A stretch of DNA of 33,833 nt from the IMG/VR virus record IMGVR_UViG_3300030012_004195, positions 1-33,833 of that record, one strand, 5' to 3'. Under the pieces are notes generated by a model, which saw only the letters and a list, made by a program, of their open reading frames with translations, made no database searches and was not told the DNA's origin. The position numbers and the translations under genes are program-made. Within the stretch, counting starts at the first letter, position 1; each line of letters starts with the position of its first letter. This document shows positions 1-33,833 of the stretch, in pieces. The stretch is from a virus.

Positions 1-96
1 TGGACATACCATACACCAAGCCGAGCAAGAGCAATGTATTACAATGGTAAAAGAATTGAATTAGATAAGAATGATGTTGGTGGAGAGCATGAATGA
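1..96 (+). CDS. C-terminal end of a phage protein (partial)
   Basis: The frame is open from the first base and ends at a TGA at 94-96, giving 31 residues that close with GKRIELDKNDVGGEHE. The start lies outside the window. The next gene begins with an ATGA overlap at 93, typical of a co-translated phage operon. The visible tail is charged and hydrophilic and shows no motif, so no function is assigned. Confidence 0.6.
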   Translation, partial: WTYHTPSRARAMYYNGKRIELDKNDVGGEHE

Positions 97-278
97 GCAT
101 GTATAATAATGATGACATCATGGATAAGTTAAATCAAATGGAATCTAAAATGGATCAGTTAGAAAGCAAAATAGAGGAACTAAATGGTAAACTCGGAAAA
201 CACATTGACTTCATTGATGATACATATGAAGGATTAAAAAATCCTATAAAAATGGCAACAAGGTTTTTTAAGAGGTAG
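93..278 (+). CDS. Small coiled-coil phage protein
   Basis: 61 residues. Residues 7-36 form heptad-like repeats (MDKLNQMESKMDQLESKIEE), predicting a short coiled coil, followed by a segment HIDFIDDTYEGLKNPI that I associate with small conserved proteins of marine T4-like phages. The start is supported by GGAGAG just upstream and by the ATGA overlap with the preceding gene. No catalytic motif is present. A small oligomeric accessory protein is the most that can be inferred. Confidence 0.7.
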   Translation: MSMYNNDDIMDKLNQMESKMDQLESKIEELNGKLGKHIDFIDDTYEGLKNPIKMATRFFKR

Positions 279-280
279 AC

Positions 281-487
281 ATGACTAGTGCAGAACATCT
301 GAACTATACAGAAGAAGAAATAGAAAAATTTCAAGCAGAGCATGCCAGAGGAATAGTTGAAATGCATGGTTGGAAAATAAAACCAGGTCAAATACATGCA
401 GACAATGGAACGGTCATAGATTGGATTAACAAACAAATTAAGATAATAGAGGACTTTGATGAAAAAACAAAAAGAGCCAAAGGGTGA
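281..487 (+). CDS. Hypothetical phage protein
   Basis: 68 residues, hydrophilic and mostly helical in appearance, with an acidic N-terminal half (YTEEEIEKFQAEHARGIVEM). Its ATG lies two bases after the previous stop, and AAGAGG provides a ribosome binding site. The 3' end overlaps the DUF3310 gene by 29 bases, which argues for coupled translation. I do not recognise the family. Confidence 0.65.
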   Translation: MTSAEHLNYTEEEIEKFQAEHARGIVEMHGWKIKPGQIHADNGTVIDWINKQIKIIEDFDEKTKRAKG

Positions 488-761
488 TTATAAATTTAAC
501 GAAAAAGAATATGTTGAAGAGTTACTAAGAACAATCGATTCTACGTATACAGGACATTATTCAAGAGATCATTTTCAGGCTACTGAATTTATAATTGATG
601 GTGGGCATGGTACAGGTTTTTGTATTGGTAATATTATGAAGTATGCTCAAAGATATGGTAAAAAAGGTAGCAGAGATGATGCTCGTAAAGACTTATTAAA
701 AGTACTACATTATGGAATTATACAATTATTTGTGCATGACTTTGAAAGCAATATAGAATAA
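459..761 (+). CDS. DUF3310 family protein
   Basis: 100 residues. The block from HYSRDHFQATEFI through GNIMKYAQRYGKKG and DARKDLLKVLHYGIIQL matches the DUF3310 pattern (H-Y, central GN-x-x-KY-x-x-R-x-x-K, then a K-A/D-x-x-Y helix), a family of short phage proteins sometimes labelled nucleotide kinase without proof. I chose ATG 459 because GAGGAC lies correctly upstream; a TTG one codon earlier is also open. It overlaps its neighbours on both sides, within a four-gene + strand cluster. Biochemical role is unknown. Confidence 0.8.
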   Translation: MKKQKEPKGDYKFNEKEYVEELLRTIDSTYTGHYSRDHFQATEFIIDGGHGTGFCIGNIMKYAQRYGKKGSRDDARKDLLKVLHYGIIQLFVHDFESNIE

Positions 762-976
762 TGCATGCATTTTTGTTAATGGTATATATGGGACAAGCTT
801 TAGTAAGTAAAGATATGTATTTTAGAAACATTAACGATTGTCTATATTTTGCTCAAAGACTTAACAAACAACCGATGGTACCAAACCGCAATGCACAAAA
901 TGATTCTGATTTATTAGTCAGGTACACTGCGGTTTGCGTTCCTAAGCCTGTTGGAAAAAACACTAGACTTTATTAG
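761..976 (+). CDS. Conserved small phage protein
   Basis: 71 residues starting with a TAATG overlap on the previous stop. The sequence has a hydrophobic N-terminus (MHAFLLMVYMGQALVSKDMYF) followed by an NxNDCLYFAQRLNKQ-like block that I recall from conserved hypotheticals of T4-like marine phages. No signal cleavage site is obvious. The stop at 974-976 overlaps the stop of a convergent minus-strand peptide gene by three bases, so no terminator separates the two transcription units. Confidence 0.7.
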   Translation: MHAFLLMVYMGQALVSKDMYFRNINDCLYFAQRLNKQPMVPNRNAQNDSDLLVRYTAVCVPKPVGKNTRLY

Positions 977-1077
977 GCTGCTTGAAAATAGCGTAGACGG
1001 TAGTTCAGAATTCTATGAACTCTGGCACGGTCTCGAGCCTGACAAAACCTCTTCCAAGAAAATGGTCTGTAAGTCAT
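973..1077 (-). CDS. 34-residue Downstream-peptide-like micro-protein
   Basis: The minus strand encodes MTYRPFSWKRFCQARDRARV and 14 further residues, ending FQAA. It is strongly basic (about eight Arg) and aromatic, with no membrane segment. A strong GGGAGGGTGA ribosome binding site lies a few bases upstream, and a glutamine-riboswitch-like element sits directly before that. This is the arrangement described for the Downstream-peptide RNA class, in which the RNA controls a short open reading frame. The reading frame converges with, and overlaps by three bases, the + strand gene ending at 976. Reality as a gene is supported by ribosome binding site, promoter box and riboswitch together; function is unknown. 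Confidence 0.75.
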   Translation of the reverse strand: MTYRPFSWKRFCQARDRARVHRILNYRLRYFQAA

Positions 1078-1102
1078 TAGTCACCCTCCCTAGTTAATGG
1101 TT

Positions 1103-1152
1103 AGGTGCGTTCCTTCAGCGACTGCTTACTTCCGCCCTTACGGGTGAACGTT
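1103..1152 (-). promoter_or_regulatory. Glutamine riboswitch (glnA / Downstream-peptide RNA) candidate
   Basis: Read on the minus strand, the element starts with CGTTCACCC, continues through GGGCGGAAGTA and ends with CTGAAGGAACGCACC. P1 is CGTTC (1146-1150) paired with GAACG (1109-1113); CCC-GTAA-GGG can form an internal hairpin; GGAAGTA facing CTGAAGG matches the loop-E-bearing core I remember for the glnA and Downstream-peptide classes, which bind L-glutamine. It lies between a TATAAATA box and a small peptide gene. The 3' GCACC and the 5' CACCC can each pair with GGGTG of the downstream ribosome binding site, suggesting translational control. The motif match is from memory, not from a covariance search. 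Confidence 0.8.
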
Positions 1153-1163
1153 TAATGTATTAA

Positions 1164-1171
1164 TATTTATA
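1164..1171 (-). promoter_or_regulatory. T4-like late promoter box
   Basis: TATAAATA on the minus strand, a few bases downstream of the stop of the preceding minus-strand gene. Transcription would start near 1157, just ahead of the riboswitch core. The sequence equals the T4 late promoter consensus read by the gp55/gp33 system, and a gp33-like gene is present at 31425. TATAAATA also arises by chance in such AT-rich DNA, so position is the main support. Confidence 0.55.
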
Positions 1172-1175
1172 CAGA

Positions 1176-1454
1176 TTATTTCTTTTTCTTAGAATTTTTT
1201 GGTGCTAGAGCAGCTTCAGCTTCTCTTCTCATTCTTTCAAGTTCATCACTTGAAGTATCAAATTTAGGTTTTTCTCTCATAGTTAATTGAGATTTAAATT
1301 GTTTCTTTACAGGTTCTTTATCTTGGCAACCATTTAACATTGCTGTTATAGCTCTATATCCGTCACCTATAAAGATAAGTTGATTGTTTTGGTATAACTT
1401 TGCTTTACTGGTATCGTTTAGATCAATGATATAATTTTCATGTTTGAACTTCAT
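1176..1454 (-). CDS. Hypothetical phage protein
   Basis: 92 residues from ATG 1454 (MKFKHENYIIDLNDTSKAKL). The frame stays open further upstream, but that region codes in another frame for the Cys-rich gene at 1438-1569, and AAAGAAA precedes the chosen ATG. The N-terminal half looks like a small beta-rich fold (YIIDLND, LIFIGDGYRAI); the C-terminus is highly charged and ends in a lysine run (APKNSKKKK). No recognised domain. It is the last gene upstream of the late promoter box at 1164-1171. Confidence 0.65.
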   Translation of the reverse strand: MKFKHENYIIDLNDTSKAKLYQNNQLIFIGDGYRAITAMLNGCQDKEPVKKQFKSQLTMREKPKFDTSSDELERMRREAEAALAPKNSKKKK

Positions 1455-1569
1455 TTTCTTTACAATCACACGACGTGCATACATCGTTAGCGCAATTTGG
1501 ACATTCTGGTGCATAGCAATGACATCTACATTTACATTTATTACACCATCTTTCTGGACTTCCTGACAT
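1438..1569 (-). CDS. Cys-rich mini-protein, probable zinc binder
   Basis: 43 residues, about ten of them cysteine: WCNKCKCRCHCYAPECPNC followed by VCTSCDCKE. Cysteines fall in CxxC, CxC and CxxCxC spacings, consistent with one or two metal sites. The start ATG at 1569 has a good GAGGTGA ribosome binding site. The 3' end overlaps the next gene by 17 bases. The compact cysteine content could also suit an iron-sulfur or metallothionein-like role; this cannot be separated by eye. Confidence 0.75.
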   Translation of the reverse strand: MSGSPERWCNKCKCRCHCYAPECPNCANDVCTSCDCKENEVQT

Positions 1570-1577
1570 ATTCACCT

Positions 1578-1955
1578 CTATTTTTTAATTGAATTTAAAC
1601 TATCAACAACATCGTCAATACTTGGTTCTTTACTCCACGGATTATATACACATTTATATTGTTTTGGACAATTGTTTTCATACATTAATTCAAATGTTTT
1701 ATTACCACCAAGGTATATACAAGCCTGTCTACCAGTTGTACGGGACTTTAGTGTTTTGTATAACCTACAGGTTGTGTATTTTTTAGTTTGTCCATTTCTA
1801 TTTATTTGTTGTTGTTTTGTATACTTTTTAGTTGTACCATATTTTGGATCTTTTGGTTCATATATCTTACCTTTAGCATGTGCTAATACCGTAAATAAAA
1901 ATATACCAATTATGAATGAAATGGTTGTTATGATCCAATAATAATCTTTTATCAA
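1578..1955 (-). CDS. Secreted or membrane-anchored hypothetical protein
   Basis: 125 residues if started at TTG 1955, which overlaps the upstream stop (TTGA) and has AAGGTG four to five bases before it. From that start, residues 1-27 look like a signal peptide: KD, then a hydrophobic stretch WIITTISFIIGIFLFTV and the cleavage-like LAHA-KG. The mature part is basic and has four cysteines (TTCRLY, QACIYLGG, NNCPKQYKC), which could form two disulfides in the periplasm. An in-frame ATG at 1994 would destroy the signal-peptide N-terminus. Function unknown. Confidence 0.65.
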   Translation of the reverse strand: MIKDYYWIITTISFIIGIFLFTVLAHAKGKIYEPKDPKYGTTKKYTKQQQINRNGQTKKYTTCRLYKTLKSRTTGRQACIYLGGNKTFELMYENNCPKQYKCVYNPWSKEPSIDDVVDSLNSIKK

Positions 1956-2434
1956 ATTACACCTTGAGATTTTAATAAAGCTGCAGTTACCCATATTATA
2001 AAACCTCCACCGAAAACAACAAGAAAAACAATTGCACTAATTTCAAATACTTTTCTTTGTCTTTCTTTTTGTGCATAAATGGCTGCTTGTCTTTTCTTTC
2101 TTATTTCGCCTTCAGTTTTTAATAATTCATCCCATGCCGCAGGACCGCGAGTAAGTGATATAAGTTGTTTAAGCTGATAGCGCATATCTTCGGCTTTTTT
2201 CTTAGCCATAAATGATGCCATCGCTTCTTCTTCAATAGAACCTGCTGCAAAGAGTTTTTTAAATAGTGGTGGTTTTTTTGCGTACTCTTCCGCCTTATTG
2301 ATATCTGATGCGGCACCCATCCAACGACTTAAATCGCCGGACATTGACTCTATATCTCTACCAACTTCAAAACCTTTTTTGATTGCATTAAATGCTGTTG
2401 TTGCTGCGCTTAACGCGGCCGCTACTTCTATCAT
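1952..2434 (-). CDS. Membrane-anchored phage protein, probable late gene
   Basis: 160 residues from ATG 2434, chosen because GAAGAGGAAC precedes it and because the longer open frame would run into the tmRNA gene. The first 30 residues are Ala-rich and helical (MIEVAAALSAATTAFNAIKK), followed by a charged helical body (residues 60-130) and a C-terminal membrane segment (AIVFLVVFGGGFIIWVTAAL). I recall similar proteins from marine T4-like phages but not an established function. A TATAAATAG late promoter box 23 bases upstream suggests late expression, so a structural or envelope role is possible. Confidence 0.75.
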   Translation of the reverse strand: MIEVAAALSAATTAFNAIKKGFEVGRDIESMSGDLSRWMGAASDINKAEEYAKKPPLFKKLFAAGSIEEEAMASFMAKKKAEDMRYQLKQLISLTRGPAAWDELLKTEGEIRKKRQAAIYAQKERQRKVFEISAIVFLVVFGGGFIIWVTAALLKSQGVI

Positions 2435-2456
2435 ATGTAGTTCCTCTTCTTCAATA

Positions 2457-2465
2457 CTATTTATA
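2457..2465 (-). promoter_or_regulatory. T4-like late promoter box
   Basis: TATAAATAG on the minus strand, with the ATG of the membrane-anchored gene (2434) about 22 bases further on and a ribosome binding site between. It lies back to back with the + strand tmRNA promoter at 2475-2503. Intergenic location and spacing fit a late promoter; the short box alone would not be convincing. Confidence 0.55.
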
Positions 2466-2474
2466 AAAAAAAGG

Positions 2475-2503
2475 TGTACAAATGTAAAATTATGTGGTAT
2501 AAT
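2475..2503 (+). promoter_or_regulatory. Sigma70-like promoter of the tmRNA gene
   Basis: TGTACA (2475-2480), 17 bp, TATAAT (2498-2503), with TGTGG immediately before the -10 box. It matches the promoter family found throughout this window. The predicted start near 2510 is about 20 bases before the acceptor piece of the permuted tmRNA. Confidence 0.85.
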
Positions 2504-2509
2504 ATATAC

Positions 2510-2778
2510 TATATAACGATGAAGCAAAGTGAATGGTTCACTGGACTCGGGGGCGGTACCCGACAGCTCCACCAAAAACATTCGATTATCGCGAGTAGTT
2601 TTGATGGGGCTGAAATAGGATCGACAGGTTCAATAGCGATGTGGAGTTATCCGGATGTAAGCTCGGTTAATGCGAACAAAACTCTAAATGCAAACGATAA
2701 TTTTGCACCTCAGGAGTTCGCTCAAGCAGCGTAATTCCTATGCGCTTGGAGAGAGCGTGGAAACAGAATCTCACCACT
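2510..2778 (+). ncRNA. ssrA: Circularly permuted (two-piece) tmRNA
   Basis: The gene order is inverted relative to a one-piece tmRNA. First comes the acceptor piece, with CACTGGACTC, a GGGGGCGGTACCC T-arm-like segment and the mature end CAGCTCCACCA (2564-2574). A spacer of about 31 bases follows (2575-2605). Then the coding piece begins GGGGCTGAAATAGGATCGAC (from 2606). GGGGCTG pairs with CAGCTCC over 7 bp, and the third pair is G-U, the alanyl-tRNA synthetase identity element. The tag frame lies at 2672-2734. Permuted ssrA genes with processing of the spacer are known from alphaproteobacteria and some cyanobacteria; the tag is of alphaproteobacterial type. The outer boundaries are approximate. 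It would rescue stalled ribosomes together with host SmpB. Confidence 0.93.
2672..2734 (+). other. tmRNA tag-peptide reading frame
   Basis: Starting at the GCG resume codon, the tag reads ANKTLNANDNFAPQEFAQAA and ends at TAA 2732-2734. ANDNFA is a hallmark of alphaproteobacterial tags. The tag is longer than the usual 10-15 residues and ends in QAA where most tags end in LAA or VAA, the ClpXP recognition end. The exact resume codon is inferred from the alanine convention. Confidence 0.88.
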
Positions 2779-2799
2779 TAACACACACAGGAGGACAAT

Positions 2800-3033
2800 A
2801 TGTCTAAAAATGCATACGAGATTCGTCTCGAAACTTTAAGAATGGCCAAAGAAATGGCCGACTCAAAATACTGTTTACAACAAGATATCATGTATAGAAT
2901 GATAGACCAAGCTGTAGAAAAGCGTGAAGATATTGAAAAAGCTATACGCGCACATGCACCGCTTATGTATCGTCCTAGTGATATTATTGAAAAAGCAAAT
3001 GAGCTTTATCAGTATGTAAGCGAAAAGCAATAG
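2800..3033 (+). CDS. Hypothetical helical phage protein
   Basis: 77 residues, almost entirely predicted helix and rich in Lys, Glu and Ala (ETLRMAKEMADSKYCLQQDI). A canonical AGGAGG lies seven bases before the ATG. It follows the tmRNA at about 20 bases with no terminator between, so it may be transcribed from the tmRNA promoter. Related short proteins occur in T4-like marine phages as far as I recall; no function is known to me. Confidence 0.75.
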   Translation: MSKNAYEIRLETLRMAKEMADSKYCLQQDIMYRMIDQAVEKREDIEKAIRAHAPLMYRPSDIIEKANELYQYVSEKQ

Positions 3034-3041
3034 GAGCATTT

Positions 3042-3254
3042 ATGGCCGAAGAAAAGAAAAACGGTATCGTTGTAAAGAACGAACACAATGAGTTTGAATT
3101 AGCACTCAGATTTTTAGGTAATGAACTTATCGCAATCAAGATGGCTGCAACAAACTTTAGTGGTAAACTTATAGTATGGAGTATCTTATTACTCTTATTT
3201 AGTTTCATGTTGTTGGAAGTCTTCGGCCTCTCCGCATACTTTGGAGTCCACTAA
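3042..3254 (+). CDS. Small single-pass membrane protein
   Basis: 70 residues. A soluble, charged N-terminal half (MAEEKKNGIVVKNEHNEFEL) is followed by a hydrophobic segment at about residues 44-66 (LIVWSILLLLFSFMLLEVFG). AGGAG precedes the ATG. The arrangement fits an inner-membrane protein with a cytoplasmic head. It may be lysis- or entry-related, but there is no specific signature. Confidence 0.7.
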   Translation: MAEEKKNGIVVKNEHNEFELALRFLGNELIAIKMAATNFSGKLIVWSILLLLFSFMLLEVFGLSAYFGVH

Positions 3255-3269
3255 AAAAGGAGAAAGATT

Positions 3270-3356
3270 ATGGCACCAAATCCACACTACATTAATATGT
3301 TAATTAATATTGGTATTTTTGGTATGTTAGTATACGTAGCAATACAAGTATCTTGA
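3270..3356 (+). CDS. 28-residue hydrophobic micro-protein
   Basis: ATG 3270 follows a strong AAAAAGGAGAAAGATT ribosome binding site. The product, starting MAPNPHYINM, is mostly one membrane-spanning stretch (LINIGIFGMLVYVAIQV). Its TGA overlaps the TTG start of the downstream oxygenase gene (TTGA), so it may serve mainly to bring ribosomes to that weak start. Support is the ribosome binding site and the overlap; no homologue is known to me. Confidence 0.65.
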   Translation: MAPNPHYINMLINIGIFGMLVYVAIQVS

Positions 3357-3844
3357 TTACAGAAATAAACATTTCTTTTGATAAGCAAAAAGTTATAGAT
3401 GAAATAAACACTCTTGACTTACAACCTGGTCATTCTAATAATTGGTGGAGAGCTAGAACAGAAGAAAGCAAAAGATTTTGGTATAAAACAGATACATGGT
3501 TAAAAACTATTATTGAAGATACTAGCAACTTACCAGAAATTTCACGGTTAAATTCTATCTTTAAATGTGATATTATATATGTTTACAAGCAGCTTGCTAA
3601 TTCTAATCTGCCAAAACATAGAGACTACGATATTATAACAGCAATTAATATGTTGTTATCAGACGAAGTTGCGCCGATTACTTTTGATCATGGTGATGAA
3701 TATTATAAAAATGCATTAATAGATGTTTCACAAAAACATAGCGTAAAGCCTTATCCAAAAGATAGATTATTATTAAAGTTTGCTTGGCATAAAAAAACGT
3801 TTAAAGAAATAAAAAATGAATTAAGAGAAAAATGTTTAATTTAA
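3353..3844 (+). CDS. Probable 2OG-Fe(II) oxygenase (prolyl-hydroxylase-like fold)
   Basis: 163 residues from TTG 3353. The C-terminal half carries the facial triad pattern: H89-R-D91 (LPKHRDYD), a beta segment AINMLLSDEVAPITF, then H129 (SQKHSVKP) and R138 (KDRLLLKF) as the likely 2-oxoglutarate-binding arginine. This order and spacing resemble small double-stranded beta-helix dioxygenases seen in marine phages. Substrate unknown. No in-frame ATG precedes the motif, and TTG overlaps the preceding stop, so coupled translation is likely. It overlaps the desaturase gene by 13 bases. Confidence 0.7.
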   Translation: MITEINISFDKQKVIDEINTLDLQPGHSNNWWRARTEESKRFWYKTDTWLKTIIEDTSNLPEISRLNSIFKCDIIYVYKQLANSNLPKHRDYDIITAINMLLSDEVAPITFDHGDEYYKNALIDVSQKHSVKPYPKDRLLLKFAWHKKTFKEIKNELREKCLI

Positions 3845-4545
3845 AAACAACATATAAATTGTTAATCAATCACAGTTTATGTCATATTGCGTTAGTGTAT
3901 GGCATATTTTATGGTACTTGGTGGATGTGGATAGCAGGGTTTGCATGGTATTATTTTATTACTATCGCTTCATCAAGTGCAGGTTATCACAGGTTCTATT
4001 CACACGAAGCTTTTAAGGCTGGTAAGTGGTTTGAATACTTTACAAATATACTAAGTTTATTCATAGGTTCAGGTCCGTATTTGACAAGAGCTGCGATACA
4101 TAGACAGCATCATGCATACTCTGATACTGATAAGGATCCGCAGTCACCTACACACTACGGATTTTGGCGAATATATTTTAACTTATGGGGATTAGAACAA
4201 AAAATTGAAAGAAAGTTTTTTAAAGGACTTATTAACAACAAGATACTTAAGTTTTGGCATGATCATTATTTTAAGATGGTTGCAGTGCTAGTTGTAACGT
4301 TATTTGCAATTGATCCATTGTTGTTAGTATTTGCATATGCGTTACCGTGTGTATTGAGTTCACATCTATTTGGATTATTTAACGCATACTTACACAAAAC
4401 TGGTGAGGCAACTAACAACACTTTGATCAATCTTTTTACTGCAGGTGAAGGGTATCATAAAGCACATCACGACAATTCTAAGAAATTAAGACACGGTCCA
4501 ATAGATCCTACATATTTCTTTATAAAATTAATACGGAGTACGTAA
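3832..4545 (+). CDS. Fatty acid desaturase (acyl-CoA delta-9 type)
   Basis: 237 residues with the three histidine boxes of the membrane desaturase family: H53-RFYS-H58, H90-RQ-HH (93-94) and H209-KA-HH (212-213), plus NAYLHK before the last box. Hydrophobic segments at about 18-50, 68-85 and 150-180 fit a four-helix membrane enzyme with a di-iron centre. It would introduce a cis double bond into fatty acyl chains, changing host membrane fluidity. The size is shorter than cellular enzymes (about 300 residues) but all boxes are intact. It overlaps oxygenase genes on both sides and so belongs to one operon. Confidence 0.93.
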   Translation: MFNLKTTYKLLINHSLCHIALVYGIFYGTWWMWIAGFAWYYFITIASSSAGYHRFYSHEAFKAGKWFEYFTNILSLFIGSGPYLTRAAIHRQHHAYSDTDKDPQSPTHYGFWRIYFNLWGLEQKIERKFFKGLINNKILKFWHDHYFKMVAVLVVTLFAIDPLLLVFAYALPCVLSSHLFGLFNAYLHKTGEATNNTLINLFTAGEGYHKAHHDNSKKLRHGPIDPTYFFIKLIRST

Positions 4546-5249
4546 TGGAAGTAACAATACAAGACTGGAAAGAAAGAGACTTAACGACTCTTAAAAATAA
4601 AGATACGGACTTGATAATCATAGAAAATACGCCACCGTCACAAATGGAAATATTTAAGTTTGTAAGTCAATACTATACTGTCGTAGGACAGAATCCAATG
4701 GATACGATATTTCTTGACATCACTAGTAGCGGCGAAGGTCGTGGTAATCTTTATAGTAGTTCTGATTTGGAGTGGCACATGGACGGTGGTTACATGCAAG
4801 ATCCTGTTCATATCACCGGACTCTATGCAGTTGATGTAACTGATGACGCTGGTAGGACTATGTTTGTAAGTAACAGAATCGAATGCCCGATACCAGATAG
4901 ACTCGTATCTGCAAATATGGATAGGTTTACAAAGAGCGAGAGGTACGGATATAAGTTTAAGACAGAGGCAGACAGAAGATGGTTTCGATTGAAGTATCGT
5001 AACGTTAAACATCAGTTAGTACAAGAGGACTTAAAGAGTAAATACGTATTTTATTCAGAAGCGTACACTGACTTGCCGCCTAATGAGAAAAAGATTATGG
5101 AAGATGTTCTATACGCGCCTGACAGAATATACTATCACAAGTGGAAAAAAGGTGACTTAATGATAAGTAATAACCTTGCTACAAATCATAAACGTGAAGG
5201 TACGAGCGCAGGTAACAGACACTTATGGAGACTTGCTGGCGTATGTTAA
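4545..5249 (+). CDS. TauD-like 2-oxoglutarate dioxygenase
   Basis: 234 residues. LEWHMDGGY places H78 and D80 as iron ligands, preceded by the typical DL-x-W and followed by DDAGRTMF, the counterpart of the family GG-x-T-x-F turn. The distal histidine is H215 (NLATNHKREG), and R225/R229 in NRHLWRL is the 2OG-binding region, as in TauD and gamma-butyrobetaine hydroxylase relatives. KKGDLMISNN before it is the usual GD-x-x-xxNN strand. Substrate cannot be read. Start by TAATG overlap with the desaturase. Confidence 0.88.
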   Translation: MEVTIQDWKERDLTTLKNKDTDLIIIENTPPSQMEIFKFVSQYYTVVGQNPMDTIFLDITSSGEGRGNLYSSSDLEWHMDGGYMQDPVHITGLYAVDVTDDAGRTMFVSNRIECPIPDRLVSANMDRFTKSERYGYKFKTEADRRWFRLKYRNVKHQLVQEDLKSKYVFYSEAYTDLPPNEKKIMEDVLYAPDRIYYHKWKKGDLMISNNLATNHKREGTSAGNRHLWRLAGVC

Positions 5250-5770
5250 TGAAAAATGTAAGTGCTGTAGAAGACATCAAAGAACTTTGCGAGCAGGCCA
5301 CCAACGATAACCATCGTAACGCAGAAAACTACGAATATAGTAAAATGAAAAAAAGATGGCATAAGTACGTGCAATTTCATGTGTTAGAAGATGAAGGCGT
5401 ACCAGTTGCAATGGGTGGCATTATGAAATTTAATGATAAGACTCTCCGTATATGTGATAGGTATTGTACGTTTAGATCTCATAGAAGATTTGGTATCAAT
5501 AAGTTTATTAAAAAAAATATACGATTTTGTGCAGAGCACTTTGTACCAGTGCAAACAGAATGGTCATTGCAAAATAACTTTCAACCTTTTATATCAATGA
5601 GTGCAGAAGTTAATAAGACTTATTCAATACAAAGATTTATAGAATATTTAAATCCACAGTATAATTACAGATTATTACCTGATTTGTATCTTACATGTAA
5701 TAGGAAAAGTATTAAGTGTCATCAACATATCATAACTAATAGTAACACAATAGAATTAGAAAAAGTTTAA
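5249..5770 (+). CDS. Hypothetical protein, possible GNAT-fold acetyltransferase
   Basis: 173 residues from ATG 5249, which overlaps the previous stop (TAATG). Residues 45-105 show a strand-turn-strand-helix order (FHVLEDEGVPVAMGGIMKF, DRYCTFRSHRRFGINKFI) reminiscent of the GNAT core, where RxxG contacts acetyl-CoA; here it reads RSHRRFG. This is weak. The rest has no motif. It is the last gene of the + strand arm of the oxygenase island and meets a minus-strand gene by a four-base overlap. Confidence 0.65.
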   Translation: MKNVSAVEDIKELCEQATNDNHRNAENYEYSKMKKRWHKYVQFHVLEDEGVPVAMGGIMKFNDKTLRICDRYCTFRSHRRFGINKFIKKNIRFCAEHFVPVQTEWSLQNNFQPFISMSAEVNKTYSIQRFIEYLNPQYNYRLLPDLYLTCNRKSIKCHQHIITNSNTIELEKV

Positions 5771-6039
5771 GAAATAGTTTTAACTGTAAATCTTCCTTTA
5801 TCTCTTATTCTTTCACTTGTTTTAAAAATTTCATGCCATGTTCCTTCACTGTCAGTCATAACATCAATAGTTGCATGCGTGCCAGATCCATAGCCTTCAC
5901 TAGTAAATTTACTCATATCCCACATAAGTATTCTGCCACTTTCAATCATTTCATTTCTATATTGAATCCACTCAGAATTTTCAGGCAACTCATCTGTTGA
6001 TTTAAGTTTTGAAACAAGTAATGTTTTGTGATATGCCAT
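5767..6039 (-). CDS. Hypothetical phage protein
   Basis: 90 residues, soluble, with an N-terminal strand (MAYHKTLLVSKLKS), a helix (ENSEWIQYRNEMIESGRI) and a Gly/Thr-rich C-terminal half (SEGYGSGTHATIDVMTDSEG). It is the last gene of the minus-strand arm of the island, eight bases after the preceding gene, and converges with the + arm. The ribosome binding site is weak. No family recognised. Confidence 0.65.
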   Translation of the reverse strand: MAYHKTLLVSKLKSTDELPENSEWIQYRNEMIESGRILMWDMSKFTSEGYGSGTHATIDVMTDSEGTWHEIFKTSERIRDKGRFTVKTIS

Positions 6040-6047
6040 AACTGTAT

Positions 6048-6908
6048 TTATATTACTTTCCCTTGTATTATCATATCTGTTGGATGCATTTTATTAAAAT
6101 ATTCATTAGTACTCCACATATCATTTTCGTACTTTATCCAAGGGCCAAAGCCTAATACAATACACGTTCTATTTTGTATTGTATCACTATAATCGTAACC
6201 CCATCGATGCATCATTCTTGTGTTCCAATGATAAGCATAACCCGGTTCAAATCGTATCTTATTTCCAGAATCTGCAAATTCTATATAGTAATCGTCACTA
6301 TATACTAACGGTATCAACAAGCGAGATATAATTTCGTTTGGTTCATCAACGTGCCACATAAATTCTTTATTATTATTGTATTCATCTGGTGCAATGGTGT
6401 GTGGTCGTATTTCTGCAATACGGCCTTGAAACATATTAACTTTTAACTTATCAAATAATACTCTTAGTGATTTCATGTATGTTACTTCATTGCGCATTCG
6501 AAGTCCAAGACAATCATTGTAAGAGTTTTTTAATGAAACTTGTGATTCATAACTTTTATTCTGAGTTTGCTCTACCCATTCTTCACGGCTTAACTGCGTT
6601 TGAGATCTCGGTTGTCCTAATCCTTGAGCATGTCTTGGTATATCAAAAATGTAATCCGGATTGTATGTCAATCCAACTCCACCATATAACACACTTCGGT
6701 TCCACTCAGAATGTCTTCTATGAACCATGCCGTACCACTCTTGTGAAAAGATCTCGTTAATGTCGTGTATCATACCTTCTATTGGTAGATCTAATGGTAC
6801 ACGAATATATTCATCTTTACATTCTGGTTCAATCGAACGTATTTTAAAAAGTTTTTTAAGTTGTCGATGACGAGTTTCTATGTCATTAAGAGTTGAATCA
6901 TGTATCAT
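6048..6908 (-). CDS. Probable 2OG-Fe(II) oxygenase, aspartyl-hydroxylase-like
   Basis: 286 residues. The C-terminal half contains FMWHVDEP (H186, D188), a strand pair ISRLLIPLVYSDD and KIRFEPGYAYHWNT, H234 (MMHRWGY) and R247 (NRTCIVLGFGPWI). That is the order H-x-D ... H ... R of the aspartyl/asparaginyl beta-hydroxylase type of cupin oxygenases. The N-terminal 150 residues are unassigned. It overlaps the paralogous gene upstream by 11 bases. Target (protein residue, lipid or metabolite) is unknown. Confidence 0.75.
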   Translation of the reverse strand: MIHDSTLNDIETRHRQLKKLFKIRSIEPECKDEYIRVPLDLPIEGMIHDINEIFSQEWYGMVHRRHSEWNRSVLYGGVGLTYNPDYIFDIPRHAQGLGQPRSQTQLSREEWVEQTQNKSYESQVSLKNSYNDCLGLRMRNEVTYMKSLRVLFDKLKVNMFQGRIAEIRPHTIAPDEYNNNKEFMWHVDEPNEIISRLLIPLVYSDDYYIEFADSGNKIRFEPGYAYHWNTRMMHRWGYDYSDTIQNRTCIVLGFGPWIKYENDMWSTNEYFNKMHPTDMIIQGKVI

Positions 6909-7479
6909 ATGTTGGATTTCTCCATTTATCTAATATCTCTGGTCGACTTACTGTCATATGAAAAGCAGAATTCTTTATCATTCTATCGTATATTTCATTT
7001 GATTCGCCATGCCACGGTGCACCTACGCATAACGTAATCTTTTCTTCTTCATCTGGATCAATACTGTGTGGGTGTCCGCCGTCCATACTGTAACTATCAT
7101 AGTGTGGTGGCACATAAACTTTATTATAATCTCTGTCAATAAAGTATAACTTACCAACATTTCCGTTTAAAACAAGTCTGTATTTCTGATGTAATGATCC
7201 AATCTCTGATTTTTTAGTGTCAATATGTACGTTAAGTCCTGTGTTTGGTGCAGTTCTCAGTATTGAAACACGGCCGGGTGGATTCATAAAAGGAAATATT
7301 TTTTCTCTACATACTCTTAATAATATAGGACACGCCTTACTAGAAGTATCAATTGACGCTATTCTACAACCACGAAAGTCATTATAATAATAAGATTGTG
7401 GCGGTAGATTCATCACCTCATCAAGCATGTCAATCTTTTCTTGGTCAGTTACACCAATATCAATCGCAGAAAATGTCAC
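6898..7479 (-). CDS. Probable 2OG-Fe(II) oxygenase, second aspartyl-hydroxylase-like
   Basis: 193 residues from a GTG start at 7479. GLNVHIDTKK gives H85 and D87, and GGHPHSIDP gives H136/H138 as distal ligand. KITLCVGAPW is the last strand, aligned by eye with RTCIVLGFGPW of the neighbour; the arginine expected to bind 2-oxoglutarate is replaced by K147 or lies elsewhere (R70, R75 and R101 are candidates). LRTAPNTGLNVHID is typical of the aspartyl-hydroxylase entry strand. It is probably a diverged paralogue of the next gene, with which it overlaps. Confidence 0.72.
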   Translation of the reverse strand: MTFSAIDIGVTDQEKIDMLDEVMNLPPQSYYYNDFRGCRIASIDTSSKACPILLRVCREKIFPFMNPPGRVSILRTAPNTGLNVHIDTKKSEIGSLHQKYRLVLNGNVGKLYFIDRDYNKVYVPPHYDSYSMDGGHPHSIDPDEEEKITLCVGAPWHGESNEIYDRMIKNSAFHMTVSRPEILDKWRNPTYDT

Positions 7480-7496
7480 GGTGTAAATCTCACGTT

Positions 7497-7658
7497 TTAC
7501 ATATTCTCATTCTTACGCTTAAGACAATAATTATTAAACATCGCCATATTGAACCATATCATAAACACTGACATTATCGGCGCATAAGGAAATATCTTAT
7601 AACATATTAATAACATACAACTGGTGATACCAACCATAAAATGATCACTTGGCTTCAT
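7497..7658 (-). CDS. Small two-helix membrane protein
   Basis: 53 residues starting MKPSDHFMVG with two hydrophobic segments (about residues 8-24 and 26-42) separated by KIFPY and ending in a basic tail (KRKNENM). The start has GAGGAT at the right distance. The gene sits 17 bases before the GTG of an oxygenase gene and overlaps the preceding gene by 14 bases, so it is part of the minus-strand operon. Topology suggests both ends in the cytoplasm or a holin-like hairpin; no evidence decides. Confidence 0.65.
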   Translation of the reverse strand: MKPSDHFMVGITSCMLLICYKIFPYAPIMSVFMIWFNMAMFNNYCLKRKNENM

Positions 7659-7821
7659 TGGTAATCCTCATTAATTGATATAATCTCTGTCTTAATTCTT
7701 CTATCTTTCTCTTATAATCGTGCATGTAGTCTCTTACAATCACTTTCTGTTCACTTGTCTTAGTCCTCATACTACTAAAATCTAACTTCTTCATCGGTTT
7801 CTGCTTAGTATTATATCCCAT
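7645..7821 (-). CDS. Small basic coiled-coil protein
   Basis: 58 residues, starting MGYNTKQKPM. The C-terminal part (VIVRDYMHDYKRKIEELRQR) is a charged amphipathic helix. A purine-rich GAAGAAG precedes the start by about nine bases. It overlaps genes on both sides in different frames, which is normal for this operon. The family is not recognised. Confidence 0.55.
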   Translation of the reverse strand: MGYNTKQKPMKKLDFSSMRTKTSEQKVIVRDYMHDYKRKIEELRQRLYQLMRITNEAK

Positions 7822-7964
7822 AAACTTAACTTCTTCTTTCTATATGTGTAATCTCTATTAAAACATCTATAATTAAACCAACTATAGTATATACTACTTA
7901 TACGTCCGTATGTAGGGGCAATGTCATGATAGTATTCTTTCCAGTCTCTGAAAGAACTCCTCAT
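7791..7964 (-). CDS. Small Tyr/Arg-rich protein, first gene of minus-strand arm
   Basis: 57 residues beginning MRSSFRDWKEYYHDIAPTYG, rich in Tyr, Arg and aromatic residues and with a basic C-terminus. The ribosome binding site is poor, so the start is uncertain. It lies about 40 bases downstream of a plausible minus-strand promoter (8006-8034) and overlaps the next gene by 31 bases. No homologue recognised. Confidence 0.5.
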   Translation of the reverse strand: MRSSFRDWKEYYHDIAPTYGRISSIYYSWFNYRCFNRDYTYRKKKLSLWDIILSRNR

Positions 7965-8005
7965 CCGATATATGACACTCGTAAGGAATGAATCATATTA
8001 CTATA

Positions 8006-8034
8006 TATACACCCTGTATATGGTACAATGTACA
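8006..8034 (-). promoter_or_regulatory. Sigma70-like promoter for the minus-strand arm
   Basis: On the minus strand: TGTACA (8034-8029), 17 bp, TGTATA (8011-8006) preceded by GG. The -35 box and the 17 bp spacing match the promoter family on the + strand, but the -10 box is imperfect. It would drive the three small genes, both aspartyl-hydroxylase-like genes and the end gene of the arm. Confidence 0.5.
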
Positions 8035-8057
8035 CTGAATGTATGTAAATCTCTAAA

Positions 8058-8093
8058 ACTAAGGAAAGCGTACACACAGTCGGATACCTTAGT
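8058..8093 (+). other. Inverted repeat in divergent intergenic region
   Basis: ACTAAGG (8058-8064) and CCTTAGT (8087-8093) form a perfect 7 bp stem around 22 bases. It lies between the divergent promoters at 8006-8034 and 8161-8189. The rest of 7965-8221 holds no gene that I can support. It could be a regulator-binding site or a hairpin in an untranslated leader. Confidence 0.35.
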
Positions 8094-8160
8094 GACCGCG
8101 GCAGAGCGCCAGATTTTTCTCTCATACTCAAAAAAAGTTTACATTTTGTGCACTTTTTCC

Positions 8161-8189
8161 TTTACAAACATCTGAAAGCGTGGTATAAT
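8161..8189 (+). promoter_or_regulatory. Sigma70-like promoter
   Basis: TTTACA (8161-8166), 17 bp ending GTGG, TATAAT (8184-8189). An A/T-rich leader and AAAGGGAG ribosome binding site lead to the ATG at 8222. It matches the family pattern in both boxes and spacing. Confidence 0.85.
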
Positions 8190-8221
8190 AATTCTATATT
8201 AATTTAAAGGGAGTACTTAAT

Positions 8222-8509
8222 ATGTTTATATCTCAATTAGATTCAGTTACCGCCGAGGGGAATAAGATATCCAGGATCTACTGTGGTAAGACCGAGAAGT
8301 TATCTGTATGGTTCGCCACCAATCTCTGGGCTACATATGATAGAGACCACGGAGAGAGACTGGTTGATATCGCCACATACGACGACTACGATACTTACGA
8401 GCAGTATAAGGCCAGAGGCGAGAAGATGAGCCGCCCGGACTACTGGTTGGTAGAGGACCACAGACGTCTATGTGTGGCTCATCCATCAGATATAGAGGCG
8501 AATAGTTAA
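8222..8509 (+). CDS. Hypothetical early-type phage protein
   Basis: 95 residues, acidic and soluble. N-terminal strands (MFISQLDSV, SRIYCGKTEKLSVWF) are followed by an Asp/Tyr-rich middle (TYDDYDTYEQYKARG) and a polar C-terminus. The strong promoter and GGGAG ribosome binding site directly upstream suggest high expression soon after infection. The codons use more G and C than neighbouring genes. No family recognised. Confidence 0.75.
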   Translation: MFISQLDSVTAEGNKISRIYCGKTEKLSVWFATNLWATYDRDHGERLVDIATYDDYDTYEQYKARGEKMSRPDYWLVEDHRRLCVAHPSDIEANS

Positions 8510-8562
8510 CGCCTCTCCACGGGCCTCAGAGGGACACAGACCAATATAGGGGTTTATATTGG
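8494..8562 (+). other. Two tandem hairpins after gene end
   Basis: AGAGGCG (8494-8500) pairs with CGCCTCT (8510-8516) with the stop codon TAA in the loop. CCAATATA (8541-8548) pairs with TATATTGG (8555-8562) around GGGGTT. Neither is followed by a T-run, so they are not standard terminators. They may protect the 3' end of the mRNA or act in an intergenic RNA. The rest of 8510-8705 is non-coding and T-rich. Confidence 0.45.
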
Positions 8563-8616
8563 CAAAATGCGCAGTGCCGGTAACAAGCCACTAGTACATC
8601 ACGTCTATATTTAGAT

Positions 8617-8694
8617 TCAGAACTTTTTTTCAGAAACCTTTATATAAAATTTTTTTTCCTGGAAATTTTTTCATCTCCAGACTTTTTTCAGAAA
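8617..8694 (+). repeat. Degenerate direct repeat with T-runs
   Basis: TCAGAAC-T7-CAGAAA at 8617-8636 recurs as CCAGAC-T6-CAGAAA at 8677-8694, with another T-run and CTGGA/TCCAG pairing between them. The block ends a few bases before the ATG at 8706, where no clear ribosome binding site exists. Its role is not known; the T-runs could terminate transcription or expose single-stranded mRNA for ribosome entry. Confidence 0.5.
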
Positions 8695-8705
8695 TATATA
8701 GTATT

Positions 8706-9374
8706 ATGTCGCATCTTATATGTAATATACCAAATCAAAAGGTTTGGGTACGCCGTGAATACCTACGAGATCTCGAGGATGGACACGGTCAATTCGTCGA
8801 AGGCCACTGGGTCACTGCAAAGTCCATACCGGGTCGCGCCTTTTATTTCGAGACTTTTCTTCCAGAGTACGGTGCTCTATACGATAAGCTACCGATATCT
8901 GCATTTGTTTCTTCTCCAGAGACTCCTTCATTAGATATGGCTTTACCTGAGTTGCAGTTCTGGAATTGTATGGACTATGGTATTACTTGCATACAGAAAC
9001 AGTTCATTGGTTCTATGGACTATGAAGTATATACTAAGAGTCATGGTAGAGTCAAAGGTACTTACATTGCTACTCTTGATAATTACCATATACATTCTGA
9101 TGAAGTTGATTATTCTACAGCAGAACAGCCAGAAGAGCACAAGTCTTTTAACTTGTTAGAGTTGGAGAACGGGCAGTACGCTCTGTATCCGAACAATCGC
9201 ATGCGTGTATATGATAATAGTCTCACACCAAAAGAACCGAAGATGCCAGACTTTAAAGTTTCTACAGAATACTATCAGGTCGAGAATGGCAATGAATATC
9301 GGTTAGGTGACACCGAGGAATACTATTATGATATTACGGCTGAAAAAAATCCCCTTAAAAAAAATGCGAAGTAA
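8706..9374 (+). CDS. Conserved hypothetical phage protein
   Basis: 222 residues, soluble and rich in Tyr, Glu and aromatic residues. The N-terminal region (CNIPNQKVWVRREYLRDLED, GHWVTAKSIPGRAFYFE) resembles proteins I recall from T4-like marine phages; the C-terminal third is acidic and Tyr-rich (STEYYQVENGNEYRLGDTEE). No ribosome binding site is evident before the ATG, only T-rich repeats. It overlaps the nitroreductase-like gene by 11 bases. Function unknown. Confidence 0.75.
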   Translation: MSHLICNIPNQKVWVRREYLRDLEDGHGQFVEGHWVTAKSIPGRAFYFETFLPEYGALYDKLPISAFVSSPETPSLDMALPELQFWNCMDYGITCIQKQFIGSMDYEVYTKSHGRVKGTYIATLDNYHIHSDEVDYSTAEQPEEHKSFNLLELENGQYALYPNNRMRVYDNSLTPKEPKMPDFKVSTEYYQVENGNEYRLGDTEEYYYDITAEKNPLKKNAK

Positions 9375-10029
9375 CATCGAAGATCTCTATAAAAAAAGAA
9401 TACACGTTAAGGAGTACAATGATACTCCTATAGATCATAACATGATAAAGGATCTTCTCAAAAAGGCTTATGAGCTCGTACCATCGAAGCAACTGATAGT
9501 TCCCTATAAGATCGAAGTGTTAGGTCCGGACCGCGAGGAAGAAAAAAAAATCTTTCAAAACTTTTGTATGAACGAGACTGGAAAAAACTCGCCGATGGCT
9601 CCAGTTAAAAAAAGAAAAAGCGTAGGAGGTACGCTACAGCTCGACGCTCCTTATGTTTTGTTATTCACGACGAGAAAGATACAAGACTATAACGATGCAG
9701 TAAGACGCATGCTTGAAAAAAAAGGTCAAGGTTTTAATGCAATAAGAGTGCCTCATCACGTAACGAATACTTTTTTTGTTGAGATAGGAATGTTTGCTAT
9801 GACACTTACAGGCTTATGTTTAGAAAAAGGATTAGGAACCTCGTACTCAATGTGTATGCCAAGCAGGCATGCTACATCTTGGAAAAATATCAATCACATT
9901 ATTAAAGCTCCACTCGTATCATTTGCTATGAGTATTGGTTACACGGATCAAGAGTTGCCTTATTGGACTAGAACTGGTGAAAATTTAAAAGAAAAAAAAC
10001 CTCCTATAGAAAATGTGATAAAATTTTGA
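9364..10029 (+). CDS. Nitroreductase-family (FMN) protein
   Basis: 221 residues from ATG 9364. The N-terminus KKRIHVKEYNDTPIDHNMIK has the family pattern R-x-x-x-x-x-Y/F-x-x-x-P-I, and the middle has the helix VEIGMFAMTLTGLCLEKGLG followed by a strand, typical of FMN-dependent nitroreductases. The C-terminal segment is IKAPLVSFAMSIGY, matching the usual P-x-x-x-x-IGY/G. It would bind FMN and use NAD(P)H; the substrate is unknown. The start is uncertain because the frame is open to 9307 inside the previous gene. Confidence 0.72.
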   Translation: MRSNIEDLYKKRIHVKEYNDTPIDHNMIKDLLKKAYELVPSKQLIVPYKIEVLGPDREEEKKIFQNFCMNETGKNSPMAPVKKRKSVGGTLQLDAPYVLLFTTRKIQDYNDAVRRMLEKKGQGFNAIRVPHHVTNTFFVEIGMFAMTLTGLCLEKGLGTSYSMCMPSRHATSWKNINHIIKAPLVSFAMSIGYTDQELPYWTRTGENLKEKKPPIENVIKF

Positions 10030-10047
10030 AAAAAGTGAAAAAAACAG

Positions 10048-10076
10048 TGTACATCTAAGAAAAACTATGGTATAAT
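10048..10076 (+). promoter_or_regulatory. Sigma70-like promoter
   Basis: TGTACA (10048-10053), 17 bp ending ATGG, TATAAT (10071-10076). It is preceded by AAAAAAGTGAAAAAAA, the same stretch seen before the promoter at 10848. It serves the gene at 10110. Confidence 0.87.
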
Positions 10077-10109
10077 AATATCATAAAATAAAAAATTAAG
10101 GGAGTTTTT

Positions 10110-10322
10110 ATGTTTACATTAGATACCGAGCGCAAGGCCATCGAAGGTTATGCAGCACTGAACTCAGTCGAGCATTTCGAGTATGACGGTCTTAAAGGCT
10201 TCGTCGCATTCGATCTTTACTGCACTGACCACCCAGAGTTCTTAGTCGAGCTTATTGTGGCTTACTTAGATAAGTTAAATCAGATTGACGCAGACTGGCC
10301 ATCTCTTCCGGAGGTGGCGTAA
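10110..10322 (+). CDS. Hypothetical early-type phage protein
   Basis: 70 residues, acidic (SVEHFEYDGLKGFVAFDLYC; then HPEFLVELIVAYLDKLNQID). A GGGAG ribosome binding site and the promoter at 10048-10076 lie directly upstream. It overlaps the SWIM gene by one base (TAATG). No motif recognised. Confidence 0.75.
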   Translation: MFTLDTERKAIEGYAALNSVEHFEYDGLKGFVAFDLYCTDHPEFLVELIVAYLDKLNQIDADWPSLPEVA

Positions 10323-10519
10323 TGGCTCATAAGTCTGAAGAGATTAATACATATAAGCATCCTTTCGTCGGAGTCGTATGGCCTGTCGAAGGATCTAAAG
10401 GTAACGAATATCGTGTCAAAATGTATGACAGCGGTTTCGATTGTAGCTGTATCGCTTTTCGTAAGTGTAAGCATATTAAGAGTGTTGAAGATAAAATTTT
10501 AGGGAGGAATATAGTATGA
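10322..10519 (+). CDS. SWIM-type zinc finger protein
   Basis: 65 residues. The C-terminal half has C-x-C-x6-C-x-H: DCSCIAFRKCKHIKSVEDKI, the SWIM zinc-finger pattern, preceded by beta strands (EYRVKMYDSGF). SWIM domains bind DNA or proteins in helicases and transposase-like proteins; here the domain stands alone, so it may be an adaptor or inhibitor made early. TAATG overlap upstream; its 3' end overlaps the next gene by four bases. Confidence 0.75.
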   Translation: MAHKSEEINTYKHPFVGVVWPVEGSKGNEYRVKMYDSGFDCSCIAFRKCKHIKSVEDKILGRNIV

Positions 10520-10695
10520 AATTAAAATTTGCAAGATGTCACTTTACAGATGATTATGTTAAGATATTAACTTACTTAGGTAACGGTTATTATGCCGTAC
10601 GTTATCCTGATAACACAACTCAAGAAGCACACGAATCAACTCTTGATTTCGATGGTGCTGTTAATATAGAATTTCCAACATGGAGTAAAGCATGA
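10516..10695 (+). CDS. Small hypothetical protein, SH3-like appearance
   Basis: 59 residues starting MKLKFARCHFTDDYVKILTY. Alternating strands (VKILTYLGNGYYAVRYPDN, EAHESTLDFDGAVNIEF) give the look of a small beta-barrel. Ribosome binding site AGGGAGGA. Its stop overlaps the next ATG. Not recognised further. Confidence 0.65.
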   Translation: MKLKFARCHFTDDYVKILTYLGNGYYAVRYPDNTTQEAHESTLDFDGAVNIEFPTWSKA

Positions 10696-10829
10696 AGAAA
10701 AAACAATATCATCATTGGGTCTATATGGCCGACGATAGTATGAATAAAGTCTTAAAGACAGTTGTGTACTGTCTCTTTGGCTACGGTTTTTATGTAACAG
10801 CGATAGAAATTTATGCAAAATTTTTTTAA
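10692..10829 (+). CDS. Small single-pass membrane protein
   Basis: 45 residues beginning MKKKQYHHWV. Residues 23-42 (TVVYCLFGYGFYVTAIEIYA) are a membrane span. ATGA overlap with the upstream gene; the stop lies in the A/T-rich run that precedes the next promoter. No function assigned. Confidence 0.6.
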   Translation: MKKKQYHHWVYMADDSMNKVLKTVVYCLFGYGFYVTAIEIYAKFF

Positions 10830-10847
10830 AAAAAGTGAAAAAAAGCC

Positions 10848-10876
10848 TTTACATTTAAGAGAAAATAGTGTATAAT
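10848..10876 (+). promoter_or_regulatory. Sigma70-like promoter
   Basis: TTTACA (10848-10853), 17 bp ending AGTG, TATAAT (10871-10876), then a leader ending AAAAAGGGAGT. The -10-to-ribosome-binding-site segment is nearly the same as at 28925-28955. Confidence 0.88.
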
Positions 10877-10908
10877 ATTCTTATAAGATTAAAAAGGGAG
10901 TTTATTTT

Positions 10909-11034
10909 ATGAAAACATTTATCGCATTCTTTCTAATTTTAGCCGCGATCATGGTAGTCGGTAAGATTGAAGATCCATGTACGACTGAGGGTCTAGCACC
11001 TGGTTGTATCGAAACTAATTCTAATAGCCAATAA
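10909..11034 (+). CDS. 41-residue membrane or secreted peptide
   Basis: MKTFIAFFLILAAIMVVGKI is a signal-anchor or signal peptide, followed by a short acidic tail with two cysteines (EDPCTTEGLAPGC). Promoter and GGGAG ribosome binding site lie upstream. It is the first gene of the transcript that contains the DUF932 gene. The tail would face the periplasm, where the cysteines could pair. Confidence 0.7.
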   Translation: MKTFIAFFLILAAIMVVGKIEDPCTTEGLAPGCIETNSNSQ

Positions 11035-11046
11035 GGAGGATATATT

Positions 11047-12003
11047 ATGGCACACGAAGTTGAAACTATGGCTTATGCAGGGGAAGTTCCTTGGCACGGT
11101 CTTGGAGTTCCAGTATCAAACGATCTGACTCCAGCTCAAATGATGAAGAAAGCTGGCTTAGACTGGACAGTCGAGCAGATTGATTCATACGTTCAGGTAG
11201 GTGACAAGAAAGTTCCTACAGGAATGAAAGCTTTGGTAAGAAGCTCAGACAATAAAGTTCTTACTAATATCGGTCAGGTTTGGAATCCTGTCCAAAACGA
11301 AGATGCATTTAACTTCTTCAGCGAGTACGTCTTAAAAGGCGATATGGAAATGCATACAGCAGGTTCACTTAAAGGTGGTCAGCTTGTATGGGCTTTAGCG
11401 AAAGTTAAAGAGTCATTTGATCTTTTTGGTGGTGACACTATCGAGTCATATTTACTCTTTTCAAATCCGCATAAGTACGGTTTCTCTATCGATGTGAGGT
11501 TTACTCCAATTAGAGTTGTTTGTAATAATACTCTTTCATTATCTCTTCAAGGTAAGACTGAGAGATCAGTTAAAGTCGGTCACAGAACAGAGTTCAATGC
11601 CGATGAAGTCAAGAAAGCTTTAGGTATCGCTTCTTCAAAGCTTCACGAGTACAAAGAAATGGCTGAATTTCTTGGCTCAAAGAGATATAATATAGATAAT
11701 CTTATCGAGTATTATAATACAGTCTTTCCAAGAACTGCTGATAAGCGAGTTCAAAATCAAGAGTTATCTGTTGAGACTCTATCTAAGAACGCAAAGGCTG
11801 CATTCGATGCAATCGAGCAACAGCCTGGTGCAAAGTATGCCGAAGGTTCTTGGTGGCAGGCTTTTAATTCAGTGACTTATGTTACTGATCACGTTCAAGG
11901 CAGAAATGCTGACAACAGATTATACTCTTCATGGTTTGGTGGCAACCAAGTCAGAAAGAGAGACGCTCTTAAGACTGCATTAGCATTCGCGGATGCAGCT
12001 TAA
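11047..12003 (+). CDS. DUF932 family phage/plasmid-like protein
   Basis: 318 residues. The opening MAHEVETMAYAGEVPWHGLG and the following LTPAQMMKKAGLDWTVE are the signature of the DUF932 (phage/plasmid-like TIGR03299) family. The centre contains KYGFSIDVRFTPIRVVCNNT, the usual conserved block with VCNNT, and the C-terminus has WQAFNSVTYVTDH. Length is normal for the family. Plasmid and phage members are common but the biochemical role is not established. AAGGAGGA gives a very strong ribosome binding site. Confidence 0.92.
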   Translation: MAHEVETMAYAGEVPWHGLGVPVSNDLTPAQMMKKAGLDWTVEQIDSYVQVGDKKVPTGMKALVRSSDNKVLTNIGQVWNPVQNEDAFNFFSEYVLKGDMEMHTAGSLKGGQLVWALAKVKESFDLFGGDTIESYLLFSNPHKYGFSIDVRFTPIRVVCNNTLSLSLQGKTERSVKVGHRTEFNADEVKKALGIASSKLHEYKEMAEFLGSKRYNIDNLIEYYNTVFPRTADKRVQNQELSVETLSKNAKAAFDAIEQQPGAKYAEGSWWQAFNSVTYVTDHVQGRNADNRLYSSWFGGNQVRKRDALKTALAFADAA

Positions 12004-12194
12004 TGACTGACGGTCCTTTAAAAGCGGCTTTTGATCTCCTAGACAGTGACGGTGTCCTGTCTAGAGAGCTCACAACATATAGAAAACGTAAAGGCATGCT
12101 TGTAAAAGAAGTCGTTACAAGAACTTATACCGATCGTGACTACATTGACGGTACAACAATAACCCCAATTTGTAAAGTGGAAGGAGATCAATAA
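12003..12194 (+). CDS. Small basic hypothetical protein
   Basis: 63 residues starting MTDGPLKAAFDLLDSDGVLS, then a Lys/Arg-rich centre (TYRKRKGMLVKEVVTRTYTD). TAATG overlap with the DUF932 gene and again with the next gene, showing it is part of the same operon. No family recognised. Confidence 0.7.
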   Translation: MTDGPLKAAFDLLDSDGVLSRELTTYRKRKGMLVKEVVTRTYTDRDYIDGTTITPICKVEGDQ

Positions 12195-12382
12195 TGGGTA
12201 TTATAGCATTAGTATTAGGCATGTTCAGTATGGACACGCAAGAGTTTAGAGAAACCATGAATCAGCAAATGAATGATGGTTATAAATGGGAGTATGTTGG
12301 AAAACAAAAACCTTCAGGCGTTCCTGCTATCACCATGAAAGCAAATGGTGAAGAGTATATATTATGGAAGTTAAAGAAGTGA
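12194..12382 (+). CDS. Small hypothetical protein
   Basis: 62 residues. The N-terminus (MGIIALVLGMFSMDTQEF) is hydrophobic but short, followed by a DUF4177-like pattern: FRETMNQQMNDGYKWEYVG with a terminal strand EEYILWKLKK. That pattern (helix, GW/YKWEYVG, strand) is common in tiny phage proteins. AAGGAGAT ribosome binding site. It overlaps the glycine-zipper gene by 19 bases. Confidence 0.68.
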   Translation: MGIIALVLGMFSMDTQEFRETMNQQMNDGYKWEYVGKQKPSGVPAITMKANGEEYILWKLKK

Positions 12383-12825
12383 AAACTTTTATAAAGGCTA
12401 CAATTGTTATATGGTCACTAGCGTTTGTCGGTGGCTTTATAACTGGTAAGAGTGCATTTGCTACTCAACCTTATAACGTTGAAGTAAGAGATCACCAAAA
12501 GACTGTTATTAAAAGAACACCACAGGTTGTTGAAGTTTGTTCTGAAAGAAAAGTTTCAGGAGATAAAACTGCTGATACAATCTTAGGTGCAATCATTGGC
12601 GGTGCCATTGGTCAAAATATTACTAAAGACTTACCTGACGGCGCTACTGCTGGTGCTATCATTGGTGGCATTCTTGGTAATCAAAACAGCACTGCAAACG
12701 ATGGTACTCAACTTGTTTGTAATAAGATGACAAGATATAAAGAGTCAATGGAAACTATCTATTCTCATTCAACTATAACTTTTAATTATTATGGAAAAAC
12801 TTATACAGTAAGGTTTCAAAAATGA
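12364..12825 (+). CDS. Glycine-zipper (2TM) surface-antigen-like protein
   Basis: 153 residues. An N-terminal hydrophobic segment (ATIVIWSLAFVGGFITG) with a possible cleavage after SAFA directs it to the envelope. Residues 75-118 hold the glycine zipper ILGAIIGGAIGQNI and AGAIIGGILGNQ, as in the Rickettsia 17-kDa antigen / YmgG families. The domain follows QVVEVCSERKVSGDKT and precedes a beta-rich C-terminus. In a phage it may alter the envelope or contribute to superinfection exclusion; this is inference. Operon member with ATGA overlap at its end. Confidence 0.82.
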   Translation: MEVKEVKTFIKATIVIWSLAFVGGFITGKSAFATQPYNVEVRDHQKTVIKRTPQVVEVCSERKVSGDKTADTILGAIIGGAIGQNITKDLPDGATAGAIIGGILGNQNSTANDGTQLVCNKMTRYKESMETIYSHSTITFNYYGKTYTVRFQK

Positions 12826-12986
12826 GTAAAAAACATAAACCAGAAATGATTGCCGCATGGGCTAGAGAAAATGGTATTCTTGGATATGAAAACTATGATC
12901 CTCAATATAGAGAAAGTCAAAGAAGAAAATCTTCTCAAAAGAAAAGGTTTAACAAAAGTGTAACATTCAAGAGGCGTGGTCGTTAA
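12822..12986 (+). CDS. Small Arg/Lys-rich protein
   Basis: 54 residues, MSKKHKPEMIAAWARENGIL followed by a very basic C-terminus (RRKSSQKKRFNKSVTFKRRG). ATGA overlap with the glycine-zipper gene. Likely to bind nucleic acid by charge, but no domain is visible. Confidence 0.65.
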   Translation: MSKKHKPEMIAAWARENGILGYENYDPQYRESQRRKSSQKKRFNKSVTFKRRGR

Positions 12987-13027
12987 TAGATAATAATATG
13001 AACGAATTAATTAAAAAGGTTAGCAAA

Positions 13028-13465
13028 ATGGAACTAGGTAATCCCGTAATTACGGCACTCGTAGGATTGGTTGTATTCTACATAGGACTTAAAATGTTTT
13101 CAGGTGGAATGAAATCCATGGGGAACTTAGAACACTTAAACTTCTTTTTAGGTAATCCAATTTATATGTTCATAGGTGGAATTGTCATGACGCTACTCTG
13201 GCAATCTTCATCGTTATCTACTACTGCAATCATAGCTCTCGTTGCAAGTGGTGCTCTTCCTTTACCAGCAGCCATAGCAGCAGTTCTTGGAGCTAACATA
13301 GGAACTACAGGTACAATATGGCTTGCAGGTTTCTTTGTATCAGATGGCATACCAAAAGGCGATACTTTACGAATAGCATTAGCACACAGTGGTGCAAACT
13401 TATTCATGGCGGTAATGCTACTACCATGGGTACATCATATAGCAAGATTCTTAAATAAATTTTAA
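13028..13465 (+). CDS. Half-size Na+/phosphate-cotransporter-like membrane protein
   Basis: 145 residues from ATG 13028, chosen because AAAGG lies eight bases upstream; ATG 12998 adds ten residues. The sequence has a first span VGLVVFYIGLKMFSGG, then the signature LLWQSSSLSTTAIIALVASG and IAAVLGANIGTTGTIWLAG, the QSSS and GANIGTT motifs of the Na_Pi_cotrans family. Family members normally hold two inverted copies; here only one is present, so function would require a dimer or a host partner. A phage-borne gene could aid phosphate uptake during infection. It ends the operon before a strong terminator. Confidence 0.85.
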   Translation: MELGNPVITALVGLVVFYIGLKMFSGGMKSMGNLEHLNFFLGNPIYMFIGGIVMTLLWQSSSLSTTAIIALVASGALPLPAAIAAVLGANIGTTGTIWLAGFFVSDGIPKGDTLRIALAHSGANLFMAVMLLPWVHHIARFLNKF

Positions 13466-13486
13466 ATAACTCTTTGTTTAATTAAT

Positions 13487-13507
13487 GCGGCTTCGGCCGC
13501 TTTTTTT
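13487..13507 (+). terminator. Rho-independent terminator
   Basis: GCGGC-TTCG-GCCGC (13487-13500), a perfect 5 bp GC stem closed by a UUCG tetraloop, followed by seven T. It is the clearest intrinsic terminator in the window and separates the early-type genes from the head-protein operon. Confidence 0.95.
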
Positions 13508-13508
13508 A

Positions 13509-13537
13509 TGTACAAACTGTTATAAATAGTGTATAAT
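13509..13537 (+). promoter_or_regulatory. Dual promoter: sigma70-like plus embedded late box
   Basis: TGTACA (13509-13514), 17 bp ending AGTG, TATAAT (13532-13537). TATAAATAG (13521-13529) lies inside the spacer and equals the T4 late consensus. Both would start transcription just ahead of the AGAGGAAAA ribosome binding site and ATG 13557. The -35 box begins two bases after the terminator T-run. Confidence 0.8.
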
Positions 13538-13556
13538 GTAACTAGAGGAAAAGCTC

Positions 13557-14363
13557 ATGCAAAGATTTAGAACATTTTTAAAGGAGATGGCTATGATTAA
13601 CGCTGCCGAATTGGACAGAGAATTTATAAAGAGAGCTCAAAAGGTTACGTCGTTCAATATATCATCAAGTGACTTTACTAGTTTAAAATATAAATCAGAA
13701 ATTCAATACTTATTTGGAACTCATTTCTTTCCAAATTTTGATTTAAGTAAAACAATAAAAGGTAAACCAACCAAAGAAAATTTAAATAAATTAATAAAGC
13801 AACTTAAGTCAGAAAATGCTGGTAAATTTAGAGCTTTACATACTTATAATCTCAAAGGCGTTGGGCCGGGTGAAGCCACTTTATTTTTCTTACTAGATGA
13901 TGCTCATTTAGGCGGTGGCTCTTCTGCTGCAGCAGATATTAAAATTGGAGGCACAAACTACGAAGTTAAAGCAGGAAATTTTAATGCTAAACAAAACGCT
14001 TATAAAGATTTTAAATTAGGCGGGACCGTTCCTATGGACAAAATGGTAAAGGCTGCATTTGAATTGAGAAACATTGTCGATCCTAATATGAAAATAGGTA
14101 CAGAAAAAAATGGTGTATCTGGTAGTCAAATTGAAGCGATAATGAAAGATAGAAGTCTAGCTGCAAAATGGAATACTACCGTAGAAAAACCATATCGTAA
14201 AGCTGCATCTAAATATTTAAATAAGAATCCACTAATACTAATTATTAATACTACACCAAAAGCTCAACAAGGTGAAATATACCACATTGGTGACGTAAAA
14301 GAGAATCAAATATTTGTTGATGTAGTAACCCAAGGAACAATTAAACCAAAGATTAAAGCATAA
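13557..14363 (+). CDS. Putative virion-internal PD-(D/E)XK-like nuclease
   Basis: 268 residues. MQRFRTFLKE resembles the short capsid-targeting N-terminus of T4 internal head proteins, with LKE as a possible prohead-protease site. The middle contains AADIKIGGTNYEVKAG: D127, E136 and K138 in strand-turn-strand order, the D-x(n)-E-x-K pattern of PD-(D/E)XK nucleases, preceded by GEATLFFLLDDAHLGGGSS. The rest is mixed helix. Start at 13557 follows AGAGG; an internal ATG at 13593 has a good ribosome binding site as well but would lose the targeting-like segment. Nuclease activity is inferred from the motif only. Confidence 0.75.
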   Translation: MQRFRTFLKEMAMINAAELDREFIKRAQKVTSFNISSSDFTSLKYKSEIQYLFGTHFFPNFDLSKTIKGKPTKENLNKLIKQLKSENAGKFRALHTYNLKGVGPGEATLFFLLDDAHLGGGSSAAADIKIGGTNYEVKAGNFNAKQNAYKDFKLGGTVPMDKMVKAAFELRNIVDPNMKIGTEKNGVSGSQIEAIMKDRSLAAKWNTTVEKPYRKAASKYLNKNPLILIINTTPKAQQGEIYHIGDVKENQIFVDVVTQGTIKPKIKA

Positions 14364-15589
14364 TGATTAATTTTAAAGAATTTATAACTGAACAAAAAAA
14401 TACTCATATGACTCATATTGAAGACAAAGTTCTTTATGGTGGAGTCAATGGAACTCGAGAAGCAATACTTGCTTTAAGATCATTAAGAGATATGGTAGGA
14501 GGAGTTAAAGATGGAAACGTCAGTGTCAAATGGGACGGAGCTCCAGCTATTTTTTGCGGTAACGATCCTCGTGATGGTAAATTTTTTGTTGCTAAAAAAG
14601 GAATATTCAACAAATCTCCAAAAGTATACAAGACTGATTCTGACATTGATGCTGATACTAGCGGTGATCTCAATTTAAAATTAAAAGCAGCATTAAAGTA
14701 TTTACCAAACATCGGTATCAAAGGAGTTATACAAGGTGACTTCTTATTTGGACCAGGTGATCTTAAAACAAAAAAGATAAAAGGTAAACCTTATCTTACG
14801 TTTCACCCTAATACAATTGTTTATGCTATACCAACTGGCACCGAAGCTGCAAAGAAAGCAAAGGCTGCCAAAATTGGTATTGTATGGCATACAACTTATA
14901 AAGGTACTGACTTTGAAAATATGAAAGCTTCTTACGGAGTTGATACTTCAAAGTTTAGATCTAAAGATGTATGGTCACAAGATGCTATGTTAAGAGACAT
15001 GACTCAATTTACTATGAGTAAAAAAGATACGGAGGAAGTCAATGCGCATCTTAGTAACTGTGGCAGGATTTTTAATAAAATTTCTGGTAATACCTTACGT
15101 GCTCTCGAAGCTAACCGAAAGATTGCTGAAACTATTGAAACATTTAATAATACTTTTGTACGAAAAGGTGAAGTCATTGGTAACACCAAGACCCACGTTG
15201 AAAAGCTAATAAGATACATACAGCAAAAGTTTCAAAAAGAGATAGATAAAAGAAAGACCGAAAAAGGTAAAGCAGGACAACAAAAAAAGCTTGATGAGTT
15301 TTTAAAATTCTTTTCACCACAAAATAAAATAAGTTTACAAATGATGTTTGAATTACAAAAATCTATCATTCTAGCGAAATTAAAAATTATAAATATACTT
15401 AATAGATTAAATAGCGCACAAACCTTTTTAAAAACTAAGAATGGTTATCAAACTACAGGTCAAGAAGGTTACGTTGCTATTGATAAGCTTGGTGGTGATG
15501 CAGTGAAAATTGTGGACCGTATGGAATTTTCATACGCAAACTTTTCACCAGAAATTATAAAGGGATGGGATAAACCAGGGAGGAACTGA
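14363..15589 (+). CDS. Ligase-fold nucleotidyltransferase-like protein (DUF6267-like)
   Basis: 408 residues. N-terminus MINFKEFITEQ is capsid-targeting-like. Residues 53-62 read VSVKWDGAPA, a K-x-DG nucleotidyltransferase motif I with K56 as the candidate AMP/GMP acceptor. GVIQGDFLFG (121-130) fits motif III, and EGYVAID with VKIVDR near the C-terminus could be motifs IV/V. Marine T4-like phages carry related proteins sometimes labelled RNA ligase or DUF6267. A long charged helical segment (about 270-345) follows. Together with the preceding nuclease-like gene this suggests nucleic-acid processing by a virion-delivered protein; activity is unproven. Confidence 0.75.
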   Translation: MINFKEFITEQKNTHMTHIEDKVLYGGVNGTREAILALRSLRDMVGGVKDGNVSVKWDGAPAIFCGNDPRDGKFFVAKKGIFNKSPKVYKTDSDIDADTSGDLNLKLKAALKYLPNIGIKGVIQGDFLFGPGDLKTKKIKGKPYLTFHPNTIVYAIPTGTEAAKKAKAAKIGIVWHTTYKGTDFENMKASYGVDTSKFRSKDVWSQDAMLRDMTQFTMSKKDTEEVNAHLSNCGRIFNKISGNTLRALEANRKIAETIETFNNTFVRKGEVIGNTKTHVEKLIRYIQQKFQKEIDKRKTEKGKAGQQKKLDEFLKFFSPQNKISLQMMFELQKSIILAKLKIINILNRLNSAQTFLKTKNGYQTTGQEGYVAIDKLGGDAVKIVDRMEFSYANFSPEIIKGWDKPGRN

Positions 15590-16929
15590 TGCCCCAAATG
15601 AAATCTTTTTTCGACTTAGTCAACGAACTATCTATGAAGTCGGATAAAAAACTTCCTAACCTTAAAGAGCCAGTAAAAGGCAAAAAAGGTACTTCCAAAT
15701 ACATGAGAATGAAGGTGACTAATGCACCTTATATGTCAGACTATAAGAAAGCTATGAACGCTGGTTTTAAGACCGATGCTAATCGTAAAGCTGCATTCGC
15801 AAAAATGAATGATGACGTACAAAGCGCGGATAAAAAACCAGAAAAATATTTAAAGCCAGACGGTAAAGTTGGAATTAGAATGGTTAAGACTGACAAACAA
15901 GTTATTAAGAAAGAAGCTTCAGTTCTTAAGCCAACTAAACCTACAGATATAATTAAACATGCTAAAACTCTTGCAAAGAATCCAAGAGACTATATGATGA
16001 ATAAGAAAAAGTATTTAGATAAAGCTCGTGCCAAAGTATTTAAAATGTATCCTAGAGAATCCATCAATCATGATGATGCGCATCGCGATGCTCAAACACA
16101 CTCAGATGGAAGCATGAGTGTTAAAAAAATTCCAAGTATGATTAAAAAGCCAGGTGATAAACATTTACATTTACATATGAAGAGTTACCATAAAGAGAAA
16201 GATGGACAAGACTTTGCAAAGAAGCACGGTTATAAAGTAAAGAACTATGTTAAGACACCATCAGGAACTAGAATGGATATTCATAAAGAAGAAACGCAAA
16301 ACGAAATATCTTCATATAAGTTAGGTGGTTATTTAAAATTTGCAAAAAAAGACCAGAAGAAAGATCGTAAAAAAGGCATAGACATGGCAGTACGAAAAGG
16401 TTTAGGTAGCCCTGGTATTAAAAAACCTGCAACATCAGAGAATGTTAATGAAATAGTTGATCCAATGGATCTAAGAGGAAGACCAAAGAAAAAAGATCCA
16501 AATCCAGAATCACCTTATGGTATGAAGCATCCATTGCATCCAGCAAATATTGCAAAGAAGAAAGCAAAAGAAGCTGAAAAGGCTAAGAAAGAAGAAGTAG
16601 ATGTTGATGAAGCTTTAAACTTAGCACAAAGAATGAAACGCTCAAGACTAATGAAGCGTATGAAATCAAGAATTAAAATTGGCAGACGAAGAGCCATGAA
16701 GAAGATGGCCAATAAAAAGACTATTGAAAAAAGAGCAATGAGGCAGGCAAGAAATCAACTTGCTAAAAAATTAACTAGAGGTATTCCTAAGAAAGAATTA
16801 ACTTTTGCAAGAAAGCAAGAAATTGAAAAAAGACTTGCTAAGCCAGCATTGCAACAAAGAATTAAAAGAATAGCTAAAAGGCTATTTAAAGATGTTCGTA
16901 AGAAAGAAGTAGAAAGAAAGAAAGGTTAA
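15589..16929 (+). CDS. Large Lys/Arg-rich modular head-internal protein
   Basis: 446 residues with a very high lysine content. MPQMKSFFDLVNELSMK is the targeting-like start. Modules: a Lys-rich linker, a small domain around KHLHLHMKSYHKEKDGQDFA, two spacer motifs of the form NEI (QNEISS and VNEIVD, possible protease sites), a Pro-rich stretch, and an extremely basic C-terminal domain (RLMKRMKSRIKIGRRRAMKK onwards, about residues 345-440) that I recall at the ends of large internal proteins of marine T4-like phages. Likely packaged with DNA and DNA-binding. GGGAGGA ribosome binding site. Confidence 0.8.
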   Translation: MPQMKSFFDLVNELSMKSDKKLPNLKEPVKGKKGTSKYMRMKVTNAPYMSDYKKAMNAGFKTDANRKAAFAKMNDDVQSADKKPEKYLKPDGKVGIRMVKTDKQVIKKEASVLKPTKPTDIIKHAKTLAKNPRDYMMNKKKYLDKARAKVFKMYPRESINHDDAHRDAQTHSDGSMSVKKIPSMIKKPGDKHLHLHMKSYHKEKDGQDFAKKHGYKVKNYVKTPSGTRMDIHKEETQNEISSYKLGGYLKFAKKDQKKDRKKGIDMAVRKGLGSPGIKKPATSENVNEIVDPMDLRGRPKKKDPNPESPYGMKHPLHPANIAKKKAKEAEKAKKEEVDVDEALNLAQRMKRSRLMKRMKSRIKIGRRRAMKKMANKKTIEKRAMRQARNQLAKKLTRGIPKKELTFARKQEIEKRLAKPALQQRIKRIAKRLFKDVRKKEVERKKG

Positions 16930-18113
16930 TGATAAGTTCATTTAAACATTATTTGATAGAGGAAGAAAAGACCGTATTCTTTACTTTTGGTCGTATGAAT
17001 CCTCCTACAACTGGTCATGAAAAATTAATGAACGAGTTGGCAAAAAAGTCTGGTAAAAATCCTTATAGAGTTTACTTATCACAATCTACAGACAAAAAGA
17101 AAAATCCATTGGATTTTAGATATAAAGTTAAGACAGTTCGTAAGTTCTTTCCTAAGCATGCAAGAAGTGTAATGCTTGATAAGAAAGTAAAAAGTGTCTT
17201 TGATGCAGTAACTGAAATGTATAATGACGGATTTAAAAATATAACAATGGTGGTTGGATCAGATAGAATAAATGAATTCAATACACTATTAAAAAAATAT
17301 AATGGAGTTAAAGCCAGACATGGTCTATATAACTTCAATAAAATCAACGTAATTTCAGCCGGAGACAGAGACCCGGATGCAGACGATGTAAGTGGAATGT
17401 CTGCATCTAAAATGAGAGAATTAGCAAATGAAGGAAATTTTACACAATTTACTCAAGGGCTGCCACGGAATGTTTCAAATGCAGACGCAAAGAAAGTATA
17501 TAATGAAGTAAGAAGAGGTATGGGACTAAAAGAACAAAAAGAATATTTTAATAAGTTACATTTCGAGCCTGTCTCTGAGAAAAGAGAGGCATATGTTAAA
17601 GGAAATTTGTTTAATATTGGTGATCATGTTACTATCATGGGCAGTGACGAACTCGCTACTGTTACCAGTCTTGGAACTAATTATGTTATAGTAGAGTCTG
17701 GTGGAAAGCTATATCGAAAATGGCTATCAGACGTAGAGTTACTTGAAAAAGATTTTAAAGACAGAGTAAGACAAGATCCAGATATTAAAGATAAAAAAGG
17801 AACACAACCGGCACCTTATTATAAAGGAGTAGCAAAAACTACTAAGACTAAAAGACTTGCACATTTTAAAAAGCATGCAAAGATGGATGATGACAATCCA
17901 GCAGCTTATAAGAAAGCTCCGGGCGATGCAGGTGCCAAAACAAAACCAAGTAAGCATACTCTAAAATATAGAAAAATGTTTGGCGAGGATGCTGTAGAAT
18001 TAGCAAAGAAAAAAATAGAACGTGAAAAAATGGTCGATAAAATGAAACATGCTAGAATGTTAGATCGCGCCAAAGTTAGAAAAATTAAAAATAGGAGTAA
18101 AGCAGATGCTTAG
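16929..18113 (+). CDS. NMN-adenylyltransferase-like nucleotidyltransferase with head-targeting-like N-terminus
   Basis: 394 residues. MISSFKHYLIEEEK precedes the Rossmann-type domain FFTFGRMNPPTTGHEKLM (residues 17-34), whose GRMNPPTTGH is the HxGH-family T/H-x-G-H site. VVGSDRINEF (108-117), AGDRDPDADDVSGMSASKMR (144-163) and the second motif SASKMR complete the nicotinamide-nucleotide adenylyltransferase/cytidylyltransferase layout. A KOW/SH3-like segment (IGDHVTIMGSDELATVTSLG, about 230-270) and a basic C-terminus follow. It probably transfers a nucleotide, with NMN to NAD the closest known reaction. TAATG overlap upstream. Confidence 0.83.
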   Translation: MISSFKHYLIEEEKTVFFTFGRMNPPTTGHEKLMNELAKKSGKNPYRVYLSQSTDKKKNPLDFRYKVKTVRKFFPKHARSVMLDKKVKSVFDAVTEMYNDGFKNITMVVGSDRINEFNTLLKKYNGVKARHGLYNFNKINVISAGDRDPDADDVSGMSASKMRELANEGNFTQFTQGLPRNVSNADAKKVYNEVRRGMGLKEQKEYFNKLHFEPVSEKREAYVKGNLFNIGDHVTIMGSDELATVTSLGTNYVIVESGGKLYRKWLSDVELLEKDFKDRVRQDPDIKDKKGTQPAPYYKGVAKTTKTKRLAHFKKHAKMDDDNPAAYKKAPGDAGAKTKPSKHTLKYRKMFGEDAVELAKKKIEREKMVDKMKHARMLDRAKVRKIKNRSKADA

Positions 18114-18924
18114 ATTTTCAACTTATGAAGAGGCTTTCGATGAGTTACTTGAGAACGAAGGCTTAAAGAAAAAAGCAGCTAAGTCGGGTATATCTTACGG
18201 TACTTTAAAGAAAGTATATAATCGAGGCATGGCAGCTTGGAGAACAGGACACAGACCGGGTACCACACCACAGCAATGGGGAATGGCTCGAGTCAATTCT
18301 TATATCACAAAAGGTAAAGGTACTTATTATGGTGCTGATTCAGATTTAAGTGGTAAAGGTAAAAAGAAAGAAAAGAAAGAAGGTTATGTGTCAATGGCTC
18401 AACAAAGAGCAGTATGGGCAACACGTAAAGATGGTGGTAAAGGACATCCGGATAATAAGAAGAAAAAAAGTAAGAAGGAAGATGTAAACGAAATATCAAA
18501 AACACTTGCAAAAAATTATATAAGTAAAGCTTCAAGAGACACTTATCATTTGGGTCAAAAGCAAGGTAAAGCTGATGCAATTGATAGACTAGGCGGTACA
18601 CATCCAGATCAAAAATATAAAGGTGGTCCAGAGCGTAAAGCTGTAAAGAGAGTTGTTGGTATTGATAGAGCGGCTCAAAGAATAGCAACCGGTAAAGGTT
18701 ATTACGGGCAGAAAAAAGAAGCAATGTCTGATGTTGAAAAGAAAGCTCATGACGCAGCTATTGCAGCATTCAAAGCTAAAGGTGGTAAGATTAAAAAATT
18801 AAAGCCAGGGTACGCACAAGGTTATCATGGTAAATCAGATCCGGCAGCCGGTATGAAAGGTATGATGGACAAAGGTGATACTAGAGCAATTGGTACTCGT
18901 AAAAAAGTAGGGAGTATGAAATGA
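18106..18924 (+). CDS. DUF5824-like basic head-operon protein
   Basis: 272 residues. Residues 20-70 contain KKAAKSGISYGTLKKVYNRG followed by MAAWRTGHRPGTTPQQWGMA and RVNSYITKG, a domain widespread in phages (DUF5824-like). A linker KKEDVNEISKTLAKNYISKA introduces a second module resembling repeats of internal head proteins (QRAVWATRKDGGKGH; GIDRAAQRIATGKGYYGQKK). The N-terminus FSTYEEAFDELLENE is targeting-like but weaker. The start is supported by AGGAGTAAAGCAG. No enzyme motif. Confidence 0.78.
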   Translation: MLRFSTYEEAFDELLENEGLKKKAAKSGISYGTLKKVYNRGMAAWRTGHRPGTTPQQWGMARVNSYITKGKGTYYGADSDLSGKGKKKEKKEGYVSMAQQRAVWATRKDGGKGHPDNKKKKSKKEDVNEISKTLAKNYISKASRDTYHLGQKQGKADAIDRLGGTHPDQKYKGGPERKAVKRVVGIDRAAQRIATGKGYYGQKKEAMSDVEKKAHDAAIAAFKAKGGKIKKLKPGYAQGYHGKSDPAAGMKGMMDKGDTRAIGTRKKVGSMK

Positions 18925-19142
18925 GTTTAACACAAGCTATTTTAGAAGTACTACAACCTCAAAAGATTGAAGAAGGTGAAGATGTATATGATAAGTTTGG
19001 TATACAAATCACCAAGACTCGTCTTAAAGGTGGTATAGGTTATCAAATCAATTATGGTGAAAGAGGTAGATACATTCAGGTTCTTTCAAAGGATATGAAT
19101 AATCTCATGAAAGCCATGCAAACAGCAATGAAAGCAAAGTAG
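18921..19142 (+). CDS. Small head-operon protein
   Basis: 73 residues. N-terminus MSLTQAILEVLQPQKIEEGE contains I-L-E, a possible prohead-protease site, and is followed by a small beta-rich domain (FGIQITKTRLKGGIGYQINY) ending in a helix. ATGA overlap upstream, AGGGAG ribosome binding site. Role unknown. Confidence 0.7.
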   Translation: MSLTQAILEVLQPQKIEEGEDVYDKFGIQITKTRLKGGIGYQINYGERGRYIQVLSKDMNNLMKAMQTAMKAK

Positions 19143-19151
19143 GAGATGCTG

Positions 19152-19526
19152 ATGAAAGATTTTTTTCAATTAAGAGAAAGTATGATAAATGAAGATCAGG
19201 CTTATCATAAAGCAGCAATAAAACATCATGACTATATGTCTAAAAGCCATGATACAGAAGTAAGAAATACTGATGAAGATGATCATGAAGATCATGAAGA
19301 ACATATGGCAGATCACGATCATAAGATGATGGAACATGATAATGCTAGTGATGCTCATAAAGCTGCACACGATGCTCATAAAAAGCACGGCGGAGATTCT
19401 CCACAATATAAAGCTGCTGCTAAAAAAGCTCATGCAGCATCAAAAGAAGCACACTCATTTAGTCCAGATTTTAAAGCTATTGATAAACCAACACAATCAA
19501 AATTTAAACTAAAGAAGACACACTAA
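19152..19526 (+). CDS. His/Asp/Glu-rich protein of the head operon
   Basis: 124 residues from ATG 19152, which has AGGAG seven bases upstream; an ATG at 19146 is too close to it. MKDFFQLRESMINE is targeting-like. Residues 20-80 are packed with His and acidic residues (DDHEDHEEHMADHDHKMMEH), giving strong potential for divalent metal binding. The C-terminal part is Ala/Lys-rich with HKAAHDAHKKHGG and KKAHAASKEAHS repeats. TAATG overlap to the next gene. Function is not known. Confidence 0.72.
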   Translation: MKDFFQLRESMINEDQAYHKAAIKHHDYMSKSHDTEVRNTDEDDHEDHEEHMADHDHKMMEHDNASDAHKAAHDAHKKHGGDSPQYKAAAKKAHAASKEAHSFSPDFKAIDKPTQSKFKLKKTH

Positions 19527-20398
19527 TGCCACTAGATCCAAAAGACGGAATAGGTTCCTACATTAAAGACTTTAAGAAGTCTAAGGCACCGCAATTTAAA
19601 GGTAAAAGCGAAAAGAAGCGTAGAGATATGGCAGTTGCTGCATATCTTGATGCTAAACGCGGACCACAAGAAGCAAAGTTTGCAGGTAGTACTTTAAAAC
19701 TATTTGGCCAACTTAATCGTGATGGTTCTAAACCAACACTTGCCACACTTCAAAAAAGAACCGTACAAAAGAAAAATATTAAAAAAGCTCAATCAGCATA
19801 TGATAAACATAATAAAAATGATACTTTGGCAAAGCATGGTTTTAAAAGACCAATGATGGATAACGTCAAAGAAGGTAGTTATAAAGTTTCAATAGCTGGT
19901 TTACCAGATATGTATATGGACGATAAAACTCCAGCTGCATTATTACAAAAATTAAGAAAGATTGTAAAGCAGCCATCGATGATACAAGATGTTGAAAGAA
20001 CTACAGATGCAAAAAAGAAAAAAGCTTTTAGACAAAAAGCACAAGGTAGAGAAGTAACAGAATACAAATATGATTATGGTACACCAGAGTCTGTAAAGCT
20101 TATGAAAAAGAATACACCTGGTCAACAAAGTGAAGCTAGAGGTGCAGATTCAAAAGGTCACTTTAGACCAACTGAAAAAGGTGCAGGTATGACTGCAAAA
20201 GGTGTAGCGGCTCATCGTAGAAAAAACCCTGGAAGTAAATTACAAACCGCAGTAACTGGAAAAGTAAAACCTGGCAGTAAAGATGCTAAAAGACGTAAAT
20301 CATTTTGCGCACGTATGAGTGGTATGAAAGGTCCTATGAAAGATGAAAAGGGTCGTCCTACTCGTAAAGCAATGTCATTAAAAAGGTGGAAATGCTGA
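19526..20398 (+). CDS. DUF6321-like protein of the head operon
   Basis: 290 residues. N-terminus MPLDPKDGIGSYIKDFKKSK followed by APQFKGKSEKKRRDMAVAAY is a conserved block in marine phages. The C-terminal 80 residues run from GHFRPTEKGAGMTAKGVAAH to KRRKSFCARMSGMKGPMKDE and end MSLKRWKC, a domain I associate with DUF6321. Two cysteines (SFCARM, RWKC) could bind metal. A middle region (YKVSIAGLPDMYMDDKTPAA) is separately folded. Basic overall; likely DNA-associated. Confidence 0.78.
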   Translation: MPLDPKDGIGSYIKDFKKSKAPQFKGKSEKKRRDMAVAAYLDAKRGPQEAKFAGSTLKLFGQLNRDGSKPTLATLQKRTVQKKNIKKAQSAYDKHNKNDTLAKHGFKRPMMDNVKEGSYKVSIAGLPDMYMDDKTPAALLQKLRKIVKQPSMIQDVERTTDAKKKKAFRQKAQGREVTEYKYDYGTPESVKLMKKNTPGQQSEARGADSKGHFRPTEKGAGMTAKGVAAHRRKNPGSKLQTAVTGKVKPGSKDAKRRKSFCARMSGMKGPMKDEKGRPTRKAMSLKRWKC

Positions 20399-20562
20399 TG
20401 ATAAAAAATTGGATAACAAAAAGAATGAAAGAAAGAACTAGTTGGGACGGTGCTTGTTTAATAGCATTAGGACTAATGATTTTATTTTTATCACCACTAG
20501 CAAAGATTGCTGCAGGTATAGCAATTGCTTATGGTGCTTGGACTATTTGGAAGAGTGAGTAA
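20398..20562 (+). CDS. Small membrane protein
   Basis: 54 residues starting MIKNWITKRM. Residues 19-51 are hydrophobic with a short polar break (ACLIALGLMILFLSPLAKIA; then AGIAIAYGAWTIW), giving two short spans. TGATG overlap with the upstream stop and TAATG at its end. A holin-like or anchor role is possible, unproven. Confidence 0.65.
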   Translation: MIKNWITKRMKERTSWDGACLIALGLMILFLSPLAKIAAGIAIAYGAWTIWKSE

Positions 20563-20702
20563 TGGCTAAATTGTGGAAAACAGTATCAATTCATGAACCA
20601 CAAAAGCATGGTACTTCTATTGGACGCAAGCCAATATTTTCAACTATGAATAAACATAAAAGAAAAAGTTTTAAAAAATATAGAGGTCAAGGAAGAAAAT
20701 GA
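20562..20702 (+). CDS. Small basic conserved phage protein
   Basis: 46 residues: MAKLWKTVSIHEPQKHGTSI then GRKPIFSTMNKHKRKSFKKY and RGQGRK. The C-terminal motif SIGRKPxFSTMNKHK-KSFKKYRGQGR is one I recall as conserved in marine T4-like phages. Very basic, so probably bound to DNA or RNA. TAATG overlap upstream. Region 20703-20777 shows no further gene that I support. Confidence 0.72.
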   Translation: MAKLWKTVSIHEPQKHGTSIGRKPIFSTMNKHKRKSFKKYRGQGRK

Positions 20703-20777
20703 TTGTCAAAAACCTGACACTAAAAACGTTACAAATTATTGATGGTGTCAATTTATTGACGAGACATAAATATATTT

Positions 20778-21107
20778 ATGGACAAGAACCTCATACAACA
20801 ATTACTAAAGGATGCTATGATGGTTGAGTCATCAGAAACAAATGCCAAAAGGTTAGATAGAATCGAAGAAAAGTTAGATAGACTAACTGATGCGATGGTG
20901 GCTATGGCAAGAGCAGAGGAGAAGATCATAGCATTACAAGACGATCACGAGAATATGAGAGAAAGACTTAATAAGCTTTCTGTTAAATTAGATGAAATAC
21001 AAAAAGCAGTCGATGATAATTCAAGAACTGTAGGAATTATAAATAAAGTAGTATATGTGGCAGTTGCCGCAGCTATAGGAACCTACGTAACTCACGTATG
21101 GATGTAA
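20778..21107 (+). CDS. Coiled-coil protein with C-terminal membrane anchor (XhlA-like)
   Basis: 109 residues. A coiled coil from about 22 to 80 (KRLDRIEEKLDRLTDAMVAM; LQDDHENMRERLNKLSVKLD) ends in one membrane span IINKVVYVAVAAAIGTYVT. This layout (cytoplasmic coiled coil, tail anchor) resembles XhlA-type phage lysis accessories. The ribosome binding site is unclear; a palindromic CATAAATATATTTATG covers the start codon region. Lysis role is only suggested by layout. Confidence 0.72.
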   Translation: MDKNLIQQLLKDAMMVESSETNAKRLDRIEEKLDRLTDAMVAMARAEEKIIALQDDHENMRERLNKLSVKLDEIQKAVDDNSRTVGIINKVVYVAVAAAIGTYVTHVWM

Positions 21108-21118
21108 AGGAGAAAAAA

Positions 21119-21901
21119 ATGGAAGAAAGTTTCAAGTATCATATACCTGAAGATATTCCAGCAAATGAAAGAACCGCCTTTCATGGCGCAGCAGCTGCAG
21201 CCGCAAAAGCCGGTAAGAAAAATTTCAACTTTGGTGGAAAGACTCATCCGGTTACTATGAAAAAAGATTTAGCAAATAAAATTGCAGATCAGAAAGAGAG
21301 CACAATGTCTTTTAGAGAAAAGTTAATGTCATTGTATGAAAATGACAGAGCAAAGCATTATAAAGGTGCAACAGAGCCAGAAGGAATGCATGATAAAAGC
21401 AAATCTTCAAAGGGTGCTATGGACATGCTTAATACACCAAAGACCACTGAAGCAGATGGTATGAAGGCTGCAAAAGATACAGCAGCAAATATCGCTAAAA
21501 GCGCACCTGGTAAAAAGTTAAGAAAAGGTGATAACGGTAAAGGCGATACTAGTATCATTCCTTCAGCAACAAAGGTTAATGATCCAGCAGCAAAAACACA
21601 AACTATGGAAAATTATGGAATATCAGGTAATAAAGTTTCTAATAGTCTACTTAAAGCCATATCTGTAGTTGAAGACTACACACATGAATTTGATGTGGAT
21701 AGTGAAAAGAATGCAAAGTATGTTGTAAATAAAGCCAAAAAAAATGGAATTAAAGCAAAAATCCATACAATGAAAGGTCCAGGTGGAGGCAATCCAGTTG
21801 TACATCTTGGACATAAAGACAACGATCATATGCATAAATTTATAAAGAAGCATTATGATGATTCATATGAAAAGTCTGATTTAAATATGCATAAATTATA
21901 G
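21119..21901 (+). CDS. Modular Lys-rich head-operon protein
   Basis: 260 residues from ATG 21119, selected for its AAAGGAG ribosome binding site. Residues 1-50 are an Ala/Lys-rich helix (ERTAFHGAAAAAAKAGKKNF). An internal MSFREKLMSLYENDRAKHYK looks like a further targeting-like start followed by the phrase YKGATEPEGMHDK. The C-terminal domain (about 190-260) is beta-alpha (KYVVNKAKKNGIKAKIHTMK, NPVVHLGHKDNDHMHKFIKK) with many His. Short linkers contain possible protease sites. Presumed internal virion protein. Confidence 0.75.
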   Translation: MEESFKYHIPEDIPANERTAFHGAAAAAAKAGKKNFNFGGKTHPVTMKKDLANKIADQKESTMSFREKLMSLYENDRAKHYKGATEPEGMHDKSKSSKGAMDMLNTPKTTEADGMKAAKDTAANIAKSAPGKKLRKGDNGKGDTSIIPSATKVNDPAAKTQTMENYGISGNKVSNSLLKAISVVEDYTHEFDVDSEKNAKYVVNKAKKNGIKAKIHTMKGPGGGNPVVHLGHKDNDHMHKFIKKHYDDSYEKSDLNMHKL

Positions 21902-21914
21902 GAGTTAAAATATA

Positions 21915-22235
21915 ATGGCTATATCACCACCAAATTATCAAAAGGATGCAATACCAACAACAAGAGGTTGGACACATCCAAGAACAGGAGAACTCTTAGT
22001 TTCTATGAAATTAACAGAAGAAGCAATCAACGAATACTTAGGTATAAAGCCTGAGCCAACTATGTTGAAAGAAGCTCCAACTAATTTTGAAGAAGCTAAA
22101 GTCGAATTGATGGAAAACGACTATCAAGAAATGACAAAGACTGAACTTGAAGCTCTTGGTAGAGAACATGGTATTGAACTTGACAGAAGAAAAAGTAAAG
22201 CGGCATTAATTGAAGAATTAAAAGAAGTTATTTAA
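21915..22235 (+). CDS. Protein with C-terminal SAP/HeH-like DNA-binding motif
   Basis: 106 residues. N-terminus MAISPPNYQKDAIPTTRGWT then HPRTGELLVSMKLTEEAINE is conserved in phages. The last 35 residues read MTKTELEALGREHGIELDRR followed by KSKAALIEELKEVI, a helix-extended-helix with the L-x-x-L-x-x-x-x-G-I ... K-x-x-LI-x-x-L pattern of SAP/HeH domains, which bind DNA. Ribosome binding site AGGAGTT. It could link head proteins to packaged DNA. Confidence 0.8.
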   Translation: MAISPPNYQKDAIPTTRGWTHPRTGELLVSMKLTEEAINEYLGIKPEPTMLKEAPTNFEEAKVELMENDYQEMTKTELEALGREHGIELDRRKSKAALIEELKEVI

Positions 22236-22258
22236 AAAATCGAATATATAATTTTGTA

Positions 22259-22624
22259 ATGATTTTTAAAGAACTAACTGAAAAGAACTTATTCTTGTAT
22301 GCAGCTAAGCATTATAAGAATCCAAAGTTCGCTGATATTGATGAGTTTTATGAAGACTTAAAGAGATTTAAGTACATAAAGCGATTACTTAATCGTTATC
22401 TCGAAACAGATGATCTGGCTGAGAGGTTGTTACTAAATCATTTTATAGTTGTTTTTAATATGTTTGGTAAAGATGCTGCTTGTAATATATTAGAATTGAA
22501 ATTGGATCAAAGGCACTGGCCAGTAGTAAAACCATTTTTAATATTTTTAAATTATATTAATAATAATGAATATACTGGAATTACTATGGATCCATTTGTT
22601 ATAGACAAGTTAAGGAAAATTTAA
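22259..22624 (+). CDS. Conserved hypothetical phage protein
   Basis: 121 residues, all-helical in appearance. FYEDLKRFKYIKRLLNRYLE and RLLLNHFIVVFNMFGKDAAC followed by WPVVKPFLIFLNYI form a pattern that I recall as conserved near the head genes of marine T4-like phages. No catalytic motif. It overlaps the next gene by one base (TAATG). The start codon has no clear ribosome binding site in the AT-rich gap. Confidence 0.75.
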   Translation: MIFKELTEKNLFLYAAKHYKNPKFADIDEFYEDLKRFKYIKRLLNRYLETDDLAERLLLNHFIVVFNMFGKDAACNILELKLDQRHWPVVKPFLIFLNYINNNEYTGITMDPFVIDKLRKI

Positions 22625-23211
22625 TGGGTATATTAAAAGGAGCAGCAGATACCGTATATGCATTTCGATTTATAAGAATGATGGTTATGGATTGGAAAAG
22701 TTGGGATGCATATAAAGAAGGTATTATAGATGAAAATGGAAAGAGAAATAGGAACGTGAAACTTGACACCGATAGCAAGAAGTCTGCTTATACTCCTTTC
22801 GTTCGCCTTGTGGCTAACATCAAAAGGCTCGTTGCAAAAATTCCAGGAGGTGGAAGTAAACTCGGATCTTTTGCGTCAGCGCTCTATCTTGTTAAAGAAA
22901 AAGCAAACCTTAGTGAAAAAGGATTAAAAAGTATTTGTGAAAAATGCAATATTGAAGTATTAGATTTTTTAAATGAGAACAATGAATGGTTTTTATTAGA
23001 AGATAAACAATTATCGCCTGGCGTTTATAGAGTTAATAATCCTAAGTTACTTAATAAATCTTGTAGTGAATTAGTGTGGGCTAAAGATCAAGTTAGAGTA
23101 AACGAAGATTGTTATCCAGTTGGTGATGTATTTGGTGTAGATATCTATAAAGCATTACATATAAAAACAGATCAAGAAGTATACGTAACAGCTAGCGAGT
23201 TAATTAGATGA
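22624..23211 (+). CDS. Conserved hypothetical phage protein
   Basis: 195 residues. The N-terminal part is basic and helical (AYTPFVRLVANIKRLVAKIP; then GSKLGSFASALYLVKEK), resembling a membrane- or DNA-contacting helix pair, followed by a beta-rich C-terminal domain (LSPGVYRVNNPKLLNKSCSE). KxxLxxIPxxGSKLxSxAxxxYLxKE is a block I recall from marine T4-like phages. Function unknown. Overlaps the next gene by four bases. Confidence 0.75.
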   Translation: MGILKGAADTVYAFRFIRMMVMDWKSWDAYKEGIIDENGKRNRNVKLDTDSKKSAYTPFVRLVANIKRLVAKIPGGGSKLGSFASALYLVKEKANLSEKGLKSICEKCNIEVLDFLNENNEWFLLEDKQLSPGVYRVNNPKLLNKSCSELVWAKDQVRVNEDCYPVGDVFGVDIYKALHIKTDQEVYVTASELIR

Positions 23212-23987
23212 GAGTTGCAGGTAGACAAAAAGGAGCAAAGATAAAATCATACACACATATTGTGGTAAATCCTAATGCACCAAAGTCAAGATATACATTT
23301 AGTATGCACAGTTCAGAATCAAGAGCAAAAGCTGCTGCCAAAAAATATTCACCTCTAGTAGGAGACGATTTAAAAGTAGTAAAGCAGTCTGGTAAAAGTC
23401 CAAGTACCGATATGTTTGAAGCTACAAAAAGAATACCAAGAAAAAAAGGACAGCCAGCTAATTCAGATAAACACAGTGATTTATATACAGATGAGAATCC
23501 AAAAGGTACGATTCATGGTTTGAAGTTTGCTACAGCAGATGATGCAAAAGCATCAGTATCTAAAATTAAAAACTCTGGTAAGAAACATGCACATCAAATA
23601 CAAGCTGCAATTGCAATGGAACAAAGAGCAAAAGTTATGGGTAAAGCCGGTGCAGCTGCTGTGTACAGAGCTTTTATAAATAAAATGAAGAAGAAGACAA
23701 AAGCTATGCAAAAAGAAAATACAAAAAAAGAATCCTTGTGGGACAATATAAGAAAAAGAAGAGCTGCAGGAAAGCCTAGGTTAAAACCAGGTGATAAGAA
23801 CTATCCTAAAACTCTTAATGTAGGTGAAGAAGCGCCGTCAACAAACACTTCTTCAATACCAAATCCTGCACAAACCGCAATGGGTCCTAAATTAAAAACT
23901 ACCACTATGCACGATAAGCGTAGAAAGAAAGATCGATTTCCAGTATTACTAAAGCGATTTAGAAAATACATAGAAGATCATGGCTAG
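23208..23987 (+). CDS. DUF5872-like basic protein
   Basis: 259 residues. Residues 1-62 form a small domain (YTHIVVNPNAPKSRYTFSMH; ESRAKAAAKKY). Residues 73-165 carry RIPRKKGQPANSDKHSDLYT, DENPKGTIHGLKFATADDAK and HAHQIQAAIAMEQRAKVMGK, a domain seen in phages and bacteria (DUF5872-like, also met in DUF3175-type proteins). The C-terminus is Lys-rich. It is the last member of the head-type operon before the spanin-like pair. Function unknown. Confidence 0.77.
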   Translation: MRVAGRQKGAKIKSYTHIVVNPNAPKSRYTFSMHSSESRAKAAAKKYSPLVGDDLKVVKQSGKSPSTDMFEATKRIPRKKGQPANSDKHSDLYTDENPKGTIHGLKFATADDAKASVSKIKNSGKKHAHQIQAAIAMEQRAKVMGKAGAAAVYRAFINKMKKKTKAMQKENTKKESLWDNIRKRRAAGKPRLKPGDKNYPKTLNVGEEAPSTNTSSIPNPAQTAMGPKLKTTTMHDKRRKKDRFPVLLKRFRKYIEDHG

Positions 23988-24354
23988 GTTTTATCTTTTA
24001 ATATTCGTTCTAGTAATACTAGGCGGAATTGGTTATGGCGCGTACTTTGTATATAATGACACTATGCAAAGAATGGCAACACTTCGAGATAACAACGCAA
24101 AACTAGAAGTTGCAGTCAAATCAAAAGATGCAGCTCTTAAAACTCTCAAAGAAAATATGGAAAAGCAAATTAAGTTAACTAAAGACTTAAATAACAAGTT
24201 AACTATTGCTGAAGAAAATAATAAAAAGATTTCAAACCTACTTGCAAAAACAGATATAATTAAAAATAGTTTAGCAGACCCAGTAGGTCAAGAAAAGAGA
24301 ATTAATGAACAGGTTAACAAAATGTTTAGTGGCATCAACACTGCTACTAAGTAG
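23980..24354 (+). CDS. Putative i-spanin (Rz-like)
   Basis: 124 residues. One N-terminal membrane span (FYLLIFVLVILGGIGYGAYF) is followed by a long periplasmic coiled coil (MATLRDNNAKLEVAVKSKDA through KISNLLAKTDIIKNS). This is the standard layout of an inner-membrane spanin. A lipoprotein gene starts within its 3' end in another frame, as in Rz/Rz1 pairs. It would join the outer-membrane partner to fuse the membranes in the last step of lysis. Confidence 0.78.
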   Translation: MARFYLLIFVLVILGGIGYGAYFVYNDTMQRMATLRDNNAKLEVAVKSKDAALKTLKENMEKQIKLTKDLNNKLTIAEENNKKISNLLAKTDIIKNSLADPVGQEKRINEQVNKMFSGINTATK

Positions 24355-24667
24355 TTGTAGTTGGAAACCAGAAAAAGAAATAGTAACGGTTGAAAAGGTT
24401 ATAATGCCAACTATTGCTATAGCACAAAAACCAAAAAGCATTAATATGCTTGATGTTAAAGTAACTGTTATAACTGAAAAAAATTTACCAGAAGTTATTA
24501 AAAAAGTAAAAGCTGGTATGGGTGAATTTGTTATATATGGTTTAGATCCACAATCATTTAAAAATCTAGCTCTTAATTTTGAGCAAATAAAAAGATATAT
24601 AGAACAACAAAACGAAGTCATATTATATTATGAAAAATCCGTGAAACCAAAAGAGGAGAAAAAGTAA
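24305..24667 (+). CDS. Putative o-spanin (Rz1-like lipoprotein)
   Basis: 120 residues. N-terminus MNRLTKCLVASTLLLSSCSW contains the lipobox LLSSC, with Cys18 as the lipid attachment site. The mature part is strand- and helix-rich without the usual proline-rich tract, and longer than classical Rz1. The first 50 bases overlap the i-spanin gene in a different frame, which is the strongest contextual support. TAATG overlap with the next gene. Confidence 0.73.
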   Translation: MNRLTKCLVASTLLLSSCSWKPEKEIVTVEKVIMPTIAIAQKPKSINMLDVKVTVITEKNLPEVIKKVKAGMGEFVIYGLDPQSFKNLALNFEQIKRYIEQQNEVILYYEKSVKPKEEKK

Positions 24668-25260
24668 TGGAATTCATAATAGATCAACTTATTACTTGGT
24701 GGCAGTTTACCGTTGTTGGTATACTAATCATTATAGGATTTATAGTCAACATGTTTGGTGTTGATTGCAAAGATAAAATTATTGGATTTAACTATAAAGA
24801 AATGCCAAAGCTACAGCCTATTCCAATTAAAACAAAAGGTAAGGGATTTTGGGGTGCAATATGGATGTGGTTAACAGGTGTACGTACTTGGAGAATAGCA
24901 GAAGATTGGGTGTTTAAAATAGAAGATGTATGGTATGTAGTTCCTCAAGGATTTGTATTCGATGGCGCTTCTATTCCAAAATTCTTACACACATGGTTAT
25001 CACCAACAGGTGTATTATTAATGGGTGGATTAGTGCATGATTATGCATACAAATATGAAACATTATTAAAAGCAAGTAAAAAGAAAACTATGGGTACTAT
25101 TACTCAAAAGAAAGCGGATGAAATCTTTCGCGATATAAATATTGAACAAAACGGATTTCACTTATTAAATAAGCTAGCTTATTGGGCTTTAAGAATAGGT
25201 GGATTCGTTGCTTGGAACGGACATAGAAAAGTAAAAGCACAAATCAGATTAGGAGAATAA
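24667..25260 (+). CDS. DUF1353 protein with N-terminal membrane span
   Basis: 197 residues. Residues 13-32 (QFTVVGILIIIGFIVNMFGV) are a membrane segment. The DUF1353 core lies at about 95-170: YVVPQGFVFDGASIPKFLHT, the GGLVHDYAY motif, and KKADEIFRDI. G-A-S-I-P and the HD pair are the conserved positions of the family, whose activity is not established. Its location right after the spanin-like pair suggests a lysis or envelope link. Confidence 0.85.
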   Translation: MEFIIDQLITWWQFTVVGILIIIGFIVNMFGVDCKDKIIGFNYKEMPKLQPIPIKTKGKGFWGAIWMWLTGVRTWRIAEDWVFKIEDVWYVVPQGFVFDGASIPKFLHTWLSPTGVLLMGGLVHDYAYKYETLLKASKKKTMGTITQKKADEIFRDINIEQNGFHLLNKLAYWALRIGGFVAWNGHRKVKAQIRLGE

Positions 25261-25261
25261 A

Positions 25262-25480
25262 ATGAAAGCAGGCGATCATTTATTACATGCAGCTAAGAAA
25301 CAAGCTGAAGGAGAACTTGAAGTACATAAAGCTAACATTAAAGTATATCAAACAATGCCAGCAGGTATCGGCGAACATAGTGATATAACAGAAGCTGTTA
25401 TTGCTGAACTCGATAAAATGTCAGCAGCATATGACAGAATTGAAATGATTGAAAAATATTTTTCAAAAAATGATGATTAA
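25262..25480 (+). CDS. Small helical hypothetical protein
   Basis: 72 residues, two or three helices (MKAGDHLLHAAKKQAEGELE; ITEAVIAELDKMSAAYDRIE). GGAGAATAAA gives a clear ribosome binding site. It ends just before the promoter of the ribonucleotide reductase gene. No motif recognised. Confidence 0.7.
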   Translation: MKAGDHLLHAAKKQAEGELEVHKANIKVYQTMPAGIGEHSDITEAVIAELDKMSAAYDRIEMIEKYFSKNDD

Positions 25481-25484
25481 TTCC

Positions 25485-25513
25485 TTTACAAAATCTGTTT
25501 TTTAATATATAAT
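25485..25513 (+). promoter_or_regulatory. Sigma70-like promoter of the ribonucleotide reductase gene
   Basis: TTTACA (25485-25490), 17 bp, TATAAT (25508-25513). The spacer lacks the G next to the -10 box found in other family members. An AGAGGAAAAAAAG ribosome binding site follows before ATG 25549. Confidence 0.8.
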
Positions 25514-25548
25514 AACTATAACAATCAAAATAGACAGAGGAAAAAAAG

Positions 25549-27762
25549 ATGCAACAATTTGTTGACACAAGAGATTTTTTGTCTCAGACTAAGTTCTACG
25601 AAGGCTATTCACGCTTTAAAGACGATGAAGGTAGATATGAATCTTGGGACGAGGCTGTTGATCGTGTTATTGAAATGCACGACAAAAACTATATGAATAA
25701 TAATAATGAATTATCCACTTACTTAGATGAAGCTCGTACGGCATATAAAGAACAACGTGTTCTTGGTGCACAGCGTGCTTTACAATTCGGTGGTGAACAA
25801 TTAATGAAACATCAAATGAGAATGTATAACTGTACTTCGTCATACGTTGATAGAGCAGCATTCTTTGGTGAAGTGTTTTATATATTACTATGTGGTGCAG
25901 GTGCAGGATTTTCTGTACAAAAGCATCATATCAAAAAGTTACCAAAAATTCAAAACAGAACTAAACAAGCGAAAGGTTACATAGTTGAAGATTCAATTGA
26001 AGGTTGGGCTTCAGCTTTAGACGTATTAATGTCTTCTTTTTTTGTTGGAGGAGGTAAATATCCAGAATATGAAGGAAGAAGAGTGTACTTCGATCTATCA
26101 CAAATAAGACCTAAAGGTGCTTTTATATCAGGTGGATTTAAAGCTCCAGGGCCAAATGGTCTACGTAGGTCTTTAGATAAAATAGAACACTTATTACAAG
26201 GTATTGTATTAGACTCAAAAGAGCCAATAGCGATTAAACCAATAAACGCATATGATATTACAATGCATGCAGCAGATGCTGTATTATCTGGTGGCGTTAG
26301 AAGATCAGCAACCATTTGTCTTTTTTCACCTGATGATGAAGAAATGATGAATGCAAAAACTGGCAATTGGTTTATGGATAATCCACAAAGAGGCAGGTCA
26401 AATAACTCTGCAGTTATTGTAAGAGATGAGACCACACCAGAACAGTTTGGCAAGATTATGGAATCTGTTAAACAGTTTGGCGAACCAGGGTTCGTCTTCG
26501 TTGAATCAAAAGAACATACTACAAATCCATGTGTTGAGATTGGTATGTATCCGCAGATCAATAAGAAGTCAGGTTGGCAAGGTTGCAACCTAACTGAAAT
26601 CAACGGAGGCAAATGCAATACCGAGGAAGACTTTTATAAAGCATGCAGAGCAGCGTCTATCCTCGGTACCCTACAAGCAGGGTACACAGACTTCAAGTTT
26701 TTAACTGATACATCAAAACTTATTTTTGATAGAGAAGCTTTACTTGGAGTTTCAATCACCGGATGGATGAACAATCCTGATATTCTTTTTAATGAAAAGA
26801 TACTTGAAAAAGGTGCTCAGATAGTTAAAGACGTAAATAGAGAAGTTGCTAGAATAATTGGAATTAATGCAGCTGCTAGAACTACATGCGTTAAGCCAAG
26901 TGGTAACGCTTCTGTGTTATTACAAACAGCATCTGGCATTCATGCTGAGCATTCGAATATGTATATTAGAAATGTACAAATGAATAAAGAATCAGAAATA
27001 ACTCAAGCAATTATGAAGACTAATCCTTACATGGTTGAAGAATCAGTTTGGTCTGCTGGTGGAACAGATGTTGTTGTTTCATTTCCAATAATGCCTAATA
27101 AAGGATCAATGTATAAAGATGACTTATTAGGTGTTAAGCATTTAGAGCTAGTGAAGAAAGCTCAAAAGCATTGGGTTGAAGCTGGTACTAATGAAGAACT
27201 TTGTGCTGATAAAGGTGTAAGACATAATGTATCAAATACAATTATTGTAGATGATTGGGATGAAGTTGAAAAATATGTTTTTGAAAATAGACATTCATTT
27301 GCTGGTATTTCATTCTTACCTATGACTGGAGATAAAGACTACAATCAAGCTCCAAATACTGCAGTTATTACTTCAAAAGAAATGGTAAAGAAGTATGGCG
27401 ATGCTGCCGTTTTTGCATCAGGTATGGTTGTTGACGCACTAAAATGTTATAATAACTTATGGGATGCATGCTCTACAGCAAAAGGATTTGGTGAAGACAT
27501 ATCATTAGAAACTTCAGAAAATGCATTAAAAAGAGATTGGATAAGAAGGTTTGGTAAGTTTGCTGATAACTATTTAAATTCAGATCAAGCGCTTGCTGAG
27601 CACTGTTTAAAAGATGCATATTTATTGCATAAATGGAATAAAATACAATCAACTTTAAAAACTGTCGACTGGAAAGAAGACATAACAGAAAAGAAGTATA
27701 CTGATGTTGATACACTCGCTGCAGCCGCCTGTGCAGGTGGCGCCTGTGAAATCGATTTCTAA
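25549..27762 (+). CDS. nrdJ: Class II (adenosylcobalamin-dependent) ribonucleotide reductase
   Basis: 737 residues, the normal length of the monomeric B12-dependent enzyme. C95 (RMYNCTSSYVDR) and C346 (WQGCNLTEIN) are the active-site redox pair; N326-P-C328-V-E330 holds the thiyl-radical cysteine and its partners; C728-x4-C733 at the end (CAGGACEIDF) is the swinging reductant pair. The order and spacing agree with the Lactobacillus leichmannii-type ribonucleoside triphosphate reductase. It makes deoxynucleotides for phage DNA without oxygen or NrdB, using host or environmental B12. It has its own promoter and leads a transcript with three overlapping small genes. Confidence 0.96.
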   Translation: MQQFVDTRDFLSQTKFYEGYSRFKDDEGRYESWDEAVDRVIEMHDKNYMNNNNELSTYLDEARTAYKEQRVLGAQRALQFGGEQLMKHQMRMYNCTSSYVDRAAFFGEVFYILLCGAGAGFSVQKHHIKKLPKIQNRTKQAKGYIVEDSIEGWASALDVLMSSFFVGGGKYPEYEGRRVYFDLSQIRPKGAFISGGFKAPGPNGLRRSLDKIEHLLQGIVLDSKEPIAIKPINAYDITMHAADAVLSGGVRRSATICLFSPDDEEMMNAKTGNWFMDNPQRGRSNNSAVIVRDETTPEQFGKIMESVKQFGEPGFVFVESKEHTTNPCVEIGMYPQINKKSGWQGCNLTEINGGKCNTEEDFYKACRAASILGTLQAGYTDFKFLTDTSKLIFDREALLGVSITGWMNNPDILFNEKILEKGAQIVKDVNREVARIIGINAAARTTCVKPSGNASVLLQTASGIHAEHSNMYIRNVQMNKESEITQAIMKTNPYMVEESVWSAGGTDVVVSFPIMPNKGSMYKDDLLGVKHLELVKKAQKHWVEAGTNEELCADKGVRHNVSNTIIVDDWDEVEKYVFENRHSFAGISFLPMTGDKDYNQAPNTAVITSKEMVKKYGDAAVFASGMVVDALKCYNNLWDACSTAKGFGEDISLETSENALKRDWIRRFGKFADNYLNSDQALAEHCLKDAYLLHKWNKIQSTLKTVDWKEDITEKKYTDVDTLAAAACAGGACEIDF

Positions 27763-27919
27763 AGTAGTTTCACCTTGTGTGAAAATATGTACTCTTAGAG
27801 AAAACTTTTGCATAGGTTGTGGAAGAACCACTCAAGAAATTGCTGAGTGGGCAAGTGCAACGCGAGAAAGAAGGGAGCAAATACTTGAAAGATTACCAGA
27901 TAGAATGCGAAGAATGTGA
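27746..27919 (+). CDS. DUF1289 family protein
   Basis: 57 residues from GTG 27746, which follows CAGGTGG. SPCVKICTLRENFCIGCGRT then TQEIAEWASATRERREQILE is the DUF1289 signature: C-x3-C-x6-C-x2-C with G-R-T and a W-x-x-A/S helix. Such proteins probably bind a metal or Fe-S cluster. The start overlaps the ribonucleotide reductase end by 17 bases. Upstream starts are open within the preceding gene, so the N-terminus is tentative. Confidence 0.83.
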   Translation: MKSISKVVSPCVKICTLRENFCIGCGRTTQEIAEWASATRERREQILERLPDRMRRM

Positions 27920-28016
27920 TGAGGTATCTTACGTAGCATCTTATAAAGAACCAAAGTATTGTCCTATTTGTAATAGTAAAATTGAAGCAGAAGAAGTCGA
28001 AGATGTGGATATATAA
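27885..28016 (+). CDS. Small zinc-ribbon protein
   Basis: 43 residues from TTG 27885, with GGGAGC before it. KDYQIECEECDEVSYVASYK then EPKYCPICNSKI holds C-x2-C and C-x2-C, a zinc ribbon, followed by an acidic tail (EAEEVEDVDI). It overlaps the DUF1289 gene by 35 bases and the GIY-YIG-like gene by 14. Likely binds nucleic acid or protein. Confidence 0.7.
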   Translation: MKDYQIECEECDEVSYVASYKEPKYCPICNSKIEAEEVEDVDI

Positions 28017-28404
28017 TGATGTAATTTTTGAAGACACACCAGAGGAATATCAAGGCTTTGTATACCAACTTACCGAAATTCATACCAACAAAAAATATAT
28101 TGGAAAGAAGAACTTCTGGAAACCTAAAGTTCTTCCCATCAATAAAACACGTAAAAGACGTGTACGAACACGTATTGAATCAGATTGGAAGGACTACTAC
28201 GGCTCATCCGCTGAAGTACGCCAACTCGTTGAACAACATGGAAAAGAAAGATTTAAACGTGAAATATTAAAACTCTGTAGAACAAAAGGCGAAATGTCTT
28301 ATTATGAAGCTAAGCTTCAGTTCGATCACAATGTATTGTTTAGAGATGATTACTACAACAACTTTATAGGTTGTAGAATTCATGCAAAACATTTAACAAG
28401 TTAA
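28003..28404 (+). CDS. GIY-YIG-like endonuclease (Seg-like)
   Basis: 133 residues from ATG 28003 (MWIYNDVIFEDTPEE). The fold-defining strands are GFVYQLTEIHTNKKYIGKKN, a VYxLT ... YIGKK version of GIY-YIG, followed by SDWKDYYGSSAEVRQLVEQH, GKERFKREILKL, a catalytic-site glutamate helix (SYYEAKLQFDHN) and a terminal NNFIGCRIH. Related T4-like phage proteins are usually called Seg-like or putative homing endonucleases. It is free-standing, not in an intron. It may nick DNA or process other phages; unproven. Confidence 0.78.
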   Translation: MWIYNDVIFEDTPEEYQGFVYQLTEIHTNKKYIGKKNFWKPKVLPINKTRKRRVRTRIESDWKDYYGSSAEVRQLVEQHGKERFKREILKLCRTKGEMSYYEAKLQFDHNVLFRDDYYNNFIGCRIHAKHLTS

Positions 28405-28415
28405 TCACTTTTTTG

Positions 28416-28444
28416 TGTACATTTACGCAAAAGTGTGGTATTAT
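28416..28444 (+). promoter_or_regulatory. Sigma70-like promoter
   Basis: TGTACA (28416-28421), 17 bp TTTACGCAAAAGTGTGG, TATTAT (28439-28444). The spacer is nearly identical to that of the promoter at 29780, showing a duplicated cassette. Confidence 0.8.
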
Positions 28445-28470
28445 TAATATAATAGAAAAGAGTTTTAAAT

Positions 28471-28674
28471 ATGTCTAAAAAAAATAAATCTAATATTATC
28501 GATTTTAAAAAAGCAGTCGCTAAAAAATTTAACGAAGAAAACGAAATAGTATTTACCGTAGAAGGCGAAGATTATCAGCTTGGTGAAATGGTTCATCAAG
28601 CTCATAATGATAACGGTATGGAATTTATATTTAAGTTGGAGGAAGTTGAAGATGACGACCCAAGCATTCACTGA
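28471..28674 (+). CDS. Small acidic hypothetical protein
   Basis: 67 residues; basic N-terminus (MSKKNKSNIIDFKKAVAKKF) and acidic C-terminal half (FIFKLEEVEDDDPSIH). A purine-rich AAAAGAG is the ribosome binding site. The 3' end overlaps the next gene by 23 bases. No family recognised. Confidence 0.7.
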   Translation: MSKKNKSNIIDFKKAVAKKFNEENEIVFTVEGEDYQLGEMVHQAHNDNGMEFIFKLEEVEDDDPSIH

Positions 28675-28858
28675 AGTTGATTTGCTAAAAAAGCAATTGG
28701 CTGAAGAAACTAAAGAAAAATATGCTTTATATAAACGCGTTAAAGAATTAACTGAAGAACTTAATGCGTATAAAAATCAAAGTATCTTTAATTGGAATAA
28801 AAGTCCAGAATTAGCATCTAATTCTGGACCAGATGAAATACAAAGGAATAGAACTTAG
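28652..28858 (+). CDS. Small coiled-coil protein
   Basis: 68 residues from ATG 28652, with GGAGG upstream. VDLLKKQLAEETKEKYALYK and RVKELTEELNAYKN make a coiled coil; the tail is polar. A frame open further upstream belongs to the shadow of the preceding gene. No function assigned. Confidence 0.65.
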   Translation: MTTQAFTEVDLLKKQLAEETKEKYALYKRVKELTEELNAYKNQSIFNWNKSPELASNSGPDEIQRNRT

Positions 28859-28901
28859 TTAATATGTTAATCACTTTTTTTCAAATAAGTGCATTTTTTC
28901 C

Positions 28902-28930
28902 TTTACAAAGGCAAAAAACTAGTGTATAAT
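28902..28930 (+). promoter_or_regulatory. Sigma70-like promoter of the structured RNA/leader
   Basis: TTTACA (28902-28907), 17 bp ending AGTG, TATAAT (28925-28930), followed by a TTAAAAAGGGAGTA leader identical in style to 10877-10902. Downstream is a two-codon frame (ATGACATAG) and then a GC-rich non-coding stretch. Confidence 0.88.
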
Positions 28931-28957
28931 ATTATTATAAAATTAAAAAGGGAGTAT

Positions 28958-29158
28958 AAAAAATGACATAGCGAAAGAAACCGACAAGGCGTCTGAAGGA
29001 GAAGTTGCAAATAGGCAGAAGCAGAAGGGCGTCGGGGTTTACAGGTGCGGAGCTACCCAGGGAACCAGAGTCGGAGTATAAAACGTTCCCCAACTCTACC
29101 AAGGGGCGGGCTCATCGGTCGGTAGAGTTGGATGGATTGATCGCCGCCCCACAGAATT
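28958..29158 (+). ncRNA. Candidate novel structured RNA with H-type pseudoknot
   Basis: This 200-base stretch has no convincing gene and is markedly richer in G and C than its surroundings. Stem A: CAACTCTACC (29091-29100) with GGTAGAGTTG (29121-29130), 10 bp. Stem B: GGGGCGG (29103-29109) with CCGCCCC (29144-29150), 7 bp, interleaved with A. Loops of 2, 11 and 13 bases suit an H-type pseudoknot. GGGAAC (29060-29065) pairs with GTTCCC (29085-29090). It starts right after a strong promoter and ends 25 bases before the next gene, so it is either a long structured leader (riboswitch) or a separate RNA. No known class is recognised. Confidence 0.72.
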
Positions 29159-29182
29159 TTAACTAATTTGGAGAGAAGGCAA

Positions 29183-29368
29183 ATGCCAAGTCCATCAGAA
29201 ATACAAGATATAGCACCACTATTCTTTCAACTCCTCTTCTTCGCAGTAGCTGGTGCTATTCTTGTAGGATCATTTGTAGCAATAATAAAACTAATGTACA
29301 GATTTTCAGTTGTAATTTTTTTAGCTGTTGTTGCTTTTTTCCTTTACAATTACGCAAATCTATGGTAA
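29183..29368 (+). CDS. Small two-span membrane protein
   Basis: 61 residues from ATG 29183 with GGAGAGAAGG upstream. Two spans at about 14-36 (FFQLLFFAVAGAILVGSFVA) and 42-58 (VVIFLAVVAFFLYNYA), separated by KLMYRF. A holin-like protein is possible. It is the first gene after the structured RNA, which could control it. A promoter for the next gene is embedded in its last codons. Confidence 0.72.
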   Translation: MPSPSEIQDIAPLFFQLLFFAVAGAILVGSFVAIIKLMYRFSVVIFLAVVAFFLYNYANLW

Positions 29369-29371
29369 AAT
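29343..29371 (+). promoter_or_regulatory. Sigma70-like promoter inside gene end
   Basis: TTTACA (29343-29348), 17 bp containing TTACGCAAAT and ending ATGG, TAAAAT (29366-29371). It overlaps the last codons of the membrane-protein gene and precedes ATG 29391. Confidence 0.75.
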
Positions 29372-29390
29372 AAAAATAAAAGGTTGAACT

Positions 29391-29756
29391 ATGACAATGC
29401 ACTTAATGCCAGTATATTATAACAAAAACAACAATAGTAAAAAGCGTAAACCGTTTCGTAAACCAGGCTGGGCCAAAGCTCAAGCAGAACATGATAAGTG
29501 GCTAATGTCACGTGGTGTACATCCAAGTCAACTTAAAAACAAAACTAAAGATTCAGGAATCAAGGCTCCTAATTATAAGGAGCATTCACGAGCTCTACCA
29601 ACTAGTGACTACACCGGTCCTATCGTTGGTAAGTCCAAACAAAATACTTACACTGGTACTTTCATCACCGGTATTGCTACTATGCATAAATCAAACATGG
29701 TACCTGTAAGTAAAAATGCAGATGCTAAAGAATATGCAACAATGCGTAGGAACTAA
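29391..29756 (+). CDS. Basic hypothetical phage protein
   Basis: 121 residues. N-terminus MTMHLMPVYYNKNNNSKKRK is followed by KPGWAKAQAEHDKWLMSRGV, a helix with a conserved K-W-L-x-x-x-G-V-x-P pattern known to me from small marine phage proteins. The rest is Ser/Thr/Lys-rich and likely unstructured. Own promoter; AAAAGG ribosome binding site. Confidence 0.72.
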   Translation: MTMHLMPVYYNKNNNSKKRKPFRKPGWAKAQAEHDKWLMSRGVHPSQLKNKTKDSGIKAPNYKEHSRALPTSDYTGPIVGKSKQNTYTGTFITGIATMHKSNMVPVSKNADAKEYATMRRN

Positions 29757-29779
29757 TTAACATGTTAATAACAAAACTG

Positions 29780-29808
29780 TGTACATTTACGCAAAAGTAT
29801 GGTAGAAT
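29780..29808 (+). promoter_or_regulatory. Sigma70-like promoter
   Basis: TGTACA (29780-29785), 17 bp TTTACGCAAAAGTATGG, TAGAAT (29803-29808). A palindromic TTAACATGTTAA lies upstream, ending the previous gene region. Confidence 0.78.
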
Positions 29809-29840
29809 ATAAGTATAATAAAAAATCGGGAGTCTATATT

Positions 29841-30041
29841 ATGTTTAATTATGATACAATTATCAAACAACTAGAAGCAATGTCACCTATTCACCAAGAT
29901 GAGTTTGCTCAAAAGTTAATTGAAAAGAATAGTGGATTGGCTGCTGCCATATCTACTAAAATTAATATTGCACATCAGGATAAGTATTACACCGATACTG
30001 AAGCAATGGAACAATCTCTTAAATCAAGAGGTTATGCTTAA
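29841..30041 (+). CDS. Small hypothetical protein
   Basis: 66 residues from ATG 29841, preceded by CGGGAG; a start further upstream would lie within the promoter. Helical (MFNYDTIIKQLEAMSPIHQD; FAQKLIEKNSGLAAAISTKI). TAATG overlap with the next gene. No motif. Confidence 0.72.
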   Translation: MFNYDTIIKQLEAMSPIHQDEFAQKLIEKNSGLAAAISTKINIAHQDKYYTDTEAMEQSLKSRGYA

Positions 30042-30286
30042 TGAAAAATCCAGTGGCAAAATATTTAATGTGCTCTTATGCATATTATAAGCTTGATAAA
30101 AATTTAATAACTGATCAAGAGTTTGATCAATTAGCAAAACATATCTTAGATAATTGGGATGCCATCGATCATCCACACAAATATCTTCTCACCAAAGATA
30201 TGTTAGAAGCGGGTACTTACTTAGGTGAATATCCAAATATTGTAAAAGGCGCAGTTGGCGATTATATAAGGGAGAATAATTTATGA
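30041..30286 (+). CDS. Conserved small phage protein, ligase-Ia-like helix pair
   Basis: 81 residues. AKYLMCSYAYYKLDKNLITD followed by QEFDQLAKHILDNWDAIDHP resembles the YYxLDxPxISDxExDxLxxxL helix pair that binds NMN in domain Ia of NAD-dependent DNA ligases, but the rest of a ligase is absent. HPHKYLLTKDMLEAGTYLGE is a conserved tail in marine T4-like phages as I recall. TAATG and ATGA overlaps place it in the gp33/gp32 operon. Confidence 0.73.
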   Translation: MKNPVAKYLMCSYAYYKLDKNLITDQEFDQLAKHILDNWDAIDHPHKYLLTKDMLEAGTYLGEYPNIVKGAVGDYIRENNL

Positions 30287-31428
30287 GTTTAGCGGCATTA
30301 AAAGGTAAGAAGACAAGAAAGAAAAACGCAAGAGCAAAAGCAAGAACTGGTCTTGCTGGTGTTCCAATCGATAAAGGTTTCGATGCAGTAAAAGAATATT
30401 TTCATTTACAAGTTGATAGAAAAGATTGTTTAACACAAACTAAAACTTGGATTAAGAAAAACTTTCCAGAACCAGCTAAGTATATACTTAGTCATCCAGA
30501 ATGGAAGTTTAATATGACACATCATGCAGCAACTGCATTTTGGTATAATAATGATCTATATAAAAATAATGATATTGGCGGCGATAAAGCTAAAGAATTT
30601 TTAAATTCATTATTTGATTATGTTATTCCTCTTATCGAAACAGGTAAAGAGTTATATAAGAAAAAACAAGCTGAAAAGAAAACTAACGTGATTGTTTTAA
30701 CCATACAAGAAAAAATGACACGTAAGATTAGAAATACAATAATGCAAGAGTTACTTGAACTAGAAGACAAGTGGATCGATGGTGAAGATGCCACTATTAA
30801 CATATACGATAGGTTCAAGTTCCATGGCTTAACAAACGCTGCAGTAAGTCACGTTAAGCCAATGATTGAGGGCTGGCTTCTTGATTATGAAGACGCATAC
30901 CACAAAAGATGCGATCAAGCTGTCGAAGGTTACTCCCACCTTAAACGGTCAGTCCTCAATCACAGAATTAAAGTCTGTAAAGAAATGCTTTCTGATTTAG
31001 ATAGAATTAAATCTGCAAGTAAAGCATCTCGTAACGTTAAAATTAAAGGTTCAGTTGCAATCGATAAACAGGTATCAAAAGTACAATACAAAAAAGAAGA
31101 TACTGATTTTAAGATTGTATCTATTAATCCAATACAAATACCAAACAAACATAGGTTATATACCTTCAATTGTAAATATAAAGTCGTTACCGAGTACGTT
31201 ACAGATAGTCCAAGTGGATTTATAATATCAGGTTCGACCATTAAGAACTTTAATAAGTCAACAAGTAGAGCAGTAACTTTACGTAAGCCTGACGATTACT
31301 TACCAATGTTCTTATCGAAAACGCCAAAGCAAATTGATGAAGCTTGGAAAGGTATAACTACCAAAACGTTTTCACCAAATGGTCGTATCAATAAAGACAC
31401 AATATTATTAAGGGTTTTAGACAGATGA
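30283..31428 (+). CDS. Conserved phage protein upstream of gp33
   Basis: 381 residues. A basic N-terminus (AALKGKKTRKKNARAKARTG) is followed by helical regions (EYFHLQVDRKDCLTQTKTWI; FNMTHHAATAFWYN) and a C-terminal beta-rich part (DTDFKIVSINPIQIPNKHRL; SGFIISGSTIKNFNK). I recall proteins of this kind next to gp33/gp32 in marine T4-like phages. No enzyme motif found. ATGA overlaps on both ends indicate coupled translation with gp33. Confidence 0.8.
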   Translation: MSLAALKGKKTRKKNARAKARTGLAGVPIDKGFDAVKEYFHLQVDRKDCLTQTKTWIKKNFPEPAKYILSHPEWKFNMTHHAATAFWYNNDLYKNNDIGGDKAKEFLNSLFDYVIPLIETGKELYKKKQAEKKTNVIVLTIQEKMTRKIRNTIMQELLELEDKWIDGEDATINIYDRFKFHGLTNAAVSHVKPMIEGWLLDYEDAYHKRCDQAVEGYSHLKRSVLNHRIKVCKEMLSDLDRIKSASKASRNVKIKGSVAIDKQVSKVQYKKEDTDFKIVSINPIQIPNKHRLYTFNCKYKVVTEYVTDSPSGFIISGSTIKNFNKSTSRAVTLRKPDDYLPMFLSKTPKQIDEAWKGITTKTFSPNGRINKDTILLRVLDR

Positions 31429-31667
31429 AAATAGAAGAACAATTTTTAACAAAGTCTAAATTTACAAAGCTTATCGAAAAGACCGTAGCAGATCTTAAGA
31501 TTCCATATATGGATGCAATAATAAAGGTTTGTGAAACTAACGATATAGAAATCGAAGACATTCGAAAGTTTATATCACCAGTTATAAAAGATAAGCTTGA
31601 AGCAGAAGCGATGGATCTAAATTTTCTTCCAAAGAAGAATTCTATAGATTCGTCGTTATTTAACTAG
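31425..31667 (+). CDS. 33: gp33-like late promoter transcription accessory protein
   Basis: 80 residues. KIPYMDAIIKVCETNDIEIE, ISPVIKDKLEAEAMDLNFLP follow the pattern of the gp33 co-activators of T4-like marine phages (YMDAI-x-x-x-CE ... SPxxKxKxxxEAMxLNFLP). gp33 bridges the host RNA polymerase beta flap and the sliding clamp to activate late promoters. Location immediately upstream of gp32 repeats the T4 order, in which 33 lies near 59 and 32. ATGA overlap with the preceding gene. Confidence 0.85.
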   Translation: MKIEEQFLTKSKFTKLIEKTVADLKIPYMDAIIKVCETNDIEIEDIRKFISPVIKDKLEAEAMDLNFLPKKNSIDSSLFN

Positions 31668-31719
31668 TATATATAATATTATACTTCAGTCAATATTTCA
31701 GTAATAAGGAGACAATACG

Positions 31720-32604
31720 ATGTCATTTCAAACACTTAAACGCAATCGCGGTTCTAATATCAACAAAATTATTAAGGCAGCAGAATCAGCCGGCAGTGGC
31801 GAGACTAAGTCATATGTTGATGATAGAATATGGAAACCAACAGTAGATAAAGCAGGTAATGGTTATGCCGTTATCAGATTCCTTCCTGGTACGGAAGAGA
31901 ATCTTCCTTTTGTAAGATATTGGGATCATGGTTTTAAAGGTCCTACTGGCTTATGGTATATCGAAAACTCACTTACTTCAATTGGTCAAAACGATCCAGT
32001 TGGTGAATTGAATTCTAAGTTATGGAATTCTGGTATTGAGTCAGATAAAGAAAAAGCTAGAACTCAAAAAAGAAGACTACATTACGTAACTAATATCTAT
32101 GTTGTTAGTGATCCTTCAGCACCGCAAAACGAAGGTAAGGTATTCTTATATAAGTTTGGTAAGAAGATATTTGATAAGATTTATGATCTTATGAATCCTG
32201 ACTTTGCAGATGAAACTCCAGTAGATCCATTTGATTTCTGGGAAGGTGCAGATTTTAAACTTAAAATTAGAAATGTAGAAGGTTATAGAAACTATGATAA
32301 ATCTGAGTTTGCTTCACCAGCAGCTTTATTAGGTGCAGACGAAGCTAAGTTAGAAGACGTCTATAATAAACTACACGACTTATCTGAGTTTACTAATCCT
32401 AAGAATTATAAGTCATATGATGAACTTAAAACTAAGTTAATGAGAGTTCTTGGTGAGGAGGCAACAGCTGGTGCCTATACAGTAAAAGAAGAAGTAAAGA
32501 TAAATCAACCAATCGCGGCTGTTGAGCCAGTCACTGCAGAAGAAATAAGTAGTGAAGATGAAGATACATTATCTTATTTTTCTAAACTTGCAAAGCAAGA
32601 CTAA
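31720..32604 (+). CDS. 32: gp32-like single-stranded-DNA-binding protein
   Basis: 294 residues. The basic N-terminus SFQTLKRNRGSNINKIIKAA serves cooperative binding; the OB-fold core includes YAVIRFLPGTEENLPFVRYW, HGFKGPTGLWYIENSLTSIG and RLHYVTNIYVVSDPSAPQNE followed by GKVFLYKFGKKIFDKI. The C-terminus is acidic (AEEISSEDEDTLSYFSKLAK). The cysteine ligands of the T4 zinc site are absent: the expected C-x9-C-x2-C region reads ENSLTSIGQNDPVGELN. It coats DNA during replication, recombination and repair. AAGGAG ribosome binding site; convergent with the next gene with a four-base overlap. Confidence 0.95.
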   Translation: MSFQTLKRNRGSNINKIIKAAESAGSGETKSYVDDRIWKPTVDKAGNGYAVIRFLPGTEENLPFVRYWDHGFKGPTGLWYIENSLTSIGQNDPVGELNSKLWNSGIESDKEKARTQKRRLHYVTNIYVVSDPSAPQNEGKVFLYKFGKKIFDKIYDLMNPDFADETPVDPFDFWEGADFKLKIRNVEGYRNYDKSEFASPAALLGADEAKLEDVYNKLHDLSEFTNPKNYKSYDELKTKLMRVLGEEATAGAYTVKEEVKINQPIAAVEPVTAEEISSEDEDTLSYFSKLAKQD

Positions 32605-33833
32605 GTAGTAACAAATCCAAACTGGTCCTGCAGATCTACTGTGGGGCCAGGTGATACAAAATTAGTACCAACTGAATTATAAGTAGTATTACTAATGTTG
32701 TTTGAATTTATACTATTTCCAGCATTTATACTACCACCCATAGAAGAAGATGACATAGGATTTACTTTTAAATCTGGTGCAGCAGTAACTTTTAAATTTG
32801 TCCTATTTAATATATCTTGAGTTTTCTTCATAAGAACAACTAAATCATCAACTCTTAATTGAGGATCTAAAAATCCTTTTCCAAAGTCTGCTTCAGGTAT
32901 TCCATCAAAATAACCTGATCCAACTTTACCACCTTTTGCCATGGCATTTAATAAATCAAGTTGAAGTTTCATACCACCAATTAATCGTTTAACACTAGTT
33001 TTAAAATTACTTAAATTTGATTTTCCTAATTTTGAAATACTATCACTAAATTTTCCTATAGCATCTGATAACTTATCTAAATTTGAAATGGCTTTTATAT
33101 CTAAATTTTTTAAAGGAGTTACAGAATCAACTATTGCTGCTATTTGACTTTTACGAGAAGAGTTTTGATCTTTAAAATCGGTACCAAATAGAAAATTAGA
33201 AAATGATTTAAGTTTATCAACTGCAAAATCTAATAACTGTCCTATACCTGAACCTCCATATAAAGCTGCAATTGCTGGACCTAATCCGCCAAGTGCCAAG
33301 ACTCTTGTTCCAATATCTGCTGGCAACGAAGAAAGTTCGTTCATACCCGCAGCAATATTTTTCATAATTTCTTTAATTCCTTCGCCTTTTAATCCTAAAA
33401 AGCTAGCTAATTTACCAGCACCTGCTAAGCCTGCTAAAAATGCACCAATACCAAATCCTACTGCGCCTAAACCTACGGATGCCTTTGCTGCAAGAACTCC
33501 ACCGCCAGGTATGGCTCCAAATATTGCGCCAACTGCAAATAGTCCAGCCATAGCTTTAAGACTATCAACACTAAATGCATTTAATCCTTCTCCTATATTT
33601 TTAAGAAGCGGTCCTATATTGCTACCATTAGCTCCTAAAACTCCACTAATTGCATCTACACCGGCAAATGCTGTTAAGAATGCTGCTATGCCAGTACCTA
33701 TTGCAGCTATTCCAAATGCGGCCTTTGCTGTTTTTCCAACACCAAATAATAATCCTAATGCGCCACCAGTTCCCATTAATGTACCAAGAGTTATTATATT
33801 ATCTGTAGTAAGCGCGCTTAAACCTTCACCTAA
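32601..33833 (-). CDS. Gly/Ala-rich virion-type protein (N-terminus outside window)
   Basis: The frame is open from the right edge, so at least 410 residues at the C-terminal end are visible. The first 180 are repeats of hydrophobic Gly/Ala helices (AAFGIAAIGTGIAAFLTAFA; GLGAVGFGIGAFLAGLAGAG; repeated NIGEGLNA / NIAAGMNE motifs). Then come helical segments (DAIGKFSDSISKLGKSNLSN) and a Ser/Asn-rich tail. This resembles tape-measure-like or injected virion proteins of T4-like marine phages with membrane-active repeats; the exact role is not known. Convergent with gp32 and without a terminator. Confidence 0.75.
   Translation of the reverse strand, partial: LGEGLSALTTDNIITLGTLMGTGGALGLLFGVGKTAKAAFGIAAIGTGIAAFLTAFAGVDAISGVLGANGSNIGPLLKNIGEGLNAFSVDSLKAMAGLFAVGAIFGAIPGGGVLAAKASVGLGAVGFGIGAFLAGLAGAGKLASFLGLKGEGIKEIMKNIAAGMNELSSLPADIGTRVLALGGLGPAIAALYGGSGIGQLLDFAVDKLKSFSNFLFGTDFKDQNSSRKSQIAAIVDSVTPLKNLDIKAISNLDKLSDAIGKFSDSISKLGKSNLSNFKTSVKRLIGGMKLQLDLLNAMAKGGKVGSGYFDGIPEADFGKGFLDPQLRVDDLVVLMKKTQDILNRTNLKVTAAPDLKVNPMSSSSMGGSINAGNSINSNNISNTTYNSVGTNFVSPGPTVDLQDQFGFVTT

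Follow-up and report, generated by a model that had tools for sequence, protein, structure and literature searches.

The locus examined here raises the question of whether a two-piece tmRNA gene read from a virus record of 33,833 bases (the whole stretch analysed, hereafter the window) is a working gene of the phage. A circularly permuted tmRNA of the alphaproteobacterial type had been proposed, and models, covariation and gene context confirmed it at 2505–2778 on the plus strand. Both pieces were found in the place and order proposed: cmscan against Rfam matched the full alpha_tmRNA model (RF01849) at 2458–2778 (+) with 134.2 bits (E 1e-36; cut-off 50) and tmRNA_permuted (RF04321) at 2513–2734 with 117.7 bits (E 1.3e-22; cut-off 47), both scores exceeding the gathering threshold, and ARAGORN called a tmRNA* at 2478–2825 with the tag ANDNFAPQEFAQAA. 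As the initial annotation had it, the sequence reads from the acceptor with its CCA through a spacer to the mature 5′ end (Table 1). The 7-bp acceptor pairing with the G3–U70 pair was likewise borne out, all seven pairs forming in the window, and a 5-bp T-stem, an alanine resume codon and a tag ending in Ala-Ala (...AQAA) were found as further features of the class. A tag frame is indeed present downstream, but it starts at the resume codon GCA at 2690 rather than immediately behind the mature 5′ end. Cofolding of the two mature pieces, with a model that cannot represent pseudoknots, gave −10.6 kcal/mol compared with a mean of −6.84 for shuffles, 26 of 200 of which were at or below the observed value, so that the pairing did not differ significantly from chance.

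Table 1. Features of the tmRNA locus and of related elements in the window
Feature	Position	Strand	Basis or remark
Glutamine riboswitch RF01739	1152–1104	−	Rfam; 26 nt before 34-aa ORF
34-aa arginine-rich basic ORF MTYRPFSWKRFCQARDRARVHRILNYRLRYFQAA	1077–973	−	Shine–Dalgarno AGGGAGGG
Divergent 160-aa gene, PHROG 32327 (unknown)	1952–2434	−	Marks conserved locus
Sigma-70-like extended −10 promoter, TGTACA-17-TATAAT with TG	2475–2503	+	10/12 matches; just 5′ of acceptor piece
Acceptor (3′) piece of tmRNA	2505–2574	+	Sequence reading, Rfam; RF04321 match starts at 2513
T-stem TCGGG/CCCGA	2547–2551/2559–2563	+	5 bp, read from sequence
T-loop GGCGGTA	2552–2558	+	Read from sequence
Acceptor 3′ strand CAGCTCC	2564–2570	+	Read from sequence
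Encoded ACCA	2571–2574	+	CCA ends at 2574
Spacer, 31 nt, predicted hairpin, without ORF	2575–2605	+	Fold; end-stem covariation
Coding (5′) piece of tmRNA: acceptor strand, tag frame, 3′ pseudoknot-like segment	2606–2778	+	3′ end approximate (Rfam match end)
Acceptor 5′ strand GGGGCTG	2606–2612	+	Read from sequence
Tag frame ANDNFAPQEFAQAA	2690–2734	+	Resume codon GCA 2690–2692, stop TAA 2732–2734
77-aa ORF	2800–3033	+	AGGAGG Shine–Dalgarno; directly 3′ of tmRNA
70-aa ORF, next gene	3042–3254	+	Near tmRNA in several relatives
ORF	3832–4545	+	3′ of tmRNA; homologues near tmRNA in 14/229 loci among the matches listed
Free-standing 57-aa gene	7791–7964	−	Homologue inside tmRNA spacer of L172
Free-standing 45-aa gene	10692–10829	+	Homologues inside tmRNA spacers of L129 and L139

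Judged from its genes, the phage is T4-like, a context that had been claimed and that models, covariation and gene context support. ORF 31720–32604 is a T4-like gp32 that matches Kyanoviridae single-strand binding proteins over 100% of its length, with 58.0% identity to Phage C48C1 and 56.6% to Melnitz. A tmRNA was present in 18 of the 21 phage records searched, those in which it was not found being C48C1, Roseobacter phage CRP-9 and S-CAM8. No SmpB gene was seen by eye in the window's ORF list, and the gene must therefore rely on host SmpB.

The surroundings of the tmRNA are conserved on both sides. Eleven relatives have a homologue of the divergent 160-aa gene 145–306 nt 5′ of the tmRNA, and a homologue of the 77-aa ORF, which is probably co-transcribed with the tmRNA, follows the mature 5′ end by 197–201 nt in six relatives, the same distance as in the window. 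This ORF has a weak match to PHROG 2733 (E 0.004); its assignment as a gp33 coactivator, suggested by a position as in Melnitz, was rejected, as searches gave no support. The position just 3′ of the tmRNA is taken by a tRNA gene in L221 and L029. The ORF at 3832–4545 (+) we take to be fatty-acid-desaturase-like from its histidine motifs. On the 5′ side, the TATAAT core of the putative promoter is kept in the alignment of relatives that retain the upstream region, while promoter-like sites as a class showed no clear excess over shuffles.

When the DNA was compared directly with phage records, no match covered 80% of the query, and relatives were therefore drawn from two viral pattern scans, which gave at least 120 and at least 119 stretches. 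The view that phage tmRNAs are uncommon and a two-piece one notable was thus weaker than stated, the more so as 53 of 133 unique phage tmRNAs are two-piece, 50 of these 53 being marine or aquatic, according to the accessible text of PMC9004378. Among the matches listed, we examined 238 viral sequences (the window, loci L002–L234 and four phage-record loci), 229 of which had the acceptor and T-arm geometry within 450 nt; the nine misses were L361–L364, which are stretches of records retrieved because of other genes, and the scan loci L035, L066, L071, L109 and L185. An apparent loss of the acceptor piece from L139, L172 and L129 (none within 140 nt) was rejected, since the piece lies 160 nt upstream.

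In these 229 listed loci the acceptor paired 7/7 in 228 and the T-stem 5/5 in 228, totals that are biased upward by the script's requirement for at least six acceptor pairs; this bias does not extend to the variety of pair types. Acceptor pairs 5 and 6 change in a compensated fashion: pair 5 was C–G in 134 loci, G–C in 73, U–A in 20 and A–U in one, with one mismatch, and pair 6 was U–A in 130, C–G in 82, G–C in 14, A–U in two and U–G in one. The first scan forced U70, whereas the second did not demand it, and among its listed matches G3–U70 was found in 107 of 108 loci. A further compensated pair was seen by eye in the 3′ segment, with CGC/GCG in the window, L017 and L195 compared with AGC/GCT in L190, L129 and L172. 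In 14 aligned sequences the tag residues are kept, and codons 2, 4, 8, 11, 13 and 14 vary synonymously.

The window thus holds a permuted gene with all the elements of an alphaproteobacterial tmRNA, conserved and covarying in a syntenic phage locus. Because of this covariation, the conserved promoter and the synteny, the locus is very probably a working phage ssrA gene. Such a gene would be transcribed from the sigma-70-like promoter, probably early, and its transcript would fold so that the acceptor stem is closed and the spacer forms a hairpin. RNase P would be expected to cut at 2605/2606 and host nucleases to trim to the CCA at 2574, leaving two pieces held together by base pairing. Host alanyl-tRNA synthetase would charge the tmRNA through G3–U70, and with host SmpB it would enter ribosomes that have stalled on broken mRNAs (expected to abound in takeover), add (A)ANDNFAPQEFAQAA and free the ribosome for phage mRNA; the tagged proteins would end in AANDNFAPQEFAQAA.

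The same observations bear on whether the locus is instead a host ssrA copy that imprecise excision or recombination brought in, now dispensable and either a passenger or in decay. The window tmRNA is diverged, since its 134 bits lie below the scores of most chromosomal alphaproteobacterial genes (mostly 160–312 bits, a few lower), and by eye one pair of its 3′ stem is broken (GGAGAGA/TCTCACC, compared with TCTCTCC in L017 and L195), as would suit a decaying copy; acquisition through a prophage is also raised in the available portion of PMC9004378. The compensated pairs, however, together with a tag most of whose codons change synonymously only, a conserved promoter core and a place fixed across related contigs, argue against decay, which we regard as improbable. 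It is far harder to credit that the stretch is host chromosomal DNA, or an element integrated at a host ssrA used as attachment site, and that the gene does not belong to the phage. Although integration often takes place at tmRNA genes (PMC11915505, accessible part), the genes on both flanks are common to other viral contigs, the same 33.8-kb record contains the T4-like gp32 that matches Kyanoviridae phages over its full length (100%), and the tmRNA gene is complete with its own promoter; the synteny in substance refutes this reading.

If the locus is a working phage gene, its tag may still differ in effect from that of its bacterial counterparts. A comparison with alphaproteobacterial ssrA tags had been suggested, and the ANDN-type tag and resume codon GCA proved common to both, whereas the QAA end is rare in bacteria. 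Tags could be read by script in 191 of 234 viral loci among the matches listed, and 12 of these 191, all within the window's group, end in QAA; the 145 viral ARAGORN calls among the listed matches comprised LAA (113), MAA (9), QAA (7), IAA (7) and a few others. In the 14 aligned members the Q codon is invariably CAA in the 12 with QAA and is replaced by CTA (L) in L129 and L180, with neighbouring codons varying synonymously. QAA was found in none of the 105 ARAGORN-called bacterial loci (126 given, 21 not called), and a pattern search of 385 alphaproteobacterial genomes found it in two (ANDNYAPVAQAA and ANDNFAPVAQAA), compared with 104 when the pattern was set to (L/F)AA. Rare as it is, QAA thus also exists outside phages, and its reading as a phage-only degron change was rejected on account of the two bacterial genomes.

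The QAA end could nevertheless mean weak proteolysis, and an altered degron in the QAA group is possible. As a variant of the working gene and not an alternative identity, the locus might encode a rescue RNA whose degron is weakened, with the ANDNFA start kept and QAA in place of LAA, ribosomes being freed and tagged products spared ClpXP. The confinement of QAA to the window's group among the listed viral tags, the invariant CAA amid varying codons and the zero count in the ARAGORN-called bacterial loci favour this variant, but the two alphaproteobacterial genomes with QAA and the LAA of the close relatives L129 and L180 speak against it, and we consider it unlikely.

The spacer between the two pieces varies greatly in length. 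In a survey covering acceptor-to-5′-end distances up to 450 nt, viral spacers among the matches listed measured 7–410 nt (median 32) and exceeded 100 nt in 37 of 229 loci, whereas those of the resolved bacterial sample had a median of 28.5 and reached 100 nt in 4 of 84. In Sinorhizobium phage Phosso (L004, 1468–2070) an unannotated permuted tmRNA has a 410-nt spacer with no clear ORF in it. The ends of the spacer pair with each other: over eight columns, 0.90 of cells were paired in 92 distinct viral spacer-end pairs among the matches listed (from 159 spacers of at least 28 nt, register taken as the best of 28), compared with a mean of 0.69 and a maximum of 0.72 when 3′ ends were dealt to other spacers, the high control value reflecting a shared consensus. 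Since this pairing exceeds the control, we read the spacer as a stem capped by an unconstrained loop. The window spacer is predicted to form a short hairpin in a slightly shifted register. Spacers would accordingly act as a structural stem that tolerates loops of differing length: a bare hairpin of 31 nt in the window phage, and in relatives a loop apparently occupied by small protein genes.

It is these spacer genes that most merit follow-up. The 37 long viral spacers among the matches listed form 20 clusters, in 11 of which the longest ORF exceeded 95% of 300 shuffles; in the other 9 of the 20 it was not above shuffles. Spacer ORFs occur in L129, L139, L168, L182, L201, L126, L127, L172, L176 and others, and at approximately 2574–2718 of the Melnitz locus (L369), whose spacer of ~145 nt starts with TAAACACTT and ends with AAGTGTTTATGAT and whose ORF starts with MFKWLSKTRLVV after a Shine–Dalgarno-like GGAGAAG. 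Evidence was restricted to codons inside the spacer and to pN/pS; the ending of ORFs at +13 of the tmRNA was rejected as evidence, because the tmRNA sequence itself has a stop there. Pairwise pN/pS was 0.21 for L129/L139, 0.34 for L168/L201, 0.24 for L126/L127 and 0.04–0.09 among L127, L130 and L159, ratios by which several spacer ORFs in relatives are under purifying selection. Against the PHROG library, neither the nine spacer peptides searched nor the riboswitch peptide described below had a confident match.

Several of these genes also occur outside spacers. The gene of L129 and L139 has homologues in the window and in the L172 contig, there outside its tmRNA, and matched 3 of 14 contigs searched with one copy each. 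For the L172 gene, homologues without stops are present in the window (7964–7791, −) and three other contigs; 5 of 14 records match, a total that includes the contig of L172 itself and one frame interrupted by stops. The L168 family corresponds to Melnitz gene 85, just 5′ of the Melnitz tmRNA, and the L126/L127 family lies 5′ of the acceptor in L208 and L146. We tentatively propose, while thinking it somewhat likelier to fail than to hold, that the spacer of permuted phage tmRNAs, closed by its conserved stem, acts as a cargo loop that single-copy small phage genes move into and out of. When loaded, processing of the precursor would release (or destroy) a tiny mRNA and couple small-protein expression to tmRNA maturation; the window phage would be unloaded, with two such genes kept elsewhere. 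If true, protein genes nested between tmRNA halves would be a novel way of arranging genes. We found no report of spacer protein genes in the literature, which is no proof of absence: the accessible text of PMC9004378 has no occurrence of 'nested' or 'within the ssrA', and that of PMC11915505 describes intervening sequences as harbouring a single tRNA gene and a single repetitive element, with no mention of protein genes. The predicted 23-aa ORF of Sinorhizobium, as given in the available part of PMC10117765, overlaps the tag, its start codon proving irrelevant, and is not a spacer gene.

A glutamine riboswitch lies in the same region of the window. In all six aptamers examined (the window and five relatives) a homologue of the 34-aa ORF follows at 25–26 nt, while the orientation of the riboswitch and its distance from the tmRNA vary among relatives; in Melnitz the aptamer lies 3′ of the tmRNA and 5′ of a 32-aa ORF with nine basic residues. 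Control of the tmRNA by the riboswitch, proposed for Melnitz, fails in the window, because the aptamer heads the peptide on the strand opposite the tmRNA (riboswitch −, tmRNA +), unlike the Melnitz arrangement. Since the peptide homologue follows each of the six aptamers and the place relative to the tmRNA varies, the riboswitch of these phages most likely serves the small basic peptide and not the tmRNA, a correction that we suggest. The same aptamer occurs in cyanobacteria, where it controls IF17, an inhibitor of glutamine synthetase, as well as small DUF4278 proteins (PMC6316151, accessible part); a similar role for the phage peptide would be a guess by analogy.

The tmRNA had also been called the best host clue in the window, which stands only loosely. 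The pattern CTCCACCA, 15–45 nt, GGGGCTGAAATAGGATYGAC, searched in one genome per species across 84,980 bacterial and archaeal species, was found in only 16 stretches, mostly from Planktomarina and other marine Rhodobacteraceae and mostly with the tag ANDNKAPMALAA. The T-loop was GGC(G/A)GT(A/G) in 83 of the 84 resolved bacterial loci (of 126) and TGCGATA in one. A second tmRNA gene of 129 bits was seen besides the 302-bit one in Labrenzia sp. OB1 (L355, ~2820–3155), on a 19.5-kb contig that is possibly a prophage or plasmid and with the odd tag VADNDNDWVAAKAVA. From its GGCGGTA loop and the marine Rhodobacteraceae matches, the window tmRNA appears nearer to Roseobacter-type genes than to that of the SAR11 phage HTVC008M, which has TGCAATA. 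According to the available text of PMC9004378, however, Melnitz has an alphaproteobacterial-type tmRNA and yet an OM43 host, a disagreement that limits the tmRNA as a host clue; as a host call it is weak.

Permuted phage tmRNA genes are already known, Melnitz and other marine phages carrying one in the accessible account of PMC9004378, and the window gene is one more well-supported case in this class. Like the window phage, the Kyanoviridae phage Melnitz (MZ577097) combines a permuted alphaproteobacterial-type tmRNA with a nearby glutamine riboswitch, but its tag differs, its ~145-nt spacer holds an ORF where the window has 31 nt, and its riboswitch lies 3′ of the tmRNA on the same strand and not 1.3 kb away on the other. 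HTVC008M (NC_020484), a related marine T4-like SAR11/Pelagibacter phage, also has a permuted tmRNA (145161–145370; L002 4121–4462; 90.6 bits), which lacks annotation in its record and is of a different subtype, with T-loop TGCAATA and tag ANFNEYALAA. The best DNA matches among phage records were the GGGG-type alphaproteobacterial tmRNAs of the Roseobacter/Ruegeria phages DSS3P8, vB_RpoS-V10 and DSS3_MAL1, covering only ~20% of the query; the DSS3_MAL1 tag is ANTNAAPMEMAIAA, and just 5′ of that tmRNA (L003, 895–1358) lies a GOLLD RNA (RF02032, 160.5 bits) that encloses a tRNA-Arg. With the bacterial permuted tmRNAs (RF01849; two-piece in Caulobacter) the window gene shares gene order, acceptor, T-arm, G3–U70, the GGCGGTA loop, the resume codon GCA and an ANDN-type tag, and it differs from typical members in its roughly halved model score, shorter 3′ domain, QAA end and phage context.

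Follow-up and report, generated by a model that had tools for sequence, protein, structure and literature searches.

The stretch of viral DNA analysed here (33,833 nucleotides, hereafter the window) belongs to a bacterial virus, whose hosts are probably alphaproteobacteria, and carries at positions 3353-7479 a real enzyme island, arranged in two convergent arms. The analysis confirms that four Fe/2OG-dependent oxygenases cluster here with a fatty-acid desaturase and what is probably an acetyltransferase, and we infer that a T4-like phage carries them as an accessory enzyme island at its tmRNA locus. Related ocean viruses are known to have enzyme islands of this kind, and the present one is a further variant of the accessory islands of marine T4-like phages. 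As for its function, the reading we tentatively prefer, to which we assign a probability of about 0.37, is that, in the infected cell, the plus-strand block serves to synthesise or modify a single host molecule, either acyl-containing or located at the surface.

Gene content of the two arms

A first-pass annotation of the sequence had placed here an island of overlapping genes in convergent arms, encoding a desaturase and four probable 2OG-Fe(II) oxygenases. Open reading frame (ORF) calls over 3353-7479 bear this out, the evidence being strong for two of the oxygenases (ORF 3353 and TauD) and moderate for two AspH-like ones. The plus arm encodes, in this order, a P4H/AspH-like oxygenase, an acyl desaturase, a TauD oxygenase and a GNAT-like protein, with neighbours overlapping by 1-25 nt; the minus arm encodes a 90-aa protein and the two AspH-like oxygenases, AspH1 and AspH2, whose genes overlap by 11 nt. 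The ends of the arms overlap at 5767-5770, with no terminator-like site where they stop, and promoters and terminators predicted in the island are not in excess over shuffled sequences. A 28-aa ORF (3271-3357) was read from the sequence at the left edge, and three small ORFs of 53-58 aa (7497-7964, minus strand) lie beyond the right one. The island ORFs are not chance ones, because in relatives dN/dS is well below 1, the ratios being rough and dS saturated in many pairs.

The first plus-strand gene (3353..3844, TTG start) encodes a protein of 163 aa. Structure prediction, proposed by the first-pass annotation as a check, gave for it a confident 2OG/Fe(II) double-stranded helix (AF2 pLDDT 88.5), and for AspH1 an uninformative model (pLDDT 34.4). 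Compared with PHD2 (6yw3) by VIA, the ORF 3353 model scores Z 13.5, with rmsd 2.5 and 141 aligned residues; structural matches (Foldseek, VIA) also include the beta-hydroxylase 7v4m, P4H and AspH, most of the 50 listed being named 2OG enzymes and the top ones hydroxylases of proteins, amino acids and antibiotic pathways. The fold and the HxD...H...R residues are common to ORF 3353, PHD2, AspH and 7v4m, while identity to hydroxylases of this type is 8-17% in the structural rows listed. Residues H89-x-D91, H129 and R138 are invariant in 14 of 14 rows of family alignment A8, which leaves out one member (L007:4564-5046) lacking the first His; in alignment A1, where it is included, H89 is kept in 9 of 10 rows. 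Modelled fold, HxD...H iron triad and distal Arg together argue strongly for a predicted member of the 2OG-Fe(II) oxygenase superfamily. No Pfam family was matched, the cut-off of Asp_Arg_Hydrox (PF05118) not being reached; at E 0.001 neither this protein nor AspH1 fell into a Pfam or PHROGs family, and searches of PDB sequences with either profile returned no match.

The second gene (3832..4545, plus strand) is clearly a predicted membrane fatty acid desaturase: it scores 48.5 bits against PF00487 (cut-off 29.7), its profile matches acyl-CoA desaturase 4ymk at E 3e-26, and the histidines of the di-iron boxes (H53, H58, H90, H93, H94, H188, H209, H212 and H213) are kept in all seven rows of alignment A4. 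The third (4545..5249, plus strand) is strongly predicted to encode a TauD/TfdA-family member of the 2OG-Fe(II) oxygenase superfamily, with 67.9 bits against PF02668 (cut-off 27), profile matches to solved TauD-family enzymes such as carbapenem synthase 1nx4 (E 3e-13), and an iron triad of H78 and H215 (both 7/7 rows of alignment A3) and D80 (6/7).

The fourth gene (5225..5770, plus strand), earlier listed as a possible acetyltransferase, probably encodes an acyltransferase, and its name is kept as "GNAT-like" only, because it scores 15 bits against PF00583, under the cut-off of 20.7. Related proteins of contig L008 and of phage Mosig also stay below it (19.6 and 17.8 bits), the candidates of L005 and L007 do not match PF00583, and those of L007 and L016 show no profile link to the window protein. 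Searched against the PDB, the GNAT profile gave chance-level rows and one match to an uncharacterised protein, the stretches of which failed alone; a further GNAT search of viral contigs added none to the comparison set.

In the minus arm, the 90-aa protein (5767..6039), absent from the first-pass annotation, is uncharacterised; it has a homologue in contig L012, equally placed between AspH1 and GNAT, and no clear link beyond that contig. AspH1 (6048..6908, 286 aa) shows H186-x-D188, R196, H234 and R247 in 8 of 8 rows of alignment A7, thus the complete HxD...H...R pattern, and scores against the AspH-like set above all unrelated controls (hhalign, E 8.5e-7); its profile shows no link to AspH2, to the ORF 3353 family or to an oxygenase-like ORF of L019. 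AspH2 (6898..7479, 193 aa, GTG start) aligns by hhalign with the ORF 3353 family (score 37; unrelated background at most 18.4), and scores only 20.0 against the AspH-like set. Its H85, D87, H138 and K147 fall on the H, D, H and R of the ORF 3353 family, a lysine standing where the 2OG arginine is expected. The best profile scores of the two ORFs are 44.8 and 37.0, over an unrelated background of at most 18.8, and we consider both, with moderate confidence, putative AspH-like 2OG-Fe(II) oxygenases. Neither matches a Pfam family, PF05118 included, and for this reason ORFs 3353, 6048 and 6898 are called AspH-like only and are not filed as Asp_Arg_Hydrox members. The H-x-D...H sites, earlier described as readable in all the oxygenases, are thus seen in alignments of ORF 3353, TauD and AspH1, while those of AspH2 come from profile alignment of a nearly orphan protein: among 13 other records it has one weak match (G007, E 3e-5), and no relative was confirmed in viral contigs.

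Conservation of the plus block and its possible role

The P4H-desaturase-TauD-GNAT block keeps its order and overlaps in both contigs complete over it (L002 and L003), a third (L004) ending inside the desaturase. Rough dN/dS values between the window and L003 are 0.044 for the desaturase, 0.037 for TauD, 0.084 for P4H and 0.118 for GNAT, making the first two the most constrained genes of the block; DUF932, compared with L002, gives a likewise rough 0.124. Desaturase (76%) and TauD (58%) are found again in L005 and L006, arranged differently and beside tail-fibre-like genes; an AspH-like gene is present there too, and TauD is overlapped by a gene distantly related to GNAT. Co-occurrence in other phages, which the first-pass annotation had suggested looking for, is therefore found for the set of desaturase, TauD and acyltransferase-like gene in these contigs and, partly by annotation, in the SAR11 phage Mosig.

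The same annotation had also suggested a pathway joint to all the enzymes. This is supported for the plus block and not supported for the six as one: AspH1 and AspH2 are missing from L002 and L003, and none of seven other contigs with AspH1 holds both desaturase and TauD, the related records being fragments in which absences are soft. The minus arm thus appears, from its gene content, to vary independently of the plus arm, and the scattered occurrence that had been named as counter-evidence applies, within these fragmentary records, to the former and not to the latter. A rather unlikely explanation of the whole island is that unrelated accessory genes, each with its own role, were gathered by recombination at a hot spot. 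Minus-arm content does differ among contigs, islands elsewhere hold other gene mixes, and cassette-wise change is described for the pelagimyophage host recognition region in the available text of PMC7029224; however, the plus block keeps order and overlap, and desaturase and TauD are found again at a second genome position.

According to the preferred reading, that of acyl or surface tailoring, the desaturase would put a double bond into an acyl chain, the 2OG oxygenases would draw on iron, O2 and 2-oxoglutarate from the host to hydroxylate or otherwise oxidise the chain or its head group, and an acyl group would be attached by the GNAT-like protein. The benefit would then probably lie in an altered envelope, which could exclude competing phages or adjust the membrane, a role proposed earlier for glycosyltransferases in the islands of pelagimyophages; the minus-arm oxygenases may act on other targets or be alternative tailoring steps, swapped between phages. 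We favour this reading because of the conserved order and overlaps of the block, because its two most constrained genes recur in L005, L006 and Mosig, because acyl chains are the substrates of di-iron desaturases in this family, and because the genes seen in related islands (radical SAM, sulfotransferase-like, AMP-binding, Rieske and nitroreductase-like) point to tailoring chemistry. It is weakened by the separate occurrence of desaturase (G007, G009) and TauD (G006, G010), by the sub-threshold GNAT assignment, and by the lack, among the window's island genes, of any recognised acyl carrier, ligase or transporter. Moreover, no oxygenase of the island could be placed in a family of lipid hydroxylases, enzymes of which LpxO and OlsC would be possible analogues, and the top structural matches of ORF 3353 act on other kinds of substrate. 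A small, conserved and portable block of about four genes for joint expression, pairing a 2OG oxygenase with a desaturase and a GNAT-like gene, narrows the possible chemistry, in a group of marine T4-like phages that carry many 2OG oxygenases.

The tmRNA locus

On one side the island adjoins a permuted tmRNA gene of the alphaproteobacterial type (2458..2778, plus strand), matching Rfam RF01849 with 134 bits (E 1e-36) and also RF04321; ARAGORN places it at 2478-2825, with the tag ANDNFAPQEFAQAA, which contains two Asn and one Asp. On the other side lie phrog_3704, DUF932 and, further off, gp32. All 7 viral contigs that carry a tmRNA have an island directly beside such a gene (the window, L002, L003, L004, L012, L007 and L016); these contigs were fetched by island genes and amount to about three arrangements, not seven independent events. 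With oxygenase islands recurring at it, the tmRNA gene marks a second variable site in addition to the island at the tail fibres.

The shared site would be explained if both tmRNA and oxygenases tuned host translation, the small P4H/AspH enzymes hydroxylating ribosomal proteins, elongation factors or other proteins of the translation machinery. Consistent with this, AspH1 starts 15-16 nt past the end of the tmRNA model in L016 and L007, a tRNA-Asn and a class II synthetase-like gene lie beside the tmRNA in L012, and the structural matches of ORF 3353 include a P4H bound to EF-Tu (4iw3, Z 12.3). Still, we judge it unlikely: desaturase and TauD do not fit, the locus may be a mere insertion hot spot, the seven contigs reduce to about three arrangements, and in Mosig the 5 kb or so flanking the tmRNA on each side hold no annotated oxygenase. 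The narrower proposal, that phage tmRNA and small oxygenases form a functional pair hydroxylating translation components or nascent or tagged peptides, is very improbable; if such a pair exists, its effect during infection would be to redirect the host's translation or proteolysis.

At 1.3 kb upstream of the tmRNA gene there is a glutamine riboswitch. Together with the presence of four 2OG enzymes, it would suit a sink for 2OG, oxygen or nitrogen status, in which 2OG is depleted or succinate made, shifting the nitrogen or energy metabolism of the host, and 2OG modulation was proposed in 2010 for cyanophages with many 2OG oxygenases, as stated in the available text of PMC3037559. The sink, already raised by the first-pass annotation, is not favoured and seems to us quite unlikely: the families are divergent, each with its own conserved residues, which suggests distinct substrates, desaturase and GNAT consume no 2OG, and a single abundant enzyme would suffice.

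Related islands in known phages

No near-identical DNA was found among phage records, and tblastn of AspH1, AspH2, ORF 3353 and TauD against phages gave no match. The desaturase matches 3 of 50,697 phage records: Mosig and two labelled Acinetobacter phage MD-2021a, of which the one inspected reads as bacterial chromosome. Cellular relatives of desaturase and AspH1 were not confirmed in genome contigs by weak scans with only two short peptide patterns each.

The closest parallel, Pelagibacter phage Mosig EXVC030M (MT647606.1, 54.7-62.4 kb), has like the window a desaturase, a TauD and an alpha-type tmRNA, and the genes of its two enzymes share one run, within 6.3 kb, with those of two Asp_Arg_Hydrox proteins and of a protein annotated as an N-acetyltransferase. 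In contrast, its desaturase is only 35% identical to that of the window, its island sits at the tail fibres and not at the tmRNA, and aminotransferase, FMN reductase, peroxiredoxin and MoaA-like genes are added. The two acetyltransferases show no profile link, and their likeness is supported by annotation and by a Pfam match below the cut-off.

The tail-fibre-like neighbours seen in Mosig, L005 and L006, and a fold class that includes peptide hydroxylases, would agree with oxygenases that hydroxylate tail fibres or other structural proteins of the phage. This is quite unlikely, since no recognised structural gene adjoins the window's island (none was named when 19 window proteins were scanned against PHROGs) and the desaturase would have no role in virion hydroxylation.

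The pelagimyophage host recognition cluster, as described in the available text of PMC7029224, is hypervariable, carries tailoring enzymes and has VrlC and gp14 as its defining borders, with tail fibres included; in a freshwater group a stearoyl-CoA desaturase is present along with a 2OGFeDO protein. The window's island is similarly an accessory island with tailoring enzymes in a T4-like phage, but, judged from the neighbours recognised in this fragment, it does not lie in that position. Several divergent 2OG oxygenases per genome are reported for cyanomyophages and pelagiphages in the accessible parts of PMC3037559 and PMC9599517, P-HM1 and P-HM2 having two asparaginyl hydroxylases and a TauD. 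No clustered oxygenase island was seen in the first 50 kb of P-HM1, where the TauD gene stands alone near gp32, unlike the clustered one of the window. In pelagipodophages, according to the same two sources, the partner of the 2OG oxygenase is a ferrochelatase and not a desaturase.

Phage type and gene layout

The window, a 33.8-kb linear virus fragment, encodes a gp32-like protein among other phage genes, and probably derives from a T4-like phage, since gp32 is accompanied by a member of phrog_3704, a cyanophage and pelagiphage family. This member (8706-9374), matched by 114 phage records, mostly from cyanophages, contains few cysteines and reads unlike a ferredoxin; cyanophage records label the family ferredoxin or PurM. 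A permuted tmRNA of the alphaproteobacterial type (2458-2778; Rfam RF01849, E 1e-36) points to an alphaproteobacterial host: among 14 named control genomes, RF01849 was matched in Caulobacter only. The ribonucleotide reductase (25549-27762), 61.5% identical to its counterpart in Rhizobium phage RHph_I1_18, would fit such a host. A glutamine riboswitch aptamer lies on the minus strand at 1104-1152 (RF01739, 56.5 bits against a gathering threshold of 35); downstream on the same strand only ORFs of at most 93 aa are listed, the 93-aa one being antisense to plus-strand ORFs. The related viral contig L012 also carries this aptamer (5923-5971).

The first-pass annotation described a desaturase and four probable 2OG-Fe(II) oxygenases in convergent arms, and every gene that it listed was found. 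The plus arm comprises a P4H/AspH-like oxygenase ORF (3353-3844, ORF 3353), the desaturase (3832-4545), TauD (4545-5249) and a GNAT-like ORF (5225-5770); the minus arm contains two AspH-like ORFs, AspH1 (6048-6908) and AspH2 (6898-7479), and a 90-aa ORF (5767-6039) absent from that list. The ends of the convergent arms overlap by four bases.

Enzyme assignments

TauD and the desaturase both score above Pfam cut-offs, and their profiles match solved TauD-family enzymes and solved acyl-CoA desaturases, respectively; all nine histidines of the desaturase histidine boxes are invariant in 7/7 aligned rows. ORF 3353 had no match in Pfam or PHROGs, nor did its family profile among PDB sequences. H89, D91, H129 and R138 are kept across 14 aligned family members, a set excluding the paralogue L007:4564-5046, which is without the first histidine. 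The AlphaFold2 model of ORF 3353 (pLDDT 88.5) best matches PHD2 (Z 13.5, rmsd 2.5, 141 aligned), followed by the beta-hydroxylase 7v4m (Z 12.9, rmsd 2.0, 124 aligned), a P4H with EF-Tu, 4iw3 (Z 12.3, rmsd 3.0, 141 aligned), and AspH 5apa (Z 11.5, rmsd 3.5, 139 aligned). Hydroxylation of translation proteins, considered here beside the EF-Tu entry, seems an unlikely role for the island.

In AspH1, H186, D188, R196, H234 and R247 are kept in 8/8 rows; its structure prediction reached a pLDDT of only 34.4, too low to establish a fold. AspH1 aligns, HxD and H included, with a profile of four AspH-like phage proteins (E 8.5e-7); these four in turn resemble beta- and proline hydroxylases of solved structure (E about 1e-5). 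Control searches covered 63 targets in all: 36 proteins encoded in the window, 3 locus ORFs and 24 shuffled or reversed copies. With the AspH-like set as query, AspH1 scored 44.8, ORF 3353 36.2 and AspH2 only 20.0, against an unrelated background of at most 18.8; with the 3353 family, AspH2 scored 37.0, TauD 21.9 and AspH1 18.6, against at most 18.4. On these scores each AspH-like protein is tied to a single oxygenase profile, and neither to both; direct comparison of AspH1 with AspH2 gave no link. AspH2 is nearly an orphan, with a lysine (K147) at the family's arginine position.

Conservation and modularity of the island

Profile searches covered 14 records: the window, 12 other viral contigs, which are fragments picked by these very island genes, and the SAR11 phage Mosig. 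The desaturase occurs in 9 of them, TauD in 8 and both together in 6; the 3353 family, AspH1 and the tmRNA are each found in 8/14, the GNAT profile in 6/14. Order and overlaps of the plus-arm block are kept in both contigs complete over it, L002 and L003 (identities of 79-94% for P4H, desaturase and TauD, 64-82% for GNAT), while L004 breaks off within the desaturase. Against L003, dN/dS (Nei-Gojobori) is 0.044 for the desaturase, 0.037 for TauD, 0.084 for P4H and 0.118 for GNAT, and against L002 0.014, 0.038, 0.058 and 0.055 (0.124 for DUF932 and 0.025 for phrog_3704, as comparison genes); dS being above 1 in most pairs, these values safely indicate only, in broad terms, strong constraint on the block.

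In L002 and L003, 3353-family paralogues replace the minus arm, together with a radical SAM gene in the former and another AspH-like gene in the latter, while in L012 the GNAT homologue is convergent with homologues of the 90-aa ORF and AspH1, as in the window, without desaturase or TauD. The island thus consists, by gene content, of at least two modules.

A second genome position is seen in L005 and L006, where desaturase (76%) and TauD (58%) are convergent and TauD is overlapped by a distantly GNAT-related gene (the L005 copy reached profile scores of 31.0 and 35.2, where unrelated targets gave at most 18.5 and 22.3). These sets include an AspH-like and, by reading, a nitroreductase-like gene, and adjoin repetitive structural ORFs that read as tail-fibre-like. 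Similarly, Mosig carries a desaturase, TauD, an annotated acetyltransferase and two Asp_Arg_Hydrox proteins within 6.3 kb, adjoining annotated tail fibres. Virion modification, weighed beside these neighbours, appears very improbable. That one gene set recurs at two places in phage genomes speaks for a functional unit. The joint pathway suggested in the first-pass annotation is supported for the plus-arm block and for the desaturase, TauD and GNAT-like genes, but not for the whole modular island. Three phage records match the desaturase, Mosig and two labelled Acinetobacter phage MD-2021a; in CAKLQH020000002.1, so labelled, the stretch viewed (50237-60851) looks like bacterial chromosome (trpC, btuB, baeRS).

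Possible function and tmRNA neighbourhood

The chemistry of the island, with desaturation, hydroxylation and acyl transfer, would best suit a tailoring role in which a surface or acyl-containing molecule is modified. Glycosyltransferases in comparable islands have been interpreted as surface remodelling against coinfection (PMC7029224). The 2-oxoglutarate sink, also proposed initially, is very unlikely. Islands of this kind are already known, since two papers describe 2OG expansions in marine phages and the idea of 2OG modulation (PMC3037559, PMC9599517); as far as literature and family searches show, the novelty lies in finding a desaturase-TauD-GNAT block at the tmRNA locus and in the oxygenase families that have no match.

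In seven tmRNA-bearing viral contigs the nearest oxygenase gene lies 572 (window), 412, 877, 412, 16, 1427 and 15 nt from the tmRNA, random placement on the same contig being equally close in 6.7, 7.3, 11.6, 3.9, 0.5, 6.3 and 1.1% of cases, in a sample which is biased, because the contigs were fetched via island genes, and which comprises roughly three different arrangements rather than seven separate events. No annotated oxygenase lies near the Mosig tmRNA. Plain accumulation of genes at a hot spot, the alternative to be set beside these distances, is somewhat doubtful compared with tailoring.

In L012 (3316-4230), a tRNA-Asn adjoins the tmRNA and a class II (D/K/N) tRNA synthetase-like ORF (273 aa, PF00152, E 7e-17). 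An even denser island, filling 7 kb that follow the tmRNA, is found in L016 (353-7237), with AspH1, two TauD-family proteins and four 3353-family oxygenases, as well as sulfotransferase-like, kinase-like and, by reading, radical SAM-like genes. In L018 (5998-10416), two genes come after AspH1: one encodes a protein with an AMP-binding domain (PF00501), the other, by reading, a tricarboxylate-binding-like protein that has no Pfam match at E 0.01. L008 (8892-12287) and L019 (997-2417) contain, on the same 41-kb contig, three desaturases, a Rieske protein and, by reading, a serine hydroxymethyltransferase-like ORF and another two ORFs that carry HxD motifs and resemble oxygenases.

Follow-up and report, generated by a model that had tools for sequence, protein, structure and literature searches.

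The locus studied here raises the question of what a stretch of about 200 bases, much richer in G+C than the AT-rich phage DNA around it, is doing between a strong promoter and a small membrane-protein gene. The window, i.e., the whole stretch of DNA that was analyzed (33,833 nucleotides; positions 1-33,833 of the IMG/VR record IMGVR_UViG_3300030012_004195), belongs to a T4-like marine phage whose gp32 is 58% identical to that of phage C48C1 and 57% identical to that of Methylophilales phage Melnitz. The first-pass annotation of this window had postulated an undescribed pseudoknotted RNA that follows a canonical promoter and a two-codon GGGAG-ATG-ACA-TAG frame and ends just before the gene of a two-span membrane protein, and every feature that it described is present. 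The promoter (TTTACA-17-TATAAT; 28902-28930, + strand) is of the sigma70 type, that is, early-type, and near-consensus with 11 of 12 matches. It is found at the equivalent place in the homologues, and the distant homologue L159 has TTGACA/TATAGT-like elements. The structured RNA, of about 190 bases, spans 28950-29151 on the + strand and begins with the Shine-Dalgarno-like GGGAG (28950-28954) and the mini-ORF ATG ACA TAG (28963-28971). Positions 28965-29164 have a G+C fraction of 0.535, whereas the window averages 0.345 (sd 0.049 for 200-base tiles); the highest-GC tile of the whole window falls within the RNA region. The conserved RNA ends at 29150, and the gene encoding the 61-aa membrane protein (29183-29368, + strand) is a downstream neighbour that forms no part of it. 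No intrinsic terminator follows the RNA, either in the window or in the homologous locus L014. There is also an exact 11-nt repeat, GGAGTATAAAA, at 28951-28961 and 29073-29083, common to the Shine-Dalgarno leader and a conserved linker, which is not retained in L159.

The fold comprises, from 5' to 3', the mini-ORF, a three-way junction (P1/P2/P4), a single-stranded linker, and an H-type pseudoknot, all on the + strand. P1, formed by CCGAC (28981-28985) and GTCGG (29070-29074), closes the junction of P2 (28988-28994 with 29027-29033), which carries a variable arm on top, and of P4/P5. P4 pairs GGTT (29036-29039) with AACC (29063-29066), and P5 pairs GGT (29044-29046) with ACC (29055-29057), the latter being invariant and thus without covariation evidence. 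The linker AGTATAAAACGTTCC (29075-29089) is near-invariant in the alignments and reads AGUAUAAAACGU across the family. In pseudoknot stem 1 (PK1), 29090-29100 pairs perfectly with 29121-29131, and in stem 2 (PK2), 29103-29109 pairs with 29144-29150 over 7 bp. The two perfect interleaved helices and their H-type arrangement are as first described, except that the first helix has 11 bp rather than 10. Loop 3 (29132-29143) has an AUG(U/G)NNUGA-like sequence, and its length of 12-13 nt is kept in all copies; the other dimensions of the pseudoknot are 10-11 bp for stem 1, 1-2 nt for loop 1, and 7-8 bp for stem 2. Interleaved perfect helices of 10 and 7 bp whose loops have H-type lengths arise in only 2 of 20,000 dinucleotide shuffles, and the same arrangement was not found elsewhere in the window on either strand. 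The nested folding energy of the RNA is ordinary (z = 0.03), and the evidence for it therefore comes from the pseudoknot and from covariation. The three-way junction had been missed by the first-pass annotation, together with the conservation of the mini-ORF and an overlapping frame restricted to one clade, both described below.

Three further features of the fold were considered and discarded. A pairing between the Shine-Dalgarno region and the linker is not kept, on inspection of the sequences, in the clade that has the overlapping ORF; an AUG-NNN-UGA in loop 3, taken at first for another conserved mini-ORF, is broken in L003, L142/L148, and L114/L104; and the likeness of CGGGG..UACAGG to 23S rRNA was judged to be within chance by a rough, uncomputed estimate.

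When the frame left open after the TAG was used as the query, 16 IMG/VR loci were retrieved, and the set was enlarged by pattern searches with the conserved core and by a search with the downstream membrane protein. The covariance model R1 recovers all the collected homologues, plus the divergent L159 (E = 1e-21) and L153 (E = 1e-19), and relaxed patterns gave no further ones. The pattern CAGGGAACCAN{2,3}GTCGGA also matched unrelated contigs, none of which gave a match among those searched with the covariance model. The resulting covariation set contains 37 homologues from marine T4-like phage contigs, giving 36 distinct aligned rows.

In an alignment fitted to a model that holds all the tested helices except PK2, 98.2% of the base-pair cells of the 36 distinct sequences pair, two-sided changes occur at 21 of 37 base pairs, and the covariation score is 0.411, compared with 0.150 in shuffles. 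On three measures (paired fraction, count of double-change pairs, and covariation score), none of 500 shuffles came up to the real alignment; on a fourth, the number of further pair types, the alignment was not above the shuffles (253/500). The shuffles leave the relatedness of the sequences in, and this is addressed by two other controls: pairing falls to 34-54% once the partners are slid by 1-3 columns, and Fitch parsimony on a FastTree tree (leaving out L153, probably misassembled at its end) counts about 53 double changes that preserve pairing, while permuted partners give 3.4 on average and 18 at most. P1 occurs as CCGAC/GTCGG, CCACC/GGTGG, and CGGTC/GACCG, plus two variants with a single mismatch; P2 shows two-sided changes at 5 of 7 pairs; P4 changes from GGTT/AACC to GATT/AATC; and PK1 has two-sided changes at 9 of 11 pairs. 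When the strands were extracted separately, 15 distinct strand pairs were found for stem 1 and 9 for stem 2 (hand-aligned), all fully paired with G-U allowed; since the pseudoknot search itself demands pairing, what counts as independent is that so many different strand pairs occupy one and the same place. There are 80 G-U cells and only 4 A-C cells, which identifies the + strand as the RNA. Even L159, 53% identical to the window over the alignment, retains all the helices. The compensatory changes, which the first-pass annotation had proposed to look for across phage contigs and whose lack in both stems it had named as refuting, are thus found in both pseudoknot stems and exceed the controls, as expected for a structured RNA under selection. 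This result shows that a homologous RNA with a conserved fold, encoded on the + strand, is kept in many marine T4-like phage contigs.

The RNA matches no catalogued class. Infernal-type covariance-model searches of the window against Rfam 15 (4227 families) gave no match at either gathering or permissive thresholds, the best scores being far below gathering, and the L159 and L118 copies likewise gave no Rfam match, again with best scores far below gathering. Blastn of three different members against INPHARED yielded none for two of them and only chance short matches for the third, tblastn of the overlapping ORF remained at chance level, and exact-pattern searches of GTDB gave no match. To our knowledge, no family with such a fold has been described, and none was found in the part of the literature that was covered. 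The postulated undescribed RNA is therefore supported by the compensation in its two stems and by the absence of an Rfam family. The novelty is that of the family, the mechanism being a proposal; the covariation is unusually strong for both stems of a pseudoknot.

All 37 copies have a Shine-Dalgarno-like motif and an AUG that is followed, after 1-3 further codons, by a stop in frame. Most copies have ATG ACA TAG, and the variants are ATG TTG TAG (L122), ATG GAT TAC GGA TAG (L016, L017), ATG AGG CGA TAA (L159), and ATG CGG CGA TAA (L153). The AUG lies 8, 14, or 5 nt ahead of the core GCGA/GCTA, with no change of frame. The conservation of ATG ACA TAG itself may be plain sequence conservation, the variants, about four, being the test of this. 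In the window, the stop lies 9 nt upstream of P1, and, given known ribosome footprints, a terminating ribosome would abut the fold. This invariable start-stop mini-ORF offers a direct entry point for experiments on a family whose carriers are open-ocean phages that are hard to culture.

The genomic distribution of the RNA bears on whether it serves the gene behind it. Among 78 scorable loci of the membrane-protein gene, the RNA lies upstream in 30 and is absent in 48; an unrelated small ORF occupies the place in 36 of the latter, and nothing in 12. This small ORF (MQIQKQIKDIQFDNDGVSEAIVMASAAGWYVGK...; L060 and 35 similar loci) lies side by side with the RNA in L163, L156, and L148. In turn, the RNA precedes at least six unrelated neighbours, i.e., the membrane-protein gene, a ligase-like gene (L058), an MKLLF gene that itself adjoins a phrog_1221-like gene (L173), an MKILKAIKD gene (L163, L156, L148), an MDMDMF gene (L159), and a phrog_3704-type gene that begins about 250 nt downstream with no credible gene between (L014, L017, L026). 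Exactly one copy was found per contig in 18/18 contigs with a match, these contigs being genome fragments beyond which a further copy could lie. The RNA and an RNA-less membrane-protein gene lie at separate sites of the 81.6-kb contig of L014, and L015 combines a window-type neighbourhood with an RNA closest to those of L016/L017, as would result if a cassette delimited by the Shine-Dalgarno motif and the 3' end of the pseudoknot had recombined. This one-copy, position-hopping distribution suggests that what is kept is the RNA itself.

Two other elements of the window are worth describing at this point. The slot that holds the RNA in L014/L016/L017 is occupied in the window by a GC-rich ORF of 95 aa with an early-type promoter (8222-8509, + strand), which has no defence-family match. 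It is followed by a second conserved intergenic element (8515-8700, + strand), upstream of the phrog_3704-type gene, that contains a TATAGGGGTTTATATTGGC hairpin, GTAACA.GCCACTAGT, T-runs, and TATATAGTATTATG. This element aligns to L014, L017, and L026, and its L014 copy has no Rfam match.

The possession of its own promoter and its behaviour as a single movable unit indicate that this is most likely an RNA gene acting in trans, and the changing neighbours, the single copy per contig, and the three loci with no credible gene within about 250 nt favour the same conclusion. We propose, with a probability of about one half, that these sequences constitute an early-transcribed family of structured phage RNAs of about 190 nt that acts in trans, possibly by engaging the translation machinery. 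The RNA would be made early from its own promoter and would be its own gene product, acting early in infection. More tentatively, a ribosome would load on the mini-ORF and terminate against the fold without unwinding it, so that the RNA might capture ribosomes or release/recycling factors, or deplete a tRNA in a minigene-like manner; alternatively, the bound ribosome might stabilize the RNA while the fold binds another host factor. A site for ribosome loading that never varies and borders a rigid fold would fit either the translation machinery or a ribosome-mediated protection of the RNA, and the presence of the mini-ORF in all 37 copies makes the translation machinery the preferred, albeit unproven, target. 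It is unlikely, although worth stating, that we are dealing with a new class of phage RNA in which a host ribosome, loaded on the ORF of two to four codons, terminates against a pre-folded junction-pseudoknot, trapping or redirecting the translation machinery during host takeover. Several observations go against the proposal: a clade has an ORF of 80-85 codons open through the RNA, whose translation would sometimes unfold it; the RNA lacks an intrinsic terminator in the window and in L014; and outside L014/L016/L017 a start codon lies 19-32 nt after the pseudoknot, as a leader would show, although tight gene packing can explain the latter.

This proximity of the start codon makes a cis-acting leader, i.e., a riboswitch or a stability or translation element for the small gene behind, the main rival, although we consider it doubtful. 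The RNA lies directly behind the promoter in most contexts, and riboswitches are indeed in use among these phages: a glutamine riboswitch of the glnA type is found in the window (1104-1152, - strand), together with a permuted tmRNA of alphaproteobacterial type (2458-2778, + strand) with the tag ANDNFAPQEFAQAA, a combination already described in Melnitz and in Pelagibacter phage Mosig (PMC9004378). However, a leader should accompany a consistent gene or pathway, and the genes downstream are unrelated to each other, the membrane-protein gene does without the RNA in most of its loci, L014, L017, and L026 offer no credible gene for about 250 nt, and no Rfam riboswitch class matches. Therefore, of the functions suggested by the first-pass annotation, the trans-acting RNA is favoured and the riboswitch or leader is less likely, the decoy being a form of action in trans.

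A gene for a SegE-like GIY-YIG homing endonuclease (27982-28404, + strand) lies about 550 bases before the RNA in the window and was not seen near it in the other neighbourhood contexts compared. The ribonucleotide reductase gene (25549-27762, + strand) has its best match in Rhizobium phage RHph_I1_18 (61.5% identity) and not in the T4-like phages closest by gp32.

The mini-ORF could, by analogy, itself be the effector, its two to four codons acting through peptidyl-tRNA drop-off or ribosome occupancy while the fold would only stabilize the transcript. The toxicity of minigenes depends on the codon and on the host Pth level. The layout of a lambda bar-like minigene (Shine-Dalgarno, AUG, few codons, and stop) is found in every copy, with four codon variants, and a minigene is reported to tune translation in the axe-txe operon (PMC8708949). 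Nevertheless, the most conserved parts are the junction and the linker, not the codons, and we regard this explanation as distinctly improbable.

A promoter-driven structured transcript that primes replication, or an origin element, would agree with a movable, GC-rich unit within AT-rich DNA that has one copy per contig and its own promoter. This reading is very improbable: the RNA is missing from the 66-kb contig of L121 and, in covariance-model searches of the whole genomes, from HTVC008M, Melnitz, and C48C1, and an ORF open through it in one clade would be unexpected for such an element.

Whether the region encodes a protein has to be answered for two different frames. The frame after ATG-ACA-TAG is open to 29166 in the window, a point on which the first-pass annotation needs correcting; in close homologues, stops and frameshifts interrupt it, the DNA being conserved, and for this reason its reading as a protein was rejected. 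The second one is a near-leaderless frame (MEKE...) of 80-85 codons that spans the entire RNA in 18 of the 37 aligned sequences, all from one clade, and usually ends overlapping the start of the next gene. The indels in this clade sum to multiples of three, which suggests that the frame is kept open. These facts would fit an early protein of 80-85 aa whose gene has decayed to a pseudogene in the window, a reading that we consider scarcely credible. The pN/pS values of the frame, 0.77 and 0.80, and a codon position 3 no more variable than positions 1 and 2, give no sign of purifying selection at the amino-acid level; sub-clades differ in the frame in which the middle segment is read (AKATTKLCDGKVALG vs AISNRQGVVMEKLHLG); and the ORF has no match in Pfam or PHROG. 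All this indicates that the constraint on the sequence comes more from the RNA than from the protein. The frame is a 48-codon one with a stop inside the RNA in L142/L148, and the long version is absent outside the one clade, including the distant L159. Compensatory changes continue in the non-coding copies, L159 among them, and, with pN/pS near 0.8, this led us to reject the pseudogene. The first-pass annotation had named a conserved amino-acid frame as evidence against an RNA; a frame does exist in one clade, with its amino acids nearly unconstrained and its middle frame-shifted between sub-clades, which makes it a clean case of overprinting on a folded RNA.

Finally, an anti-defence decoy, or an RNA-binding sponge by which a nuclease or sensor of the host is titrated, would agree with the early-type promoter, the compact knotted fold, and the absence from some relatives that is common in accessory factors, but no defence-family match was found among the neighbouring proteins searched and the idea is highly improbable.

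The RNA family presented here can be compared with several known systems. An identity as a self-cleaving or self-splicing ribozyme (HDV-like, group I, or group II) was rejected, as no known ribozyme or intron model matches the RNA; the order of its strands recalls HDV, but its loop 3 is without a conserved catalytic-type C. ToxI, the RNA of type III toxin-antitoxin systems, is built of pseudoknots of about 35 nt repeated in tandem ahead of the ToxN gene. This identity was rejected too, since there are no tandem repeats here and the 61-aa membrane protein downstream has no defence-family match. The leader pseudoknot of T4 gene 32 is a short cis element of that gene. It is likewise an H-type pseudoknot in a transcript of a T4-like phage, whereas the pseudoknot described here lies 3' of a three-way junction, moves between loci, and is placed about 2.6 kb upstream of the gp32 homologue of the window. 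A short ORF combined with a pseudoknot and a relation to the ribosome also recalls tmRNA, which the same phage encodes; however, no tRNA-like domain was found in the RNA, and ARAGORN and Rfam find only the separate tmRNA gene (2458-2825).

Some GOLLD and ROOL RNAs occur in phages. They are structured RNAs with no assigned function, as is the RNA of this work, but they are far larger and multimeric (PMC12286853), while this one has about 190 nt and no Rfam match. The Weinberg-type orphan RNAs manA, wcaG, and PhotoRC-II also come from marine T4-like phages, are structured, and were discovered by comparing sequences (PMC2864571). Judging from their names, they are tied to particular genes, in contrast to an RNA that precedes unrelated genes, has its own promoter and mini-ORF, and does not match their covariance models. 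The minigenes of lambda bar type and of axe-txe (PMC8708949) resemble our RNA in having a Shine-Dalgarno, a start, and a stop within a few codons. A link to their toxicity would be by analogy, and, unlike them, the minigene of this family is fused to a conserved fold of 170 nt.
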